A DNA stretch of 64,000 nt. It comes from Fodinibius halophilus (GTDB lineage Bacteria > Bacteroidota > Rhodothermia > Balneolales > Balneolaceae). The translations under genes and the position numbers were made by a program. Shown piece by piece: positions 1-64,000 of the stretch (positions are counted from its first letter, which is position 1; the number at the start of each line of letters is the position of its first letter). Where the stretch lies: positions 186,001-250,000 of the forward strand of contig NZ_JAALLS010000002.1 of the NCBI RefSeq assembly GCF_011059105.1, read 5' to 3'. The notes under the pieces were generated by a model that did no database searches, was not told where the DNA came from, and was given only the letters and a program-made list of their open reading frames with translations.

Positions 1-351
1 CGGTCCAAAATAGACATGAGGTTGGACCGGGCCAGGGGCAAAGCTGAACTTGGCAAGTACTGGTACTTCAATATAATCCAGCTTTAAGGTGCCACCGAGT
101 GCTTTGTATCCCTTTTGGGTATAGAGCACTTCGGGTTGAATAGATATCGGACTCATCGGGACTTTCAGGTTCAAATATCCGCCTAGCATTAGCCCGGTGC
201 GGTTACTTGGATCCAAATTGTCAGGCTGATCATTGAGATTGCTGTAATTAACTCCGGCACGAATGCCGATCTCTGCCTGTGCTTTGGCTTTATTAACAGA
301 AAAGATGGTAATAGTTGCGAATAGTAAGAGGGGTATTAATAATTTTTTCAT
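1..351 (-). CDS. Outer-membrane beta-barrel protein (PorT-like), 3' end beyond window
   Basis: Reading the minus strand from the ATG at 351 gives an open frame of 117 codons that runs off the left edge, so the C-terminus is missing. It begins with a signal peptide (MKKLLIPLLLFATITIFSVNKA followed by AQA), then alternating hydrophobic strands and the segment GIRAGVNYSNL, typical of the small outer-membrane beta-barrel families of Bacteroidota (OMP_b-brl_2, PorT-like). A strand containing QPEVLYTQKGY is also characteristic of the family. Its function is unknown; such proteins are 8-stranded barrels in the outer membrane, often of about 200 residues. The gene is divergent from the collagen-like lipoprotein gene at 545, with about 190 bp of intergenic DNA in between. 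Confidence 0.75.
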   Translation of the reverse strand, partial: MKKLLIPLLLFATITIFSVNKAKAQAEIGIRAGVNYSNLNDQPDNLDPSNRTGLMLGGYLNLKVPMSPISIQPEVLYTQKGYKALGGTLKLDYIEVPVLAKFSFAPGPVQPHVYFGP

Positions 352-544
352 AACGTCATTCTTCATTTTTAGGATTCTCTATAATCTTTTATGAAGAATC
401 GAAGCCTTTTGTTCCTTTCGGATGGTTAGGGTATTAATTAAAGTCCCTGTATTTGAGCTAACTTTATGTCGGGTTACGTATTTATAGGTGTAGCAATGGT
501 ATACTTCGAGCTCATATTATTAATTGAAAAGGAATTGAAGAGAT

Positions 545-1537
545 ATGAATTATTTCAATAGCAGTCAGTTAAGAATTAGCAACTTTTTTATCGGTATGAT
601 GATATTCTGCAGCGTATTAACTGCATTTAGTTTTGTGACAGGCTGCGAAGGACCAGCCGGAGCAGAAGGGCCAAAGGGTGAAGAAGGGCAGGTAGGGCCT
701 GCCGGTGAAGACGGCAGTGAAATGTATGCCGGGCAGGGTGCACCGGCATCCGACCTGGGAAGTAATGGTGATTATTATCTGGATAAGAATACGGGTGAAA
801 TTTACGGTCCCCAAACCGATACCGGTTGGGGAACGCCCCTGATGCTACGAGGAGAAGATGGAAAAGATGGCAGTGAAATACATGCGGGAAGTGGTTCACC
901 GGCAGATACTCTTGGAAAGATAGGTGATTATTATCTCGATCGTAGTTCGGCTAAGCTGTATGGGCCTAAGACAGACAGTGGGTGGATCTCTTTTGTTTTC
1001 TTAAAAGGTCCCAAAGGTGATCCTGGTGAAGATGGGAATGCGAATGTTATTTCGAGTGGTTGGACTCAGATTCCTGCCGGTGATTGGATGCAGAGTGGAG
1101 CCTACGAATCCCCCAATGATATTTCAACTTATCCTATTTCGGCAGCAAGCGGGGGTTGGTTTGGGTTGAGTTCCGTAGATCAACTTAATGGGGCGGTATT
1201 TGTTTATGTTAGGGGGCTGGGCAAACAGTCTGGAGGTAGAGATTCAGATGTCATGCAGTTGCCTGCGAGCGCCAAAGTATCAGGAGGCGGACAATCCGGA
1301 GGTATAGAACTGAGGTTCACACATGGTGGAGACCCCAACTATGCCATGTGGATTGTACCTAACGTTGGTTTGCAGAGCGGTGCTTGGGATACCAGCTATA
1401 TGATGAATACGTATCTGCCGGATTTAGAGTTTAAGGCCGTAGTTATTCCCGCCACTACCTATGAATCAAACGGGATACCTCCGCTTGATTTCTCGAATTA
1501 CGAAGCAGTTGTGGGTTACTATAATTTAGATAGATAA
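545..1537 (+). CDS. Lipoprotein with collagen-like tracts and a tandem 52-residue repeat
   Basis: A 330-residue predicted lipoprotein. A hydrophobic signal segment ends in a lipobox with Cys34 (FVTGC). Directly after the Cys come Gly-X-Y triplets (GPA-GAE-GPK-GEE and so on, about residues 36-57), then two copies of a 52-residue unit (about 57-108 and 109-160) sharing the pattern GSE-AG-G-P-LG-GDYYLD-YGP-TD-GW. A second Gly-X-Y tract (GPKGDPGEDG) ends in NANV, followed by a roughly 165-residue globular C-terminal region with no recognised domain. The protein is probably exposed in the periplasm or at the cell surface. It is the first of three paralogous collagen-tract lipoproteins (others at 1929 and 6045) around a sigma factor/kinase pair. 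The function is unknown; a structural or adhesive role is only a guess. Confidence 0.8.
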   Translation: MNYFNSSQLRISNFFIGMMIFCSVLTAFSFVTGCEGPAGAEGPKGEEGQVGPAGEDGSEMYAGQGAPASDLGSNGDYYLDKNTGEIYGPQTDTGWGTPLMLRGEDGKDGSEIHAGSGSPADTLGKIGDYYLDRSSAKLYGPKTDSGWISFVFLKGPKGDPGEDGNANVISSGWTQIPAGDWMQSGAYESPNDISTYPISAASGGWFGLSSVDQLNGAVFVYVRGLGKQSGGRDSDVMQLPASAKVSGGGQSGGIELRFTHGGDPNYAMWIVPNVGLQSGAWDTSYMMNTYLPDLEFKAVVIPATTYESNGIPPLDFSNYEAVVGYYNLDR

Positions 1538-1928
1538 CCAAAGAATTAGGCATATTTGTAGGGCTCCATGTTATTAGGGAGCCCTATTTATTTGGATACT
1601 AGTTGGACAGTTTTGTTGGGTTTGGCTTTACTAGCAATTTTTCCTGTTTTAGCTAACTGAGCTGTTTATTGTAAGTGCTTTATAGCTACTTAGTATACCC
1701 TTCTTATTTTTGAGATAGGCACTTCTCATTGATCAATATTGGTAGCTCCTAAAAAATTTATTGTAGGTTATTTGAGGACAGGCAACCTTATAAAGGTAAA
1801 AAGGAATCTCTTGCATATAGATGATAAGAATAAGAAAAAAAGTAATTTGTCCTCTGATTAGGAAATATCACGCATAAACTGAGTGAGTCTACATTCATGC
1901 GTTACTGAATAATAAAAAATCAAGAAAA
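1538..1928. other. 391-bp intergenic region between two collagen-like genes
   Basis: Apart from the terminator at 1559-1590 the region is AT-rich with no credible ORF. At 1870-1902 an imperfect inverted repeat (ACGCATAAA paired with TTCATGCGT, 15-nt loop) lies 27 bp before the ATG at 1929 and could be a regulatory or 5'-UTR hairpin. The sequence ACGCATA also occurs at 5964-5970 upstream of the third collagen-like gene, but a 7-bp match is weak evidence. Confidence 0.35.
1559..1590 (+). terminator. Rho-independent-type terminator after the first collagen-like gene
   Basis: GGGCTCC and GGAGCCC form a 7-bp stem with a 10-nt loop, followed by a T-rich run (TATTTATTT). It sits 20 bases after the stop codon of the lipoprotein gene. 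Confidence 0.7.
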
Positions 1929-2576
1929 ATGGATACGTCTACAGAAGAGCAGTTGCTTAAATACGTTAAAATGGAAAATGTAAAATTAATGGCATTGTCA
2001 TTGGTTGTTGGTTTGGCAATGATTGTGGGATGTGAGGGACCGCAAGGTTCGGAAGGGCCAGAAGGCCCGCAGGGTCCCCAGGGACCAAAAGGTGATGATG
2101 GTACGGCCAATGTTATCTATTCGGATTGGCATAATGCGGATACATGGAAACCCGCTGAATTTTTTGGAGATTCTGTGAGACATTTTGATATGGTAACCTC
2201 TGATCTAACACAGGAAATCGTGGACCAAGGTGTTGTTAAGGTATATGTTGATTTTCAAAATGTAGAGGCTATATACCAGTTGCCGTTTTCTGGTGATGTG
2301 GCAGGTTTTCTTGACGGTCTTCAACTTTATCATAAAGTACTGCCGGATACCGTAAGGGTAGAAGTCTTTGACAAGAACAATCCAAATTCAGATCCGGGTT
2401 CTTTCTCTTCTGATAATAGATTTCGATATGTCCTTATTCCCGGCGGACAGGCATCTTCCGGGAGTTCGTCAAAAGTTAATCCTAACAGGGGAGTATGGGA
2501 AGACATGTCCTATGAGGAGCTACAGCAGCGTTTCGATATTCCTGATCATGGTTCGGGGACGATATCTCTTGACTAG
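1929..2576 (+). CDS. Collagen-like tract lipoprotein
   Basis: A 215-residue lipoprotein. The signal peptide is most natural if translation starts at the internal ATG at 1971 (MENVKLMALSLVVGLAMIVGC), because the ATG at 1929 adds a charged 14-residue leader; the longer form is kept since neither start has a clear Shine-Dalgarno. The lipid Cys is followed at once by EGP and about seven Gly-X-Y triplets (GPQ-GSE-GPE-GPQ-GPQ-GPK-GDD), then TANV and a roughly 150-residue globular part without recognised domain. The junction after the collagen tract (G-D-DG-ANV) matches those of the genes at 545 and 6045, marking one family with divergent C-termini. Function unknown; probably membrane-anchored on the outer membrane. 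Confidence 0.78.
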   Translation: MDTSTEEQLLKYVKMENVKLMALSLVVGLAMIVGCEGPQGSEGPEGPQGPQGPKGDDGTANVIYSDWHNADTWKPAEFFGDSVRHFDMVTSDLTQEIVDQGVVKVYVDFQNVEAIYQLPFSGDVAGFLDGLQLYHKVLPDTVRVEVFDKNNPNSDPGSFSSDNRFRYVLIPGGQASSGSSSKVNPNRGVWEDMSYEELQQRFDIPDHGSGTISLD

Positions 2577-2604
2577 TATATAACAGTAGTTAAATATTTT
2601 GTGG

Positions 2605-2639
2605 ATGTGCTGCACCCTACAGGTGCAGCACATTTTTTA
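2605..2639. terminator. Strong hairpin terminator between convergent genes
   Basis: ATGTGCTGCACC and GGTGCAGCACAT form a perfect 12-bp stem with a 4-nt loop, followed by TTTTTT on the plus strand. It lies between the collagen-like gene (plus) and the kinase gene (minus) and could act in both directions. Confidence 0.8.
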
Positions 2640-2667
2640 TGTTAATAACAGTTAAAGTCACAGGTTA

Positions 2668-5106
2668 TTAAGGTGTAAACTGGGCAGCCAAATTAGGTTT
2701 ATCCCATACAGAGTAGAGTTTGCTGAGAGCTTTTTTGCTCCGTTGGGTTCTCCAGTTATTATTACCAAACTGTTCCTTAAATATTTGGTGGGTTCGTAAT
2801 AATGTATTCTCGGCTTGCTCATATTTACCTTGCTCAATATCTATTAATGCAAGTATGCCCTGAGCGGCAGCCACCTTCCAATGTTCTGAGGGTAGATGCT
2901 GTTTAAAACTCCGGAATGCATTTTGAACCAGAGGTATAGCCTTGCTACTGTGCCCTTGTTCAATTACAACCCAACCGAGCCTGAGCTGAGAAGCTGCGAT
3001 ATAGGTATGTCCTGGAGGAAATGCTTTTTTTCGCATGGACAATACCCTTCTAAACTGTTTCTCAGCTTCTACTAACTCACCTTTTTGATGTTTGATTTGA
3101 GCAATACCAGAGAGGGCATTGGCATGAGAAATGCGAGCTTGTTTTTTGTCAGACAGCATATTAAGGCATCGTTGAAGGGTGGCTTCTGCTTTTTTGAACT
3201 CTCCCAGATCCTTCAATAAATAGCCCAGGTCATTTAAAGCGCCGGTAATGGCTGGCGAACTATTAGCCTCATAAATATTAATGGCTCTTTGATAATGACT
3301 GAGAGCCTTTTGCGGGCGACCAGTTTCTGAATACAGAAATCCCAGCATTTTAAGAGCATAGGCAAAATCAGGATTGTTTTTTCCCAGATTTTTCTTGAAA
3401 ATCTGTTTACTGCGTTTAAAGGAAGCTTCAGCCTTATGGTAATTCCCTTGTCTCAGCAATAAATAGCCAAGTTTATTTGTCGTGTATGCAACATTCTGAT
3501 GGTTAGTTCCTAGCTCATTAGCATAAATATCCACCGTATTTTTTAATAGAGGTTTTGCCTTGGGGTATAAGGCCAGGCCTGTATACACATTACCTAAAGC
3601 TCCCAGAAGTTCTGCTCGTACCAGCGGTTGCTTTTGTAGGGTGTTTTTAATCTTGGTGACGCCTCTGTCAAGTACTTCACGGACAGTGATATCTTTACTT
3701 CCGGTTTGTGAAAAGGGATCACCACTTTGAAAAATATCAATGAGTAAGGTTTTAACCTGCTCTGCTTTTTTGGCTTCTAAACGAGCAGTATCGCGCTCAT
3801 CGGCAAGTTTTATAGTATAATACCCAATAAGTGACGTCAGGATAAGAATAAAAGATATAGCAGCAGCAATTTTTTTTCCATGCCGTTTAATAAATTTCAC
3901 TATTCGATATTTTATGACATCTTTTTTTGCTAGCAGAGGTTTGTTCTGCAGATACAGCGAAATGTCATCTTTTAGTTGGCTAATTGAATCATAACGTGCC
4001 TCCGGTTCCTTGCGAAGGGTTTTTTGGATGATGGAGAGTAGGTCACCTCTCAGTGTCTTAATTAATTTTTGGGGTTGGGTTGATCGCTTTTTTGCTATTT
4101 TGCTAACCTTTACCCCATTGTTTAGGTCTTGCAATCTTTGGTGGGGATAAGGTGGAGCTTGACTGCTTATAGCATCCGTAATTTCGCTGTATTGTTTGTT
4201 CTCAACATCAAAGGGATGGAGTCCCCCCATTAGTTCATATAGTAGAATGCCAAGAGTATATTGATCAGATGCTGTTGTAACAGCTTCACCGCCAACTTGT
4301 TCAGGAGAAGCATATTCAGGGCTCATAAGCCGTAATCCCGGGCGAGTTTTGATGGCAGACAACTCATATAGGTTGGGATCAAGTAGTTTGGCAATACCAA
4401 AGTCCAATATTTTAATATGCCCCTGACCAGTAACTAATATATTTTGAGGTTTTAAATCACGGTGAACAACTAAGTTCTTATGGGCATATTGTACTGCATC
4501 GCAGATACCAAGAAAGAGATTAAGGCGTTTTTTAACTGTTAGTTGATGTTTATCACAGTATTCTAAAAGAGGTATTCCATCAATATATTCCATAACGAGA
4601 TAGGGCAACCCATTTTTAGTTATGCCGCCATCTATTCTATGGGCAATATTGGGATGATTAAGCTCAGCCAATATCTGTTGTTCCAGCTTAAAACGCTGAA
4701 TATTTGCAGGCGTTTTAAGGTTTTGATGCATTATTTTTAATGCCCCGATCTGATGAATTTCAGAATCTACTAGTCGGGCTTTATAGACACTTCCCATTCC
4801 CCCGTGGTCAAGCAGTTCAATAAGTTCCCATTGATCAATAGTTTCTCCTTCAAGAGAATCCTCGATTTCCGGGACTGTCATATTGATATGAGTAGCGAAA
4901 TTCTCAAGAAGAGCCCTGTTATTTTGTAAGTGATGATTTGCAAGTCCCTCTGATTCCTCAGCAGATTGTAACAACTGATGAACTTCGTGCTGCAACTCAG
5001 GTTTGTCTGAACAAAGGCGGTGTATATAGTTTGTCCGTTGATTGGGAGGCAGACTAAGTGCTAAATCAAAAATACGACTTATTCTTTTCCATTTTTTCTT
5101 ATCCAT
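2668..5106 (-). CDS. Transmembrane Ser/Thr protein kinase with C-terminal TPR domain
   Basis: An 812-residue Hanks-type kinase. Residues 1-90 form a helical leader typical of kinases paired with ECF sigma factors. The kinase domain (about 93-388) has an intact glycine loop (GGMGSVYKA, 102-110), catalytic Lys124 (ALKIM), HRDLKPQN with Asp217 and DFG at 235-237, so it should be active. One membrane helix (about 412-431) is followed by a C-terminal tetratricopeptide array (about 490-800) with repeated AEASFKRSKQIF- and ALSHYQRAINIY-type helices. Topology puts the kinase in the cytoplasm and the TPRs in the periplasm, where they could bind a protein partner. It lies 72 bp downstream of the sigma-factor gene on the same strand, so cotranscription is likely. 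Substrate unknown; the sigma factor is the obvious candidate (inference). Confidence 0.92.
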   Translation of the reverse strand: MDKKKWKRISRIFDLALSLPPNQRTNYIHRLCSDKPELQHEVHQLLQSAEESEGLANHHLQNNRALLENFATHINMTVPEIEDSLEGETIDQWELIELLDHGGMGSVYKARLVDSEIHQIGALKIMHQNLKTPANIQRFKLEQQILAELNHPNIAHRIDGGITKNGLPYLVMEYIDGIPLLEYCDKHQLTVKKRLNLFLGICDAVQYAHKNLVVHRDLKPQNILVTGQGHIKILDFGIAKLLDPNLYELSAIKTRPGLRLMSPEYASPEQVGGEAVTTASDQYTLGILLYELMGGLHPFDVENKQYSEITDAISSQAPPYPHQRLQDLNNGVKVSKIAKKRSTQPQKLIKTLRGDLLSIIQKTLRKEPEARYDSISQLKDDISLYLQNKPLLAKKDVIKYRIVKFIKRHGKKIAAAISFILILTSLIGYYTIKLADERDTARLEAKKAEQVKTLLIDIFQSGDPFSQTGSKDITVREVLDRGVTKIKNTLQKQPLVRAELLGALGNVYTGLALYPKAKPLLKNTVDIYANELGTNHQNVAYTTNKLGYLLLRQGNYHKAEASFKRSKQIFKKNLGKNNPDFAYALKMLGFLYSETGRPQKALSHYQRAINIYEANSSPAITGALNDLGYLLKDLGEFKKAEATLQRCLNMLSDKKQARISHANALSGIAQIKHQKGELVEAEKQFRRVLSMRKKAFPPGHTYIAASQLRLGWVVIEQGHSSKAIPLVQNAFRSFKQHLPSEHWKVAAAQGILALIDIEQGKYEQAENTLLRTHQIFKEQFGNNNWRTQRSKKALSKLYSVWDKPNLAAQFTP

Positions 5107-5178
5107 TGTACTGGTTTTTTAATTACTCTCTGGGTATGAGTCAATAGATTACGTTGCTTCAAGTGTATTGAGAAGGAA

Positions 5179-5748
5179 TTAAACATTTTTGAGTTCTTTG
5201 TGAAGCCAACTACGGGCTTTAAGCCAGTCACGATCAATAGTCCGGGTAGATACATCTAATATTTCTGCAATCTCACGATTAGTCATGCCGGTAAAAAAAC
5301 GCATTTCAGCAACCCGACTTTTGCGTTCGTCAAATTCAGCCATTTTATCAATAAGGTCGTTAAGAGCAATTAAATCCTGGGCATGTCGATCCAGGTCAAT
5401 TTTACCTTCTTCAAAGGATATACGTTGCTGCTGACCACCCCGTTTTTGGGCGGTCTTTTTACGGGCATAGTCAATTAATATTTGTCTCATTGCTTTAGTA
5501 GCAATAGCAAAAAAATGAGCCCTGTTTTGCCAGTCCAGCTTATTGATGTCAGTTAGCTTTAGATAAGCTTCGTGGACGAGTTCCGTTTTTTGTAGGGTAT
5601 GCTCTGTATGCTCTTTTCCCAACTGGCGATGGGCAATCTCTCTCAGCCGATTATAAACCATAGGAAATAGTTTATCATAGGCCTGTTGATCTCCAGAACT
5701 GGCTTGCACTAACAGCTGGGTAATATTTGATTTTGAATCACTGGACAT
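5179..5748 (-). CDS. ECF-type RNA polymerase sigma factor
   Basis: A 189-residue sigma-70-like protein resembling the ECF group often encoded next to Ser/Thr kinases in Planctomycetes, Acidobacteria and Rhodothermota (Sig-70_X6-like). Region 2 contains LVHEAYLKLTD and the -10 binding helix NRAHFFAIATKAMRQILIDYARKK. Region 4 near the C-terminus has the helix-turn-helix MTNREIAEILDVSTRTIDRDW, which contacts the -35 element. No anti-sigma gene is adjacent; instead the kinase gene follows in the same direction, which suggests regulation by phosphorylation (inference). Targets are unknown; the flanking collagen-like lipoprotein genes are plausible but untested. Confidence 0.9.
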   Translation of the reverse strand: MSSDSKSNITQLLVQASSGDQQAYDKLFPMVYNRLREIAHRQLGKEHTEHTLQKTELVHEAYLKLTDINKLDWQNRAHFFAIATKAMRQILIDYARKKTAQKRGGQQQRISFEEGKIDLDRHAQDLIALNDLIDKMAEFDERKSRVAEMRFFTGMTNREIAEILDVSTRTIDRDWLKARSWLHKELKNV

Positions 5749-6044
5749 GGATTAATTATCTACATCAAGATGAGATAACAAAAAGTTTCCAACATACCTC
5801 ATAGATTATTAAAAGCACTCTCAACAACATCTATTGTAGCATCGCATATAGTTCTAACTGGATTTATCAGCAAATGTTTCGAGAGAGATATTGCAGAAAG
5901 CTTCGTTCTCATTTTTAAATAGCGAGGTGATCAAAAAAACGTGTCGTACTCTCTTTTGTTTTTACGCATAGTTAAATAGAGGGGCGAGTAGATAAAACGA
6001 AAAAAACCTCTCTTAATAAAAACTGTAAATCAAGATTACGTACT

Positions 6045-6665
6045 ATGTTTATGAAAATAAAAAATACGACTAACCAAATAGCAGGTTTTAAGTTAAGTGT
6101 TATGCTGTTGTCAGTAGTACTTGTACTAGGTACTATTGCTTGTGAGGGACCGCAAGGCCCAGAAGGCCCACAGGGGCCACAAGGTGAGCAGGGTCCCCAA
6201 GGAGATCAAGGTCCCAAGGGAGATGATGGTAATGCTAATGTCACTTTATATATTTTTGATGGCCATGATTTTACTTCCTCAACTGTGACACGGCGCGAAA
6301 TACATGGAATATCAGAAACTGAAATGGAGGAAAGCGAATGGGATGTGTATCTAAAACATTCTTCAGGCTGGTATTATCATCTTTCGGGTTACGGGATTAG
6401 TGACCAAACAATGTATTTTGTTGCCCATCGCTGGAATGACAGTGCAGACCCTATGTATATTGATTTTTGGATTGAGGCAGCTGATGGACCTGGGGAGAGT
6501 TATGAAGAGATTCGCATTATACGTACAGCCTCGAGTTCGGTCGTTGATAGTACCTCGTCAAAGTCTCCTGCTGCCCAAAAAAGCCTGGATTATTCCAATT
6601 ATCACGAAGTAGTAGATTATCACCAATTGAATGAAGATGATATAGTAGATCTCACATCTAACTAA
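6045..6665 (+). CDS. Collagen-like tract lipoprotein
   Basis: A 206-residue lipoprotein with signal peptide and lipobox (LGTIAC, Cys33). About nine Gly-X-Y triplets follow directly (GPQ-GPE-GPQ-GPQ-GEQ-GPQ-GDQ-GPK-GDD), the longest tract of the three paralogues here, ending in G-NANV as in the gene at 545. The C-terminal part (about 130 residues) is acidic and Trp/Tyr-rich, has no recognised domain and differs from the other two paralogues. The roughly 300 bp upstream, shared with the divergent sigma-factor gene at 5748, contain no other gene, so both promoters lie there. Function unknown. Confidence 0.8.
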   Translation: MFMKIKNTTNQIAGFKLSVMLLSVVLVLGTIACEGPQGPEGPQGPQGEQGPQGDQGPKGDDGNANVTLYIFDGHDFTSSTVTRREIHGISETEMEESEWDVYLKHSSGWYYHLSGYGISDQTMYFVAHRWNDSADPMYIDFWIEAADGPGESYEEIRIIRTASSSVVDSTSSKSPAAQKSLDYSNYHEVVDYHQLNEDDIVDLTSN

Positions 6666-6680
6666 AAAAAAATAGCGAAA

Positions 6681-6716
6681 AGGGGGGCTTTCTGATAACA
6701 AGAAAGCCCCCTTTTT
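6681..6716. terminator. Bidirectional terminator
   Basis: A GC-rich stem (AGGGGGGCTTTCT paired with AGAAAGCCCCCT) with a short loop, T-run on the plus side and A-run on the other, located between the convergent collagen-like gene and uvrA. Confidence 0.85.
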
Positions 6717-6718
6717 AT

Positions 6719-9529
6719 TTATAACTCCTCTTTTAAATACCGCCCGGTATGGCTGCCTTCTGTTGCTGCAATTTCTTCGGGGGTACCGGTGGCAACAATC
6801 TGTCCGCCGGCAAAACCTCCTTCAGGCCCGATATCAATAATATGATCAGCACATTTGATAACATCCAGATTATGTTCAATAATAATGACCGTATGGCCGT
6901 TATTGACTAATTCATTGAACGAATCCAGCAGTTTGGCAATATCTTCAAAATGGAGTCCTGTAGTAGGCTCATCAAAGAAATAGAGGGTATGATTGCCCAC
7001 TGATTTACTTAAAAACTTGGCCAGTTTAACCCGTTGTGCTTCTCCGCCCGATAGGGTAGGCGCGCTTTGTCCCAACTTAACGTAACCGAGCCCTACGTCC
7101 TCAAGAGTTTGTAGTTTAGTGGTGATGCGTTCTTCATCCACAAAAAATTCGATAGCTTCAGAGACCGACATCTCTAGCACATCATGGATATTTTTGCCCC
7201 GGTATTTTACTTGTAGTACATCCTTTCGATAGCGTTTGCCGCCACACTCTTCACAGGTAAGCTCAATATCGGCCATAAACTGCATCTCAATTTTCTGGAT
7301 GCCTTCGCCCTGGCAGGTTTCGCATCGTCCACCGGGCACATTAAAAGAGAAGTGGCCGGGTTCATAGCCCATTATTTTAGATTGCCGAGTATTGGCAAAA
7401 AGATCCCGAATACCATCAAACGCTTTGGTATAAGTCGCAGGATTCGAGCGCGAAGAGCGTCCAATAGGAGATTGGTCCACCATTTCTACCGAGTCAATAT
7501 TGTGAAGTCCTTCCACTTTCCGGTGTTTCCCAATGTTATCTTTGTAGGTGCCAAACTCGTTCTCAACAGCGGCATAGAGGGTATCATGTACCATGGTCGA
7601 TTTTCCTGAGCCACTCACGCCTGTAACACATATCAGTTTGCCAAGAGGGAATTCAACATCCAGATCTTTAAGGTTGTTTTCCATTGCACCCTTAAGAACC
7701 AAAGACTTACCGCTTCCGTCGCGCCGCTTTTCGGGGACCGGAATTTTCTTTTCCTCACTCAGGTATTTTCCGGTCAGTGTTTTTGATTCTAACAGCTTGT
7801 CATAATCTCCGCTAAAGACTACTTCTCCGCCATGAACTCCTGCAAAGGGTCCGATATCGATGACATTATCAGCCGCTTTTATCATTTCGGGGTCGTGCTC
7901 TACTACGAGTACAGTATTACCAATATCGCGGAGTGATTTTAAGATATTGATTAGCCGATCGTTGTCTCTGGGATGTAGCCCTATCGTCGGCTCATCAAGC
8001 ACATAGAGGCTTCCGATCAGGGAACTGCCCAATGAGTTTGCCAGGCTGATGCGTTGCGATTCTCCCCCACTCAGTGTTTTGGCTTTACGATTGAGAGTAA
8101 GATATTCGAGCCCTACTTCATCGAGGTATTTCAGGCGCTTACGAATTTCATAAAGAATTTGCTCTGCCACTTCCTTCTCAAAGTCACTGAGTTCTAACTC
8201 TTCAAAGAATTCACGGGCATGACCTATCGTCATCTCAGCAACCTGCCCAATATGTTTGTCATTAACTTTAACATATAACCCATCTTTACGCACACGATAT
8301 CCCTTACAATCGGGGCAACGGCTGTAGCCTCGATAGCGTGAATAGAAGACGCGCATATGTACTTTGTATGATTGGCTTTTGACATCCTCAAAAAATGGAC
8401 GGATGCCAATATAATCTCCTTTTCCTTCCCACAAGATCTCTTTTACTTCATCCGAGAGATCTTGGTAGGGGGTGTCAATGGGTAAGCTATTTCGAGCGGC
8501 AACTTTAATAAAGTCGCGTAGATTTTCGCTGAACTTTTCGCCATTGAAGGGCGCGATAGCACTATCACGGATGGTTTTGGTGGGGTCGGGGATAACTAAA
8601 TCCTCGTCAATACCCGATACCTTCCCAAATCCTTCACAAGTGTCGCAGGCCCCATACGGGTTATTAAAGGAGAACATTTGAGGAGTAGGCTCCTGGAATT
8701 CCATGCCGTCCATCTCAAAACGCTCGCTAAAATTGAGCTCGTCGCCATCTCGGATTTTTACCGAGCAGCGTCCGCGTCCCTCGTGGAAGGCGGTTTCCAG
8801 TGATCCGGCTATTCGGCTGCGGGTATCTTCATCACTCTTTAGGATAAGTCGGTCAACAAGTACGCGATAGTTATCGGCATCTAAATCATCAGGATCAACT
8901 TCATCTGCCGTTAAGTCCAGGATCGATTCATCTTCGATATGCAGCAGGCGGGGGTAGCCCTTCTCTTTTAAAACCCGCAGTTCATCCTCAAGCCCCTTTT
9001 CTTCATGTTCGGGAATGGAAAAGAGGACATAAAATTTTGTACCGTCCTCAAACTGTTGGTGCAGCTCTTCAATAGCTGTTTTAGTGCTGTCCTTTTTAAC
9101 CTCACGTCCCGATTTGGGAGAAATCGTATGCCCAATGCGTGCAAATAGCAGACGCATATAGTCATAAATTTCTGTTGTAGTACCAACCGTAGAGCGGGGA
9201 TTAGAAGAGGTCGTCTTCTGCTGAATTGCCATGGCCGGAGAAATACCCTGCATGTAGTCTACATCCGGTTTATCCATACGCTCCAGGAACTGCCGGGCGT
9301 AACTGGAGAGGCTTTCTACATAACGGCGTTGCCCCTCAGCATAAATAGTATCGAAAGCCAAGCTCGATTTACCGGAACCGGATACCCCGGTTATTACCGT
9401 CATCTGGTTACGTGGAATCGTAACATCAATATCTTTGAGGTTATGAACACGAGCTCCCTTTACAATAATGGGGCGGTCTTCAGTAGGCTTTTTTTGTTTC
9501 TTTTGTGGGGATGTATCAGTCTGAGACAT
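6719..9529 (-). CDS. uvrA: Excinuclease ABC subunit A
   Basis: A 936-residue UvrA, normal length. It is the DNA-damage recognition ATPase of nucleotide excision repair and works as a dimer with UvrB. Visible features: first Walker A GVSGSGKS at 48-55, a zinc-finger pair CDTCEGFG and CPDCKG in the first half, ABC signature LSGGESQRISLA, Walker B VLDEPTIGLHP, second Walker A GVSGSGKSTM, second zinc finger CETCQGEG/CEECGGKRY, second signature LSGGEAQRVKLA and a closing GRYLKEEL C-terminus. The start is preceded by a Lys-rich leader of about 18 residues. It is monocistronic and convergent with the gene to its left, sharing a terminator. Confidence 0.98.
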   Translation of the reverse strand: MSQTDTSPQKKQKKPTEDRPIIVKGARVHNLKDIDVTIPRNQMTVITGVSGSGKSSLAFDTIYAEGQRRYVESLSSYARQFLERMDKPDVDYMQGISPAMAIQQKTTSSNPRSTVGTTTEIYDYMRLLFARIGHTISPKSGREVKKDSTKTAIEELHQQFEDGTKFYVLFSIPEHEEKGLEDELRVLKEKGYPRLLHIEDESILDLTADEVDPDDLDADNYRVLVDRLILKSDEDTRSRIAGSLETAFHEGRGRCSVKIRDGDELNFSERFEMDGMEFQEPTPQMFSFNNPYGACDTCEGFGKVSGIDEDLVIPDPTKTIRDSAIAPFNGEKFSENLRDFIKVAARNSLPIDTPYQDLSDEVKEILWEGKGDYIGIRPFFEDVKSQSYKVHMRVFYSRYRGYSRCPDCKGYRVRKDGLYVKVNDKHIGQVAEMTIGHAREFFEELELSDFEKEVAEQILYEIRKRLKYLDEVGLEYLTLNRKAKTLSGGESQRISLANSLGSSLIGSLYVLDEPTIGLHPRDNDRLINILKSLRDIGNTVLVVEHDPEMIKAADNVIDIGPFAGVHGGEVVFSGDYDKLLESKTLTGKYLSEEKKIPVPEKRRDGSGKSLVLKGAMENNLKDLDVEFPLGKLICVTGVSGSGKSTMVHDTLYAAVENEFGTYKDNIGKHRKVEGLHNIDSVEMVDQSPIGRSSRSNPATYTKAFDGIRDLFANTRQSKIMGYEPGHFSFNVPGGRCETCQGEGIQKIEMQFMADIELTCEECGGKRYRKDVLQVKYRGKNIHDVLEMSVSEAIEFFVDEERITTKLQTLEDVGLGYVKLGQSAPTLSGGEAQRVKLAKFLSKSVGNHTLYFFDEPTTGLHFEDIAKLLDSFNELVNNGHTVIIIEHNLDVIKCADHIIDIGPEGGFAGGQIVATGTPEEIAATEGSHTGRYLKEEL

Positions 9530-9672
9530 TCACTAAATCTTTGCGTTTGTATAAACGGGTAAAGGTATGAATTTTATGACAAAAAATGAGGTTTAATCCG
9601 ATATAAAGTAGGAATGCAAACAGCATTGTGAATTGAGCTGTTTAGCCAGGTGTAAATAGATCGTTTTTCTTT

Positions 9673-10311
9673 ATGGAAAGTACCCAAAAAACGTATTTGT
9701 ATGATATTCTTGAAGGGGTATTACTATTTATCGGTTTACCTCTGATGTTTTATTGGCAATTAATTCCACTACCTAAAATATTGGCGTTGGTTTCTGTGGC
9801 CGTTTATTGTGGGTTTCGTTTATGGCGTGATCGTTCATTTAAGGTCGATTTATTCATCAGAGATGATCTGCATGATATTTCAAAAACGATTTTGATCAGG
9901 GTACTGCTAGTTGCCATCTTGCTTACCGGCTTGGTATGGGTTGTTTATCCGGGTCAGCTATTTGCCTTCCCCTTTGAACGTCCCTTTTGGTGGATGGTGG
10001 TGATGGTCTTGTATCCCTTACTCTCAGCATTACCGCAGGAATTTATATTTCGCACCTACTTTTTTCATCGGTTCGAGCAGAAGCTCCCCTTAAAGCATTT
10101 AACAGTTGTTTTGAGTGCCTTGGCATTCGCCTTTCTGCATATTATCTACGATAACTGGTGGGCGATAGCTCTCAGTTTTATTGGTGGACTCTTTATGGGG
10201 AGGACATATCAAAAAACCAGGTCGTTATACTGGGTAACGTTGGAACATGCTATATACGGCTGCCTGGTATTTACCACAGGAATGGGAAGTTTTTTTTATG
10301 AAGCTATGTAA
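9673..10311 (+). CDS. CPBP-family intramembrane metalloprotease (CAAX-like)
   Basis: A 212-residue multi-pass membrane protein of the CPBP/Abi family (PF02517). The family motif EExxxR appears as QEFIFR (Gln122-Arg127), so the first Glu is Gln; the second motif is FAFLHIIYDN and the third is LEHAIYG. The family is related to the Rce1 prenyl-protease fold and some members are proteases or immunity proteins. The Q-E variant looks like a known subgroup rather than decay, so activity cannot be judged from sequence alone. Solitary gene, divergent from uvrA. Confidence 0.82.
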   Translation: MESTQKTYLYDILEGVLLFIGLPLMFYWQLIPLPKILALVSVAVYCGFRLWRDRSFKVDLFIRDDLHDISKTILIRVLLVAILLTGLVWVVYPGQLFAFPFERPFWWMVVMVLYPLLSALPQEFIFRTYFFHRFEQKLPLKHLTVVLSALAFAFLHIIYDNWWAIALSFIGGLFMGRTYQKTRSLYWVTLEHAIYGCLVFTTGMGSFFYEAM

Positions 10312-10319
10312 GCGTCCTA

Positions 10320-10574
10320 TTACTTATTGTCCCGGGTTACTTTTTCTGCTTTTCGGATGCCCTTGAATAAAATTAAGGTGGGGATAATAAATGCTCCAAA
10401 GAAAACAGGGACCGTTATTGAGTGAGAAATTCCCGGATTGTCGATATGGATAATACTGTACGTACCGACTAGTATTCCCATCAAAAATATGGCAAAGGTA
10501 ATTATGCCAAGAGAGCGACTGTTAAAGTTGAGAGAACCGATTTGTAGTGAAAAGGAGCTGGTATCGTTTTTCAT
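10320..10574 (-). CDS. Small two-TM membrane protein of unknown function
   Basis: With the ATG at 10574 (MKNDTSSFSLQ) the product is 84 residues; an upstream ATG at 10619 would add 15 residues but overlaps the end of the preceding reading frame. Two hydrophobic helices are clear (GIITFAIFLMGILVGTYSII and ITVPVFFGAFIIPTLILF), with a Lys-rich C-terminus. It is the last gene of a minus-strand run of small membrane proteins headed by the gene at 12409 and an XRE regulator. No family recognised. Confidence 0.6.
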   Translation of the reverse strand: MKNDTSSFSLQIGSLNFNSRSLGIITFAIFLMGILVGTYSIIHIDNPGISHSITVPVFFGAFIIPTLILFKGIRKAEKVTRDNK

Positions 10575-10581
10575 GATATGA

Positions 10582-10754
10582 TTAAATGCAGGGTTGCGAT
10601 TCAGTATGTTCTGTGTCAAACATTGCTTGATAGGCCCAATAGCTATATCCTATAACAGCTAGTAGGATTATAAAAAGGCCAGATCAAAAGCTGATCCCTC
10701 AGCAAATTTGTGTAGACAAAAAAGAAGGCCGCAAAGGGGGAGTAGTTTCTTCAT
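10582..10754 (-). pseudogene. Frameshifted small membrane protein
   Basis: From the ATG at 10754 the frame reads MKKLLPLCGLLFCL...EGSAFDL and then stops. One frame over, the text continues as GLFIILLAVIGYSYWAYQAM...ESQPCI and ends at 10582. The two parts join sensibly (about 57 residues, one membrane helix) if a single base was lost near 10680, and the 173-nt length is one short of a multiple of three. The restored stop lies 7 bases before the next start codon at 10574, as expected in an operon. It is either a real frameshift or a sequencing error. Confidence 0.45.
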
Positions 10755-10781
10755 AGTGTCTTGATATTTGATGGTTAACTA

Positions 10782-11222
10782 TCAAGTGTATTGAATCTGT
10801 TCATTTCCCTCAAGTTTTTTAGCGAAGTAATCACAAAATAAACTTATTACACAAAGGTGTAAGGAAATGAGTGCTAACCACATGAAGTTAAAAGGGGCGA
10901 ATATATCGGACCCAACGGATGCCATATTCTCAAAAAGTAAGATTAACTGTATGGTTACGAGGAAATTTAAAGTGATAGCCCATCGGAGTCTGCCGGTAGT
11001 GTATTTGCTCCTTTTTAAGGTCATAAAAATACAAAGAGGTATAGCTAAAAGTACTATGACATCTAAATAAGGAATTGCTGAAAGTGATTCCTGTAATTCA
11101 ACAGTATCTAGTCGTGTTAATGTTTCGAAAAGAAAGATTAGGCCCAGGTTAAGAAAAATTGCAGCGGTGTTTTTCCAATGGATATAGGATTTTGATAATG
11201 TATTGCTGTTTGTATTCTTCAA
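10782..11222 (-). CDS. Four-TM membrane protein of unknown function
   Basis: A 146-residue hydrophobic protein with about four membrane helices (AAIFLNLGLIFLFETL, AIPYLDVIVLLAIPLCIFM, AITLNFLVTIQLILLF, FMWLALISLHLCVISLF). The only start giving this length is a TTG at 11222, since an in-frame stop lies just upstream and no early ATG exists; the N-terminus is therefore uncertain. It is part of the minus-strand run between 12409 and 10320, downstream of an XRE regulator. No family recognised. Confidence 0.55.
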   Translation of the reverse strand: MKNTNSNTLSKSYIHWKNTAAIFLNLGLIFLFETLTRLDTVELQESLSAIPYLDVIVLLAIPLCIFMTLKRSKYTTGRLRWAITLNFLVTIQLILLFENMASVGSDIFAPFNFMWLALISLHLCVISLFCDYFAKKLEGNEQIQYT

Positions 11223-11276
11223 GGGTACAAATTTTTATTTAGGATGTTTGGTGAAGAAACAGGGGACCCTTAAAGG

Positions 11277-11471
11277 TTATTGCGAGGTCTCTTTTCCCCA
11301 GCGCTGCGAGAATACCATAGTGATTGCAATTGCTGTTGCTATAGTTATGCCTTGTAGTATTAAGTCAAGCCAGTCAACGGTGTAAGGTCCTGTGTAATAC
11401 ACCATTAACTCATAAAGTAAAATACCAAGGAAACTCCCGATTAAATAGCCAATGAATTTATATAGTTTCAT
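11277..11471 (-). CDS. Small membrane protein
   Basis: A 64-residue protein with two hydrophobic helices (FIGYLIGSFLGILLYELMVYY and LILQGITIATAIAITMVF). The ATG start is 37 bp downstream of the preceding gene's stop on the same strand. The internal motif TGPYT also occurs in the 72-residue neighbour (KTGPYTF), hinting at distant relationship or a shared contact. No family recognised; part of the XRE-linked membrane-protein operon. Confidence 0.55.
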   Translation of the reverse strand: MKLYKFIGYLIGSFLGILLYELMVYYTGPYTVDWLDLILQGITIATAIAITMVFSQRWGKETSQ

Positions 11472-11508
11472 AATTTATTCGTTAATGAGTTGTGCGCAGG
11501 GTTGAAAA

Positions 11509-11727
11509 TTAACTTCTTCGAAGCAGAAAAACACCACTTGTTAAACAGAGCAAAATAACTCCCATGGCAACAGCTACAGCTAAAGTAATAGATCCTCCCA
11601 TAGATGCTACAAGGTTTTTCATGAAGGTATAAGGGCCTGTTTTACCAAATACTATTGCTGCTATTATGAGTAAAATGCCCAGTATGACATTTAATTGTTT
11701 TCTAGTATATCTTTTTAAAAATGTCAT
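11509..11727 (-). CDS. Small membrane protein
   Basis: A 72-residue protein with a basic N-terminus (FLKRYTRKQ) and two membrane helices (LNVILGILLIIAAIVFG and ITLAVAVAMGVILLCLTSGVFLL), ending in Arg-Arg-Ser. The start lies 27 bp after the XRE regulator gene, so it is almost certainly cotranscribed. Small membrane proteins of this size often follow short XRE regulators in bacterial genomes, but no characterised family was recognised. Confidence 0.6.
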   Translation of the reverse strand: MTFLKRYTRKQLNVILGILLIIAAIVFGKTGPYTFMKNLVASMGGSITLAVAVAMGVILLCLTSGVFLLRRS

Positions 11728-11754
11728 AATATGATAGTCTATTAGTGTAAAAGG

Positions 11755-11964
11755 CTATTCTTCCCAATCTGATTCTTCCAGTTCAAATAGTTCATCCACT
11801 TCGATCTCTAACACCGAAGCCAACTTAAAAGCCAGGGCTGTAGAGGGAATAAATCGCTTCGTTTCAATAGCATAAATGGTTTGCCGTGTAACGCCCACTT
11901 TTTCGGCCAGGGCCGTTTGTGAAAGGCCGTGCCGGGCTCGTTCAACTTTAATATTATTGTTCAT
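11755..11964 (-). CDS. XRE-family helix-turn-helix regulator
   Basis: A 69-residue single-domain Cro/CI-type DNA-binding protein. The HTH reads LSQTALAEKVGVTRQTIYAIE, followed by the conserved FIPSTALAFKLASVLEIEVDELF helix pair and an acidic tail. The size and sequence match the short regulators found with membrane-protein genes in many bacteria. It overlaps the upstream membrane-protein gene by 11 bp, and further small membrane proteins follow, so it probably autoregulates this operon (inference). Confidence 0.9.
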   Translation of the reverse strand: MNNNIKVERARHGLSQTALAEKVGVTRQTIYAIETKRFIPSTALAFKLASVLEIEVDELFELEESDWEE

Positions 11965-12409
11965 AGCCTTCGCTTGTACTCGGAGATGCGCTTATCTTTT
12001 TGCTTTTCTTCGCTATCAGGAAGATGATAATCTGAAGTTCTATGATATAAAGAGCATCTAAATTTGTTTTTACATTAAAGAGGAGCAGAAAAGCAATGGT
12101 GAGTAATGAGATAAAAAATGTTAAGTGTACTGCCTCCATACGTAACCGTATTATAAATTCATCAGTTTTTTCATCTTTTGATAGTGCATAAATCAGCAAT
12201 CCTATTGCAGATATAAGAGCAGTGATTTCAAAAAAAGAGTCTGAAAATATGGTTATTCCCATAACATCAAATGGAACTAGTTCAGGTATCTTCGTTGAGT
12301 CTGATCCATTATTATAACCATGGATAAAGCCATTGATAAGATTGACTGTTGCCGTTGGTATAAAAAGAGTAAGTCCTACTTTTTTGCAATAGTTTGGCAG
12401 TAAATACAA
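11954..12409 (-). CDS. Multi-pass membrane protein, first gene of XRE-linked operon
   Basis: A 151-residue protein with about four hydrophobic helices (LTLFIPTATVNLINGF, FFEITALISAIGLLIYAL, VHLTFFISLLTIAFLLLF, ALYIIELQIIIFLIA) and a Lys/Ser-rich tail. Translation seems to begin at a TTG at 12409, as no upstream ATG keeps the frame. Its 3' end overlaps the XRE gene by 11 bp, implying translational coupling. The layout (membrane protein plus short XRE) resembles known XRE/DUF2178-type pairs, but sequence identity to a family was not established. Confidence 0.6.
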   Translation of the reverse strand: MYLLPNYCKKVGLTLFIPTATVNLINGFIHGYNNGSDSTKIPELVPFDVMGITIFSDSFFEITALISAIGLLIYALSKDEKTDEFIIRLRMEAVHLTFFISLLTIAFLLLFNVKTNLDALYIIELQIIIFLIAKKSKKISASPSTSEGYEQ

Positions 12410-12566
12410 CGTTTCGGTATCTGATTTCTCTTGTAATGAGATAGTAATGTAAAGTATAAATTACATTATGACAACTATAGTTATGGGTTTGTAAATTAAT
12501 TACGGTTTTGGCCCAAGAGTTTTGTAATATTAAGTAAATGTGATGTGATAAGGTGGGCAAAAAAAT

Positions 12567-12632
12567 AAGAGCCGCGCCTTTCATAGCACGGCTCTTAGGG
12601 TAGGTGTATAACTGTAGTAGGGTAACTACAGT
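12567..12632. repeat. Double-hairpin element, copy 1
   Basis: Two hairpins in tandem: AAGAGCCG/CGGCTCTT (12567-12596) and ACTGTAGT/ACTACAGT (12611-12632), joined by AGGGTAGGTGTATA. A second, partly degenerate copy is at 13453-13505. Both lie at the 3' side of minus-strand genes (the marR copy at 12786 and the efflux OMF gene at 13541), so a terminator or processing role is plausible. The rest of the 376-bp interval 12410-12785 is AT-rich and holds no credible gene. Confidence 0.55.
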
Positions 12633-12785
12633 GGGTATAGTAAAAAATGCTAGGTACTTAAAATTCAGTACATCGTAGTTTCATAAAATATGTTCGTGTT
12701 GAAGAGGACATAAAGGTTTGGGAGCCTTTTATCCTACGATATCTAACGCTTAGGTCATATCAATATTGCATATTAGTTGATAGTA

Positions 12786-13241
12786 TCAACAGCCTGCTTT
12801 TGATAAGGCATTTTCATAAAGCTCAGAGAAGAATTGATCTAAGTATTCTATTTCTTCTTGAGGGATATGGTCTAAGAGTTCTTCATTTACATCTTTATCA
12901 ATTTTTCGCGCTCGTTCCAACACATCTATACCCGGCTTAGTTACTAATAAGATTTTTCTTCTCTTATCGTCAGGATCTTTAGCCCGGGCCAGAAAATGGT
13001 TGCTTTCAAGTTTATCAATTTGTCGCAATACCGCTGACTTATCCCGATCAACTATTTCGGCCAGTTCTTGTAAAATAAGGCCTTCGTCACTTTCTATAAT
13101 ATTAAGCGTAAAATATTGGTCAATTGTAAGTTTTATATCCTCTTCTGCAAAACGCTTTTTGAGAAGTCGGATCATGCCTTTTACAGCGAACCCCATTTTA
13201 CAGCCTAACGTACGGCAACATAATTCTTGCTTTAACTTCAT
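12786..13241 (-). CDS. MarR-family regulator with N-terminal Cys cluster (copy 1)
   Basis: A 151-residue winged-helix regulator of the MarR family: recognition region ILQELAEIVDRDKSAVLRQIDKLE, wing ARAKDPDDKRRKILLVTKPG and a C-terminal dimerisation helix. The N-terminus carries Cys8, Cys9 and Cys14 (LCCRTLGCK), and the last residue is Cys151, suggesting thiol or metal sensing (inference). It is closely similar throughout to the regulator at 19469, which heads the efflux operon. The candidate operator GTTG-N7-CAAC at 13285-13299 lies 44 bp upstream of the start, the same relative position as in the paralogue. It stands alone, downstream of the efflux operon, and is followed by double-hairpin element copy 1. 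Confidence 0.9.
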   Translation of the reverse strand: MKLKQELCCRTLGCKMGFAVKGMIRLLKKRFAEEDIKLTIDQYFTLNIIESDEGLILQELAEIVDRDKSAVLRQIDKLESNHFLARAKDPDDKRRKILLVTKPGIDVLERARKIDKDVNEELLDHIPQEEIEYLDQFFSELYENALSKAGC

Positions 13242-13284
13242 AAGCTACTGTTATGAATTTATTGTGTTAAAGATAAAACTAATC

Positions 13285-13299
13285 GTTGATGTGTGCAAC
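13285..13299. promoter_or_regulatory. Candidate MarR operator, copy 1
   Basis: GTTGATGTGTGCAAC: dyad arms GTTG/CAAC around a 7-nt centre, starting 44 bases upstream of the marR ATG. The surrounding bases (AACTA before, TA after) match the site at 19969-19983 upstream of the paralogous marR gene. Confidence 0.55.
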
Positions 13300-13452
13300 T
13301 AATATTTTGTTAATGTTTTTAAATGTTGGCTGTGTTTTATTAAATCATTTGAACTCAGCTAATAAAATGCCAAATATTGTTGTTGTAACCTGTATTCAAA
13401 CAACATCCTGATTAGTTTTAATAGTTCAAAAATAAAAACTGCATCTTTTACA

Positions 13453-13505
13453 GCGCGGCTCTCAGGGTAGGTGTAAAACTGTGGTTATCCCTACTACAGT
13501 GGGTA
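13453..13505. repeat. Double-hairpin element, copy 2
   Basis: It shares GCGCGGCTCT-CAGGGTAGGTGTA-AACTGT and CTACAGTGGGTA with copy 1. The second hairpin (ACTGTGGT/ACTACAGT, 13478-13500) is preserved with one mismatch; the left arm of the first is lost. It lies just after the stop of the OMF gene. Confidence 0.5.
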
Positions 13506-13540
13506 AATAATTTTTTAGTTAAAAGTGCTTTTGAAATTAA

Positions 13541-14989
13541 TTACTTATTTCTGTCGGTGTTTGTAATAGTTTCTGACATTTCCCAGCCTCCTCCCAGTGC
13601 CCGGTAAAGGTTTACACCAGCTGTAAGTTTTTGCAACCGATCATTAATATTATTGATCTGTGCTGATAGTAGTTGCTGCTGGGCTGTTAGTACCTCGGTA
13701 TAATTGGCGTCGCCATAGGTTAGAAGTTCGTTAGAATATTTAACAGCTTTTTTTAGTGCAGAGAGTTGCTGTTGACGCATTGCAAGCTTCTGGTCAGCAT
13801 TTTTGTATTGACTTAACGCATTTGAAACTTCTTGGCTCGCTTTAATAATAGTATTTCGAAGATTGTATTTGGCCTGTTTTTGTTGTGCTTTGCTTTTCTT
13901 TAAGCGCGCTTTATTTACTCCTTTATTAAATAAAGGTTGGGTAAGCCCGGCAGCTAGGTTATAAAATATAGACCCTGGTTTAAAAAGGTCTTCAGTTGTT
14001 AGACTTTGGTAACCGCCGCGGGCAGTAAGGGTAAAAGAGGGATAAAAATAGGCACGAGCATTATTTGTGAGTTCAAAGGCACTACGAAATTTATATTCAG
14101 CAGCTAAAATATCAGGACGATTGCGGAGAAGTTCTGCTGGCAAACCGGCAGCCAGCGAATCAATGGGGTGCTGTTTGTCTAGGCTCTCGCGTTTAATTTT
14201 GCCGGGAGATCGCCCCAGTAAGATACTTAATGCATGTTCTTGTTCCGTAATTTGTTGCTTTAATTCCGGTATAGTAATCTCTGCTGCATATTGACTAGCA
14301 ATACTTTGCTGTACAGAAACGCCGGTAACGAGGGAACTTTCTTTAAGGTTTTTAATGGTTTCGGTTACCTCTTTTCTGTTTTTTACGGTTTTCCGGGTAA
14401 TGGCTAATTGCTTATCAAGTGCGATAAGGCGGTAGTAGCTGTTGGCAACATTTGCAATAAGGGAGGTTTGAATAGCTCTACGGGTAGCTTCTGACTGTAG
14501 TAGCGTAGCAAAACGAGCTTTTTTAGCACTGTTGAGTTTGCCCCAAACATCGAGTTCCCAGCTTGTGCTTAAGCTGATTCCATATTGTTCGGTGGCGGGG
14601 ATAACAGTATTTCCGGTGCCGGTACCAAGGCTATTATTATTGTCCGAAGGTTCATTGTGGGATACTGTGCTTCCCAGGCTAAGACTGGGCAGCATATTCA
14701 TTTGCCCTTGGTAAAAATTAGCTTCAGCAATGCGGATCTGTTCAATTGCTTGTTTTAAATTGAAGTTGTTTTTGAGTGCTTCTTGAATAAGTTTTTGCAG
14801 CTGTGGGTCTTTGAAAACCTGTTGCCAAGGCATTTCTGCAAGAGAGCTACTATCCATGCTAAGTTGTTCAAATGGATATAGGTTTTGGGTATTTACGTCA
14901 GGTTTTTTGTACGACTTGGTAGCAAGGCATGATGATAAAATGGTTGCCAATATGATACTAAATACAAGTCTAGAAAGTGATTTATACAT
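13541..14989 (-). CDS. RND efflux outer-membrane factor (TolC/NodT family)
   Basis: A 482-residue outer-membrane channel lipoprotein of the NodT/OprM type. The signal peptide has a lipobox ending in SSC. Two OEP repeats follow, with long coiled-coil segments such as LQKLIQEALKNNFNLKQAIEQIRIAEA, the family motif LPAELLRNRPDILAAEYKFRSA and a C-terminal AQQQLLSAQINNINDRLQK helix ending in YRALGGGWE. As a trimer it would complete the tripartite pump with the gene products at 15032 and 18230. It is last in the operon, 42 bp after the pump gene. Confidence 0.95.
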   Translation of the reverse strand: MYKSLSRLVFSIILATILSSCLATKSYKKPDVNTQNLYPFEQLSMDSSSLAEMPWQQVFKDPQLQKLIQEALKNNFNLKQAIEQIRIAEANFYQGQMNMLPSLSLGSTVSHNEPSDNNNSLGTGTGNTVIPATEQYGISLSTSWELDVWGKLNSAKKARFATLLQSEATRRAIQTSLIANVANSYYRLIALDKQLAITRKTVKNRKEVTETIKNLKESSLVTGVSVQQSIASQYAAEITIPELKQQITEQEHALSILLGRSPGKIKRESLDKQHPIDSLAAGLPAELLRNRPDILAAEYKFRSAFELTNNARAYFYPSFTLTARGGYQSLTTEDLFKPGSIFYNLAAGLTQPLFNKGVNKARLKKSKAQQKQAKYNLRNTIIKASQEVSNALSQYKNADQKLAMRQQQLSALKKAVKYSNELLTYGDANYTEVLTAQQQLLSAQINNINDRLQKLTAGVNLYRALGGGWEMSETITNTDRNK

Positions 14990-15031
14990 GAAAGCAAATA
15001 AAAAACTTTAAAATGTGAGCAAAAGATAAAA

Positions 15032-18000
15032 TTACTTATTAACTGCTTTTGGGGGAGCCCCTGAAAATTTCTCCTGCAGTTTCTGAAACAGGATAAAAAG
15101 TATGGGTACAACTAAAAGTCCTATAAACGTTCCAATAAACATGCCCCCCGCTGTTCCAATACCGATCGATTGGTTAGCATTAGCATTAATACCTGTGGCC
15201 AATGCCAGTGGAAGCAAACCGGCAATAAAAGCGAAGGAGGTCATTAATATTGGACGTAGACGAGCTTCGGCACCATTGATTGCTGCTTTGGCAATACTCA
15301 TTCCTTCTTCTCGGCGGCGTTGAAGAGCAAACTCAACAACCAGAATGGCGTTTTTAGCCAGAAGTCCCAATAGCATAATAGATGAGATTTGGAGATAAAT
15401 ATTGTTGGCAACGCCAAAAATATTTGCAAATATGAATGATCCGGCTAATCCAATAGGCAAAGGTAATATTACAGCCCAGGGCACAAGGTAACTTTCATAC
15501 TGTGCACTCAACAAGAAGTAGACAAAAATTAAACAGAGCGCAAAAATAAGAAGTTCTTGTCCGCTTGCTTTGCTTTCTTCGCGGGTTAATCCCGAGAATG
15601 CATAGGTATAGTCATCAGAAATCTGATTATCAAACACCTCTTTAATAGCATCTATAGCATCACCGGAGCTATAGCCCGGATTGGTTGCTCCTGTCAGCTG
15701 TACAGAATTAAAGAGATTAAAGCGAGAAACATTTTGCGGTCCATATACCCGTTTAAGTTCTACAAAGGAGCTGGCAGGAGCCATTTCACCATTGCTGTTG
15801 CGGATCGAAATGTTCTGCAGGCTTTCTTTTGAACCTCGTGATTGAGGAGTCCCTTGCAAATATACCCGGTAGAGCTTGCCAAATCGGTTGAAGTTAGATA
15901 TATAAAGACCTCCGTAATAGGCCTGCATAACGTTTAAGATCGATTTTGGGGAAACCCCAGCGCGTTGTGCTTTGGCTACATCAACATCTACCAGATATTG
16001 GGGGTAATTGGTGTTAAAATAAGAGGCGGCGTATTGTACTTCAGGTCTTTGAAAAAGAGCTTGTTGAACTTTTTGACTGGTTTTAGCAAGCTGTTCCAGT
16101 TCACCACTGCTAAGGTCTTGTACATTAACGGTAAAGCCGCTTGTATTGCCAAAGCCGGAAATTACAGGAGGAGAGAAGAATGTTATGTTTGCATCTTTAA
16201 TACGAGCCGTTTTTTTACGGAGCTCTCCGATTACCTCTTTCACACTTCGGTTACGGGTATTCCAATGATTGAGTTTGCCAACAAGGAAACCATACTGGCT
16301 GCCGGACCCACTGATAATTCCGAATCCCGAGATGGCCAGTCGGGAATCTATGATATCCATGTCGGCCATAATGCCATCTACTTCTTCCATAACTTCTTTA
16401 GTACGTTCCAGTGAAGCGGAAGCTGGGAGGCTAATGTTGGCGAAGAAGGTACCTTGATCTTCATCAGGTACAAAGCCTGAAGGAGTAGTTTGGAATAGAT
16501 ACCCAAATAATACAATAGAGCCAATGACAATAGCTACGGCTGCCCATGCATTGCGAGTAAAGTATCCCAAAATTTTCTTATATCGATATTTGCCTATATC
16601 AAAAGCAGTATTAAATGCGATGGCAAATCGATCGGTAAGTGATTTCTTTTCTCCAATTTCTTTATGTTCCGGTTTTAATACCAAAGCACATAGGGCAGGG
16701 CTCAGTGTTAAAGCATTAACAGCTGAAATGATAATTGCTGTAGCCAGCGTAATGCCAAATTGTTGAAAAAATACCCCTGTAGAACCGGTAATAAAGCTTA
16801 CGGGTACAAATATTGCCGACATTACAAGGGTGATAGAAACGATAGCCCCGGCTATCTCATTCATGCCCTCAATTGCTGCCTCTGTTCCCGACTCAGCCCC
16901 TTCTTCTAGCTTAGCGTGAATAATTTCAACTACAATGATAGCATCATCCACAACAATTCCAATGGCAAGAACAAGGGCAAAGAGCGTAAGCAGGTTGATG
17001 CTGTAACCAAAAATATTTAGGAAGAAAAATGTACCAATAATTGATACCGGTACAGCAATAGCCGGTATAAGGGTAGAGCGCCAATCCTGCAAAAAGACAA
17101 ATACCACAATAAATACTAAGATAAATGCCTCAAGAAAGGTTATGTATACTTTATCAATAGAGGCTGTTAAAAAGCTGTTAGCATCAAAAACTGTGGTATA
17201 TTCTATGTCATTGGGGAATGATTGGGAAGCAGCTTCGATCTCCTTTTTAACATCTTGAACGACTTCTTGGGCATTAGCGCCAGCCGTTTGAGAAACGAAC
17301 ATTCCAACACTGGGACCACCGTTAGCCGTACTGTGTACCCGGTATGTTTGAGATCCAAGCTGAATATTTGCCACGTCTTTTAATCGCAGCATGTCGGCAT
17401 TTTCAGTGCCTTCCCGTATAATAATATCTTCATACTCCGGAACTTTAGAGAGGCGGCCTTTATATTTCATAGTAAACTGCATTGCCTGTCCGCTGTTTTG
17501 TCCAATAGCGCCTGGTGCTGCAACAAAACTTTGCTCGTTCAGGGCCCTGATAACATCATTGGGCACTAAGTTGTAGGAAGCCATAGCATCTGGCTGCAAC
17601 CAGATACGCATAGCATAAGTGTTAGCCCCAAAGGCATCAGCAGTACCTACACCGTTTACACGTTGTAAACGCGGAATCAGATTAATGCGAGCATAGTTTT
17701 CCAGAAAGGTGCCGTCATGGCTGCCGTTGGGACTGTAAAGGGTAAAAATTAAAAGCCGACTTGTTTGCTGCTTTTGGGTAGTCACTCCCGTTTGGGTTAC
17801 CTCTTGTGGTAAAAAGCTGGATGCTTGGGCAACTCTGTTTTGAACGTTAACAGCAGCAATATCAGGATCAGTACCCAACTCGAAAAATACTTGTATCTGT
17901 GCTCGACCATTATTGCTTGCTGTTGAAGTCATGTAGGTCATGCCTTCAACGCCATTAATTTGCTCTTCAATAGGGGCTACAACACTATTGAGTACAGTTT

Positions 18001-18163
18001 CAGCATTAGCTCCCGGGTAGGAAGCCGAAACTTCAATAGTTGGCGGAGCAATTTTAGGATATAAAGAAACGGGTAAGGCATAATATCCTAAAATACCCAA
18101 GATGACAATAATAATAGATATGACAGTTGATAAAACCGGTCGTTTAATGAAGCGTTGTATCAT
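15032..18163 (-). CDS. RND multidrug efflux permease (AcrB/MexB, HAE1 family)
   Basis: A 1043-residue inner-membrane proton-driven pump, full family length. N-terminus MIQRFIKRPVLSTVISI and early motifs ALPVSLYPKIAPPTIEVSASYPGA are diagnostic of HAE1 pumps. The proton-relay Asp pair is present in TM4 (GIVVDDAIIVVE), and TM10-11 contain LLAKNAILVVEFA. Two large periplasmic porter loops are intact. It exports hydrophobic or amphiphilic compounds through the OMF at 13541 with the adaptor at 18230. Substrate not predictable. The operon order is marR-adaptor-pump-OMF. Confidence 0.97.
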   Translation of the reverse strand: MIQRFIKRPVLSTVISIIIVILGILGYYALPVSLYPKIAPPTIEVSASYPGANAETVLNSVVAPIEEQINGVEGMTYMTSTASNNGRAQIQVFFELGTDPDIAAVNVQNRVAQASSFLPQEVTQTGVTTQKQQTSRLLIFTLYSPNGSHDGTFLENYARINLIPRLQRVNGVGTADAFGANTYAMRIWLQPDAMASYNLVPNDVIRALNEQSFVAAPGAIGQNSGQAMQFTMKYKGRLSKVPEYEDIIIREGTENADMLRLKDVANIQLGSQTYRVHSTANGGPSVGMFVSQTAGANAQEVVQDVKKEIEAASQSFPNDIEYTTVFDANSFLTASIDKVYITFLEAFILVFIVVFVFLQDWRSTLIPAIAVPVSIIGTFFFLNIFGYSINLLTLFALVLAIGIVVDDAIIVVEIIHAKLEEGAESGTEAAIEGMNEIAGAIVSITLVMSAIFVPVSFITGSTGVFFQQFGITLATAIIISAVNALTLSPALCALVLKPEHKEIGEKKSLTDRFAIAFNTAFDIGKYRYKKILGYFTRNAWAAVAIVIGSIVLFGYLFQTTPSGFVPDEDQGTFFANISLPASASLERTKEVMEEVDGIMADMDIIDSRLAISGFGIISGSGSQYGFLVGKLNHWNTRNRSVKEVIGELRKKTARIKDANITFFSPPVISGFGNTSGFTVNVQDLSSGELEQLAKTSQKVQQALFQRPEVQYAASYFNTNYPQYLVDVDVAKAQRAGVSPKSILNVMQAYYGGLYISNFNRFGKLYRVYLQGTPQSRGSKESLQNISIRNSNGEMAPASSFVELKRVYGPQNVSRFNLFNSVQLTGATNPGYSSGDAIDAIKEVFDNQISDDYTYAFSGLTREESKASGQELLIFALCLIFVYFLLSAQYESYLVPWAVILPLPIGLAGSFIFANIFGVANNIYLQISSIMLLGLLAKNAILVVEFALQRRREEGMSIAKAAINGAEARLRPILMTSFAFIAGLLPLALATGINANANQSIGIGTAGGMFIGTFIGLLVVPILFILFQKLQEKFSGAPPKAVNK

Positions 18164-18229
18164 TGTTGCTAGTTTAAAAAACTTGTGGTTGCCTATAGAG
18201 GAATCTTGTGAAACGTATAATGACAGCTT

Positions 18230-19411
18230 TTAATTGGATAATGTGTTATACAAACTGTCGCTGTTTATTGATTGTGGCCGAATAGAGACTCCTTTACGTA
18301 GACTACCTAAGCCACCGGTAATAATTTTATCTCCGGGTGTTAGCCCTTCTTTGATTACAAAAAGCTGTTTTGTAGAAAGTTTGAGAGGATGAACCTCGGT
18401 ACTTTGTACTGTATTATCGTCACTCACGGTATAAACAAATACCTTATTTTGTACTTCGTAGGTAGCTTTTTTGGGGATTACCATAGCTGAATCTTTTTGA
18501 AATGGTATTTCAATATTCCCACTACCGCCACTTCGTAATATTTTTTTAGGATTTGGAAACTGGGCACGGAAAGATGCTGATCCTGTCTGGGTGTTAATTA
18601 ATCCGCTAGCCAATCGAAGAGTTCCGTTATGTTCGTATGTGGTGTTGTCGGCAAGTATAAGTCGCACGCCCGGCATGCTCTGGATGCGCTCGTGAAGTGA
18701 ATGCGATTCCATTTCTGAGATGTTATTTTTTGTCATCTCCAATAGTTCACGTTCGCTCATCGAGAAGTAAGCATACACCTCGGAAATATCAGAAATTTTG
18801 GTTAACGGTTTTTGAATACTACTGTGTACAAGACTTCCGATACGATATGGAATCGTACCCATGACTCCATTGGCAGGGCTCTTGATTACAGTATAGCCTA
18901 AGTTAATTCGGGCATTTTGTAGTGCAGATTTAGCTTGTGCTAAAGCCGCTTTTTTTGCCTTATAATTGTTTCTGGCTTTCTGTAGCTGATAAGTACTTAC
19001 AATATTTTTTTCAACTAGCTTAGTATATTGGTGGACTTTATCATTTGCAGTTTTAACAGCAGCTTTGGCAGCTTGTACATTCGCTTCACCAGAGCGAACG
19101 TCTTGTTTGTATTGTTCGCTGTTTAATTTAAATAAGGGTTGTCCTTTCTTTACTGTATCCCCTTCATCCACTAGGATTTCAACAATATATCCAGAGACAC
19201 GCGGTCTTATTTCCATTGTTTGTGTGCCTTCCAGTGTAGCAGGATAACTGCTGGTTAACTCAATAGATCGGGGTTGCAACTCAATGACAGGGTAAGATTG
19301 TGGTTGCTGATTCTTGCGTTGCTTTTGATTGTTGCTACCACAAGAGGACAAGACAATTGAGGTAGTAATAAAAACAAATAGTAAGAAATAAGTCCGATGC
19401 TTAACGTTCAT
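18230..19411 (-). CDS. RND periplasmic adaptor (membrane fusion) lipoprotein
   Basis: About 393 residues from the ATG at 19411, which puts a standard lipoprotein signal directly at the N-terminus (MNVKHRTYFLLFVF, lipobox LSSC); a TTG 33 bases upstream is less likely. The domain order is typical of MFPs: first half-lipoyl (MEIRPRVSGYIVEILVDEGDTVKKGQ), alpha-helical hairpin, second half-lipoyl (INLGYTVIKSPANGVMG), beta-barrel and C-terminal MP domain with GDKIITGGLGSLRKG. It links the pump at 15032 to the OMF. It lies 57 bp downstream of marR and is presumably under its control. Confidence 0.94.
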   Translation of the reverse strand: MNVKHRTYFLLFVFITTSIVLSSCGSNNQKQRKNQQPQSYPVIELQPRSIELTSSYPATLEGTQTMEIRPRVSGYIVEILVDEGDTVKKGQPLFKLNSEQYKQDVRSGEANVQAAKAAVKTANDKVHQYTKLVEKNIVSTYQLQKARNNYKAKKAALAQAKSALQNARINLGYTVIKSPANGVMGTIPYRIGSLVHSSIQKPLTKISDISEVYAYFSMSERELLEMTKNNISEMESHSLHERIQSMPGVRLILADNTTYEHNGTLRLASGLINTQTGSASFRAQFPNPKKILRSGGSGNIEIPFQKDSAMVIPKKATYEVQNKVFVYTVSDDNTVQSTEVHPLKLSTKQLFVIKEGLTPGDKIITGGLGSLRKGVSIRPQSINSDSLYNTLSN

Positions 19412-19468
19412 CTGATAATTGATTTTAGGTATACTAATATTCAAAATATTTTAAAGTAGTTGATTGGT

Positions 19469-19924
19469 TCAACAATTTGCTAATTCGAGGGCTTCTTCGT
19501 AGATATCTGAAAAAAAATTGTTGAGATATTTCATTTTTTCCTCAGGAATATCTTGCCAGAGTTCGTTGTTTACTTCTTGGGCAATTTTACGGGCCTGTTC
19601 CAACATGTTTAGGCCTTTTCTGGTAACAAGTAATATTTTTCTTCTTTGATCGTCGGGATCTTTTGCTCGGGCTAAAAAGTGCTTGTTTTCAAGTTTTGTT
19701 ATGTGTCGTACCACGGCAGAGTTGTCACGATCAAGGATCTCAGCTAATTCCTTTAATATTAAACTCTCATCATTTTCTATAATGTTGAGGATAAAATATT
19801 GCTCTATTGTCAATGCAATATCTTCTTCTTGAAATCTCTTTTTCAGTACCCTGACAATGCCTTTTATGGCAAAGCCCATTTTGCAACCTAAAGTGCAACA
19901 ACACAACTGTTGTTTTAATTTCAT
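19469..19924 (-). CDS. MarR-family regulator of the efflux operon (copy 2)
   Basis: A 151-residue MarR regulator, nearly colinear with the protein at 12786. HTH region LILKELAEILDRDNSAVVRHITKLE; wing RAKDPDDQRRKILLVTRKG. The N-terminus has four cysteines (Cys8, 9, 10 and 14: CCCTLGC) and the C-terminus ends in Cys151. It is the first gene of the efflux operon, so local repression relieved by ligand or thiol oxidation is likely (inference from family). A dyad operator candidate lies 45 bp upstream. Confidence 0.92.
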   Translation of the reverse strand: MKLKQQLCCCTLGCKMGFAIKGIVRVLKKRFQEEDIALTIEQYFILNIIENDESLILKELAEILDRDNSAVVRHITKLENKHFLARAKDPDDQRRKILLVTRKGLNMLEQARKIAQEVNNELWQDIPEEKMKYLNNFFSDIYEEALELANC

Positions 19925-19960
19925 ATATAATAACGTTAAAATTAGAATAGGTAAAGAAAA

Positions 19961-19991
19961 GGCAACTAGTTGACATGTGCAACTAGTTGCC
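19961..19991. promoter_or_regulatory. Candidate MarR operator of efflux operon
   Basis: A 31-bp imperfect dyad: GGCAACTAGTTG, then ACATGT, then GCAACTAGTTGCC. Its core GTTGACATGTGCAAC (19969-19983) matches the GTTG-N7-CAAC site upstream of the other marR copy at almost the same distance from the ATG. Confidence 0.65.
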
Positions 19992-20082
19992 TGGGTATTA
20001 AGAATAAATGATTCTTTTTTACATTTTTTTGCCTATCAATGGTTTTTGGTTAGATAAACCTTATCAAGATTATCGAGGAGAT

Positions 20083-20817
20083 TTAAAGGGATTGTAATAA
20101 ATCTACTTTCTTTTTAAAATCTTTAAAGTGTGAGCCTTGCCAATAAACTTTTTGACACTCTTGGCACTGGTAAAATAGTGAGTGTTTTTGTTGTACCTTA
20201 GGCGGTACTTTTTCTTGTACCTCTGCAAGAGCTACTCTGACGAGTCTGCCATTACATTCCATACATCGATTAAAAGGATTTATATTTTTAGATAGTTCAA
20301 ACCGATTAAAAAGTTCCCGTAGCTGTTTGTCAGGATCAGTATTTCGAACCCAATACCCCTGTTGGGTATCACCATGACGTAAGAGGCCAATATTCCGTGT
20401 CAGGATCATTCTGTTTTCTGCATTCGAAATATGGATTATATCTTGCTCTGTAAAATTAGGATTGAGTATAGCATTAAAGCCGAATAAGCGAAGCTTCTTA
20501 GTTAGTTTTCCAAGATGAATATCCAGTATGAATTTTTCAGGGCTAATAAATTCGGATGATAAATTTGATTTTGAGATCTCCTCGAACGGGTAGGCTGTAA
20601 TTTCCTCGCCACCGGTAAGGTTATATGTCAGGCTTTTGCGTTCTCCATTTATTTTAAGCCCAAATATTGCTGTATGTGGTATCCCTTGCGCTTCTATAAG
20701 GTCTTTAACTGCCGGGGTACCCTTAAATGAGACGCTTAGTAAAGAGATGTCATTACTGGATTTTTTAATAAAATCTTTTAGCGATGCTACCGGTCGCAAA
20801 GTTGCCTGTTTTGTCAT
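20083..20817 (-). CDS. Mut7-C RNase-domain protein with N-terminal ubiquitin-like domain
   Basis: A 244-residue protein. Residues about 1-90 resemble the ubiquitin-fold (ThiS/MoaD-like) domain that precedes Mut7-C in many bacteria. The Mut7-C part (about 95-230) shows the PIN-like start FILDIHLGKLTKKLRLFGFNA, the central RMILTRNIGLLR and a C-terminal zinc ribbon with CMECNGRL and CQECQKVYW. By family it is a predicted RNase of the PIN fold; no biochemical role is established for the bacterial form. Solitary gene between the efflux operon and a divergent alpha-oxoamine synthase. Confidence 0.88.
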   Translation of the reverse strand: MTKQATLRPVASLKDFIKKSSNDISLLSVSFKGTPAVKDLIEAQGIPHTAIFGLKINGERKSLTYNLTGGEEITAYPFEEISKSNLSSEFISPEKFILDIHLGKLTKKLRLFGFNAILNPNFTEQDIIHISNAENRMILTRNIGLLRHGDTQQGYWVRNTDPDKQLRELFNRFELSKNINPFNRCMECNGRLVRVALAEVQEKVPPKVQQKHSLFYQCQECQKVYWQGSHFKDFKKKVDLLQSL

Positions 20818-21063
20818 TTTATTCTTTATTAGGTTAAAACATTTTGAACCCTTAATATTGAAGTTGCCAGAAAGTTTTGGGATGACAGGTTTAAAAGTAT
20901 CTTAACTTTAATAAAATTAGGCATTTACCTGGCTTTTTTGAAGCTTCTTCCATTTTTGACAATAAGGTATTTTTCATTACCTTTTTTAAATGTTTTTACA
21001 GCCCGCATATTATAGGTTGGCAAAAATAATCTACACTTAACCAAAGATATAGTTCAGCAGTTT

Positions 21064-22299
21064 ATGGATTTATTTGATAAGCTTGAGGGCAGACCGAGCC
21101 CATTGGGTGAATTTACCTCAGACGGATATGGATACTACACCTATCCTAAACTTGAAGGACCTTTAGGTCCCGTCATGAAGTTTAATGACGAAGATGTAAT
21201 CGTTTGGAGCATCAACGATTACCTGGGAGTTGGTAGTAATGATGAGGTAAAAGACTATGATGCCGAAATAGCACAAGACAATAGCCTTAGCAGTCCTATG
21301 GGTGCAAGGCTAATGACCGGAAATTCAACTGAGCACGAAAAACTAGAAGAAGAGCTCGCAGATTTTGTTCATAAAGATGATGCATTTTTGTTGAATTATG
21401 GATATCAGGGAATTATGAGTGTGATTCATGCCCTGGTTGATCGTAAAGATGTATTAATATACGATGAGCTGAGCCATGCTTGTATCGTAGACGGTAAGCA
21501 GCTGGCTATGGCAGAAAAATATGTTTTCAAGCACAACGATATAGAAAGTTTTGAAAAACAGTTGGAACGTGCACATCGGAAAAAAAACGATGATGGGGCT
21601 GTTCTGGTAGTTACTGAAGGGGCTTTTGGGATGACCGGAGATCTCGGCATTCTGAATGAGATGATTGCCCTTAAAGAAAAGTATCCATTCCGTCTGCTTG
21701 TTGATGATGCACATGGGGTTGGAACAATGGGTGAGGATGGTTCCGGAACGGGAACACACCTGGGATGCCAAGATGGTATTGATATCTATTTCGGTACTTT
21801 TGCTAAGGCATTTGCTCTTATCGGTGCTTTTGTTGCTACTGATGAACGGGTGGTTGAATTTTTGAAAGCGAACGTACGAAGCCAGATTTTTGCAAAATCA
21901 GTGCCTATGCCAATTGTGAAGTCTGCTCGTAAGCGTCTTCAAATGATTAAAGATAATCCTGAATGGCGTGAGAAGCTTTGGGAGAATACAAATATGTTGC
22001 GCGGCGGTCTTCGTGATATGGGATACAACGTGTTGCCTGCAGAATGTCCGGTAACACCCGTTCTTACAAAGGGAAGTACTGATCTTTGCCAAACTATTAT
22101 GCGTAAGCTTCGAGAAGAGCATGGCGTATTTGTGAGTGGTGTAGCATATCCTGTTGTACCCAAAGGAACGGTGCTCATTCGATTGATCCCAACAGCGGCT
22201 CATACCAAAGAACAGATCCAGAAAACATTGGATGGGTTCGAAGCTATTAAAGAAGTGGTTTTCGCAGAGGCTAAAAAGCAACAGAAGATGACTGCCTAG
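21064..22299 (+). CDS. Alpha-oxoamine synthase family PLP enzyme (SPT/KBL-like)
   Basis: A 411-residue fold-type I PLP enzyme. PLP-site features: SHACIVDG, the Asp of DDAHGVGTMG, and Schiff-base Lys248 in FGTFAKAFALIGAF. N-terminal NDYLGVG and MGARLMTGNSTEHEKLEEELADF match the alpha-oxoamine synthase group, which condenses an amino acid with an acyl-CoA or acyl-ACP (serine palmitoyltransferase, 2-amino-3-ketobutyrate ligase, cysteate acyltransferase). The Bacteroidota branch it resembles is linked to sphingolipid or sulfonolipid base synthesis, but the substrate cannot be fixed from sequence. Monocistronic, with its own terminator. Confidence 0.88.
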   Translation: MDLFDKLEGRPSPLGEFTSDGYGYYTYPKLEGPLGPVMKFNDEDVIVWSINDYLGVGSNDEVKDYDAEIAQDNSLSSPMGARLMTGNSTEHEKLEEELADFVHKDDAFLLNYGYQGIMSVIHALVDRKDVLIYDELSHACIVDGKQLAMAEKYVFKHNDIESFEKQLERAHRKKNDDGAVLVVTEGAFGMTGDLGILNEMIALKEKYPFRLLVDDAHGVGTMGEDGSGTGTHLGCQDGIDIYFGTFAKAFALIGAFVATDERVVEFLKANVRSQIFAKSVPMPIVKSARKRLQMIKDNPEWREKLWENTNMLRGGLRDMGYNVLPAECPVTPVLTKGSTDLCQTIMRKLREEHGVFVSGVAYPVVPKGTVLIRLIPTAAHTKEQIQKTLDGFEAIKEVVFAEAKKQQKMTA

Positions 22300-22325
22300 A
22301 AAACCGGTAATTTAATTTATATAGA

Positions 22326-22356
22326 AAAAGCCCCGATTTATCATCGGGGCTTTTTT
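22326..22356. terminator. Bidirectional terminator
   Basis: AAAAGCCCCGAT and ATCGGGGCTTTT with a 6-nt loop and T-run, between the convergent PLP enzyme and DEAD-box-like genes. Confidence 0.88.
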
Positions 22357-22376
22357 CTTTTAAAAGTGATGTAATA

Positions 22377-23744
22377 TTAAGAGAAGAGCTCTTTTATGAG
22401 GCCAATAACACCGGACTTTTGGTCTTTCTTGGCTTGCCCTTTACGTCCACCGCTTAGTTTATCATAGCTGGGACGCGGGAGTTCAAGATCGTCTTTCTTC
22501 TTTTTCTTTCGTTTGTTGCGTCCGTTATTGTGGCGTTTCTTCTTTTTATGTTTTGACTTCTTTTTACCCTTCTTCTTTTTCTTCTTTCGCTCCTTAAGCT
22601 TTTCTTTAACTTTTTTGGGTAGATTAAGCTCTTTTGGCGCTTGTTTTAATGTGCTTTCAAGTTCATTTATGTCACTACGATCTTGTTTCGAAACCAAAGA
22701 AACGACGCGTGAGGCCTTGCCGGAACCGACCAAATCAGCTCTGTATCTATATTCATCGGGGTTGGCAGGAACATCATAATTTATAACCTGGGTAACGCGT
22801 TGTATATCGAGTTCTGCAGCAGGAATGTCAGCCACTAAAAGATACTGTACATCGCCATTGGTAAAATTAGCAAACCGCTGGGCTCGCTTTTCATCAGAAA
22901 GCTTACCGTGTAGGCTGGTAGCCTTTAGGTTTTGTTTGCGTAGGGTACGGTACAAACGATCAGTGCCCCGTTTAGAGGCGGTAAAGATTACGCAATTATC
23001 AGTGGGCGTTTCCTCAATATGGGCCATTAATGTAGTAATCTTCATACGATTAGGAACATAAATGTAGCCATGGGAGAGATTGCTGTCCACCTTTGGAGGC
23101 TCTGAAAGCATTTTCGTAGATGAATCCAGCCCAATAACTTCAGGGTCTTCGAGGTAATGCTTTGCAAATTTCTTAACCTCATCATTCATCTCACCGGTAT
23201 AAATGATGGTTTGGTGTTCGTTGAGCACCCGTCGTAAAATGCCCTTCAACTTCGATTGTAATCCCAGTTCCACCATGGAATCGGTAGCATCAATTACCAC
23301 TAATTTCACATCGCGAAATACAAATCGAAGCTTTTTAGTGATATCAGCAAGCGGACCGGGGTTACCGGTAATAACTTGGACACTACTTTTTAGGGCCTCT
23401 TCCTGTTCTTCCGGTTCGGTATCCATATCCACAGAAGCACTTTCAATCTGCGCATGATATCCCATGGCCCAAACAAGCTCATCTATTTGTTGAGACTCTT
23501 CGGGATTAGGGGTCAATACCAGCACAGAAGCACTTTCTTTTTCTTCCCTGTCATCAATCATTTCTAAAGCAGGGATAACAAAAGAAGCAATTTTATCACT
23601 TCCGGGTTCGGCTTTAACCAATGCATCTTTCCCTTCCAACACCGCAGGAAGGACCTCTTCTTGGAGTTCAGTAAGTTCAGTGTAGTTTACATCTGCGAGC
23701 CCACTCATGATATCGGGGCCCAGGTCTATTTCTTCAAACTTCAA
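22377..23744 (-). CDS. DEAD-box helicase-like protein with degenerate ATPase motifs
   Basis: A 455-residue protein with the two-domain DEAD-box layout: Q-motif region (KFEEIDLGPDIMSGL...LQEEVLP), domain 1, domain 2 starting near 225 (VIFTASKRGTDRLYRTL; SLHGKLSDEKR) and a Lys-rich tail (about 378-430). The start is a TTG at 23744; the first ATG (codon 13) would cut the Q-motif. The catalytic motifs are altered: Walker A is EPGSDKIAS (residues 46-54) instead of TGSGKT, DEAD is DATD (152-155), SAT is TGE (183-185), and motif VI HRxGRxGR is YRADLVGS (334-341). It therefore probably does not hydrolyse ATP like its relatives; an RNA-binding or ribosome-associated scaffold role is an inference. The frame is intact and codon usage looks ordinary, arguing against a pseudogene. 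Confidence 0.85.
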   Translation of the reverse strand: MKFEEIDLGPDIMSGLADVNYTELTELQEEVLPAVLEGKDALVKAEPGSDKIASFVIPALEMIDDREEKESASVLVLTPNPEESQQIDELVWAMGYHAQIESASVDMDTEPEEQEEALKSSVQVITGNPGPLADITKKLRFVFRDVKLVVIDATDSMVELGLQSKLKGILRRVLNEHQTIIYTGEMNDEVKKFAKHYLEDPEVIGLDSSTKMLSEPPKVDSNLSHGYIYVPNRMKITTLMAHIEETPTDNCVIFTASKRGTDRLYRTLRKQNLKATSLHGKLSDEKRAQRFANFTNGDVQYLLVADIPAAELDIQRVTQVINYDVPANPDEYRYRADLVGSGKASRVVSLVSKQDRSDINELESTLKQAPKELNLPKKVKEKLKERKKKKKKGKKKSKHKKKKRHNNGRNKRKKKKKDDLELPRPSYDKLSGGRKGQAKKDQKSGVIGLIKELFS

Positions 23745-23833
23745 CGTTCTAACCTTTCATTTAGTTAATGTTTGTTCATCATGCACTGCTTCAAAATCAA
23801 GCAATGCTCATAAGGTACCTGAATATACAAAAC

Positions 23834-24781
23834 TTATTGCGCTTGCTCACCTGATTTTCCAGGCACTTTGTATCTATTTATTAATAAAGGATGAATTGAC
23901 AGATCGCATCCTTTTGTTCTAAGATAAACGCATACCCCCCCTAACATTATTGCCATGCCTAACAGTACGAGCAGTCCGGCTTCAGGCCCAAAGTTTCCTC
24001 CTGTCCATAAATCGGGACCGGACTGCTGGATATTGAGAATTCCAACATCAAACTGTTTTCCACTAACGGGAAAACCAAAAAGCCCGGCCATGAAAAAGTT
24101 CCAGCCAAAGTGCAGGCCAGCCGAAAGAGAAAGACGGCCAGTAAAAATAAAAGGTATTGCCAATACAAATCCTGCAATAACAATATTACATGTCGAAAGT
24201 ACCGAGGCATTGGGATTGTTATAATGAAGTAATCCAAAAACAGAAGATGTTAGAAATATTGCGATAAATACTATTAGCCTTTTGTTCAGCCACGGATAGC
24301 GCAACCCTTCTACAATATTAAGTATTTGGTATCCTCGTGAGAACAGTTCTTCATAAAAGCCAACCATCGCCATAGCCAAAAAGAAAACCAGCAAGTTTAA
24401 GAAGAAGGGTTGTTCCGAGGGTAAGTTCCACCCAAAATCGGAAATCGTAATCCAACCCAGCTGCCATTGCACGAAAAAGATAGCACCAATTGCTAAAAAA
24501 GCTAATACGGTGCCTACAATAAATTCTGTGATCCACTGTTTGTTTATATAGATACCGTAGTCGACGAAGTTACGATTATCAATATATTGGGCTGCAATCC
24601 AGATACTTGCAATAACACCTAAAAATTGTGGTATAACTGCCGTGAGTGGGGATGAGGCCGGTAAAAGAAGGAAGAATGGAAAGTAAAGTGGAGCAATAAA
24701 TACGATAAGCGTAAAGAATTGAAGTAACAGTCGCCATCCTGCACGCAGACGTTGCTCTTTTTTATTTGTAAATACATTCAT
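23834..24781 (-). CDS. CPBP-family intramembrane metalloprotease
   Basis: A 315-residue membrane protein with about eight hydrophobic helices. The CPBP (PF02517) motifs are complete: EELFSRG, FGLLHYNNPNA and HFGWNFFM, with the Glu and His residues that bind the metal in Rce1-like proteases. Physiological substrate unknown. It is larger than the CPBP protein at 9673 and not closely similar to it. Solitary gene, transcribed away from the SRAP-like gene at 24873. Confidence 0.9.
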   Translation of the reverse strand: MNVFTNKKEQRLRAGWRLLLQFFTLIVFIAPLYFPFFLLLPASSPLTAVIPQFLGVIASIWIAAQYIDNRNFVDYGIYINKQWITEFIVGTVLAFLAIGAIFFVQWQLGWITISDFGWNLPSEQPFFLNLLVFFLAMAMVGFYEELFSRGYQILNIVEGLRYPWLNKRLIVFIAIFLTSSVFGLLHYNNPNASVLSTCNIVIAGFVLAIPFIFTGRLSLSAGLHFGWNFFMAGLFGFPVSGKQFDVGILNIQQSGPDLWTGGNFGPEAGLLVLLGMAIMLGGVCVYLRTKGCDLSIHPLLINRYKVPGKSGEQAQ

Positions 24782-24872
24782 AAGTCGAGAAACATTCTTA
24801 GTTTTTATACGGTATGAGTATCATTAAAAAACGCTATAACTTACATTAAAAGACCAAGTAAATCAGGTTCAT

Positions 24873-25547
24873 ATGAGTGATCGATTTGTGTTTCAGGCAT
24901 CAAAAGAAGAAGTAAAACAGTTATTCCATGTAACATCAGAGCGAGATGATTTTTTTAATTCTGATTTTAATATAACTCCGGGGTCATTAATTCCTGCAAT
25001 CTGTAAAGAAGATGGAGAGCGAAAATTGTATAAATTTGTATGGGGTCTAATTCCAGAAAATGCCGAAGAAGAGAAAGAGGGCCGAGGAAATTACGAAGCT
25101 GCTATTGAAAACCTGGAAGAGAATAAACTGTTAATTGAATGTTTGGCTCAGCGTCGATGCTTGATTCCAGCCAAGGGTTTTTATAAATGGAAAACTACTG
25201 AAAAGAAGAGTACGCCATTTTTTATACGATTGCTTTCAAACGAATTGACAGCCATTGCAGGAATCTACTCGGTATGGAAGTCTTCTTCGGGGCGTGATGT
25301 CTATTCTTGTGCTATGCTTACAACATCTGCCAATGCACTGGTGCAACCCGTAGATGATAGAATGCCAGTACTATTACACCCGGATGATCATAAAAGATGG
25401 TTGGCTGATAATGAAATTAAGCCTGGTGACCTGAAACAGTTTTTGAATAGCTATTTAATAACTGATTTGGCAGTGAACCGGGTTTCGGAAAAGGTGAATG
25501 ATCTGGATAATAATAATGCGGATCTGATTCAGCCTATTCCAAAGTAG
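24873..25547 (+). CDS. SRAP (YedK/HMCES)-family protein lacking the catalytic residues
   Basis: A 224-residue member of the SOS-response-associated peptidase family, recognisable by FVWGLIPE, RRCLIPAKGFYKW, TTSANALV and DDRMPVLL. In YedK/HMCES the Cys left at the N-terminus after Met removal forms a thiazolidine crosslink with abasic sites in single-stranded DNA, helped by a Glu and a His. Here position 2 is Ser (MSDRF instead of MCGRF), the Glu of GFYEW is Lys105, and the His of HDRMP is Asp161; only Asn73 remains. An in-frame stop lies 12 codons upstream with no other ATG, so a mis-set start cannot explain the missing Cys. It may still bind DNA. No neighbour suggests a role. Confidence 0.85.
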   Translation: MSDRFVFQASKEEVKQLFHVTSERDDFFNSDFNITPGSLIPAICKEDGERKLYKFVWGLIPENAEEEKEGRGNYEAAIENLEENKLLIECLAQRRCLIPAKGFYKWKTTEKKSTPFFIRLLSNELTAIAGIYSVWKSSSGRDVYSCAMLTTSANALVQPVDDRMPVLLHPDDHKRWLADNEIKPGDLKQFLNSYLITDLAVNRVSEKVNDLDNNNADLIQPIPK

Positions 25548-25553
25548 TTAAGG

Positions 25554-26447
25554 TTATTGGTTGGGTTCTTTATAGATACGCATGGTGGGGTAGGCCAGTT
25601 CTATATCATCATGCTCATTAAAAGAGCGAAGCACATCTTCCCATATCGCTTGCGAAAGCCCCCGGCGCTGGCGTGGGTCGGAAAGATGCCGAATAGTGAG
25701 GCATACACCACTGTCTCTCACATCAGTATACACAATGGGCGTAAGGTAGCGGTAATAGATGAGATATGATTTTTTGGCTTGCTGAACCTGTTGTTCGGCG
25801 CGCTCAACAGAATCTTCAAGATGCTTATCTGATATCTGTTGCAGAAGTTCTTTGGCTTTTTCCCAGTTGCTCTCAAAGGTGACAAGAACTTCTATTTCAT
25901 TCCACAAAAATTTAAAGTTGCTGGTATAGTTTGCCAGTGATTTGGAAAAAGCATAATGGTTGGGGACATGTACCACACGACCGGTACTCTGGTCGGCATG
26001 CACCCAGTTTCCAATCTCAAGTACGGTGAATTTAAAGAGTCGTTGGTCAATAACATCACCTTTGACGTCACCAATTTGTATACGATCGCCAACATCAAAG
26101 GGTTTGCGCCACAAAATGAAAAGCCAGGCAGCAAAGTCGCTTACGGGGTCTTTAAGTGCGATGGCAAGTCCCGCAGAGAGTAGGCCAAGGAAGGTAGCTA
26201 CCGATTGAAGTCCCTCAAACCAGATACGCCCAACGATAAGAAAGCCCAGGAAAACAGAAATATAAGTGAGGTTTTTACGCCATTTATATTGTATTTTTGT
26301 CTCCGGTAGCTTTCTGTTGATTATGCGGATAGCAATAAAGCGTATCAACCAGATTGCGATAATAACAACAACAGATAAAATGACCTGGTAAGTGAAGCCG
26401 GGAGAGTTTTCAATAAATTGCTGAATGCGACCGGTGATGTTTTGCAC
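25554..26447 (-). CDS. MscS-family mechanosensitive channel
   Basis: A 297-residue small-conductance channel of the MscS type. Three N-terminal membrane helices include the pore helix ATFLGLLSAGLAIALKDPVSDFAAWLFI, followed by the MscS beta domain (KPFDVGDRIQIGDVKGDVIDQRLFKFTVLEI...VHVPNHYAFSKSLANY) and a cytoplasmic C-terminal domain. It would open under membrane tension to release osmolytes on hypo-osmotic shock. The start is GTG at 26447. Convergent with the SRAP-like gene, 6 bp between stop codons. Confidence 0.92.
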   Translation of the reverse strand: MQNITGRIQQFIENSPGFTYQVILSVVVIIAIWLIRFIAIRIINRKLPETKIQYKWRKNLTYISVFLGFLIVGRIWFEGLQSVATFLGLLSAGLAIALKDPVSDFAAWLFILWRKPFDVGDRIQIGDVKGDVIDQRLFKFTVLEIGNWVHADQSTGRVVHVPNHYAFSKSLANYTSNFKFLWNEIEVLVTFESNWEKAKELLQQISDKHLEDSVERAEQQVQQAKKSYLIYYRYLTPIVYTDVRDSGVCLTIRHLSDPRQRRGLSQAIWEDVLRSFNEHDDIELAYPTMRIYKEPNQ

Positions 26448-26583
26448 GATTTGCTGTAGCTAAGTTAATGAAATAATTAGTGGAGTAAACGGTTGTATCT
26501 ATATCAAACATAATATCATTGTAAAGAAAAGGAATTTTGAATAACTTTACTGGTCTGAAAAACACAGTTACATAGATTTTACC

Positions 26584-26988
26584 ATGCTTTATTATATTAT
26601 ATTATCTGTAATTACGCTCATCTGTATTTTATTAACAATTGTTATCTTGCTGCAGCCGGGGCAGGGACAAGGCATATCCGGTGGTTTAGCAGCTGGTAAT
26701 GCCGGAGGGCAGGGACTTGGTGCCCGCCGAACGGCCGACTTGCTATCAAAATCAACCTCTGTACTGGGAACGGCGCTATTAGTTCTTTGTGTACTGGCGA
26801 ACTTTGCAATTGAACGGGGCGGAACTACTGAAAGTGCTGTTCAACAAAGTGGAACAGAGCAGTCGACGCAACAAAATAATATTAATAACCCATCTGAAAC
26901 TCCTTCTGCTATTCCTGAGTTGCCGGCTAATCAGAGTAACAATGGTGGCGGTAATGGTAATGACGGTGGGTCTGACGACGGAAACTAG
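26584..26988 (+). CDS. secG: Preprotein translocase subunit SecG
   Basis: A 134-residue SecG. Two membrane helices (ILSVITLICILLTIVILLQ and VLGTALLVLCVLANFAI) flank the cytoplasmic loop with the family signature QPGQGQGISGGLAAG...GARRTADLLSK. The C-terminal 45 residues are a Gln/Asn/Gly-rich low-complexity tail common in this phylum. SecG supports SecYE in protein export. Single gene with a terminator downstream. Confidence 0.95.
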   Translation: MLYYIILSVITLICILLTIVILLQPGQGQGISGGLAAGNAGGQGLGARRTADLLSKSTSVLGTALLVLCVLANFAIERGGTTESAVQQSGTEQSTQQNNINNPSETPSAIPELPANQSNNGGGNGNDGGSDDGN

Positions 26989-27012
26989 TCAGTTCCAGCT
27001 TTGAGTTTTTAT

Positions 27013-27045
27013 AAAGCCTGATTCTGTAAAGGGATCGGGCTTTTA
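27013..27045. terminator. Terminator after secG
   Basis: AAGCCTGAT paired with ATCGGGCTT (one G-T mismatch pair), followed by TTTT; 25 bp past the secG stop and upstream of the convergent mnmE stop. Confidence 0.7.
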
Positions 27046-27082
27046 CTATTGGCATCAGTAGAGGTGCTATATTTTGATATTG

Positions 27083-28495
27083 TTACTTACCGATACAGAA
27101 GCGAGAAAAGATGCTATCCAAAATATCTTCGGTGGTAATTTCGCCCGTAATAGTGCCCAGTTGTTTAAGGGCGGAACGCAGGTCAATAGATAGGAAGTCG
27201 CCGGTCATACCGCGGTCGAGAGCTTGAAGGGCACTTTTAACATCTTGCTGAGCCTTCTCCAGGGCATCGCGGTGGCGGCTCGACGTTACCAGAAGGCTCG
27301 ATGAATCATAATGTTTGTTTTCAAGCGCACGTTGCTTCATTAGTTTTTTGAGATCATCGATAGCTTCTCCTTCTATTGCAGATATTTTAAGATCGTATCT
27401 AATACGCTCATCCTCTATTTCTTTGGCGATATCTTTTTTTGTACCGATCAGAATAAAAGGGGTGTCGCCCGCATTTTTCTGAAACTCAGCAATATCCTGG
27501 CGCTCTTCTGCAGTAAGTTCCCTCGAAAGGTCTTTTAAATAAACTGCCAGATCTGCCTTTTCAAATGCTTGTTGCGACCGTTTTACTCCTTCCGCTTCTA
27601 CCACATCTGTTGTCTCACGCAATCCCGCAGTGTCTGTGAGCTTGAACCGTAACCCATCATAGCTCCAGTCCACATCAATGGTGTCGCGCGTTGTGCCGGC
27701 AATTTCAGTAACAATAGCTCGATCTTTACCGACAAGCGTATTTAGCAGGGTAGATTTACCAGCGTTAGGTAATCCAATAAAGACGGTGCGTACGCCATGT
27801 TTGACAAGGCGCCCGGTTTCATAGGTAGCTAAAAGTTCATCAATTTCTTCATCCAGCTCTTTTAGCAGCTCCTGGAGCTGCTCTTTATCGGCGAACTCCA
27901 CATCTTCTTCTACAAAATCGAGTTCCAGCTCAACCATAGCTGTGGCATCAATAATTTGCTGGCGGAACTCTTTGATATGTTCACCAAGACGTCCTTCCAG
28001 TTGCTGGTGGGCGGCATCCAATGCTTTTTTACTTTTCGCATGAATCAGGTCGGCCACAGCTTCGGCCTGACTTAATTCCATTTTTCCATTAAGGAAAGCT
28101 CGTTGGGTAAATTCTCCGGGTTCTGCAGATCGAACCCCTAGAGAAAGTACCGTTTCTAATACGGCCTGTGTTACCAGTACACCACCGTGACAGGAAATTT
28201 CAACGGTTTCTTCCCCGGTATACGATTTTGGAGAGCGAAATAGTGTAGCTAATACTTCATCAACGACTTGTCCCTCATTGTCAACAATATTGCCGAAATG
28301 TACGGTGTGAGAGTCTTGTTGGGATAGGTCCTTGCCGGAAAATGCTTTATCGACGGTAGCAATAGCATCTTCACCGGATACCCGAATTACTGCAATACCC
28401 CCTTCTCCTACAGGAGTGGCAATAGCGGCAATAGGTTCACGTTCAGTAATACTAAGTGTCTGTTGTTCGTTATTTTTGAGGGCTTGATTTTTCAT
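27083..28495 (-). CDS. mnmE: tRNA uridine-5-carboxymethylaminomethyl modification GTPase MnmE
   Basis: A 470-residue MnmE (TrmE), normal length. With MnmG it modifies the wobble uridine (U34) of certain tRNAs. The N-terminal folate-binding domain has AIATPVGEGGIAVIRVSG and PGEFTQRAFLNGKMEL. The inserted G domain has G1 GLPNAGKS (241-248), GTTRDT, DTAGLRET and a TKKD-type G4. The C-terminus ends in the catalytic FCIGK. The gene is monocistronic here and divergent from the lipoprotein at 28608. Confidence 0.98.
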   Translation of the reverse strand: MKNQALKNNEQQTLSITEREPIAAIATPVGEGGIAVIRVSGEDAIATVDKAFSGKDLSQQDSHTVHFGNIVDNEGQVVDEVLATLFRSPKSYTGEETVEISCHGGVLVTQAVLETVLSLGVRSAEPGEFTQRAFLNGKMELSQAEAVADLIHAKSKKALDAAHQQLEGRLGEHIKEFRQQIIDATAMVELELDFVEEDVEFADKEQLQELLKELDEEIDELLATYETGRLVKHGVRTVFIGLPNAGKSTLLNTLVGKDRAIVTEIAGTTRDTIDVDWSYDGLRFKLTDTAGLRETTDVVEAEGVKRSQQAFEKADLAVYLKDLSRELTAEERQDIAEFQKNAGDTPFILIGTKKDIAKEIEDERIRYDLKISAIEGEAIDDLKKLMKQRALENKHYDSSSLLVTSSRHRDALEKAQQDVKSALQALDRGMTGDFLSIDLRSALKQLGTITGEITTEDILDSIFSRFCIGK

Positions 28496-28607
28496 AGTTT
28501 CAAATATAACGACTCTAATACCTTAAATCAGGATCCGATAGTAGTTATTTCTTGTTTGATGAGTGTATCTAATTGTTAATGAATTACCTATTAAAATCAG
28601 ATTTGTT

Positions 28608-29390
28608 ATGCTTATGTCTAGAATTGCGCGCATCCTATTTTTAATGGGAGTATTAATTGTTTCGGGTGTTCTAAGTTGTAGTAATGTGGCTGGAGGTGGG
28701 AAAAAATTATCGGAGATAAGTCTTCAAAATGGAAAGAAATTGGTTGAGGCAAATGATTCTGATCTTTCGAAGCAAGAGAAGCAGAGAATACAGCAAATAG
28801 CTGAGAAGTTGGCAGTTAGATATGTGAATAACAGAAACCCGGACCAAGTAAAAATACCGGAAGAGATAATATCGTTTTTCTATAACGGTCTCATTCACCT
28901 TAAAAAAAGTACAATCCCGGAGGCCAAAAAAGTAACGGATGAATATGTATTGATAGCAAAGACTCCGGCGAATCCAAGAGAAGTACTGCTTTGGGCTGAT
29001 AAATCAGCTTCATGGTTAGATGCCTGGCGAAATGGAGAGACAAAAACAGGGGTTTCGGAGATTGACCAGCTTATTGAAGAATTCGGTTTAACCCTAAGCG
29101 AATATCGTGAATTTACTACGACTAGCCCTGGGGCATTTGCAAGTATGGAAGCCGATCACGCGATCAATGTGTATGCTGTTGGGGATGCCTTTATGAGTCT
29201 GGAAGAAATTAAAAAAGCAGGTCCTGATGGATTATTAACCGGTGGACGTGATGTAAAGGCTAAAATTAAAGATAACTACTTAGTATTGGATATAACCGTT
29301 GGATCCGGAGATTGCCCGGCTGGTTGTATCAATAAGATTAACCAGAAGTTCCGTATTTTTTCAGATGGGCAGGTAGAACTGGTAGATTAA
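28608..29390 (+). CDS. Lipoprotein of unknown function
   Basis: About 260 residues from the ATG at 28608, chosen because it gives a standard lipoprotein signal (MLMSRIARILFLMGVLIVSG, lipobox VLSC). A GTG at 28563 would add 15 residues. The mature part is soluble and charged; it includes a helical region (LSKQEKQRIQQIAEKLAVRYV) and a C-terminal beta segment with GDCPAGCINKINQKFRIF, in which the Cys pair (CPAGC) could form a disulfide. No family recognised. Solitary, with a strong terminator. Confidence 0.7.
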   Translation: MLMSRIARILFLMGVLIVSGVLSCSNVAGGGKKLSEISLQNGKKLVEANDSDLSKQEKQRIQQIAEKLAVRYVNNRNPDQVKIPEEIISFFYNGLIHLKKSTIPEAKKVTDEYVLIAKTPANPREVLLWADKSASWLDAWRNGETKTGVSEIDQLIEEFGLTLSEYREFTTTSPGAFASMEADHAINVYAVGDAFMSLEEIKKAGPDGLLTGGRDVKAKIKDNYLVLDITVGSGDCPAGCINKINQKFRIFSDGQVELVD

Positions 29391-29414
29391 GTTTTTTAGC
29401 TGGGTATAAATAAA

Positions 29415-29448
29415 AAGCCCTGCCAGGAATAGAAGCCTGACAGGGCTT
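29415..29448. terminator. Bidirectional terminator
   Basis: AAGCCCTGCCAGG paired with CCTGACAGGGCTT, loop of about 8 nt, A-run and T-rich flanks; between the convergent lipoprotein and POT transporter genes. Confidence 0.85.
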
Positions 29449-29477
29449 ATTATTTAAATAATAATTCAGAAGTGAGA

Positions 29478-31340
29478 CTATTCTATGTCACCCATTAATC
29501 TTTTGACGGGTGGTGCTGCAAGCAGAGCTACTATACCGCCACCGCCTATAAGTAGAGCAACACTCCAAAATAGACCGGTTGGTTCTAAGGTTTCTAATTG
29601 CCCAGCCATAAGACCGGCAAACAAGTTGCCAAGTGCGGCCGCCACAAACCAAACTCCCATCATTTGACTGACAAGACGTTCGGGAGCAAGCTTAGTCATT
29701 GAAGAAAGTCCAACGGGAGATAGGCAAAGTTCCCCACAAGTATGAAGAAAGTAAGTAACAATGAGCCAGGATGGAGCAACTGAGTTTGCCCCTGTGGCAT
29801 TAGCGGCACCCCAAGAAATCACAAAAAACCCGGCAGCTAATCCAAGAAGGCCTAGTCCGAACTTTACAGGTATTGAAGGATTGGCGTTTCGGTTTGCCAA
29901 CCAGGTCCAAAACCAACCAAAAACAGGAGCTAATATTACAATAAAGAGGGGGTTAATATTTTGGAGCATACTTGCCGGCATCTCCCAGGCAGTGGTAAGT
30001 TGCGACGAGACATAATAGGTGAAGCCAATAACGAGTAAGGAGAGTCCGACTACTCCTGCCTTGCCAACCCACCATAAATTATTCCGTTTGAATATTCGCC
30101 AGCTGATATATCCGAGTGGTAATGCCAGAATAAGTGCGGGTAAAAATGCTCCAATCTGGTTAATTATCCCAAATGGACCAAAAGTGCGATCAGTTTCTCT
30201 TTCGGCAAACAGGTTTAGAGAAGAGCCGGCCTGTTCGAAGCCGCTCCAGAAAAGTGCTGCCAGAATAAAGAGCCAAAAAATGACAAATAATCGCTTCTTT
30301 TCCAGAGAGACATTTAGGCTCGGCATAAACATTCGAACTGTATTAAAGATCAGAAAAGCTATTACTGTCACTCCAATACCAATTTGATATGAGAATATCG
30401 TGTACCCCCAATTAAAAGAAGCGATATAAAATCCTGCTGCGGCTATTAGTAATACAATTCCTATCCACTTAGAATCGTTTATGAGATAGGCAAAGAAAAC
30501 TACTGCAATAAGTGCAACACTAGTACCAAGTGTTTGAGCTAATTGCTGTAGAGAAATTCCAATAACACCTGTATTCATTAAGATGCTAAACAGTACAATA
30601 ATTGTCGTAGAAACAGCCGTTGTGATCCAGAAGTTTCGGCTTCGTTTTGATAGGGTCTCTTTACTATCATTCACTTTTAGTTTTCCTGCTTCTCCTAAAT
30701 TATTCTCACCAATTTTATAGGAAATAAGTCCTAGAAGCATTCCAAAACCGGCCAGTGAAAATCCCCAGTGCCAGTTATAACCTTCTCCAAGAATTCCACA
30801 AAGAGTAGGTCCCAAAATAGCACCGAAGTTGATCCCCATATAAAAAATGGAGAATCCTGCATCACGACGAGCTCCTCCTTCGGGATAAAGCTCTCCTACC
30901 ATGGAGCTTACATTAGGCTTTAAAAGCCCTGTTCCAATTACAATTAAAATAAGTCCCAGATAAAAAGATGACTCATCAGGAAGTCCCATCAAAGGGCCTG
31001 CCATGGTAAAGTGGCCTAGAGCAATAATACACCCCCCTACAAATACACTTTTCTTTTGCCCCCATAATTTATCAGCCAACCAGCCACCTGGTAATGCCAA
31101 AACATATACAAAAAAAGTATATAGACCGTATATAGCGGTTGCACGGCCATCGCTAAGTCCAAGGCCTGGGTTGTCACCCGTTATAGCAGCTGTCATAAAA
31201 AGGACAAGCAGGGCGCGCATCCCGTAATAGCTAAAGCGTTCCCAAAATTCAGTGAAAAATAACGTAGATAACCCTCGTGGATGTCCGAAAAAATCATCCT
31301 TTTGGCTAGGGTCAGCTGTTCCTGCCTGTTCGTTTGACAT
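29478..31340 (-). CDS. POT/PTR2-family proton-coupled peptide transporter
   Basis: A 620-residue transporter with about 14 membrane helices. The POT signatures are clear: TM1 motif ERFSYYGMRALLVLFM (ExxERFxYY type) and FSIFYMGINFGAILGP (PTR2 signature 2), plus the late ...CGELCLSPVGLSSMTKLAP motif. It imports di- and tripeptides with protons. Its length, with extra helices between the two bundles, is typical of bacterial and Bacteroidota POTs. Single gene with a promoter region of about 230 bp shared with hutU. Confidence 0.95.
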   Translation of the reverse strand: MSNEQAGTADPSQKDDFFGHPRGLSTLFFTEFWERFSYYGMRALLVLFMTAAITGDNPGLGLSDGRATAIYGLYTFFVYVLALPGGWLADKLWGQKKSVFVGGCIIALGHFTMAGPLMGLPDESSFYLGLILIVIGTGLLKPNVSSMVGELYPEGGARRDAGFSIFYMGINFGAILGPTLCGILGEGYNWHWGFSLAGFGMLLGLISYKIGENNLGEAGKLKVNDSKETLSKRSRNFWITTAVSTTIIVLFSILMNTGVIGISLQQLAQTLGTSVALIAVVFFAYLINDSKWIGIVLLIAAAGFYIASFNWGYTIFSYQIGIGVTVIAFLIFNTVRMFMPSLNVSLEKKRLFVIFWLFILAALFWSGFEQAGSSLNLFAERETDRTFGPFGIINQIGAFLPALILALPLGYISWRIFKRNNLWWVGKAGVVGLSLLVIGFTYYVSSQLTTAWEMPASMLQNINPLFIVILAPVFGWFWTWLANRNANPSIPVKFGLGLLGLAAGFFVISWGAANATGANSVAPSWLIVTYFLHTCGELCLSPVGLSSMTKLAPERLVSQMMGVWFVAAALGNLFAGLMAGQLETLEPTGLFWSVALLIGGGGIVALLAAPPVKRLMGDIE

Positions 31341-31539
31341 TGAGTGCTAGTATTTATTTAGAATTGCAGTTTCCCAAAAAAATTGTTCCATATTTATGCG
31401 GTACATGATAATTAAACCATTATAGTGAAGCAACTTCAAAAAAAGTGCTCCAATGCACCTACTTTATAAAAGATTAAGGGGTATTCCTATCGCAAATTCA
31501 TGTTATAAAAATGAATTAGACTTATTACAGTGGCTCTGT

Positions 31540-31547
31540 TACCTTTG
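31540..31547 (+). promoter_or_regulatory. Candidate Bacteroidota-type -7 element upstream of hutU
   Basis: TACCTTTG fits the TAnnTTTG -7 consensus used by the primary sigma factor of Bacteroidota and lies 26 bp before the hutU ATG. No clear TTG -33 element is seen at the right distance, so this is tentative. Confidence 0.3.
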
Positions 31548-31572
31548 GAAAAACATTAACTAAGAGAAACCA

Positions 31573-33243
31573 ATGAGTTCAAACACCGAAATGGTCAAAA
31601 ACATAAAAGCACCCACCGGAACCGATATGCAATGCAAGGGTTGGCATCAAGAAGCAGCCATGCGCATGCTAATGAATAACCTGGACCCTGATGTTGCCGA
31701 AAAGCCTGATGAGTTGATTGTATATGGGGGAAGCGGGAAGGCTGCCCGAAATTGGGAGTGCTATCACAAAATTATAGAAACGCTTAAGCGTCTGGAAAAT
31801 GATGAGACGATGCTTGTACAGAGCGGAAAGCCGGTAGGCGTATTTCGGACGCATGAAGAAGCCCCACGTGTTCTTATTGCCAATTCTCACTTAGTGCCTA
31901 ATTGGGCTAATTGGGATGAGTTTCGAAGCCTCGAAAAGAAGGGGTTGACCATGTATGGGCAGATGACGGCAGGCTCATGGATCTATATCGGGACCCAAGG
32001 TATTTTACAGGGGACCTATGAAACTTTCGCCGAATGTGCGCGACAGAAATTTAATGGTACGTTAAAAGGGCAGCTGTTGGTAACGGCCGGCCTTGGCGGT
32101 ATGGGTGGTGCTCAGCCCTTGGCGGCTACGATGAATGGTGCTGCTTGCATTGGAATTGAGGTAGATGAGCACCGTATCGACCGGCGGGTAGAAACCGGCT
32201 ATTGTGATATCAAGTGCACCAGTTTGGATGAAGCCCTTGAAAAAGCATTGGATGCCAAAGAGAAAGGCGAAGCCTTGTCTATCGGTTTGCTGGGAAATGT
32301 TGCTGAGGTGCTTCCTGCAATGCTAGAAAAAGGAGTAATTCCCGATGTACTTACCGATCAAACATCGGCGCACGACCTGCATGTAGGGTATATCCCGGCG
32401 GGCATGTCCATTGAAGAAGCAGCCGAAGAGCGGGAGTTAAACCCGAAGATGTACCAGGAAGCTGTACTGGATTCTATGGTTACCCATGTAGATACGATGC
32501 TTAAGATGCAGGAAAAGGGGGCTATAACCTTTGACTATGGCAATAACTTGCGGGGACAGGTGGCCGATCATCGCGGAATGGAAGAGGCGTTTAATTTTCC
32601 GGGCTTTGTACCGGCCTTTATCCGCCCGTTGTTTTGCCGTGGTTCCGGGCCATTCCGTTGGGCTGCACTCTCAGGTAATCCCGAAGATATCTATACTACG
32701 GATAAAGCTGTGTTGGAAACTTTCCCGGAAAAAGAATCACTGGCTCGCTGGATACACAAGGCGCAAGACCAAGTACAATTCCAGGGGCTGCCATCACGTA
32801 TTTGCTGGCTGGAGTATGGCGAACGTGCTGAAATGGGAGCAAAGTTCAACTGGCTGGTCAAAAAAGGAAAGGTTGATGCGCCATTGGTTATTGGCCGCGA
32901 TCATCTCGATACTGGATCGGTGGCATCACCCAACCGCGAGACAGAGGCTATGAAAGACGGTTCGGATGCGATCGCCGATTGGCCCCTCCTGAATGCGATG
33001 CTCAATACGGCCAGTGGTGCCAGTTGGGTATCACTGCACCACGGCGGAGGAGTAGGCATTGGTTACTCTATCCACGCCGGAATGGTTTGCGTAGCCGACG
33101 GTACCGAGATGGCCGATGAGCGATTGCAACGGGTATTGACCAACGATCCCGGAAGTGGCGTTATGCGTCATGCTGATGCAGGATACGACGAGGCTGTCAA
33201 AACAGCTAAAGAACGCGGTGTCGATCTGCCGATGGTGGAATAG
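31573..33243 (+). CDS. hutU: Urocanate hydratase
   Basis: A 556-residue urocanase, normal length. It converts urocanate to 4-imidazolone-5-propionate using tightly bound NAD as electrophile, the second step of histidine degradation. Visible signatures: [11 protein letters not shown] near the N-terminus, the NAD-binding [25 protein letters not shown], and the C-terminal [19 protein letters not shown] and [15 protein letters not shown]. It is the first of four hut genes on the plus strand, but about 8.4 kb from hutH. Confidence 0.98.
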
Positions 33244-33272
33244 AGTTCCGAATTTATTTTATAATTAACGTC

Positions 33273-33419
33273 GGACGGGTTGGCAACCCGTCCAATTCGC
33301 TATAAAGTTATGTGTAGTTATTTTAATAAATGACCCTGAGGCAGAGTCATCGGAGAGTACTTTGATTAAATAATATCGCTTTTTTACAAGTTAATAAAGG
33401 ACGGATTAACAATCCGTCC
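33273..33419. repeat. REP-like palindrome pair, unit A
   Basis: Two palindromes, GGACGGGTT/AACCCGTCC (33273-33293) and GGACGGATT/AATCCGTCC (33399-33419), separated by about 105 bp. The arms resemble the other REP palindromes of the island (GGACGG-CCGTCC), but the loops differ. Confidence 0.6.
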
Positions 33420-33435
33420 AACTTATGTAAGAGAG

Positions 33436-33537
33436 ATGAGCTATTACAAGAGAAAACTGCCACACCGGCAACCGGCGGGAGCAGAATTTTTTGTTACAAC
33501 TAGATTAAAAGGTTCATTGCCGCAGTCAGCAAGGTAG
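33436..33537 (+). pseudogene. Truncated RAYT copy (N-terminus only)
   Basis: ATG at 33436 opens 33 codons (MSYYKRKLPHRQPAGAEFF, then VTTRLKGSLPQSAR, stop). These align with residues 1-30 of the intact transposase at 33617 (MAFYRRKLPHWQPKEAEFF...RLAGSLP). The fragment runs straight into REP unit B, so all but the first tenth of the gene was replaced or deleted. Confidence 0.75.
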
Positions 33538-33608
33538 GTCGGACATCTTGTCCGACTTTTGATAAAAATAATCTACTTTAAAAAAACTGACGGACAGGGA
33601 TGTCCGTC
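33534..33608. repeat. REP paired-palindrome unit B
   Basis: GTCGGACATCTTGTCCGAC (33538-33556) and GACGGACAGGGATGTCCGTC (33589-33608), divided by an AT-rich spacer with TCTACTTTAAAA. It ends 8 bp before the RAYT start codon. Confidence 0.75.
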
Positions 33609-33616
33609 CTACTAAT

Positions 33617-34255
33617 ATGGCTTTTTATCGGAGAAAATTACCACATTGGCAGCCTAAAGAAGCGGAATTCTTTATTACTTTTCGACTAGCCGGCTCATTA
33701 CCTGTTGAGGTTATAAAAAGGCTGAAATCCTACCGGAAAGAATTACATGATGAGGTCGATGAAGAGGAAAGGGATAAGATCGAACAAGGTATATTTCGGA
33801 AATACGAGAAACTACTCGATAGTGCTCAGGTAGGCCCAACATGGTTGGAGAATAGTGAAGTAGCGGAAGCTGTTGGAAATGCGATGCATTTCTTTGACGG
33901 TAAGCGGTATGACCTATATTGCTATTGCATTATGTGTAACCATGTACATATCGTCTTTAAGCATACTACTAAGAGTAAGGATAACGATAGTTCTAAAAGC
34001 GATTATCCCATTACAAAAATCATGCAAAGCATAAAATCTTATTCTGCCTTGAAGTGTAATAAGCTGCTTAACCGTACCGGTGCTTTTTGGCAGCCCGAAA
34101 GCTATGATCGTGTGATTAGAGATCAAAATGAGCTTGAGAAAACCATACGATATGTTTTGAATAATCCGGTAAAAGCAGGTCTGGTTACAAAATGGGAGCA
34201 GTGGCCACATAGCTATTGCAAACTGGAGTATCTGGATACCTTTCGTAGCAGCTAA
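33617..34255 (+). CDS. REP-associated tyrosine transposase (RAYT, Y1/HUH family)
   Basis: A 212-residue single-domain HUH enzyme of the IS200/IS605-related RAYT group (TnpA_REP). Key residues: the metal-binding His-Val-His pair at 109-111 (CNHVHIVFKH), the nucleophilic Tyr163 in FWQPESYDRVIRD and the C-terminal YVLNNPVKAGLV. The family cuts and joins single-stranded DNA at REP hairpins and is usually domesticated, a single copy per genome flanked by REPs. Here it lies between paired-palindrome units B and C, the expected arrangement. It appears intact and probably active; two decayed copies of its 5' end lie on either side. Confidence 0.93.
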   Translation: MAFYRRKLPHWQPKEAEFFITFRLAGSLPVEVIKRLKSYRKELHDEVDEEERDKIEQGIFRKYEKLLDSAQVGPTWLENSEVAEAVGNAMHFFDGKRYDLYCYCIMCNHVHIVFKHTTKSKDNDSSKSDYPITKIMQSIKSYSALKCNKLLNRTGAFWQPESYDRVIRDQNELEKTIRYVLNNPVKAGLVTKWEQWPHSYCKLEYLDTFRSS

Positions 34256-34275
34256 ACTGAATTTTGATAACGTAG

Positions 34276-34344
34276 GTCAGACATCCTGTCCGACATTGGG
34301 TAAAAATTCTACTTTAAAAGTCTTGACGGGCAGGGATGCCCGTC
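34276..34344. repeat. REP paired-palindrome unit C
   Basis: GTCAGACATCCTGTCCGAC (34276-34294) and GACGGGCAGGGATGCCCGTC (34325-34344) with spacer containing TCTACTTTAAAA, as in unit B. It lies 21 bp after the RAYT stop codon. Confidence 0.75.
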
Positions 34345-34352
34345 CTACTTTT

Positions 34353-34612
34353 ATGTTTATTAATAGAGAAAGCTGCCGCACTAGCAACTACCGGGAGTTA
34401 AATTTTTATTACAACTAAGAGTCTGTCAGACATAGCCGAATCTACTGCGAAAAATCCAAGGTTGGCCAGATTGTGAGCTCTTTATCGTTAAACAGGTCCA
34501 CTATCCGCCTCAAGAGACTCCCAATCTGACTCAAATCGACATCTTCTCGCTACAATTCACTAAGTCCGGTAGATACTTAGGTTAAAAGGTTCATTATCGC
34601 AGTCAGCAAAGC
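34353..34612 (+). pseudogene. Second decayed RAYT N-terminus, interrupted by an insertion
   Basis: 34353-34417 aligns at DNA level with the fragment at 33436 (ATG...TTATTA..AGAGAAAGCTGCCGCACTAGCAACTACCGG, ending ...TTACAACTA) but with frame-breaking changes. The match resumes at 34582 (TTAAAAGGTTCATT.TCGCAGTCAGCAA) and runs into REP unit D. The intervening 164 bp are foreign to the alignment. Confidence 0.65.
34418..34581. mobile_element. Small insertion (about 164 bp) in RAYT remnant
   Basis: Its extent is set by comparison with the uninterrupted copy at 33436-33537. The ends read CTAAGAGTCTG and AGATACTTAG, a 5-bp terminal inverted match (CTAAG/CTTAG), and the palindrome GTCTGTCAGAC is at 34421-34431. 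It is too short to encode a transposase; it could be an IS remnant or a non-autonomous element. Confidence 0.45.
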
Positions 34613-34613
34613 A

Positions 34614-34819
34614 GTAGGTCGGACATCTTGTCCGACTTTAAAAACATAATATATTTAAAGGGACCTTTGCAAAACCAGGCAGTCATCCTGAAGGTAATGA
34701 AGGATCTCCCTTTCAACGGCAGCAGATGGATACTGGAGATTCTTCGACAAGCTCAGAATGACGAAATCAAAGGTTTTGCAAAGCCCTCTTAAAAAAACTG
34801 ACGGGCAGGGATGCCCGTC
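34614..34819. repeat. REP paired-palindrome unit D, split by a nested element
   Basis: The first palindrome, GTCGGACATCTTGTCCGAC (34618-34636), and the second, GACGGGCAGGGATGCCCGTC (34800-34819), are the usual halves, but the spacer is expanded by about 130 bp because of the insertion at 34660-34788. Confidence 0.7.
34660..34788. mobile_element. MITE-like element with 12-bp terminal inverted repeats
   Basis: CTTTGCAAAACC (34665-34676) and GGTTTTGCAAAG (34772-34783) are perfect inverted repeats. Inside them lies a second imperfect inverted repeat (GTCATCCTGAAG...GAAGGATCTC against GAGATTCTTCGACAAGCTCAGAATGAC), a sequence type dispersed in many bacterial genomes. It has no coding capacity. The TIR resembles ends of IS5-type elements, from memory only. 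Confidence 0.6.
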
Positions 34820-34932
34820 CTACTATCTTATATATAGGGTAGATAAGTTGAAATATTGGCAAGTCGTTCTACTATTTGTGTTATTAGACTAGCAATCAAA
34901 CAAATTATTGAGTTAAGTTGGTCCGCTTATTT

Positions 34933-36135
34933 ATGTCCAAATCTATTCCCAAACGTATTCTTCCTGTTATTGTGTTGGCCCAGTTTGCCGGAACTTCGCT
35001 CTGGTTTGCCGGTAATGCAGTGATACCGGATTTGGTACAAGAGCTTCAACTTACTGAGATGGCTGTAGGCTACATCACTTCTGCGGTGCAGTTTGGCTTT
35101 ATAAGCGGCACACTGCTTTTTGCATTCCTAAGCGTGGCTGATCGCATTTCACCAAGCAAAGTGTTCTTGGGGTGTGCGCTTTTAGGTGCCGCCTGTAATG
35201 CAGTTACTGTTTATTCTGATACTTTTTTGTTGTTGATATTAAGCCGGTTCGGAACGGGTTTTTTCTTGGCGGGTATTTACCCGGTGGGCATGAAAATAGC
35301 CTCTGACTGGCACAAAGAAGGCTTGGGAAAAGCATTGGGATATTTAGTAGGTGCCTTAGTGTTGGGAACGGGATTTCCACACTTAATAAAATTTATGACA
35401 TCTGATCTTCCGTGGAGAACTATCCTGTTTGCAACCTCAGCCTTTTCTGGTTTTGGGGGCATATTGCTTTATGCTGCCGTACCGGATGGTCCGCACCAAG
35501 GAAAGAAGGGAGAGTTTAGGCCGGCAGTGGTGTTCCAGCTATTTAAAAATAAGAACTTCCGATCTGCAGCTTTTGGGTACTTTGGTCACATGTGGGAGCT
35601 ATACACCTTTTGGGCTTTTGTGCCAATCATGCTGGGTTTTTATGTAGAGCTAAATAATGGAATTTATGGGAGTGTTCCCCTCTGGTCATTTATCATTATC
35701 GGGATTGGAGGAATAAGTTGTGCGGTTGGCGGACATTGGGCACTTAAAACAAGCAGTAAAAAAGTAGCTCTGGTATCACTTATCGGTTCGGGCATTTGCT
35801 GCCTGTTGGCCCCTCTTCTGTTTGAGCTTTCGTTTATGGTATTTATAGTCCTGTTACTCACCTGGGGTATTTTTGTGGTTTCGGATTCCCCCCAGTTTTC
35901 AACGCTTGTCGCCCAGTCGTCAGATCGGGAATATGTAGCAACGGGATTGACAATTGTAAACAGTATCGGTTTTGCCATAACTATTTTTAGCATCCAACTG
36001 GTTAACATGATGTGGGCTCGCTGGCAAAGCCCGGCAGTGTTTTTAGTGATGGCAATGGGACCTGTAGTTGGGGCAATTTCTATTATGAAGTATCGTCTGC
36101 ATCAGAAAAAAGATGAAACTATAGCTACGGTTTAA
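34933..36135 (+). CDS. MFS transporter
   Basis: About 400 residues with 12 predicted membrane helices from the ATG at 34933 (MSKSIPKRILPVIVLAQFAGTSLWFAGNAVIP); a TTG five codons upstream is less likely. The loop 2-3 and TM5 features of the major facilitator family are present (SRFGTGFFLAGIYPVGMKIASDWHKEGLGKALGYLVGALVLGTG). The substrate is not recognisable. It lies just downstream of the RAYT island and about 40 bp upstream of a DUF456 gene in the same direction. Confidence 0.85.
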   Translation: MSKSIPKRILPVIVLAQFAGTSLWFAGNAVIPDLVQELQLTEMAVGYITSAVQFGFISGTLLFAFLSVADRISPSKVFLGCALLGAACNAVTVYSDTFLLLILSRFGTGFFLAGIYPVGMKIASDWHKEGLGKALGYLVGALVLGTGFPHLIKFMTSDLPWRTILFATSAFSGFGGILLYAAVPDGPHQGKKGEFRPAVVFQLFKNKNFRSAAFGYFGHMWELYTFWAFVPIMLGFYVELNNGIYGSVPLWSFIIIGIGGISCAVGGHWALKTSSKKVALVSLIGSGICCLLAPLLFELSFMVFIVLLLTWGIFVVSDSPQFSTLVAQSSDREYVATGLTIVNSIGFAITIFSIQLVNMMWARWQSPAVFLVMAMGPVVGAISIMKYRLHQKKDETIATV

Positions 36136-36175
36136 ACGTGCACTGTAGGTAAATCATCCAATTAAACCTATCAAT

Positions 36176-36649
36176 ATGGAAACCATTCTTATACTTTTGG
36201 CCGGGCTGCTTATTGTTGCGGGATTTATAGGAGCCCTGTTACCCGTCGTCCCCGGTCCGCCCATCAGTTATTTGGGATTACTTGTTTTGCAGTTAACGTC
36301 TGCCCATCCGTTCAGTTTGCAGTTTTTCATTATTTGGGGTCTTATTGTTTTTGTCCTGATGGTTTTGGATAATGTCATTCCCGCCTACGGCGCAAAGAAA
36401 TTCGGTGGGTCGCCTTATGGCATTTGGGGATGCATTATTGGAATGGTTATTGGGATCTTCTTCTCACCCATAGGATTAATTGTAGGCCCTTTAGTTGGGG
36501 CATTTGCAGGAGAACTTATTGGTGGACAAACCTCGGATCAAGCTATGCGTTCGGCAGTAGGTTCTTTTTTAGGATTTATGGCAAGTACCGTGCTGAAACT
36601 CATAGCCAGCGGGATGATGGGCTACTACTTTTTTATCAATGCACTTTAA
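36176..36649 (+). CDS. DUF456 family membrane protein
   Basis: A 157-residue membrane protein matching the DUF456 family: N-terminal LLIVAGFIGALLPVVPGPPISYLGLL, central VLDNVIPAYGAKKFGGSPYGIWG and GLIVGPLVGAFAGELIGG, Gly-rich helices throughout. Function unknown in all members. It probably shares the transcript of the MFS transporter. Confidence 0.88.
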   Translation: METILILLAGLLIVAGFIGALLPVVPGPPISYLGLLVLQLTSAHPFSLQFFIIWGLIVFVLMVLDNVIPAYGAKKFGGSPYGIWGCIIGMVIGIFFSPIGLIVGPLVGAFAGELIGGQTSDQAMRSAVGSFLGFMASTVLKLIASGMMGYYFFINAL

Positions 36650-36651
36650 TG

Positions 36652-37042
36652 TTATGCTGAGGCGGCTTCATTGACTTCCAGCCAGTAGCCGTCAGGATCT
36701 TGAAAGTAGACCTGTCGAACTCCATCGGCTCTGGTTGTAATATTTTCGGGGATCCCCTTTGAATTATGAGGAGTAATATTGTGTGATTTTAGGTGATCGA
36801 TAAAATCATCAACGGCGGCCAGCTTAAGTGCAAGGTGAACTCCGATATTGAGCTGTAGCCCTTCCTGTTTCTCCCTCTACAATATGCAGTTCATTTCCAT
36901 TGCCCAGTGAAAACCATCGGATATGTTCTTTTTGGGTGCGGTTTTTAATCTCACGGAGACCCAGCACCTTTTTATAAAAGGAGACACTTGTCTGAAGGTT
37001 TTCAACTTTTAACGTATAGTGATCAAAAGATAAATCGAACAT
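36652..37042 (-). pseudogene. Frameshifted VOC/glyoxalase-family protein
   Basis: The ATG at 37042 gives MFDLSFDHYTLKVENLQTSV... to ELHIVEGE, the first VOC half with metal-ligand His8, and then the frame breaks near 36870. One frame over it continues as EGLQLNIGVHLALKLAAVDDF...and ends DGVRQVYFQDPDGYWLEVNEAASA with the second-half signature (PDGYWLEV). The total of 391 nt is one base over a multiple of three, so a single +1 insertion explains it. It is either a recent pseudogene or a sequencing error; both halves keep good conservation. Confidence 0.8.
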
Positions 37043-37079
37043 GATAATGCAAAGTGATTTTAGAGTGAGTAAATAAAAA

Positions 37080-37739
37080 TTACTCCGATTTTTTAAAAAT
37101 AACTACGCGTTTAGCGGGAAAATTGATCGAGGCATTCCATTTGTTTGCCAGCCATTCAAAAGTCTGTTTAGTATAAAAGGTAACGTGGGTTTCATCCAGT
37201 CGATAGTGCCAGTTGGCAAAAAATGTTTTATCATCCTCAGCAATTTTAGTCATAATGCCCAAGTAGCCGCCAGGTTTTAGGCAATCCCATAGTCTGTCGA
37301 ACTCCTTTCGGGGATGAAACAGATGCTCCACAACCTCAGTAGCGGTTATAAAATCGTACTTTTCGTCAAAGAAAGTCTCATCATCCGCATAAAAAGGATC
37401 GTAAATATTCATATCATGTCCCTGTTCTTCAAACATGAGGTTGAGGGTTGGTCCCGGACCTGATCCGAAGTCAAGTCCCTTGCTTCCCGGTTCCAGCTTT
37501 TTATTCAGTGGTTCAAAGAGTTGTCCAAGGAAATTCCGATAGCCCTCATCATTGGGATCATTTTCGTGTGTTTCATATCGCTCAAACTCTTCTTCTGTTG
37601 AGGGGCGGTCTTTGGGTGAAGCAAAGATTAGTCGGCAATTTGGACACTGGTAATAATCACTGGCATAGTGATCCGACTGATCTTGATAAAAAAGGTGAAC
37701 ATTGGCATTGCCGCATAAAGTGCAAGATGATACAGACAT
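37080..37739 (-). CDS. Class I SAM-dependent methyltransferase with N-terminal zinc ribbon
   Basis: A 219-residue protein. A zinc ribbon at the N-terminus has Cys6, Cys9, Cys32 and Cys35 (CTLC and CPNC), followed by a Rossmann methyltransferase with motif I LDFGSGPGPTLNLM (about 94) and motif IV-like FITATEVVEHLFHP. It resembles Methyltransf_11/23-type proteins annotated as hypothetical; substrate unknown. Solitary gene, divergent from the TetR operon, with about 200 bp between the two starts. Confidence 0.85.
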   Translation of the reverse strand: MSVSSCTLCGNANVHLFYQDQSDHYASDYYQCPNCRLIFASPKDRPSTEEEFERYETHENDPNDEGYRNFLGQLFEPLNKKLEPGSKGLDFGSGPGPTLNLMFEEQGHDMNIYDPFYADDETFFDEKYDFITATEVVEHLFHPRKEFDRLWDCLKPGGYLGIMTKIAEDDKTFFANWHYRLDETHVTFYTKQTFEWLANKWNASINFPAKRVVIFKKSE

Positions 37740-37883
37740 ATTGGTAAAAGGTTAAATCAATACTTTTTGTAGAAGATACAAATTACAGCTCCTTTCTTGT
37801 TATAAAGACTGGAGAAAACTGAGGAGAATGAATTAGGTGTATCCGGAACATATAGATAGTTAGTATATTTTTTATATATTAAG

Positions 37884-37901
37884 TGAATGAACGTTCATTC
37901 A
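37884..37901. promoter_or_regulatory. TetR-type palindromic operator
   Basis: TGAATGAACGTTCATTCA is a perfect 18-bp palindrome, of the TGAATGAnn-type seen for many TetR/AcrR repressors. It lies 40-57 bp upstream of the ATG at 37941 and covers an alternative upstream ATG at 37887, which argues for the downstream start. Confidence 0.75.
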
Positions 37902-37940
37902 TTATTGTTGTATTGTCCAGCAGCACAAAAAACTACTACA

Positions 37941-38516
37941 ATGACAGACAAAAATACCGATAAGCGTACCGCTTTGCTATCAGCCACACTAGACCTGGTA
38001 AGCAATCATGGATTTCATAATGCTCCGATGGCTAAAATTGCCAAGCTTGCTGATGTTTCGGCGGGGACTATCTATAATTACTTCAGTAATAAGCAGGACC
38101 TTGTAGATAGTCTTTACCTGCATATTAAAAATGAGTTTACCAATGCTGCGTTTCAGGGTTACGATGAAGAAAAGCCTGTTAAAGAAGGGATTAAGCTTAT
38201 ATGGTTTAATATGATTGAATATAAAATGGCTAATCCCAAGCAGGCTAATTTTTTGTCGCAGTGTGAAGATTCTCAGATCGTATCAGCGTCGGTACGTGAA
38301 CAGGCGTTAGAACACCTGCAACCTTTGTTAAATCTATGGGAACGCGGGCAAGGGAAAGGGGTGATACGAGATGTTTCTCCCTATTTGCTTTATGCCTATA
38401 TGGTGTACCCATTGTCATTTTTTGTAGCAGTTAAAAAACGAGATGAGTTTCACCTCACGTCAGAAATGCAACAACACTCTTTTGAGATGGCCTGGAGTGC
38501 CATCACAATAAAATAA
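37941..38516 (+). CDS. TetR/AcrR-family transcriptional regulator
   Basis: About 191 residues from the ATG at 37941 (MTDKNTDKRTALLSATLDLV). An ATG at 37887 lies inside the operator palindrome and would add an unusual leader, so it was not used. The N-terminal HTH is canonical (HNAPMAKIAKLADVSAGTIYNYFSNKQDLVDSLY); the C-terminal ligand domain is less conserved. As the first gene of a plus-strand run with three oxidoreductase/stress genes, it probably represses the run and is released by an electrophile or aldehyde (inference). Confidence 0.92.
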   Translation: MTDKNTDKRTALLSATLDLVSNHGFHNAPMAKIAKLADVSAGTIYNYFSNKQDLVDSLYLHIKNEFTNAAFQGYDEEKPVKEGIKLIWFNMIEYKMANPKQANFLSQCEDSQIVSASVREQALEHLQPLLNLWERGQGKGVIRDVSPYLLYAYMVYPLSFFVAVKKRDEFHLTSEMQQHSFEMAWSAITIK

Positions 38517-38550
38517 CAGAACAAATATTTGAATTTAAAAAAAGTATCAG

Positions 38551-39546
38551 ATGAATAAAGTAATAAAACTAGCAAACAGACCCGTTGGAAAGCCTGAGGT
38601 ATCGGATTTCGATTTTGAAGAAATCGATAAACCTACTCCTTCAGAAGGAGAACTACTATTAGAAGCCAAATATGTGTCGGTAGATCCATATTTGCGTGGT
38701 CGAATGAGTGAAGCAGAATCCTATGTAGAACCATTTGAGCTGGATAAACCAATTAGTTCGGCTATAGTCGCAAAGGTAATCTCAAGCAATAATGGAGAAT
38801 TTAATGAAGGCGATTATGTGTCGGGTGAACTTGATTGGAAGGAATACCAAGTATCCGATGGAAAAGAACTACGGAAAGTGGATCCTGATGGAGCCCCGTT
38901 GTCTGCGAACCTTGGGATTTTGGGAATGACCGGAATTACCGCCTATATAGGATTAACAGAAATAGGTGAATTAAAAGAAGGAGAAACATTAGTTGTTTCC
39001 GGTGCCGCAGGTGCTGTAGGCAGTGTTGTGGGACAGATTGGGAAGATCAAGAATTGTCATGTTGTAGGTATCGCTGGCTCGGATGAAAAAGTTGAGTTAT
39101 TAAAAACAAAGTTCGGCTTTGATGAGGGAATCAACTACAAAAAGACAGAAAATATGGGGCAAGCTATTGCTAAAGCATCTCCCGATGGCGTAGATGTGTA
39201 TTTCGATAATGTTGGCGGGCGCATCTCTGATGGAGTGTATCAAAATATGAATGACTTTGGCCGGGTAATAAACTGTGGCGCTATTGCCCTGTATAATGCT
39301 ACCGAAATGCCGACCGGTCCCCGGGTGGAACCAATGCTGGTCCAAAAGCGGCTATCAATGCAAGGCTTTATTGTAGGAGACCATCAAGATAAGTTTGGTG
39401 AAGCAGTAAAACAGCTGGCAGGATGGTTGGCAGAGGGAAAACTGGAGTATTCAGAAACAATTGTTGAAGGATTTGAAAATATTCCTCAAGCCTTTTTGGA
39501 TCTGTTTGAAGGGAAGAATCAAGGAAAAATGATCGTTAAAGTTTAA
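38551..39546 (+). CDS. NADP-dependent medium-chain oxidoreductase (PTGR/alkenal reductase type)
   Basis: A 331-residue zinc-independent MDR enzyme similar to leukotriene B4 dehydrogenase/prostaglandin reductase and bacterial CurA. Features: YVSVDPYLRGRMSE near the N-terminus, GMTGITAYIGL, nucleotide-binding VVSGAAGAVGSVVGQIGK, and DVYFDNVGG. Relatives reduce the double bond of alpha,beta-unsaturated carbonyls. It follows tetR by 34 bp and precedes an alcohol dehydrogenase, fitting reductive detoxification of enals. Confidence 0.92.
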   Translation: MNKVIKLANRPVGKPEVSDFDFEEIDKPTPSEGELLLEAKYVSVDPYLRGRMSEAESYVEPFELDKPISSAIVAKVISSNNGEFNEGDYVSGELDWKEYQVSDGKELRKVDPDGAPLSANLGILGMTGITAYIGLTEIGELKEGETLVVSGAAGAVGSVVGQIGKIKNCHVVGIAGSDEKVELLKTKFGFDEGINYKKTENMGQAIAKASPDGVDVYFDNVGGRISDGVYQNMNDFGRVINCGAIALYNATEMPTGPRVEPMLVQKRLSMQGFIVGDHQDKFGEAVKQLAGWLAEGKLEYSETIVEGFENIPQAFLDLFEGKNQGKMIVKV

Positions 39547-39563
39547 ACCACATCATATACAGA

Positions 39564-40724
39564 ATGCAAAATTTCGACTTTTATAATCCGACAAAAATAT
39601 TATTTGGTGAAGGAAAAATTGAAACTATAACCGAAGAAATTCCAGATGATGCCAAAGTGCTGATGACGTACGGCGGTGGAAGTATCAAGCGCAATGGTAT
39701 TTATGAACAAGTTACCGAAGCACTAGTCGATTTTGAAGTTGTTGAATTTGGAGGTATCCCCCCGAATCCAGAATACGAAGTACTTTTGGAAGCACTGGAC
39801 GTTATTAAGGATGAAAATATAGACTTTATATTGGCCGTTGGTGGCGGATCGGTCATTGACGGAACCAAGTTCCTGTCTGCCGCGGCCCTGTATGACGGTA
39901 ACGAACCGTGGGAGCTCTTATCGGACCCCATTCGCGTGGAAGAAGGTTTACCCTTTGGAACGGTATTAACACTACCCGCGACGGCATCTGAGATGAATTC
40001 CGGTGCTGTGGTGTCTCGTGAAGAGACCAAAGAGAAGTTAGCTATGGGCGGTCCGGGACTTTTCCCAAAATTTTCGGTATTGGATCCCACTGCTGTTAGA
40101 ACTATACCCGAGCGTCAATTGGCAAATGGGATCACGGATGCGTTTACGCACGTGCTCGAGCAATATATGACATATCCCGCCGGAGGACATCTGCAGGATC
40201 GTTTTGCCGAAAGCATTATGCAGACTCTTATTGAATTAGCGCCAAAGATCATGGAAGACCCGTCTGATTATGAGGCTGCCTCTAATTTTATGTGGAGCTG
40301 TACGATGGCATTGAATGGGTTAATCCAAAAGGGAGTACCCACTGACTGGGCCGTGCATGCAATGGGACACGAACTTACGGCCTTGTATGGAATAGACCAT
40401 GCGCGTACTCTTGCTATCATTGCCCCGCGTCATTACGAAGAGAACTTTGGTCACAAGAAAGAGAAGCTAGCTCAATATGGCGAGCGCGTTTGGAATATCA
40501 CCGAGGGGGATACCGATACAAAAGCAACCAAAGCTATTGAGAAGACCGAATCTTTTTTCCATTCTCTCAATATAGATACAAAACTCTCTGATTATACGGA
40601 TGATTACGAAGGGACTGCCCAGATCATAGCAGAACGCTTTAAAGAACGCGGATGGACCGGGTTGGGAGAGCATAAAGAGCTAGGTCCTGACCAGGTGAAA
40701 ACCATTGTGGAAAAGAGCTACTAG
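39564..40724 (+). CDS. Iron-containing alcohol dehydrogenase (YqhD/BdhA type)
   Basis: A 386-residue group III alcohol dehydrogenase. Signatures: YNPTKILFGEGKIE at the N-terminus, GGGSVIDGTK (NADP site), LPATASEMNSGAVVSRE, and the metal-ligand region HAMGHELTALYGIDHARTLAI with the two His positions. Related YqhD/BDH enzymes reduce toxic aldehydes to alcohols with NADPH. It lies 17 bp after the oxidoreductase gene, third in the TetR operon. Confidence 0.95.
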   Translation: MQNFDFYNPTKILFGEGKIETITEEIPDDAKVLMTYGGGSIKRNGIYEQVTEALVDFEVVEFGGIPPNPEYEVLLEALDVIKDENIDFILAVGGGSVIDGTKFLSAAALYDGNEPWELLSDPIRVEEGLPFGTVLTLPATASEMNSGAVVSREETKEKLAMGGPGLFPKFSVLDPTAVRTIPERQLANGITDAFTHVLEQYMTYPAGGHLQDRFAESIMQTLIELAPKIMEDPSDYEAASNFMWSCTMALNGLIQKGVPTDWAVHAMGHELTALYGIDHARTLAIIAPRHYEENFGHKKEKLAQYGERVWNITEGDTDTKATKAIEKTESFFHSLNIDTKLSDYTDDYEGTAQIIAERFKERGWTGLGEHKELGPDQVKTIVEKSY

Positions 40725-40772
40725 CATTTAAATGAATATACAATCAAATTTTAAGTAACAAGTAACATTACT

Positions 40773-41447
40773 ATGGACATTTTATTTGTACTAACATCGC
40801 ACGATGAATTGGGAGATACCGGCAAGAAGACCGGTTTTTGGGTCGAAGAATTTGCCAGTCCCTATTATACCCTTTTAGATGAGGGGGCAAATATAACACT
40901 GGCAACCCCCAAAGGTGGGGCTGCTCCTGTTGATCCCCAAAGTGAAGCCGATGATGCCCAGACAGAAGCTACAGAACGATTTTATAACGATGAGGAAACA
41001 AAGCAAAAAATTAACAACACAAAGCGTATCTCGGAGGTAGACGCAGATGACTTTGATGCGGTATTTTATCCCGGAGGACATGGTCCGCTTTGGGATCTGG
41101 CCGAGGATGAAGAATCTATCTCACTCATTGAAGCCTTTAATGCCCAGGGGAAACCCGTTTCATTTGTTTGCCATGCACCGGCTGCATTGAAGAATGTGAA
41201 AGGAACAGATGGAGAACCCTTGGTGAGCGGTAAAAAGGTAACCGGCTTTTCCAATGATGAAGAAGACGCCGTTGGTCTTACCGAGGTTGTTCCATTCTTG
41301 GTTGAGGATATGTTGGCCAATAATGGAGGTAACTACAGTAAGGCTGAAAGCTGGGCTCCCTATGCTGTAGCAGAGGGGAATCTTATCACCGGACAAAATC
41401 CTGCATCATCAGAATTGGTAGCTAAAAAATTGTTGAAGAAGATTTAG
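40773..41447 (+). CDS. DJ-1/PfpI-family protein (glyoxalase III/Hsp31-like)
   Basis: A 224-residue class-I glutamine amidotransferase-like protein. The nucleophilic elbow is SFVCHAPAAL with the reactive Cys after Val, and the preceding strand has DAVFYPGGHGPLWDL with the Glu/His partners typical of Hsp31/glyoxalase III relatives. Such proteins detoxify methylglyoxal without cofactor or act as protein deglycases. Its place at the end of the TetR/alkenal reductase/alcohol dehydrogenase run fits carbonyl stress defence. Confidence 0.92.
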   Translation: MDILFVLTSHDELGDTGKKTGFWVEEFASPYYTLLDEGANITLATPKGGAAPVDPQSEADDAQTEATERFYNDEETKQKINNTKRISEVDADDFDAVFYPGGHGPLWDLAEDEESISLIEAFNAQGKPVSFVCHAPAALKNVKGTDGEPLVSGKKVTGFSNDEEDAVGLTEVVPFLVEDMLANNGGNYSKAESWAPYAVAEGNLITGQNPASSELVAKKLLKKI

Positions 41448-41472
41448 CATAATCAATTAAGGCAAAAACAAG

Positions 41473-41508
41473 AAGGGACAGTACTTAAATTGTGCTGTCC
41501 CTTTTTTT
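41473..41508 (+). terminator. Terminator of TetR operon
   Basis: AAGGGACAGTAC paired with GTGCTGTCCCTT, short loop, then TTTTTT; 26 bp after the DJ-1/PfpI stop. Confidence 0.88.
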
Positions 41509-41582
41509 GTGAGAAGATACTTACCAAGTCCACAGTTCAACATTAATATGAAGAAATCTTAAGTGTTTGCCGAGATCGCAAG

Positions 41583-41613
41583 TTGGGCAACTGCTGTGTT
41601 TATCCTATCTTCG
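41583..41613 (+). promoter_or_regulatory. Candidate Bacteroidota-type promoter of hutH
   Basis: TTG (41583) and TATCTTCG (41606-41613) are separated by 20 bp, near the TTG/TAnnTTTG consensus with one mismatch, 27 bp before the hutH ATG. Confidence 0.35.
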
Positions 41614-41640
41614 GGAAAATAAAAGCAATAAGGTATTCAA

Positions 41641-43137
41641 ATGATTACGCTACAAAACCTATACTCAGATTTATCCGAAAGTATTGAAAGTTTAAAGCAA
41701 AACCCGGAAGCGGTACGGTCCTCCCGAGAAATTGTGGAAGAAGCCCTGAACCGGGATGAGCCTATGTATGGCATCAATACGGGGTTCGGAGCACTGGCCA
41801 ATAAACGCGTTGGCGACCAAGAGCTAAAGCAGTTGCAGCGGAACCTGATTCTTTCGCATTCTGTAGGGGTTGGGGACCTTATCCCCAAAGATATTTCTAG
41901 GCTGATGTTGCAAATTAAGATCCATTCATTGGGTTTGGGCAATTCAGGAATATCAGAAGAAACCTTTCGTCGGCTTATCTATTTTGTAGAACATGATCTT
42001 ATTCCCGCTATGCCCGAAAAAGGGAGTGTGGGCGCATCCGGTGATTTAGCCCCGTTAGCTCATATGTCGCTGCCCTTGTTGGGATATGGAGTATTTTGGA
42101 ATGCTGATGGGACAGATACCATCCCCGCTGAAAAGGTATTAAATGAACACGATCTCGAACCCATCGATCTGCAGGCCAAGGACGGTTTGTCATTGATTAA
42201 CGGTACGCAGTTAATGAGTGGGTATGGGGCATATGTATTAGAGAAATCGATGAGCTTGATGAAGACGGCAGATCTTATAGCAGCGATGAGTCTTGAAGCT
42301 CTGCAGGGTAGTATTAAGCCGTTTGATGAGCGTATTCACAAGATTAGGCCTCACAAAGGTCAGCAAGAAGTGGCAAGAAACGTCCGTGAACTACTGGTAA
42401 AAAGTGAGATTCTGGAATCTCATCGTAATTGTGGGAAAGTGCAGGACCCATATTGCCTGCGCTGCGTGCCACAGGTACATGGAGCCAGTCGGGATGGATT
42501 ACGATATTGCAGCGAGCAAATTGAGACCGAGTTAAACTCCGTAACAGATAATCCTTTAGTGTTTGAAAATGGGGATATTATCAGCGGAGGTAACTTTCAC
42601 GGGCAACCGTTGGCATTGGCTCTTGATCACGCCAAAATCGCTTTAGCTGAGTTTGCAAGCATCTCGGAGCGCCGAACGTATCTATTATTAGAGGGGCACG
42701 ACGGACTTCCTGAACTGTTGATGGAAGAGACGGGTATTAACTCCGGCTTTATGATTCCGCAATATACGTCAGCATCGTTGGTATCAGAAAACAAGGTATT
42801 ATCCCATCCATCTTCTGTAGATTCTATCCCCACTAGCCTGGGACAAGAAGACCACGTGAGTATGGGGAGTATCAGCGCATTAAAGTTGTTAGATATTTAT
42901 CAAAATGCAGAACAGGTGCTGGCTATTGAGCTATTTACCGCTGCGCAGGCGTTGGATTTCAGAAAACCCTTGCGCCCGGGTCGTGGTGTTGAGATTGCCC
43001 ATGATTATGTGCGCAATGCAATACCTCATGCCCAAAAAGACCATTATTTTAAGGATGATATTAATGAAGCGGTATCCTTAATACAAAACCGAAGCATGGT
43101 TAAAGAGGTTGAAAAAATGTTAGTGGAGTTGATATAG
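41641..43137 (+). CDS. hutH: Histidine ammonia-lyase
   Basis: A 498-residue enzyme, normal length. It removes ammonia from L-histidine to give urocanate, using the MIO cofactor formed from Ala132-Ser133-Gly134 in the motif GSVGASGDLAPLAHM. Other signatures: YGINTGFGALAN near the N-terminus, QDPYCLRC-like VQDPYCLRCVPQVHGASRD, TDNPLVF and GNFHGQPLALALDHAK. First step of the hut pathway, with its own promoter candidate. Downstream on the same strand come hutI and hutG, with unrelated genes between. Confidence 0.98.
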   Translation: MITLQNLYSDLSESIESLKQNPEAVRSSREIVEEALNRDEPMYGINTGFGALANKRVGDQELKQLQRNLILSHSVGVGDLIPKDISRLMLQIKIHSLGLGNSGISEETFRRLIYFVEHDLIPAMPEKGSVGASGDLAPLAHMSLPLLGYGVFWNADGTDTIPAEKVLNEHDLEPIDLQAKDGLSLINGTQLMSGYGAYVLEKSMSLMKTADLIAAMSLEALQGSIKPFDERIHKIRPHKGQQEVARNVRELLVKSEILESHRNCGKVQDPYCLRCVPQVHGASRDGLRYCSEQIETELNSVTDNPLVFENGDIISGGNFHGQPLALALDHAKIALAEFASISERRTYLLLEGHDGLPELLMEETGINSGFMIPQYTSASLVSENKVLSHPSSVDSIPTSLGQEDHVSMGSISALKLLDIYQNAEQVLAIELFTAAQALDFRKPLRPGRGVEIAHDYVRNAIPHAQKDHYFKDDINEAVSLIQNRSMVKEVEKMLVELI

Positions 43138-43203
43138 CTAATTTGCAGATTATTAGTTTCGCAAATAGGATACAAAAAATTGGGGCTAAGAAAAATCTGC
43201 AGT

Positions 43204-43605
43204 TTAGTTCTTTTTGCTAATAATTATTACTCCGTTTTTGCCTTCTTCTCCATATCGTATTGTTGCACTTGATGAACCGAGGAAATCAATTTTAACCCAT
43301 TCGTTCTTATCTACAATATTTAGAATGCGGGAAAGACTTCTGCCCATTTGAACATCATCAAGAACAAAAAGTGGTTTTGTAGTTCCTTTGATAGTAGTGG
43401 AGATGGTATTATAAGCTTCGTTGCCACGTACAGTTATTCGAGGTAATCTGTTTATCCGAAGCTTAAGTTTATCGGCTGTGAAATAAGAATCGGTACTTGA
43501 TGGTTTTGTACTATTTCCTGTACCCGCACAACTTATTATAACGAATGAAAATATAATGATCAGTACTGTTGAAGTTAAGCGCATAACGTCTTTTTTGGTT
43601 ATCAA
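43204..43605 (-). CDS. Small lipoprotein with a TonB-plug-like domain
   Basis: A 133-residue lipoprotein (signal peptide, lipobox IISC). The C-terminal half (PLFVLDDVQMGRSLSRILNIVDKNEWVKIDFLGSSSATIRYGEEGKNGVIIISKK) closely resembles the plug domain of SusC-like TonB receptors (PLYVVDGV...I..I.VLKDASAAIYG..G.NGVIIITTK), but there is no barrel. Free plug-type lipoproteins are seen in Bacteroidota; the role is unknown. A perfect 8-bp-arm palindrome lies 34 bp upstream. Confidence 0.75.
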   Translation of the reverse strand: MITKKDVMRLTSTVLIIIFSFVIISCAGTGNSTKPSSTDSYFTADKLKLRINRLPRITVRGNEAYNTISTTIKGTTKPLFVLDDVQMGRSLSRILNIVDKNEWVKIDFLGSSSATIRYGEEGKNGVIIISKKN

Positions 43606-43638
43606 TTTTAAGTGTAAAAAGGTATATCTCTCTACTAA

Positions 43639-43656
43639 AATCTAATTTATTAGATT
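43639..43656. promoter_or_regulatory. Palindrome upstream of the plug-like lipoprotein gene
   Basis: AATCTAAT-TT-ATTAGATT, arms of 8 bp, 34 bp before the minus-strand start at 43605. Possibly an operator, but it is pure AT-rich sequence and could be chance. Nothing else was recognised in the 357-bp interval 43606-43962. Confidence 0.3.
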
Positions 43657-43962
43657 GTCAATAATTTACTTCAATAAGCTATTAGTTTTTAACTCTAATA
43701 GTTTAATAATGACTCAGTTCAATGAAATGGACTATTAAAATGACCTTATGGCTAATGAGAATGTATAGTTCTTATTACACAATAAAATGCTCGTTTGATA
43801 ATACAGAATTTCGGTAAATATTGAGTCATCAATGCATAGTTTTACTATGCTATTCACTTAATTTCATATCTTTTTTCATTAAAAAACCACAAATTTCTAC
43901 TTATATATACGAGAAGTTAATTTGATATGACAATTATAAAGGTTTAATCTGATAGTAGTTGT

Positions 43963-45174
43963 ATGCCTGTATTAAAAAACATTGGTTTCCTGGCAACATG
44001 TAAGGATAAGGGAGCGCAGAGTGATATCCATCCCATTACCCAAGCTGCAATCGCCTGGGAAGGGGATAGTATTAAATGGGTAGGAAAGGAAGCTGCTTTG
44101 CCCGATCAGTATATGAACGAAAAGATGCATGACGCCGGTGGCCGAATGGTTATCCCGGGACTGGTTGACTGCCATACGCATTTAGCTTTTGGGGGATGGC
44201 GCCCGGGTGAGTTTGAGATGCGTGTACGCGGAGAAAGCTACCTCGATATTGCAAAAGCCGGAGGCGGAATCTTGTCAACGGTAGAGGCAACTCGCAAGGC
44301 ATCAGAACAGGAGCTGTTTAAAAAAGCATCCGGTTTTCTTGATGAAATTGCCAAGCAGGGCGTTACAACGGTGGAATGCAAGAGCGGCTACGGATTGTCG
44401 CTGAAACATGAGTTGAAGACATTACAGGTGTACCAGCGGCTGGCAGAAGAGAGTCCACTACATATTGTTTCCACCTTTTTGGGGGCACATACTATTCCGC
44501 CTGAATATAAAGATGACCGTGAGAGTTATATAGAACTTATTATTGACGAGATGATTCCCACTGTGGCTGAGGAGAGGCTGGCAGACTTCTGCGATATTTT
44601 TACCGAAGAATCGGCATTTGATATTGAGGAGTCCCGTAAAATTCTATTGGCCGCAAAAGCAGCAGGACTTACTCCCAAGCTCCATGCAGATCAGCTCACT
44701 TCTTGCGGAGGAGCGGAACTTGCGGCCGAGGTAGAAGCAGCCAGTGCCGATCACCTGGAGCAGATTTCAGAACAGGGAATTGAGGATATGGCCGAAGCCG
44801 GCGTTGTAGGCGTGACCTTGCCACTGGCTACTCTTTACACCCAGGAAGAACCTTTAAACTGCCGAAAGCTGGTTGATGGCGGTGTGGATGTAGCGGTAGC
44901 CACCGATTTTAATCCCGGTTCAGCTCCCACTTACGACTTGCCACTGGCAATGATGTTAACCTGTAACCAGGGACGGTTAACGCCTGCCGAGGTTCTTAAG
45001 GGGGCTACCATCAATGCTGCTAAAGCGATTAAGCGGGATTATAGGGTTGGTTCTATTGAAGTAGGTAAGTCAGCAGATTTTGCTGTTATCGATGCTCCTA
45101 ACCCGAACTTCTGGATGTATCATTACAAAGGAGCAAATTGTGTGGAATCTTATGTGAAGGGGCAAAAGATTTAG
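43963..45174 (+). CDS. hutI: Imidazolonepropionase
   Basis: A 403-residue amidohydrolase that opens 4-imidazolone-5-propionate to N-formimino-L-glutamate, the third step of histidine degradation. Metal ligands His71 and His73 are seen in PGLVDCHTHLAFGG, then ECKSGYGLS, LHADQLTSCGGAELAAE, and the Asp of ATDFNPGSAP. Length typical for HutI. It has its own roughly 350-bp upstream region, and hutG follows after three unrelated genes. Confidence 0.98.
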   Translation: MPVLKNIGFLATCKDKGAQSDIHPITQAAIAWEGDSIKWVGKEAALPDQYMNEKMHDAGGRMVIPGLVDCHTHLAFGGWRPGEFEMRVRGESYLDIAKAGGGILSTVEATRKASEQELFKKASGFLDEIAKQGVTTVECKSGYGLSLKHELKTLQVYQRLAEESPLHIVSTFLGAHTIPPEYKDDRESYIELIIDEMIPTVAEERLADFCDIFTEESAFDIEESRKILLAAKAAGLTPKLHADQLTSCGGAELAAEVEAASADHLEQISEQGIEDMAEAGVVGVTLPLATLYTQEEPLNCRKLVDGGVDVAVATDFNPGSAPTYDLPLAMMLTCNQGRLTPAEVLKGATINAAKAIKRDYRVGSIEVGKSADFAVIDAPNPNFWMYHYKGANCVESYVKGQKI

Positions 45175-45240
45175 AAAGATATAAATTTAGTACATTTAAG
45201 GTACTGGAAGGAGATAAACGTTCTTTTCAAAAAATATCTT

Positions 45241-45840
45241 ATGACTAATGATTTTAAGGCCGAGAAGAGAGTAGCAACGATCTTGTTTTGTGATATACGA
45301 AACTTCACGAATCTTTTTGATGATGAAGATCCCTTAAAAGCAGTGCATTTTGCAAACACGGTATTGGCTGAGCTTGGAGAAGAGGTAGAGAAGCAGGGTG
45401 GAAAGGTAGATCGCTTTACAGGGGATGGTTTTTTGGCACATTTTGGGATTGCAAATGATACTGCAAACCATGTAGGAGATGCTTGTGAAGCTGCATTAAG
45501 GATGCGTGGTGCGCTTCAAAATATTAATGCTGCCCGATATTTAGATGTGCAGCAAGTGGTAACTGCTGGCATTGGCATACATACCGGCACTGTTGCAGTT
45601 GGTGAGATATCGACAAACCATATCAAACAGACTACTGTGTTGGGAGATGTGGTGAATACAACTGCCCGGATAGAACAATTGACTAAATATTTTTCGGTGG
45701 ATGTTTTGCTTTCTGAGCAGAGTTATAAGAGGGTGAAAAAAGAGTTCCAGTTTAAGAAGATGCCACCTAAAAAGATAAAAGGTAAAAGAAAGGAAGTTAC
45801 CACGTGGTGGTTGCTTCCCATGAATGATATGAACGATTAA
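45241..45840 (+). CDS. Class III adenylate/guanylate cyclase domain protein
   Basis: A 199-residue protein that is just one nucleotide-cyclase catalytic domain. Metal-binding Asp residues are present in ATILFCDIRNFT and RFTGDGFLAHFG; the transition-state Asn and Arg are in LGDVVNTTARIEQL. It would make cAMP or cGMP; substrate-specifying positions are not conclusive. It has no membrane helix or sensor domain, which is unusual for the family, so it may work with a partner. It lies 66 bp after hutI. Confidence 0.88.
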   Translation: MTNDFKAEKRVATILFCDIRNFTNLFDDEDPLKAVHFANTVLAELGEEVEKQGGKVDRFTGDGFLAHFGIANDTANHVGDACEAALRMRGALQNINAARYLDVQQVVTAGIGIHTGTVAVGEISTNHIKQTTVLGDVVNTTARIEQLTKYFSVDVLLSEQSYKRVKKEFQFKKMPPKKIKGKRKEVTTWWLLPMNDMND

Positions 45841-45867
45841 TTATATTTTTAAACTTAACCAGTTGTT

Positions 45868-46176
45868 ATGCAGATTACCGTTGAGGATGGCAGTCAAATT
45901 AGTGAGGAAGCCATAGAAGAGCTAAGTAAGCACGCTGACATGATTGAGTGCGAATGCCCGGCACGACTGATGGAGATTTTGGAAAAGGTGCGGGCATTCA
46001 CAAAATATTCGGAGCAGTGTATTGAAAAATATCCCGAAGATAAAGCAACCCATAAATGGCTGCGTTCTTCTTCAATGAATCTGGACCAGCTTATCTCAAC
46101 GACCCTTATACAGCTGGCTCGTTATGAAGGGTTTATTAATGAGGATAATGAAATTGTTGAGCGCCCCAGCTCCTGA
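45868..46176 (+). CDS. Hypothetical protein, 102 residues
   Basis: A small soluble acidic protein, mostly helical by composition, with two Cys near residue 29 (ECECPARLMEILEKVRAF). No family recognised. It follows the cyclase gene by 27 bp on the same strand, so the two may be cotranscribed and could act together (inference). Confidence 0.6.
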   Translation: MQITVEDGSQISEEAIEELSKHADMIECECPARLMEILEKVRAFTKYSEQCIEKYPEDKATHKWLRSSSMNLDQLISTTLIQLARYEGFINEDNEIVERPSS

Positions 46177-46179
46177 TTG

Positions 46180-47253
46180 TTATCCTGATATACAGTGAGG
46201 AGCTTTTTCCTTTGCCTTGTATTGTTTTTGAAAATTCTTCAACAGCTCAGGGATTCTCCCTAATTTTTCTCCATTTTCTTTAGCCTGTTGTTCAATCTGC
46301 TGTGTGTTTTTAATAATATCGCAGGCTTCTTCAAAGTTGTCGATCTCCAGGTATGCTTCAAATAACCACCGGTAAGAGTGATAGTCCCGATCTTTTAACG
46401 GTCTATCTGTCTTTTTCTGCCAATTAACGGAAGCGTCATAAGCCTTTATATTAGATTGTATCACTTTATCCCACATCTTCAGCTGCTTAAAAATATGGCT
46501 GGGCATATGAATAGCATGAGAGGACGAGTAGGCTACCTCTGAGTAATCATTGGCCGGACGAATTCCCATCTCGGCAAAAGTGCTGTTATCATAAATATGA
46601 ATAAGGTAGTGCATGCCGCCGGGATGCTTCGGATTGCGTTTGTATAGCTGCTCAAGATTGGCCGCAATAGGAACAAGTTTATCCGGAGCGGGATTGCTGT
46701 AATTGTAGTCTGGGGTAGTCATTGAAGCCAGGGCAGAAAAAGCCAGTGTTTCATCACTGGGGTACTTTTCATAAAGGGATTGCATCGCTTGGGCATATTC
46801 GGTACGCCGGTCATCCATATCTTTGCGGTCGTTATAGAGAATACGAACGGCATCTAAGTACCCTTTTTCGCGCTCCGTCCAGCTTATGCTACCACTTTCT
46901 ATTTGACGACCTAATCGTTTCAAAACTTGTGAACCGGCAGACTGATTGTGTTGTTCCCATATTGGGTGGTCATACGTCATCAGTTCACCCCAGTAGGCCA
47001 TTGCAAAGGTGGGATCTAATGTTTGAGCTTTTTTAAAATGGTCACGGGCCTCCGGGTACCAAAAGCTGTGGAGTGCAAGGACTCCTGTCAAAAATTCTTG
47101 TTGTGCTTCGCCGTCTGCCGAAGTGGGGAAATGGATGGAGCCTAATTTAAGCTGGCTGTTAGTCGTTCTGTTTTGAGCAAAAATTGTTGATGAACTTATA
47201 AGCAATAATATGCAGGCAGCAAATGATAACAGGAATGATTTTAAATCTAACAT
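46180..47253 (-). CDS. Exported TPR-like protein
   Basis: About 357 residues from the ATG at 47253, chosen because it yields a signal peptide (MLDLKSFLLSFAACILLLIS ending AQN); a longer frame upstream adds an unlikely leader. The mature region is helical with repeat-like segments (EFLTGVLALHSFWYPEARDHFKKAQTLDPTFAMAYWGELM is a TPR pair) and a HxxHMPSH-type segment (YSSSHAIHMPSHIF). Proteins of this type are annotated as tetratricopeptide hypothetical proteins; function unknown. Confidence 0.78.
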   Translation of the reverse strand: MLDLKSFLLSFAACILLLISSSTIFAQNRTTNSQLKLGSIHFPTSADGEAQQEFLTGVLALHSFWYPEARDHFKKAQTLDPTFAMAYWGELMTYDHPIWEQHNQSAGSQVLKRLGRQIESGSISWTEREKGYLDAVRILYNDRKDMDDRRTEYAQAMQSLYEKYPSDETLAFSALASMTTPDYNYSNPAPDKLVPIAANLEQLYKRNPKHPGGMHYLIHIYDNSTFAEMGIRPANDYSEVAYSSSHAIHMPSHIFKQLKMWDKVIQSNIKAYDASVNWQKKTDRPLKDRDYHSYRWLFEAYLEIDNFEEACDIIKNTQQIEQQAKENGEKLGRIPELLKNFQKQYKAKEKAPHCISG

Positions 47254-47503
47254 AATGGCCAGTGGGTGAAGATTTTGATTCAACAACTCAAGCACTAACA
47301 TACAATACTCTGAGATCTGTAGAAAGGCCGACAACTTTTTTTACCTAAAAACTGAATTATCATAATCTTACCTGATATTAGTATTGTTTGCGACTCACCT
47401 AGCCTTTTAATCGTTAGGCTTAAGGGCTTGCTCCAGCTTTGTAATAATGTTATGCTTAGGGCTATTATCACAAGCAATTTAAAAACGATAAAACAATTCC
47501 GCT

Positions 47504-48439
47504 GTGTCTGATTTTAATCCACCCTCTGTAGCTATTCTTGAAACCGCTAATGATGATCCCCGGTTAGGTCACTGGTTCCGGGATAATCAAGATAATGTTG
47601 AGTCGGCAGATGTAGTGTTGCTGGGGTTTCCCTCCGATGAAGGAGTTGCTCGTAATGGAGGGCGTACGGGTGCTTCGGAGGCCCCTAGTGCTATTCGTGA
47701 ACAGCTTTATAAAATGACGCCCAGTACAGAATATTATCAACCGTTTGTTGAACTGCTTGATAAAACAGCAGATGTCGGGGATGTAGAAGTGACCGGGAGT
47801 CTGGAAGAAGATCAGCAGCGCTTAGGGAATGCCGTGGCCGGTTTCTTGGAGCAAGGTGTGGTACCGATCATTTTAGGTGGGGGGCATGAAACAGCGTTTG
47901 GCCATTTTTTAGGTTATGCCAAGGCCGATAAAAATACGGCTATTTTTAACCTGGATGCCCATACTGATGTGCGTCCATTGAAAGAGGGGAAGGCCCACTC
48001 CGGATCGCCTTTTCGACAGGCGTTAGAACATGAAAGCGGATGCGGTGAAACCTATCTTGTATCGGGAATACAACCTCACTCGGTAGCGCAATCACACCTT
48101 GATTTTATTAGAGAACATGGCGGGAACTATATATTTCGTGACGAGACAAATATTACGGCAATATCCGGACAGTTCCACCAGCATGAAAGTGAGCGGTTAA
48201 TGGTTACTTTTGATATGGATGCGGTGGATCAGTCGCAGGCTCCCGGGGTAAGTGCGCCTTGTACCAATGGGTTGCCGGCCGATTTATGGCTGACATCGGC
48301 ATATTTGGCCGGCCGAAACGAGCAGGTTTCTTCTTTTGATCTGTCTGAAGTAAATCCTGAATACGATCGTGATGGCCAAACAGCTAAACTTGCGGCCTTA
48401 ACGATTTGGCATTTTCTACTTGGTTTGAGCCAGCGGTAA
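47504..48439 (+). CDS. hutG: Formimidoylglutamase
   Basis: A 311-residue ureohydrolase (arginase fold) that hydrolyses N-formimino-L-glutamate to glutamate and formamide, the last step of the hut pathway. Mn ligands: GGGHETAFGH, FNLDAHTDVR and TFDMDAVDQSQAPG. The GTG start is supported by the N-terminal SDFNPPSVAILE and by the absence of a nearby ATG. It is separated from hutI by the cyclase and two hypothetical genes. Confidence 0.95.
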   Translation: MSDFNPPSVAILETANDDPRLGHWFRDNQDNVESADVVLLGFPSDEGVARNGGRTGASEAPSAIREQLYKMTPSTEYYQPFVELLDKTADVGDVEVTGSLEEDQQRLGNAVAGFLEQGVVPIILGGGHETAFGHFLGYAKADKNTAIFNLDAHTDVRPLKEGKAHSGSPFRQALEHESGCGETYLVSGIQPHSVAQSHLDFIREHGGNYIFRDETNITAISGQFHQHESERLMVTFDMDAVDQSQAPGVSAPCTNGLPADLWLTSAYLAGRNEQVSSFDLSEVNPEYDRDGQTAKLAALTIWHFLLGLSQR

Positions 48440-48590
48440 TAGAACGCGGATCTTACGGGTAGGGCTGGTTTTCACAGGACTGTATTTGTGCAAGTTCGTT
48501 GGATCCGGGAACCAGTGTTCTATTATGGCTTATCACTTTATCGCGCAACCATCTCATTTGTGCGGTAATAGTAATAGCTTTTTTACAACA

Positions 48591-48623
48591 AAACCCCCAG
48601 CGTCTTCAAAAACGCCGGGGGTT
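48591..48623. terminator. Bidirectional terminator
   Basis: AAACCCCC-GCGT paired with ACGC-GGGGGTTT, 9-nt loop, with A- and T-runs on each side; between hutG and the convergent mrp gene. Confidence 0.85.
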
Positions 48624-48668
48624 TAATTGGTATTAAATTTCACTGCAAGCTATGTGGCAGTCCAATAT

Positions 48669-49823
48669 TTAGGGCTTAATCTTAATATCGATTTTCTCCG
48701 TAGGATCTTGCTCCTTATTTCGGATAGCCAGCTGCTGAATCACATTGTTTGAAAGTTCAACAAACTTCTTGGCAGAGACAGAATCCAAGTCCTCATCCAA
48801 GACAATAGGTTTGCCTTCATCCCCGCTTTCACGCACTTTTTGTTCTAATGGGATTTCTCCAAGGAAGTTGGTACCAATGCGTTCGGCCAAATTCCGAGCC
48901 CCGTGCTTTCCGAAAATATGATATTTCTTGTCCGGCATATCTTCAGGGATAAAGTAAGCCATGTTTTCAACGATGCCGAGTACGGGTACATTTACTTTCT
49001 TAAACATAGCAACGCCTTTCCGGGCATCATCCAAAGCAACATCTTGAGGGGTAGAGACAATCACAGAGCCGGTGAGCGGCACTGTTTGTACCAGGGTTAA
49101 CTGAATATCGCCGGTTCCGGGTGGAAGGTCGAGAACCAGATAGTCGAGCTCGCCCCATTCCACTTCATTCATAAACTGTTTAACAGCACTGGTGACCATC
49201 GGTCCACGCCAGATCATCGCCTGGTCGGGATCGACCAGCAGGCCCATAGAAAGGAATCGAACCCCGTATTTTTTCATCGGGATAAGCTTTTTGCTTGTCG
49301 TAATATTGGGGCGCTCGTGAGTATTCATCATTGTTGGGATACTTGGTCCGTAAATATCGGTATCCAAGAGGCCCACTTTTGCTCCTGTACGAGCAAGGCC
49401 ACAAGCCAGGTTAACGGCAACAGTAGATTTTCCAACACCGCCTTTTCCGGAAGCAACGGCAATAACATTTTTAACCCCGGAAAGAGCATCTGCTTCCTCA
49501 TCTTCCTGCTCTTTCTTTTGGCGATGTCCTTGTCCCGGGAATTCTCCCTTATCTTCATTGTCGCGAAACTTGGAGATATTAACGGCAGTATTGATATCCA
49601 GCACTGCATCCTCATCGACAAATTTGCGAATAGCCTGCTCGCATTTTTCTTTGAGCTTGGCTTCCAGCTTGGTGTCTTTTTCGGGGAGGTCGATGGTGAA
49701 GGTGATAAAGGTGTCTTGTACGACAAGGTCCTCGATCATATCTAAGGTCACGAGATCCTTTTCCATCTGTGGGTGCATCACATGGGTGAGCGCCGTACGC
49801 ACTTGTTGCTTGTTAATGGCCAT
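48669..49823 (-). CDS. mrp: Mrp/NBP35-family iron-sulfur carrier ATPase
   Basis: A 384-residue protein with an N-terminal MIP18/DUF59 domain (about 1-85), a charged linker and a P-loop NTPase with deviant Walker A GKGGVGKSTVAVNLA, GLLDTDIYGPS and LDLPPGTGDIQL. It carries or inserts Fe-S clusters into target proteins. The C-terminal CxxC that binds the bridging cluster in many Mrp proteins is not seen: the usual region reads VENMAYFIPEDMPDKKYHIFG. This variant occurs in Bacteroidota (from memory). Solitary gene. Confidence 0.92.
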   Translation of the reverse strand: MAINKQQVRTALTHVMHPQMEKDLVTLDMIEDLVVQDTFITFTIDLPEKDTKLEAKLKEKCEQAIRKFVDEDAVLDINTAVNISKFRDNEDKGEFPGQGHRQKKEQEDEEADALSGVKNVIAVASGKGGVGKSTVAVNLACGLARTGAKVGLLDTDIYGPSIPTMMNTHERPNITTSKKLIPMKKYGVRFLSMGLLVDPDQAMIWRGPMVTSAVKQFMNEVEWGELDYLVLDLPPGTGDIQLTLVQTVPLTGSVIVSTPQDVALDDARKGVAMFKKVNVPVLGIVENMAYFIPEDMPDKKYHIFGKHGARNLAERIGTNFLGEIPLEQKVRESGDEGKPIVLDEDLDSVSAKKFVELSNNVIQQLAIRNKEQDPTEKIDIKIKP

Positions 49824-50213
49824 CAGCTATAAAATCTTGGTTGTATCTTTGTTAAGTGAAGTCTTCAAAGATAAGCATTTAATACCAGATGCTAAACGTA
49901 TTTTGTGGATAAAGAAATTAGCCAAAAAAGGAGAGTCAGAGCTTTGATCGCACCTTTTTTGAAGATATATTTATAGTAATAATTATCACAAGAGAATATT
50001 TTATGATCCCTTTCGATGTTAGTGACATTAAGAATGAAAAGACATTCTCTATTCTATTGTTAAATCTGTATTTTGGCCCACTCGATTACAGGATATAGGT
50101 CCGCGTTCCTTGGCAGAGGGTCCATAAACCAATTCTCTGCGTATATTCTGTATTTAAAACGCTGAAGCGTAACAAAGCTGGTAAAAGAAACTAAACGAAA
50201 AAACATATAACTG
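49824..50213. other. 390-bp intergenic region upstream of gcvT
   Basis: AT-rich, with no credible gene; it must hold the promoters of the divergent mrp and gcvT genes. An inverted repeat AGAATG/CATTCT is at 50031-50048. I looked for a glycine riboswitch and found no GGAGAGA-type conserved core. Confidence 0.4.
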
Positions 50214-51308
50214 ATGTTAACACGAACTCCTTTTTACGACCTTCACGAACAAGCCGGAGCAAAACTTATCGACTTTGGCGGATTTGAAATGCCCGTGCAG
50301 TACGATAGTATCCGAAAAGAACATAACGCAGTACGCGAAGAGGTGGGTATCTTTGATGTCTCTCACATGGGAGAATTTTTTGTATCCGGTGAAGAAGCAG
50401 ATAAGCTTATACAGTATGTTACTGTTAATGATGTGTCAAAACTGGAGCCGGGGAAGGCACAATATACCGCTATGTGCTACGAAGACGGTGGTATTGTCGA
50501 TGATCTGATTGTGTATATGCTGGAGGAAAACAGTTATATGCTTGTTGTTAACGCCTCTAATATTGAGAAAGATTTTAACTGGATTAAAGAGCATAATACG
50601 TTTGATGCTGAACTGGTTAATAAATCCGATGATTATTGTTTATTGGCTGTTCAGGGACCCAATTCAGTAAAGACGCTGCAAAAACTGACCGATAATGACC
50701 TGGAAGAGATTGGATTTTATCGTTTTGAGATTGGAAATCTCGCCGGCTATGATGATGTGATCTTGTCAGGAACCGGGTATACGGGGGAAAAAGGGTTTGA
50801 GCTGTATTTTGATAAAAATGAAGTTGACCCCGCTGAAATATGGAATGCTATTTTAGAAGCCGGGGAAGAGTTCGGTATTGAGCCCTGTGGGCTCGGCGCG
50901 CGCGATACGCTACGACTGGAGAAGGGATACGCACTTTATGGCAATGATATCACCAAAGATACCCATCCGCTCGAAGCTCGCATGGGATGGTTAACGAAGC
51001 TAGATAAGGGTGATTTCATAGGGCGCGATGCCTTGCTTGAAGCCAAGGAGAATAGTTTAGAGCGAAAGCTGGTAGGGCTTACCATCGACGATAAGCGTTC
51101 CATTCCACGTAAGGGATATACCATTTTAGATCATAATGATAATGAAATTGGTTTTGTAACAAGCGGATCGCGGTCTATCACTCTTGGAAAAAATATTGGT
51201 ATGGGCTATGTAACCACTGAACATGCAGAAGAGGGCAATACGGTGATGGTTGAAATCAGAAACAAAAAGGCCGAAGCTACAGTAGTAAAACCACCCTTTG
51301 TTAAATAG
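50214..51308 (+). CDS. gcvT: Glycine cleavage system T protein (aminomethyltransferase)
   Basis: A 364-residue GcvT, normal length. It transfers the methylene unit from the H protein's aminomethyl-lipoate to tetrahydrofolate, releasing ammonia. Signatures: GAKLIDFGGFEMPVQY, VGIFDVSHMGE, ...GTGYTGEKGFELYF, and GLGARDTLRLEKGYALYGNDI, where the Arg/Asp pair contacts folate. The gcvH and gcvP genes are not in the window. It starts a plus-strand run (gcvT, comB, ftsK, lolA). Confidence 0.97.
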   Translation: MLTRTPFYDLHEQAGAKLIDFGGFEMPVQYDSIRKEHNAVREEVGIFDVSHMGEFFVSGEEADKLIQYVTVNDVSKLEPGKAQYTAMCYEDGGIVDDLIVYMLEENSYMLVVNASNIEKDFNWIKEHNTFDAELVNKSDDYCLLAVQGPNSVKTLQKLTDNDLEEIGFYRFEIGNLAGYDDVILSGTGYTGEKGFELYFDKNEVDPAEIWNAILEAGEEFGIEPCGLGARDTLRLEKGYALYGNDITKDTHPLEARMGWLTKLDKGDFIGRDALLEAKENSLERKLVGLTIDDKRSIPRKGYTILDHNDNEIGFVTSGSRSITLGKNIGMGYVTTEHAEEGNTVMVEIRNKKAEATVVKPPFVK

Positions 51309-51369
51309 CAGTGATTCCAAATTTACGATTCATTAATTTTTTTGAAGAAATACTTGGCACCATTTATTT

Positions 51370-52110
51370 ATGATTGATACACTTGATGTTTTTTCATCAG
51401 CCCATTCTTTCCAGGAAGAGGACCTCCGCGATAAAACGGTGGTAATGATTGATGTATTACGGGCCAGCTCCACTATGATTACTGCTCTGCACCATGGAGC
51501 CAAAGGAGTGATTCCGGTAGGAGACATGGGAGATGCGGGGAAAATTTCGCATAACCTTGACTCTGAGAGCTTCATGCTTAGTGGCGAAAAAAATGGCGTA
51601 AAGATTGACGGGTATGATCTTACGAACTCGCCCTTGGAACATACCGGTGAGAACGTCGTTAATAAGACTGTGATCTTAAATACGACCAATGGTACAAAGG
51701 CGATAAAGCGATCGGGTCATGCTAATCGAATCATTATAGGAGCTTTTTTAAACCTGGCTACAATTATTGATCATTTAAAAGAGGTCGACGAAGAAGTAGT
51801 ATTGGTTTGTGCGGGCTGGCGTGGGCGACTTTCCTTTGAGGATTTACTTTGTGCTGGAAATATTATTTACGAACTTAGTTCAGGAAAGCTCTCTAGTAGT
51901 GCACGGGATGCGGTAAAAGTGGCTTTTGGTCTTTATGAAAAATTTGCTGATGATATAGAGGGCAGTGTTAAGTCATCAAATTACGCAGAACGGTTAAAAG
52001 ATGTTGTCAGCGAGGAGGATATCTCTTATTGCTGTCAGCGTAGTACGCTACAGGTACTGCCTGTATTAAACGAAGGAATTATTACAGATTTCAATGACAA
52101 AGAAAAATAG
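51370..52110 (+). CDS. comB: 2-phosphosulfolactate phosphatase
   Basis: A 246-residue ComB-family phosphatase. It dephosphorylates (2R)-2-phospho-3-sulfolactate to sulfolactate with Mg2+. Family features: MIDVLRASSTMITALHHGAKGVIPVGD at the N-terminus and TTNGTKAIKRSG near the middle. In methanogens it serves coenzyme M synthesis; in bacteria it supplies sulfolactate or sulfonate pathways. Its 3' end overlaps ftsK by 17 bp, implying a shared transcript. Confidence 0.93.
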   Translation: MIDTLDVFSSAHSFQEEDLRDKTVVMIDVLRASSTMITALHHGAKGVIPVGDMGDAGKISHNLDSESFMLSGEKNGVKIDGYDLTNSPLEHTGENVVNKTVILNTTNGTKAIKRSGHANRIIIGAFLNLATIIDHLKEVDEEVVLVCAGWRGRLSFEDLLCAGNIIYELSSGKLSSSARDAVKVAFGLYEKFADDIEGSVKSSNYAERLKDVVSEEDISYCCQRSTLQVLPVLNEGIITDFNDKEK

Positions 52111-54625
52111 TTCGGGAAATTTTTTGGGAGGTCTTTCAGAATCCCGAAAAATGGAAATATTAGGGATTCTGATCATGGCTGTAGGCGGTCTGATAGGCCT
52201 TAGTATTATCAGTTATGATCCTGCAGACTTTACCCTTATACAATCGCTTTCCAGCGATAGCCTCTTTATGCTGGATCAGGGGCCAGCCCTGCGTATTCAA
52301 AACTGGTTGGGCGTTATTGGTGCATACCTGGCACATTTCTTCGTATATCTCCTTTTTGGGTATATGAGTATTATTGTGCCACTTATTATTCTGGGGTATG
52401 GATGGTTTATATTTCGAGACCGCGATATTGCCCAGATGTTGTGGCCTACGGCTTACGGTATCTGGAGCATGGTTTTACTCTCTAGCATCCTGGGTTGGTT
52501 TAATATCGAATATGACTGGTATTCCTCGGTATGGAATGGCTCGGCCGGGATCGCTATTTCACGTATCTTGCAGAATATTACGGGTATTGGATCCATTATT
52601 ATCCTTTCAGTATTGCTGTTGACCACATTGTTGGCACTGCTGGATCGTGACCTGCAACAAACGGTTGAACGCTTTAAAGAGTGGATAGCAGGAATTAAAG
52701 CCTCGTTTGCAGACTGGCAAGAGCGTCGGCAAGCCAAGAAGGAGGCTAAGCGTGAAAAGAAGAAACAGAAGGCGAAAGAAAAAGAGATCAGGCGCCAGCG
52801 CAAGGCCGAGAAACAGGCAAGTCAAAAGAAAAGCTCGTCTGAGCCTAAAACAAATTCGACTCCCAAAGAACCGGAGGAGGATTCAAAGCCTAAGTCAATT
52901 GATGAAATTGTAGAGCAGTCGCAGCAACAAGATCGTGAGCGAATAAAGCGCGAGCAGGAAGAGGTACAGTCGCTGGACTCTCGACCCCGGGCCGATATTG
53001 AGAAAAAGAAAATTGCCGAAGACGAGGAAGATGATGTTGATATCTCAGTATATGTGGGCGAAGGCGATGAGCAGGCTGATGAGAAAGAGCTCGACAAGCA
53101 GAATAAAGATAAGGCCAAAGAGATACCCCAGGTTAAATACAAATTTCCGACAATTGATCTGCTTGATTCGCCTCCCAATGAAGGCAATGATGTTGATCTG
53201 GAAGAGATCAAAGAGAATAAGCGTATTATTCTTGATAAGCTGAAGCGCCACAATATTGAGATTCGGAGCATTAATGCTATTGTAGGCCCCACCGTAACAC
53301 TTTATGAGTTGGATCCGGCACCGGATGTCAAAATCAGTAAAATTGAAAGCTACGCCAATGACCTGAAGATGGCGACTGCAGCCAAAGGGTTGCGTATTAT
53401 GGCGCCGATCCCGGGTCGTTCGGCCGTTGGTATCGAAGTGCCTAACGGTTCGCGAGAGACCGTATTTATAAAATCTGTTATCAATACAAAGAAGTTTGTG
53501 GAAAGTGACCATGAACTGCCCCTGGCCTTTGGTAAGACGATTGAAAACGAGGTGTTTATGGTGGATCTCACCAAGATGCCTCACCTGTTAATTGCAGGGG
53601 CTACAGGTTCGGGTAAGACAGTGGGTATGAATACAATTATTACCTGTCTACTCTATAAATGTCATCCGGATGACCTGAAATTTGTGATGATCGACCCCAA
53701 GAAGATTGAGCTTTCGCTTTTTCAAAAGATTGAAGACCACTTTTTGGCTACCTTGCCCGGCGCCGAAGAGCCTATTATTACCGATACTGCTGCCGCACAA
53801 GAAACCCTGGAAAGCCTCACCAAAGAGATGGATGAGCGCTATGATCTGCTCAAGGATGGTATGGTGCGCGATATTCGATCGTATAACGAAAAATTTGATA
53901 ACGGTGAGCTCGATGAGGAAGAAGGTCATCGCCACTTGCCATACATCGTAGTGCTTATTGATGAGCTGGCTGACTTGATGATGACGGCAGGGAAACAAAT
54001 TGAAGAACCAATTTCTCGCTTGGCACAGCTGGCACGAGCAGTGGGTATTCACTTGGTTGTAGCTACCCAGCGCCCTTCAGTAAATGTTATTACCGGTACT
54101 ATTAAAGCGAACTTCCCGGGACGAATTGCTTACCAAGTAGCGTCAAAAGTTGATTCCCGGACGATTTTGGATACGGGTGGGGCCGACCAGCTTATTGGTC
54201 GCGGAGACATGCTCTTTACCAACGGCGGTGGTATGACGCGTATTCAGAACGCTTTTGTTTCTACAGAAGAGGTAGAGAAGATCACCGATTTTATTGGGAA
54301 GCAGAGAGGATATAATAAAAAGTACGAATTACCTGTTCTACAAGATGAAACTTCTTCGAGTGGCGATATCCCCGATCCACTGGAAGATATTGATGAACTT
54401 TTCGAAGCTGCAGCAAAAGTTATTGTGCTGCACCAACAGGGTTCGGTATCACTGTTGCAGCGAAAGCTAAAGATTGGATATAATCGAGCCGGACGAATTG
54501 TTGATCAGTTATTTAATGCGGGCATTGTAGGGCCTTACCAGGGAAGTACAGCACGTGATGTACTAGTTGAAGATGAAGAGGAATTAGAACAATTATTAGA
54601 TGATCTGGACGAGTTTGAACGATAA
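52094..54625 (+). CDS. ftsK: DNA translocase FtsK
   Basis: An 843-residue FtsK/SpoIIIE. Four N-terminal membrane helices (about 20-200) anchor it at the division septum. A highly charged linker (about 215-345, KKEAKREKKKQKAKEKE and acidic stretches) leads to the motor domain with Walker A GATGSGKTVGMN, Walker B VVLIDELADLMM and the ATQRPSVNVITGTIKANFPGR segment. A C-terminal gamma domain (LLQRKLKIGYNRAGRIVDQL) reads KOPS-like sequences. It moves chromosome termini apart at division. It overlaps comB upstream and lolA downstream. Confidence 0.97.
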   Translation: MTKKNSSGNFLGGLSESRKMEILGILIMAVGGLIGLSIISYDPADFTLIQSLSSDSLFMLDQGPALRIQNWLGVIGAYLAHFFVYLLFGYMSIIVPLIILGYGWFIFRDRDIAQMLWPTAYGIWSMVLLSSILGWFNIEYDWYSSVWNGSAGIAISRILQNITGIGSIIILSVLLLTTLLALLDRDLQQTVERFKEWIAGIKASFADWQERRQAKKEAKREKKKQKAKEKEIRRQRKAEKQASQKKSSSEPKTNSTPKEPEEDSKPKSIDEIVEQSQQQDRERIKREQEEVQSLDSRPRADIEKKKIAEDEEDDVDISVYVGEGDEQADEKELDKQNKDKAKEIPQVKYKFPTIDLLDSPPNEGNDVDLEEIKENKRIILDKLKRHNIEIRSINAIVGPTVTLYELDPAPDVKISKIESYANDLKMATAAKGLRIMAPIPGRSAVGIEVPNGSRETVFIKSVINTKKFVESDHELPLAFGKTIENEVFMVDLTKMPHLLIAGATGSGKTVGMNTIITCLLYKCHPDDLKFVMIDPKKIELSLFQKIEDHFLATLPGAEEPIITDTAAAQETLESLTKEMDERYDLLKDGMVRDIRSYNEKFDNGELDEEEGHRHLPYIVVLIDELADLMMTAGKQIEEPISRLAQLARAVGIHLVVATQRPSVNVITGTIKANFPGRIAYQVASKVDSRTILDTGGADQLIGRGDMLFTNGGGMTRIQNAFVSTEEVEKITDFIGKQRGYNKKYELPVLQDETSSSGDIPDPLEDIDELFEAAAKVIVLHQQGSVSLLQRKLKIGYNRAGRIVDQLFNAGIVGPYQGSTARDVLVEDEEELEQLLDDLDEFER

Positions 54626-55235
54626 TATTTTTCGTTTTCTATTTGCAGTATGGTTTCTGGCAGGATACTCAGTAATAGTTAATGCACAAAACACTCATTT
54701 CGATAAGCTCAAACAAAAGTTTGAGCGGGGTGAGGTTTTTAAAGCAGCATTTAACCATGAGTCCATCGATTCCTATACCCAGGATACGGTATCAAGCCAA
54801 GGTAAAATTTGGGTTGGACAGCAGCGGTATAAAATCAGAGGTAGCAACCAGACGGTGGTGGTAGATGGCCAAACATCGAGGGTGTATGATGACAGGCGGA
54901 ACCGATTAATTATTAGTAAATATGAGCCACAGGAAGATGATTTTGCTCCTTCCCGTATATTGAACGGGATTGATTCAACGTTTGCAATTAAAACACAGCA
55001 GAAACGTAATAATCAGATTTATATACAGTTGGTTTCTGATGATCCTTTTGCGATCTATAAAAAGGTAGAGATTTATCTTTCCGAGGCATTGATACCTCAA
55101 AAAATTCGTGCTGTTGATCCGGTTGATAATATCATCACCACACGCTTTCAAAATGGAAAATTTATGGAGCCTCAAAAAGGATTATTTGTGTTGGAGTATC
55201 CGCAAGAGGCTGAAGTTGTTGATATGCGTAACTAG
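54600..55235 (+). CDS. lolA: Outer-membrane lipoprotein carrier protein LolA-like
   Basis: A 211-residue exported protein. A hydrophobic N-terminus (FRFLFAVWFLAGYSVIVNAQ) is a signal peptide; the mature part is a LolA/LolB-type beta half-barrel with GKIWVGQQRYKIRG, ...VVVDGQTSRVYDDRRNRLIIS and a C-terminal QNGKFMEPQKGLFVLEYP. LolA carries lipoproteins across the periplasm, relevant here because many lipoproteins are encoded nearby. It overlaps the end of ftsK by 26 bp, an order found widely in Bacteroidota. Confidence 0.9.
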   Translation: MIWTSLNDNIFRFLFAVWFLAGYSVIVNAQNTHFDKLKQKFERGEVFKAAFNHESIDSYTQDTVSSQGKIWVGQQRYKIRGSNQTVVVDGQTSRVYDDRRNRLIISKYEPQEDDFAPSRILNGIDSTFAIKTQQKRNNQIYIQLVSDDPFAIYKKVEIYLSEALIPQKIRAVDPVDNIITTRFQNGKFMEPQKGLFVLEYPQEAEVVDMRN

Positions 55236-55253
55236 CGTTCTAAAATATTTATA

Positions 55254-56285
55254 ATGTACAAACGACTACTGAAAATAGGCCTCGCACTCATGTTGGGGGC
55301 GTTATTTATGTGGCTGGCTTTTCGCAATGTGCGGCTTCAAGAGGTTTGGGAGTATTCAAAAGATATTCAGTTTGGCTGGATTATTCCTTTTGCAATCTCC
55401 GCACTATGTAGTCATGTTGTTAGAGCAGAGCGGTGGCGCCTGCTTATCGAGCATGATAAAAAAGAACTCGATCGCGTTACCCTAATATCAGGGGTACTGG
55501 TCGGGTATTTGATGAATATTGTGGGGCCTCGTCTCGGAGAGGTTTCTCGACCGGTGTATGTGGCTAAAAAAGAAGGACTGAGCACGTCTAAGTTGATGGG
55601 TACTATTGTGCTCGAGCGGATCATTGATGTGATAGTTATGGGTTTTCTGATGTTGGTGGTATCCGTGTATTTGATCTCAGACCTGAACTTGCTCAGGCAG
55701 ATTTTTGGCGACCAAACTGTCAACTTTCTCACCAATGAATCTAGCCTTATCACTTACGGTTGGGTTGCTCTCTTTGTATTGTTGATGATAGGTTGTGCTT
55801 ATATTGGCATAAAGCTGATACTCTATTTGGGCACAAAGTTTGAAACGCTCCAGGTGTGGATCGATCGAGCTAAAGATGCTCTTATCTTGTTTAAAGATGG
55901 GGTGTTGGCGGCGCGGAAGGTACAGCGGTGGTGGCTTTTTATAACGCTTACCGTTCTTATCTGGTTTTGTTATACCTTAATGACCTATATTCCTTTCTGG
56001 ATGTTTGATATGCAGGAGGTTTACGGCCTTGATATGCTGGATGCCTTGGTGATAACAGTGATTTCTGCTATCGGGATAGCGATCCCTTCCCCGGGTGGTA
56101 TCGGTACGTATCACTACTTTGTAAAGCAATCACTTTTGGTTCTGTTTGCCGTTCCTGCTGTAACGGGTATCGCCTATGCTACGATAACGCATGCGGGCAT
56201 GGTGATTTTTGTAGCCAGTATTACTCCGTTGTTTCTATTTATTGATAAATGGCGCGCGACTAAAGCGGGGAAGCCAATATTTTAG
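55254..56285 (+). CDS. LPG synthase TM-region (UPF0104/YbhN-like) membrane protein
   Basis: A 343-residue membrane protein with about eight helices of the Lysylphosphatidylglycerol_synthase_TM family (PF03706). Features: RAERWRLLIEHDKK, GYLMNIVGPRLGEVSRPVYVAKKEGLSTSKLMGTIVLERIIDV and the late SPGGIGTYHYFVKQSLL. Members are flippase-like proteins without the aminoacyl-transferase domain; exact substrate unknown. It lies 18 bp after lolA. Confidence 0.9.
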   Translation: MYKRLLKIGLALMLGALFMWLAFRNVRLQEVWEYSKDIQFGWIIPFAISALCSHVVRAERWRLLIEHDKKELDRVTLISGVLVGYLMNIVGPRLGEVSRPVYVAKKEGLSTSKLMGTIVLERIIDVIVMGFLMLVVSVYLISDLNLLRQIFGDQTVNFLTNESSLITYGWVALFVLLMIGCAYIGIKLILYLGTKFETLQVWIDRAKDALILFKDGVLAARKVQRWWLFITLTVLIWFCYTLMTYIPFWMFDMQEVYGLDMLDALVITVISAIGIAIPSPGGIGTYHYFVKQSLLVLFAVPAVTGIAYATITHAGMVIFVASITPLFLFIDKWRATKAGKPIF

Positions 56286-56414
56286 CAATCTTCTACTCAT
56301 TTTTACGTTTATTGAAACAGATAGACGCAGCTTCGGTATAAAACAGCGAATTGAGGCATTATTCGTTGCCAAAAAATTAGTACCTTTACATCTGATTTTT
56401 CTCCGTATAAAAGT

Positions 56415-58151
56415 ATGCATCAAAATTTCATGAAACGCTCTTTTTTATCAGTATTCGTATTATTGCTCACTATTGTGGCTGCAACGGCTGTTAAGGCACA
56501 AGACCAGCAATCGGGAGAGGGGTCACTGCTGCCCGAAATTGATCCACAGGATATTGAAATTCGAAGTCAGTTTAAGGCACGTTTCCCGGGATTGCGTCGC
56601 CAGCCAATTCTTGGTTTTGATCCCACCCCGCGAGTCTATCAGGTAGACCCCAATCGCATGCCTTTTATGGAAACTGCCGAGCAAGTAGTGGCGGATATGC
56701 CGGTAAGCAACCTTTCGCGACCAGAGGCACCAGCTTATGTCCCTCTGCACTATTCCCCTGATATCAACATGTTTAGCCGAGCGGGTATAGGTAGTTTTAT
56801 GAGCCCCGAAGTTGATTTTTGGGGTGTTCGCAGGCTGACCTCCAAAAGTTATATTGGTGGTGATTTAGATTACAGTTCATCATCAGGGCATCTTGATAAC
56901 CAGGAAAGCAGTTTTCGATTTTTGAATGCAACAGGGGAATATGTAACCAAAATTAGTTCTAAAAATCGCATAGGTTTTCAGCTTGGAGTAGAAAACAGTT
57001 TTAACAATATGCCCAACTTACAAGGTTTAGGAACCTTGGATAACGCACGCAAAAAGTATGGAGGTTTTAACCTGAATGCTGATTTTGAGCATTTCAATAA
57101 TACTATTTCCGGGTGGAACGTGCAGGCTAATATGCGCTATTACAAAATTGAGCTTTCCAATGCAGGAAATCTTTATACCGGTTCCAGCCAGGAAGAGATA
57201 TACAATGGCTCTGTTGCAAAACGTTGGTCAGGCAGTAATGTTGATGAGACCTTTACTGTTAAAGCTGGAGCAAAAGTCGGGAGATATGATAATAATACGA
57301 TAAATCCCCAAGACTGGTTGACAGCTCAGGCAGGTGTGGTTTATGATCGACTTTTCAACTACAGTACCAAGGTCCACGCTGATGCCAGTATATACTATAC
57401 GCAGAATGGATTTACAGACGCGGTGTATATTGGTCCGTCATTAAAAGTAAAGCATCCGTTTATGGAAATGCTGACGCTGACATTGAAAGCGGAAGCAAAA
57501 CCCAATATTAAAAGTATTCAACAGTTACATTCAGAGAATAGATTCCTGGCTGTAAATAATAACCTGCGACATTCATATAGAATTAACGGATCTGTTGAAG
57601 CTGAGCTCGAGTATAATGAGTTGGGTTCAATGAACTTTGGCGTACAGTATACGAACACAAGTGATCGTTCTGTCTATATACGACAAGATGGGGGGCGTAC
57701 TACTGTGAGTGGAGAATCATTGTATGACTTTTACAGTACGACTTATGCAGATACCTATACAATGCGAGCTTTTGTTGGGGCTACTCACCAGATTGTGCCT
57801 GAAAAGCTCTGGGTTGATGCAAAGTTTTATATGCAGTCTCCTCAAATTAAAGGTGGAGATCGTATCCCATATGAAGAAAAAATTGGTCTGAAGTCTGGAA
57901 TAAGCTTTCGCCCATTGGAACAGTTATCAATTGAAGGGTGGGGTGATTATGTAGGATCACGACAGACCTTTCAAACCAATGAAGAGTTGAGTGGATACTT
58001 TTTGTTGGGAAGCCGGGCGGATTATCAGATTACTGACCGTTTTGGTGCTTATGTTAAATTAGTAAATTTACTAAATCAGGAATACGAAGTGTGGCAGGGT
58101 TATACCGAGCGTTCGTTTCAGGCGTACGGCGGTATAACAGTAAAATTATAG
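56415..58151 (+). CDS. Outer-membrane TonB-receptor-like beta-barrel protein
   Basis: A 578-residue exported protein with signal peptide (MKRSFLSVFVLLLTIVAATAVKAQ, starting at residue 6; an ATG at 56430 may be the true start). No clear plug domain; from about residue 110 the sequence is alternating amphipathic strands up to a C-terminal Leu, ending GAYVKLVNLLNQEYEVWQGYTERSFQAYGGITVKL, the typical end of a TonB-dependent receptor barrel. About half the usual TBDR size. It is upstream of HU, SPOR and ExbB/ExbD/TonB genes, so use of that energy module is plausible (inference). Confidence 0.82.
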   Translation: MHQNFMKRSFLSVFVLLLTIVAATAVKAQDQQSGEGSLLPEIDPQDIEIRSQFKARFPGLRRQPILGFDPTPRVYQVDPNRMPFMETAEQVVADMPVSNLSRPEAPAYVPLHYSPDINMFSRAGIGSFMSPEVDFWGVRRLTSKSYIGGDLDYSSSSGHLDNQESSFRFLNATGEYVTKISSKNRIGFQLGVENSFNNMPNLQGLGTLDNARKKYGGFNLNADFEHFNNTISGWNVQANMRYYKIELSNAGNLYTGSSQEEIYNGSVAKRWSGSNVDETFTVKAGAKVGRYDNNTINPQDWLTAQAGVVYDRLFNYSTKVHADASIYYTQNGFTDAVYIGPSLKVKHPFMEMLTLTLKAEAKPNIKSIQQLHSENRFLAVNNNLRHSYRINGSVEAELEYNELGSMNFGVQYTNTSDRSVYIRQDGGRTTVSGESLYDFYSTTYADTYTMRAFVGATHQIVPEKLWVDAKFYMQSPQIKGGDRIPYEEKIGLKSGISFRPLEQLSIEGWGDYVGSRQTFQTNEELSGYFLLGSRADYQITDRFGAYVKLVNLLNQEYEVWQGYTERSFQAYGGITVKL

Positions 58152-58361
58152 ATGGTGATGTATAACGAATTTATAAAAGCATTTTCTGAAGTAGTGCGTG
58201 AAGAAGTTATGCGTAAAAATGAGGTACAGGTTGATGGTATCGGTTCTTTTCAATTTAAGCATAGAAAACAGTTTCAAAAACAGTATGATAACGGAAGAGT
58301 TGTGATGATGCCACCCAAAGATACGATCACCTTTGAGCCGGAAAATAACCAGGGGATATGA
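58152..58361 (+). CDS. Small HU-fold (CCDC81-type) protein
   Basis: A 69-residue protein that is just an HU-like DNA-binding core: FIKAFSEVVREEVMRKNEVQVDGIGSFQFKHRKQFQKQYDNGRVVMMPPKDTITFEPEN, with the conserved G-I-GSF and PPKDTI-F-P features. It lacks the usual full beta-arm length. Start follows the barrel gene's stop directly, and its stop overlaps the next start (ATGA), so it is translationally coupled to the HU-SPOR protein. Confidence 0.8.
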   Translation: MVMYNEFIKAFSEVVREEVMRKNEVQVDGIGSFQFKHRKQFQKQYDNGRVVMMPPKDTITFEPENNQGI

Positions 58362-59467
58362 CCATCGATAAGGAACAACTAATAGAACTGCTTGTTGAGA
58401 AAACCGGGTTAGAGCATGACCAGGTTAAGGGACAGCTTTCAAAGTTGATTCAACGTATTCAGCAAGCAGCCGAAGAAGGGAAAACCTTTGAGATTGAAAA
58501 TTTCGGTACTTTTGGTATGGAAGAGGGTGTACTGCAATTTACGCCTGCCGATAGATTAGAAACAGAGATCAACAATAAATATGCCGGTATGAAGCCTATT
58601 GAATTGATAGGTGCTTTTAAAGAGCCGGAGGGAGATGAGATCCCTGATGTTTCTGAGATGGAAATTGAGCAAGGTGAGAAAGCCTGGAGTTTTGACAGGG
58701 ATGCTGCCGAAGAAGAGGAAAAACAGGCAGAACCCGATAGTGAGCCTGTTCCGGAGCAGGCCGAAATTGAAAAGGTTCCCGGGCAAGAGCCCGTAGATGA
58801 AGAAGCACAGGAAGAGTTTGAGGAGTTGATTAACGCCGATCAGGTGGATGAGGCTCAACCATCCCCGCAAAAACAAGAAGAAGCTACGGATGAACCGGTC
58901 GTTGCGAAAGGTGAAGACAAGGATCCCATCGGTCGGCTCTTGATAGCAGCAGTAGTTCTGTTAGCTGTGGGGATAGGAAGTTTGTTGATGTATGATATGG
59001 GAATGTTCCAGGAGTTAGGGTTGACCAATAAGGAATCTCCCTCTCAAACAGCGGAGCAGTCACAAGCCTTGGATAATACTGATCGCGATGAAGATCGTAC
59101 AACAGAGCAACCGGTTATTCGTTCGGAACCTAAAGGGAAAGATCCTGTATCTAATGGTGAGGGTGCCAAAGAAGCTCCCGGAGATAATCAGCAGGGATAT
59201 GGCTTGGAAGGTGAGTTTAACCCATCGGTAAATAATGGCTATATGATTGTGGTACACTCAATGCGAGATAAGCAGCAAGCAAAAGCCAACAGACAAGAGT
59301 TAAGAGAAAAAGGCTATCGAACATCTATTAATGAGGCAAGTGTACAGGGAACAACCTACTACCGGGTTGGCATCGGGCAGTTTGAAACGATAGAAGATGC
59401 CCAAAACGCGATTAGTAAAATTCCCGAGCCATATCGTAGCAATAACTTTATTAAACGAATTCAATAA
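58358..59467 (+). CDS. Membrane-anchored HU-SPOR protein
   Basis: A 369-residue protein with three parts. Residues 1-85 form an HU-like cytoplasmic domain (FEIENFGTFGMEEG; TPADRLETEINNKYAGMKP). An acidic linker follows, then one membrane helix (about 191-211, IGRLLIAAVVLLAVGIGSLLM). The periplasmic end (about 290-369) is a SPOR domain (YMIVVHSMRDKQQAKANRQEL...YYRVGIGQFETIEDAQNAI), which binds denuded peptidoglycan at the septum. The architecture could link DNA or nucleoid to the division site (inference). It overlaps the HU gene by 4 bp and precedes exbB. Confidence 0.92.
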   Translation: MTIDKEQLIELLVEKTGLEHDQVKGQLSKLIQRIQQAAEEGKTFEIENFGTFGMEEGVLQFTPADRLETEINNKYAGMKPIELIGAFKEPEGDEIPDVSEMEIEQGEKAWSFDRDAAEEEEKQAEPDSEPVPEQAEIEKVPGQEPVDEEAQEEFEELINADQVDEAQPSPQKQEEATDEPVVAKGEDKDPIGRLLIAAVVLLAVGIGSLLMYDMGMFQELGLTNKESPSQTAEQSQALDNTDRDEDRTTEQPVIRSEPKGKDPVSNGEGAKEAPGDNQQGYGLEGEFNPSVNNGYMIVVHSMRDKQQAKANRQELREKGYRTSINEASVQGTTYYRVGIGQFETIEDAQNAISKIPEPYRSNNFIKRIQ

Positions 59468-59491
59468 TTTCAGCAACTAGGCAAATAAATT

Positions 59492-60232
59492 ATGCAAGTG
59501 TTACTTTTTATATTTATTCAATCTCAGGCAGATACTTCCACAGCTGCTGATACTTTAGGTTTAGCTGCTCAACAAGAAAGCATGTCGATGTTTGAGCTAC
59601 TTGCCGAAGGGGGAATCTTGATGATTCCACTATTTATTTTATCACTGGTAGCTATCTTTGTGATTGCCGAGCGTTGGCGCTCACTCAATAATTCGCGCAT
59701 AGAAGTAGATGGTTTTTTACGGACGGTAGGCAGTATGCTTAAGGATGGTGATCGCCAGCGTGCACTTACCTATTGTGACGGTATTGATAAACCATTGGCT
59801 CGTATTCTCAAAGCCGGTATCAAGCGGTTGGGACGCTCTATTCGTGATATTGAAGATGCCATCCATAATGCAGGTAAAAAAGAGATTTTTCATCTGGAAA
59901 AACGGATGAACTGGCTGGCTACTATTGCCGGTGTTGCTCCTCTCATTGGCTTTACCGGTACGGTTACCGGGATGATCGAGGCCTTTATGGATATACAGTC
60001 GTTACAGGGGAATGTGAATCCCAGTGTGTTGGCCGGTGGTATCTGGGAAGCGCTTATTACTACTGCAACAGGGTTAATTGTTGGTATTATTGCGTATGGA
60101 TTCTATAATTTCTTGCTCGGGAAAATAAATCGCACGGTTCATGAGTTAGAAAATGCTTCGGCCGATTTTATTGATATGCTGCAGTCGCCTTCAAAGAATA
60201 AAAAAGATAAAGATCGACAGAAGGTAGGATAA
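59492..60232 (+). CDS. exbB: ExbB/TolQ/MotA-family proton channel
   Basis: A 246-residue proton channel. An N-terminal signal-like helix and linker precede the first core helix (EGGILMIPLFILSLVAIFVIAERW). The family motif GVAPLIGFTGTVTGMIEAF is present, followed by ALITTATGLIVGIIAYGFYNFLLGKI. With ExbD it converts proton motive force to mechanical work for TonB. Its stop overlaps the exbD start (TAATG). Confidence 0.95.
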   Translation: MQVLLFIFIQSQADTSTAADTLGLAAQQESMSMFELLAEGGILMIPLFILSLVAIFVIAERWRSLNNSRIEVDGFLRTVGSMLKDGDRQRALTYCDGIDKPLARILKAGIKRLGRSIRDIEDAIHNAGKKEIFHLEKRMNWLATIAGVAPLIGFTGTVTGMIEAFMDIQSLQGNVNPSVLAGGIWEALITTATGLIVGIIAYGFYNFLLGKINRTVHELENASADFIDMLQSPSKNKKDKDRQKVG

Positions 60233-60642
60233 TGAACTTTAGAGAAGATAATGATCGTATGGAGCCGTTGACGCTGTTTTCACAGTCGTCGCTTACGGAT
60301 ATTGTATTATTGCTGCTTATTTTCTTTCTGTTGACCTCTTCTTTTGTTACCAACTTTGGGATTAAGGTTGATATCCCCAAGGCCGAAACAGGAGCACAGA
60401 CCGAGTCGCAGATGATTACGGTCGCAGTAACGAAAGACGGTGAGTTTTTTGTCAATGGTGAGCTTACAAGCAGTGGAATGCTCGCCTCGGCTTTACGTGA
60501 AGCAAAGTCTGATCAAGGGCAGAACACCCTTGTATTGCGGGCTGATAAAGAGGCCATTATCGATAATGCTGTTCGGGTAATGAATATTGCCAAGGCCCTG
60601 GAGCTCAAAATTGTGATGGCCACGGAACAGGCCTCCAGGTAA
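60232..60642 (+). CDS. exbD: ExbD/TolR-family protein
   Basis: A 136-residue protein: short cytoplasmic N-terminus, one helix with the essential Asp (QSSLTDIVLLLLIFFLLTSSF) and a periplasmic domain (VDIPKAETGAQTESQMITVAVTKDGEFFVNGE, ...TLVLRADKEAIIDNAVRVMNIAK). Partner of ExbB encoded directly upstream. Confidence 0.95.
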   Translation: MNFREDNDRMEPLTLFSQSSLTDIVLLLLIFFLLTSSFVTNFGIKVDIPKAETGAQTESQMITVAVTKDGEFFVNGELTSSGMLASALREAKSDQGQNTLVLRADKEAIIDNAVRVMNIAKALELKIVMATEQASR

Positions 60643-60660
60643 AAGGAACCAAGTGAATTT

Positions 60661-61482
60661 ATGGAGCTTCCAAACTTTAAAGAAGAAGATCAGTTTGCAC
60701 TCACCGTAACGGGAGGGGTACATATTGCTCTGATAGCATTTTTTCTGCTTTATACATTCTCTATAGAAGCGAATGTACGCCCGTCTTTTATTGAAGTTGA
60801 GTTTGGGGAGTTTCAGTCGGGCACGCCTACCCAGCAGGCCGAACAAAAGGCCGAGCAGGTGGAAACTCGTCCCAACCCCTCGGAAACAGAGCCGGAAGAG
60901 CCTGAGCCAGAAAAGCCTGATCCGGTGGAAGAGCAAAAGTCTACTACCAAAGAAACTACCAAGCCGGTAGATGTGCCTGATCAAAAAGAGGAAGTAGAAG
61001 AGGAGGAGGTTAAAACCCCCGAAACGGATAAGGTAGATCCCCAAAAAGAGACCTCTACTGAAGAGAAAAAAGAGGTGACGGTACCTCCGAAGACGGAGAA
61101 AGATGAAGTACAGCAAGAGGGAGTTAAAACAAGTGGCGACAAAGAAGGAAATACCGGGGAGCGAAATGCTGACCAGGGGACCGGGAATGAACAGGAAAAA
61201 TCGGCCCCTTACGAGTTGAAATGGGAAGGCGATATCGAGCGTAACCCCATGGTTCAGCCACTACCTACGAATACTACGGATGCCGAGGCTACCATTACCA
61301 TTCGTTTTGAAGTAAAACCTGATGGCACGGTTGGCCGTATTATTCCGCTTAAAAAGATGAACCCGGAACTGGAGCGCGAAGTGATGAAAACGCTGCGTAG
61401 CTGGCGTTTCTCTCAATTGCCTTCCGGAGTACCTCAGCAATCGCAATGGGGAACCATTACTTTCCGATTTGTGCTTGAATAA
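60661..61482 (+). CDS. tonB: TonB-family energy transducer
   Basis: A 273-residue protein with an N-terminal membrane helix (TVTGGVHIALIAFFLLYTFSI), a long Glu/Lys/Pro-rich periplasmic spacer (about 60-185, repeated PEEPEPEKPDP- and EEVKTPET-type segments) and a C-terminal TonB domain (ATITIRFEVKPDGTVGRIIPLKKMNPELEREVMKTLRSWRFSQLP). It spans the periplasm to energise outer-membrane receptors, here possibly the barrel at 56415. 18 bp after exbD. Confidence 0.93.
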   Translation: MELPNFKEEDQFALTVTGGVHIALIAFFLLYTFSIEANVRPSFIEVEFGEFQSGTPTQQAEQKAEQVETRPNPSETEPEEPEPEKPDPVEEQKSTTKETTKPVDVPDQKEEVEEEEVKTPETDKVDPQKETSTEEKKEVTVPPKTEKDEVQQEGVKTSGDKEGNTGERNADQGTGNEQEKSAPYELKWEGDIERNPMVQPLPTNTTDAEATITIRFEVKPDGTVGRIIPLKKMNPELEREVMKTLRSWRFSQLPSGVPQQSQWGTITFRFVLE

Positions 61483-61584
61483 ATGGACTTCTTATAGGCA
61501 GAACTTTCTGCCACCAGGCCGCAAGCAGGTGGGGCATATTATTTTTCTGGATCGAAGTATCGACCCGCTTGTTGGCACTATTTC

Positions 61585-62073
61585 TGGTTTTGGCACATTG
61601 GCTAGCTCTCGTATTTAAGAGTGTTTTTTAGATTTTGATATTTGGGATGATTAGCCTTGCCGTAATTATGATGTGGGAAAGTAAAATTACGGCCTATGAT
61701 CCCGGCTATAAAACAAAACTGTATCCATGGGTACAGATAATCGGGAATTTTAACCCCGGTGGTTCTTATCACCAACTCGGAAGCCTTCCGGTGGGGCTGC
61801 CACAGGAGGGATTGAATTGGCAGATACTGAGGAACCTGTTTATGCGGTATTTGTACCGAAGATCATTTGGAGATAGCCTATCCCATAAAAGAATATCACG
61901 ACAAGAAAATTGGTGATATCCCTATAGACCGTGACTGCCATATTGAAATTATCAAGAGAAATGGAGGCTTGATAGTACCCCATGGCGATACAGTACTGCA
62001 GGCCGATGACAGGCTCACCATTGTTGGTAAAAAAGAGGCTGTTCAAAAGACCCTTTCAATGTTCGAGACTTAA
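61585..62073 (+). pseudogene. Remnant of an APC-family amino-acid permease with TrkA-C domain
   Basis: Short, frame-broken pieces match the end of a large permease: GTLASS and IFGMISLAVIMMWESKITAYDPGYKTKLYPWVQIIG (the family's ...NLAVIVMRESKI...YKSPLYPWVQIIG signature), a third-frame piece GIELADTEEPVYAVFVP, then EIAYPIKEYHDKKIGDIPIDRD and RNGGLIVPHGDTVLQADDRLTIVGKKEAV, which is an RCK/TrkA-C domain. At least two frame changes and a large missing 5' part show it is dead. No start or N-terminal helices remain. Confidence 0.7.
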
Positions 62074-62346
62074 GTTGTGCCTAGAGGTCAGGAGTAATGT
62101 TTTTTGATAAAGAGATATGGGAGTATTGAAACCCTAAATAAGATCAGTTAGTGTGCTATCCACTTGGAAGGGGGCAAAATCAAAATTTGTCTGATTTTTT
62201 TAGAATAGCCGTTCTTTAGACGCTATAACTATTTATGCCCCTGTTATAAGAGTATTCCACCTACACTTCTTTGGAAAAAGGTTGTTTTATCTATTATTTG
62301 TAGAACAGCAATTATTTTGATTTGGCAAATTATAGCCAGCTTTTAA
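62074..62346. other. Intergenic region without recognised feature
   Basis: About 270 bp between the permease remnant and the small HTH gene. No credible ORF, hairpin or known RNA element was seen. Confidence 0.4.
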
Positions 62347-62535
62347 CTATGAGTTTTGTTCTTCTAACTCTTCAATAGCTTCAATCAAGGGTTCTACGCT
62401 CCCCCTTTTCAGACGATTATTAACCGCTTGAGGGGTGATGCCAAGATGTTCCGCAATCATTTTTTGAGATACGTCAGCATCAATCATCATTTTCAACACC
62501 TTTTTCTCGGCTTTATTTCTATTTCTTTTTTGCAT
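62347..62535 (-). CDS. Small helix-turn-helix protein
   Basis: A 62-residue basic protein with an HTH core (VSQKMIAEHLGITPQAVNNRLKRG) and an acidic C-terminal tail (EAIEELEEQ). It is Cro-like in size. Divergent from the CI-like gene at 62631, with a palindrome in the 95-bp space between, the classic layout of a two-repressor switch. No other phage genes are visible nearby. Confidence 0.65.
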   Translation of the reverse strand: MQKRNRNKAEKKVLKMMIDADVSQKMIAEHLGITPQAVNNRLKRGSVEPLIEAIEELEEQNS

Positions 62536-62588
62536 TTCTTTTAAGTTTAAACAATGTTTATTTATAAATTAATATGTAAATTCATCAA

Positions 62589-62603
62589 TTCACATATTGT
62601 GAA
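62589..62603. promoter_or_regulatory. Palindromic operator in a divergent regulator pair
   Basis: TTCACA-TAT-TGTGAA: perfect 6-bp arms and a 3-bp centre, 28 bp before the GTG start at 62631 and 54 bp before the opposite ATG at 62535. Confidence 0.5.
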
Positions 62604-62630
62604 CATATATAATACAGCTATTAAACGAAA

Positions 62631-63260
62631 GTGAATACTATATTAGAACGTATTAAGGAAGCTTATCATTTGGAGACAGATGCCGATGTAGCAGATTTTT
62701 TAGAAATGAATCCCAGTACCCTCAGTATGCAAAAAAACAGGGGACGTATAAATCTGAGAGTTATTATTGATAAATGTTGTGATATTAACCTGAACTGGTT
62801 GCTGCATGGCAATGGTCCTATTCGCACACTTGACGACGAGAGTTCTATACATGTACCGGTATACTCAGGGGATATGCTGAACCAAAATGGTAACGAGCTT
62901 TTTAAAGACGAAAACAAACTCGGCTGGCTTAAAGCAGAAGGAGATTTTTTAGAAGGCATGGATAATGGATATGCTAATACTGATTTACTGGGATATCTTA
63001 TTTCTGATTATCCTGTGCCTCCCACACTTACTAAAAATGATATTGCAATAATTAGCAGGTCAAATATAAAAATGGAAGAAGGGATATATTTAGTGAGTGT
63101 AGACAGTACAGTGGCGTGCAGGCGTGTCCAAAGGCAATCTAACGGTAACTTTGTAATACGGGATAATCATTTAACGGAAGAAAATATCACAGTACACGAT
63201 GATCCAATGAATACTTATATTCTTGGTAAGATGGTTGGGGCTATGCAGAAAAACTGTTAG
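62631..63260 (+). CDS. CI-like repressor with S24-fold domain lacking the catalytic dyad
   Basis: A 209-residue protein with GTG start. The N-terminal region is a phage-CI-type HTH (DADVADFLEMNPSTLSMQKNRGRI, INLNWLLHGNGP). The C-terminal half has the LexA/S24 fold pattern (LTKNDIAIISRSNIKMEEGIYLVSVDSTVACRRVQRQSNGNFVIRDNH), but the catalytic Ser position of GDSM reads SDYP (Tyr127) and the Lys region is CRRV (Arg164-Arg165). Self-cleavage in an SOS response therefore seems excluded. It probably regulates itself and the divergent HTH gene. Confidence 0.8.
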   Translation: MNTILERIKEAYHLETDADVADFLEMNPSTLSMQKNRGRINLRVIIDKCCDINLNWLLHGNGPIRTLDDESSIHVPVYSGDMLNQNGNELFKDENKLGWLKAEGDFLEGMDNGYANTDLLGYLISDYPVPPTLTKNDIAIISRSNIKMEEGIYLVSVDSTVACRRVQRQSNGNFVIRDNHLTEENITVHDDPMNTYILGKMVGAMQKNC

Positions 63261-63360
63261 TATTTCTGTCATATGATAAAAGGAAGTATCTTGAGATAAG
63301 CTCCTTTTTTATCATATTGTCAAAACAAATAATCTAAAAGGTGAATAAAAAATTTAGGGA

Positions 63361-63981
63361 ATGGTCTTTAAAAAGGGATTAATCTTAGTAATAATTTCAG
63401 TTATTTGCACTACAATAGGAAATGCACAGACAGCGGTTCATTCGAAGGATAAACAGATTAAGGCAGCTGTAAAAGCAGCACCTGCAGCAGAAAGGGCAGA
63501 AGCTACAGTATTCGGTTACAGTGAAAAAGGTGAGCTAGTTAAATTTCGGGAAGGTGATAATTCCCTGGTTTGCCTGGCTGATGATCCCAATCAGTCGAAC
63601 TTTCACGTTGTATGCTACCATAAAGACCTGGAGCTATTTATGAGCAGGGGGCGGGAACTGAAGGCGAAAGGGTATTCGCGCAAAAAAGTTGATAGTCTCC
63701 GTAGAAAAGAGATTGAAGCCGGTAAACTGACGTTACCAAGAAAGCCTATGGCGTTATATTCGTTAACAGGCGCAAAAGATGCTTACGATTATTCATCGGG
63801 AATGATAAAAAAAGTTTCTCCACTGTATGTTATATATGTTCCCTATGCAACGGAAAAATCTACTGGGCTTTCAAGCAAGCCTCAAATAAAGGGAGCACCA
63901 TGGCTTATGGAACCCGGCATGCCGTGGGCACATATTATGGTTATGGGTACAAAAGAAATTGGAAATGGTATAAGAAACTAG
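63361..63981 (+). CDS. Exported protein of unknown function
   Basis: A 206-residue protein with a signal peptide (MVFKKGLILVIISVICTTIG ending NAQ). The mature part is basic and contains an Ala-rich stretch (AAVKAAPAAERAEATVFGY) and a C-terminal segment PWLMEPGMPWAHIMVMG in which Trp-Leu-Met and Trp-Ala-His are notable. No family recognised. It lies about 100 bp after the CI-like gene and may have its own promoter. Confidence 0.65.
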   Translation: MVFKKGLILVIISVICTTIGNAQTAVHSKDKQIKAAVKAAPAAERAEATVFGYSEKGELVKFREGDNSLVCLADDPNQSNFHVVCYHKDLELFMSRGRELKAKGYSRKKVDSLRRKEIEAGKLTLPRKPMALYSLTGAKDAYDYSSGMIKKVSPLYVIYVPYATEKSTGLSSKPQIKGAPWLMEPGMPWAHIMVMGTKEIGNGIRN

Positions 63982-64000
63982 TTGAATTTTCTTGGTAGTT

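Follow-up and report, generated by a model that had tools for sequence, protein, structure and literature searches.

How did an intact transposase gene come to lie between two truncated versions of a RAYT gene (REP-associated tyrosine transposase, or TnpA-REP), each fused to a pair of palindromes? The arrangement is found in a 64-kb stretch of DNA of Fodinibius halophilus, hereafter the window, which belongs to a 4.2-Mb draft genome (G000; G003 to G011 denote relatives and L numbers the loci examined). The nearest named relatives of this genome are F. salsisoli and an Aliifodinibius MAG (G007 and G009 in the genome searches). The array is best read, with a probability of about two in three, as a REPtron, the name for a RAYT/TnpA-REP gene together with the REP pairs that belong to it. 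In this reading it stands downstream of hutU, at a place that RAYTs have long occupied in Fodinibius and where they undergo birth-and-death evolution. We call the lineage of the intact gene RAYT-B, and RAYT-A the lineage from which the truncated pieces (stubs) probably derive; the two types of REP palindromes are named accordingly. The features are as follows, in window positions.

33273-33293 (C12:219270-219293), unstranded: left-most type A REP, a perfect palindrome GGACGGGTTGGCAACCCGTCC (hairpin of -10.1 kcal/mol)
33399-33419, minus strand: type A REP GGACGGATTAACAATCCGTCC, immediately 5' of stub 1
33436-33533, plus strand: 5' stub 1, probably of RAYT-A (MSYYKRKLPHRQPAGAEFFVTTRLKGSLPQSAR)
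33534-33612: type B REP pair 1, with a REP at 33534-33556 (plus strand) and an inverted REP at 33589-33612 (minus strand)
33617-34255, plus strand: intact RAYT (RAYT-B), 212 aa, with NHVH at residue 108, WQ at 158 and Tyr179 in YVLNNP
34272-34348, plus strand: type B REP pair 2, downstream of RAYT-B, with a REP at 34272-34294 and an inverted REP at 34325-34348
34353-34613, plus strand: 5' stub 2, probably of RAYT-A, frameshifted and interrupted, with the same 3' junction as stub 1
34418-34577, unstranded: repeat of about 160 bp inside stub 2
34614-34823, plus strand: type B REP pair 3, with a REP at 34614-34636 and an inverted REP at 34800-34823
34660-34788, unstranded: MITE-like dispersed repeat of 129 bp, lying between both REPs of pair 3 and splitting it

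The first-pass annotation of this DNA had described an intact HUH transposase between REP pairs, and truncated 5' RAYT copies at 33436 and 34353 fused to the next REP. Both descriptions hold: RAYT-B matches Y1_Tnp and has inverted pairs on both sides, and each of the stubs passes directly into GTAGGTCGGAC. The stop codon of stub 1 is the TAG supplied by the GTAG of the adjoining REP (33534), and stub 2 ends at the same codon region, also against a REP. The array extends to 34823, slightly beyond the end given previously (34819), and includes two parts that had been missed, the repeat of about 160 bp in stub 2 and the 129-bp element in the last REP pair.

The intact gene is a RAYT/TnpA-REP. Its product matches the Pfam Y1_Tnp profile above the cut-off (E 1e-5), scores 78.1 bits, just short of the cut-off of 80, with the NCBIfam model 'REP-associated tyrosine transposase' (REP_Tyr_transpos), and has a profile match to PDB 4ER8 (TnpA-REP), which is also the best Foldseek match of its predicted structure (mean pLDDT 78; E 6e-7). 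It has an HUH domain of the IS200/IS605 type with a catalytic tyrosine; N108, H109, H111 and Y179 are invariant across 9 relatives, and GTAG-tagged palindromes flank the gene on both sides. Cleavage of single-stranded REPs at GTAG was demonstrated for TnpA-REP of E. coli (PMC8266576) and, by analogy within the family, RAYT-B probably cleaves single-stranded REP hairpins at the same motif. The genome encodes a second RAYT of this subfamily (53%; C8:54764-55375, L053), whose flanking palindrome, GTAGAGCGATTTGGCAAATCGCTCTAC, is a different one and resembles that around a broken RAYT of G003 (L160).

The palindromes around RAYT-B are specific to the locus within the window. The three type B REP pairs are inverted GTAG-tagged palindromes, GTAGGTCGGACATCTTGTCCGAC ... 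GACGGGCAGGGATGCCCGTCCTAC. Perfect GTAG-tagged palindromes with a stem of at least 8 occur five times in the 64 kb, all five in the locus, against 0.002 expected in flanking DNA (mononucleotide shuffles, which keep base composition only), and the type B consensus pattern gives 3 matches versus 0 expected in dinucleotide-preserving shuffles. One inverted REP carries a paired change (GGACA...TGTCC versus GGGCA...TGCCC) that preserves the hairpin. These pairs have the organisation of REPINs: two inverted REPs with the GTAG ends outward, able to form hairpins (z of -6.4 and -3.1). The REP pairs annotated previously are correct around RAYT-B, but the palindromes before stub 1 (33273-33293 and 33399-33419) are of another type, the second of them resembling those upstream of the RAYT at L099 and of a stub in G010.

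REP copies also exist elsewhere in the genome. The type B pattern has 8 matches in G000, which are confined to a single 344-kb contig; G007 has 11, G009 has 3 and the nine other congeners have none. Its occurrence tracks the presence of the RAYT group of RAYT-B at the hutU site. Copies are few, and some are dispersed, at C12:46358 and C12:48844, without a nearby RAYT. A third REP-like family, GTAGCACGGTCATCC(C/T)TGACCGTG, has about ten copies in G000 (C1, C5, C11, C23 and C29).

Are the stubs pieces of the intact gene? This had been proposed earlier: the stubs would be truncated copies of the N-terminus of RAYT-B itself, produced by local duplications in which the start of the gene and the REP moved together. 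The alternation of stubs and REP pairs in a single orientation across the locus would be expected from such a process. However, stub 1 and stub 2 are only 59% and 56% identical in DNA to RAYT-B, no more than RAYT-B is to its paralog in G009 (59%). They are closer to each other (79%) and to a third stub found at L051 in the same genome (86% for stub 1, 73% for stub 2), and stub 1 is 66-68% identical to the RAYTs of G009 and G007. A tree of the N-terminal DNA places the three stubs with the RAYT of G009, which lies at the same site in another species (support of 89/86, below the 'starred' level), and RAYT-B with a RAYT start at L051 ('fragB', 94/84). The motif LKGSLP is common to the stubs and to the G009 and G007 RAYTs, where RAYT-B and most others have LAGSLP. 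Identities, tree and motif together make it most likely that the stubs come from a RAYT lineage other than RAYT-B, in agreement with the other palindrome type upstream of stub 1 and with the presence of a similar stub in a sister species that lacks RAYT-B. An approximately unbiased (AU) test on this short alignment (about 99 columns) does not reject the grouping of the stubs with RAYT-B (p 0.165). The stubs are only about 100 bp long, and their link to the G009 lineage consists of 32 residues and a shared upstream palindrome. On these sequence comparisons the stubs are probably what is left of another RAYT that occupied the site earlier, and we regard their derivation from RAYT-B as improbable. 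No 3' remains of RAYT-A were found in G000.

The site takes several forms in relatives. The gene hutU is present in 11 of the 12 genomes of the genus, and the order POT transporter, hutU, RAYT is found at L098 (F. salsisoli) and L099. In G009 the site holds a single intact RAYT, preceded by type A palindromes and followed by a REP-like pair. That of F. salsisoli has an intact RAYT, the closest relative of RAYT-B (89/82); beyond this gene lie two degraded RAYT pieces, interspersed with REP pairs. In G010, the sister by the hutU tree (100/100), type A palindromes precede about 12 codons of a RAYT stub and there is no RAYT-B. Seven congeners have no RAYT at hutU, and in G004, G006 and G008 the site is empty, hutU being directly followed by an MFS gene. 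This rejects a purely ancient decay fixed in all relatives, a possibility raised in the first-pass annotation for the case that REPs were missing elsewhere. Additional RAYT pieces alongside the gene are present in 2 of the 21 loci of the subfamily that we examined, those of the window and of F. salsisoli.

The simplest reading of these intact, stub-bearing and empty sites is that RAYTs have long occupied the region downstream of hutU, with copies arising, duplicating and disappearing over time. RAYT-A and RAYT-B could instead have arrived separately at a REP-rich hotspot, in which case their arrangement would be coincidental. The patchy distribution of RAYTs has been ascribed to horizontal transfer and loss (PMC6006769), and the seven congeners without a RAYT at hutU would fit such a history. 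Yet RAYT-B pairs with the F. salsisoli gene of the same site, and the stub with its upstream palindromes also occurs in the sister species, which makes separate arrivals very unlikely. A small probability must also be left to parallel insertions at the hutU site in place of one old occupancy.

The copy at L051 (C12:9127-9590 of G000), 210 kb from the window locus, repeats the order of its parts: type A palindromes, a stub, a type B REP pair and the first 13 codons of a RAYT-B-type gene, after which the DNA is unrelated. The left edge of the copy falls at a palindrome, and six congeners that share its flanking genes lack a RAYT at this position. The L051 stub is split by the same 129-bp element as is found in the window (positions 1292-1420 of L051), here with TGATA direct repeats. 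Since this third copy contains both a REP pair and a RAYT start, the two kinds of DNA must have moved together at least once, which gives partial support to the joint movement proposed earlier. As the usual unit of movement it does not stand: none of the 18 other dispersed REP or REPIN sites that we examined has a RAYT piece attached, indicating that the usual unit is the REP pair. The movement of RAYT-containing DNA to L051 is also a point against our preferred reading, as a simple birth-and-death process at one site does not require it.

Such movement could be explained if a block made of a REP pair, a RAYT 5' end and a second REP pair were a non-autonomous mobile element mobilised by RAYT-B, comparable to a MITE or PATE derived by internal deletion from an IS200/IS605 element. 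The three copies with one internal junction, the position of one of them 210 kb away, with its edge at a palindrome and in a place devoid of RAYT in six congeners, and the predicted fold, which would link RAYTs to IS200/IS605 transposases, are all compatible with this explanation. A PATE or MITE would recur as the same bounded unit at several unlinked sites, but there are only three copies at two sites, and the one at L051, having type A palindromes and a RAYT-B start, is not the same bounded unit. The 18 dispersed sites hold REPs alone, and among 147 relatives we found no dispersed stub unit, the only matches being the copies of the genome itself and short matches to REPs or RAYT 5' ends. We consider a mobile element of this kind unlikely. 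A separate candidate, in which the whole L051 island would be a single stub-carrying transposon, was rejected: its 35-nt repeats (492-526 and 1848-1882) have a direct orientation and no clearly terminal position, and to the left of the stub (400-1160) the DNA is an intergenic patchwork of dispersed repeats with over 50 matches in the genome. Because of this patchwork, the mechanism of copying cannot be read from the L051 junctions.

Another locus bears on how copies may be made. At C12:46358-48907 of G000 (L166, 4304-7477), a gene for a UvrA-like ABC protein (758 aa) is bracketed by two REP pairs that, together with about 70 bp of flank, are nearly identical. At the corresponding position of F. 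salsisoli (L172) there is a single REP pair, and the UvrA-like gene is absent. A doubled REP pair around a gene is what recombination between REP pairs would be expected to produce, and this favours recombination as the origin of the local duplications in the window. That local duplication took place there follows from the identical 3' junction of the two stubs with the REP pair; the part of the earlier claim that fails is the origin of the duplicated pieces from the intact gene.

Two small unrelated repeats also interrupt the array. The 129-bp element has terminal inverted repeats (GGGACCTTTGCAAAACC and GGTTTTGCAAAGCCCTC), is flanked in the window by TTAAA direct repeats and has at least 38 further copies in the genome (93-99% identity). 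The repeat of about 160 bp has an 88% copy on contig C89 of the same genome and relatives in G009, G005 and G011, the last with 14 partial copies.

We propose the following scenario, whose order of events is not unique. An older RAYT of lineage A, with type A palindromes, would have held the hutU site; it would persist intact in one congener and as a similar stub in the sister species. A second lineage, RAYT-B, with type B REPs, is intact here and retains its catalytic motifs. RAYT-A would have been cut down until about 32 codons were left, fused to a REP pair of type B, probably in one event since all three copies share this junction. A duplicate of the block of stub and REP pair would subsequently have arisen on the far side of RAYT-B, and a segment with palindromes, stub, REP pair and RAYT-B start would have been copied to the site 210 kb away. 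The small unrelated repeats would have inserted later into the decaying parts. Recombination or template switching between REP palindromes most likely made the copies, but single-strand transposition catalysed by a RAYT is possible.

The system is of a known kind, RAYT/REPIN, and is mostly an ordinary, if instructive, record of gene turnover. RAYTs are seen as single-copy, domesticated transposases that move REPs and not themselves (PMC3116915, PMC6006769). The presence of a REPtron-like block at a second site is the unusual point of this system, and if RAYT-B made the L051 copy it would be rare evidence of a REPtron able to travel. No paper on tandem truncated RAYTs accompanied by REPs came up in a literature search, a weak negative as subscription literature was mostly outside its coverage.

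The closest described group is subclass 2.4 (group 4 of Bertels; Quentin et al. 2018, PMC6006769), which RAYT-B appears to fit by its catalytic motifs: NHVH (pattern NH[IFV]H), WQ and YVLNNP (pattern YIxNNP, Y-x-x-NNP, with I to V as one conservative difference). The protein length (212 aa here, mean of 194 aa in the subclass), the Bacteroidetes-like hosts and the GTAG-tagged REPs on both sides also agree, and insertions of REP DNA into tnpA-REP genes have been described for this subclass. It disagrees by the distance from HUH to the tyrosine, 68 residues against a reported median of 88, in a region published as variable in length. The published insertions of REPs are in frame, between HUH and the tyrosine, whereas the stub described here is cut off by a REP at about codon 33 and the downstream part of its gene has been lost.

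As in REPINs or BIMEs (Bertels and Rainey 2011, PMC3116915; Nunvar et al. 2010, PMC2817692), two inverted GTAG-tagged palindromes lie within about 80 nt, beside the RAYT and in a small number of other intergenic regions. The 8 type B matches on one contig contrast with the tens to hundreds of copies in Pseudomonas. The site also resembles the REPtron 'orthoswitch' (PMC3733652, PMC3686654), where orthologous RAYT sites of related species have different REP types, except that in this case a single genome combines, at adjacent positions, two REP types and remains of two RAYT lineages. At this one site a first RAYT lineage has decayed and a second is still intact, and each is associated with a REP type of its own. 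REP-RAYT hybrid blocks have been duplicated, and congeners show the site empty, with a stub or with an intact gene, which makes it a small and testable system for the mutual replacement of RAYTs and REPs.
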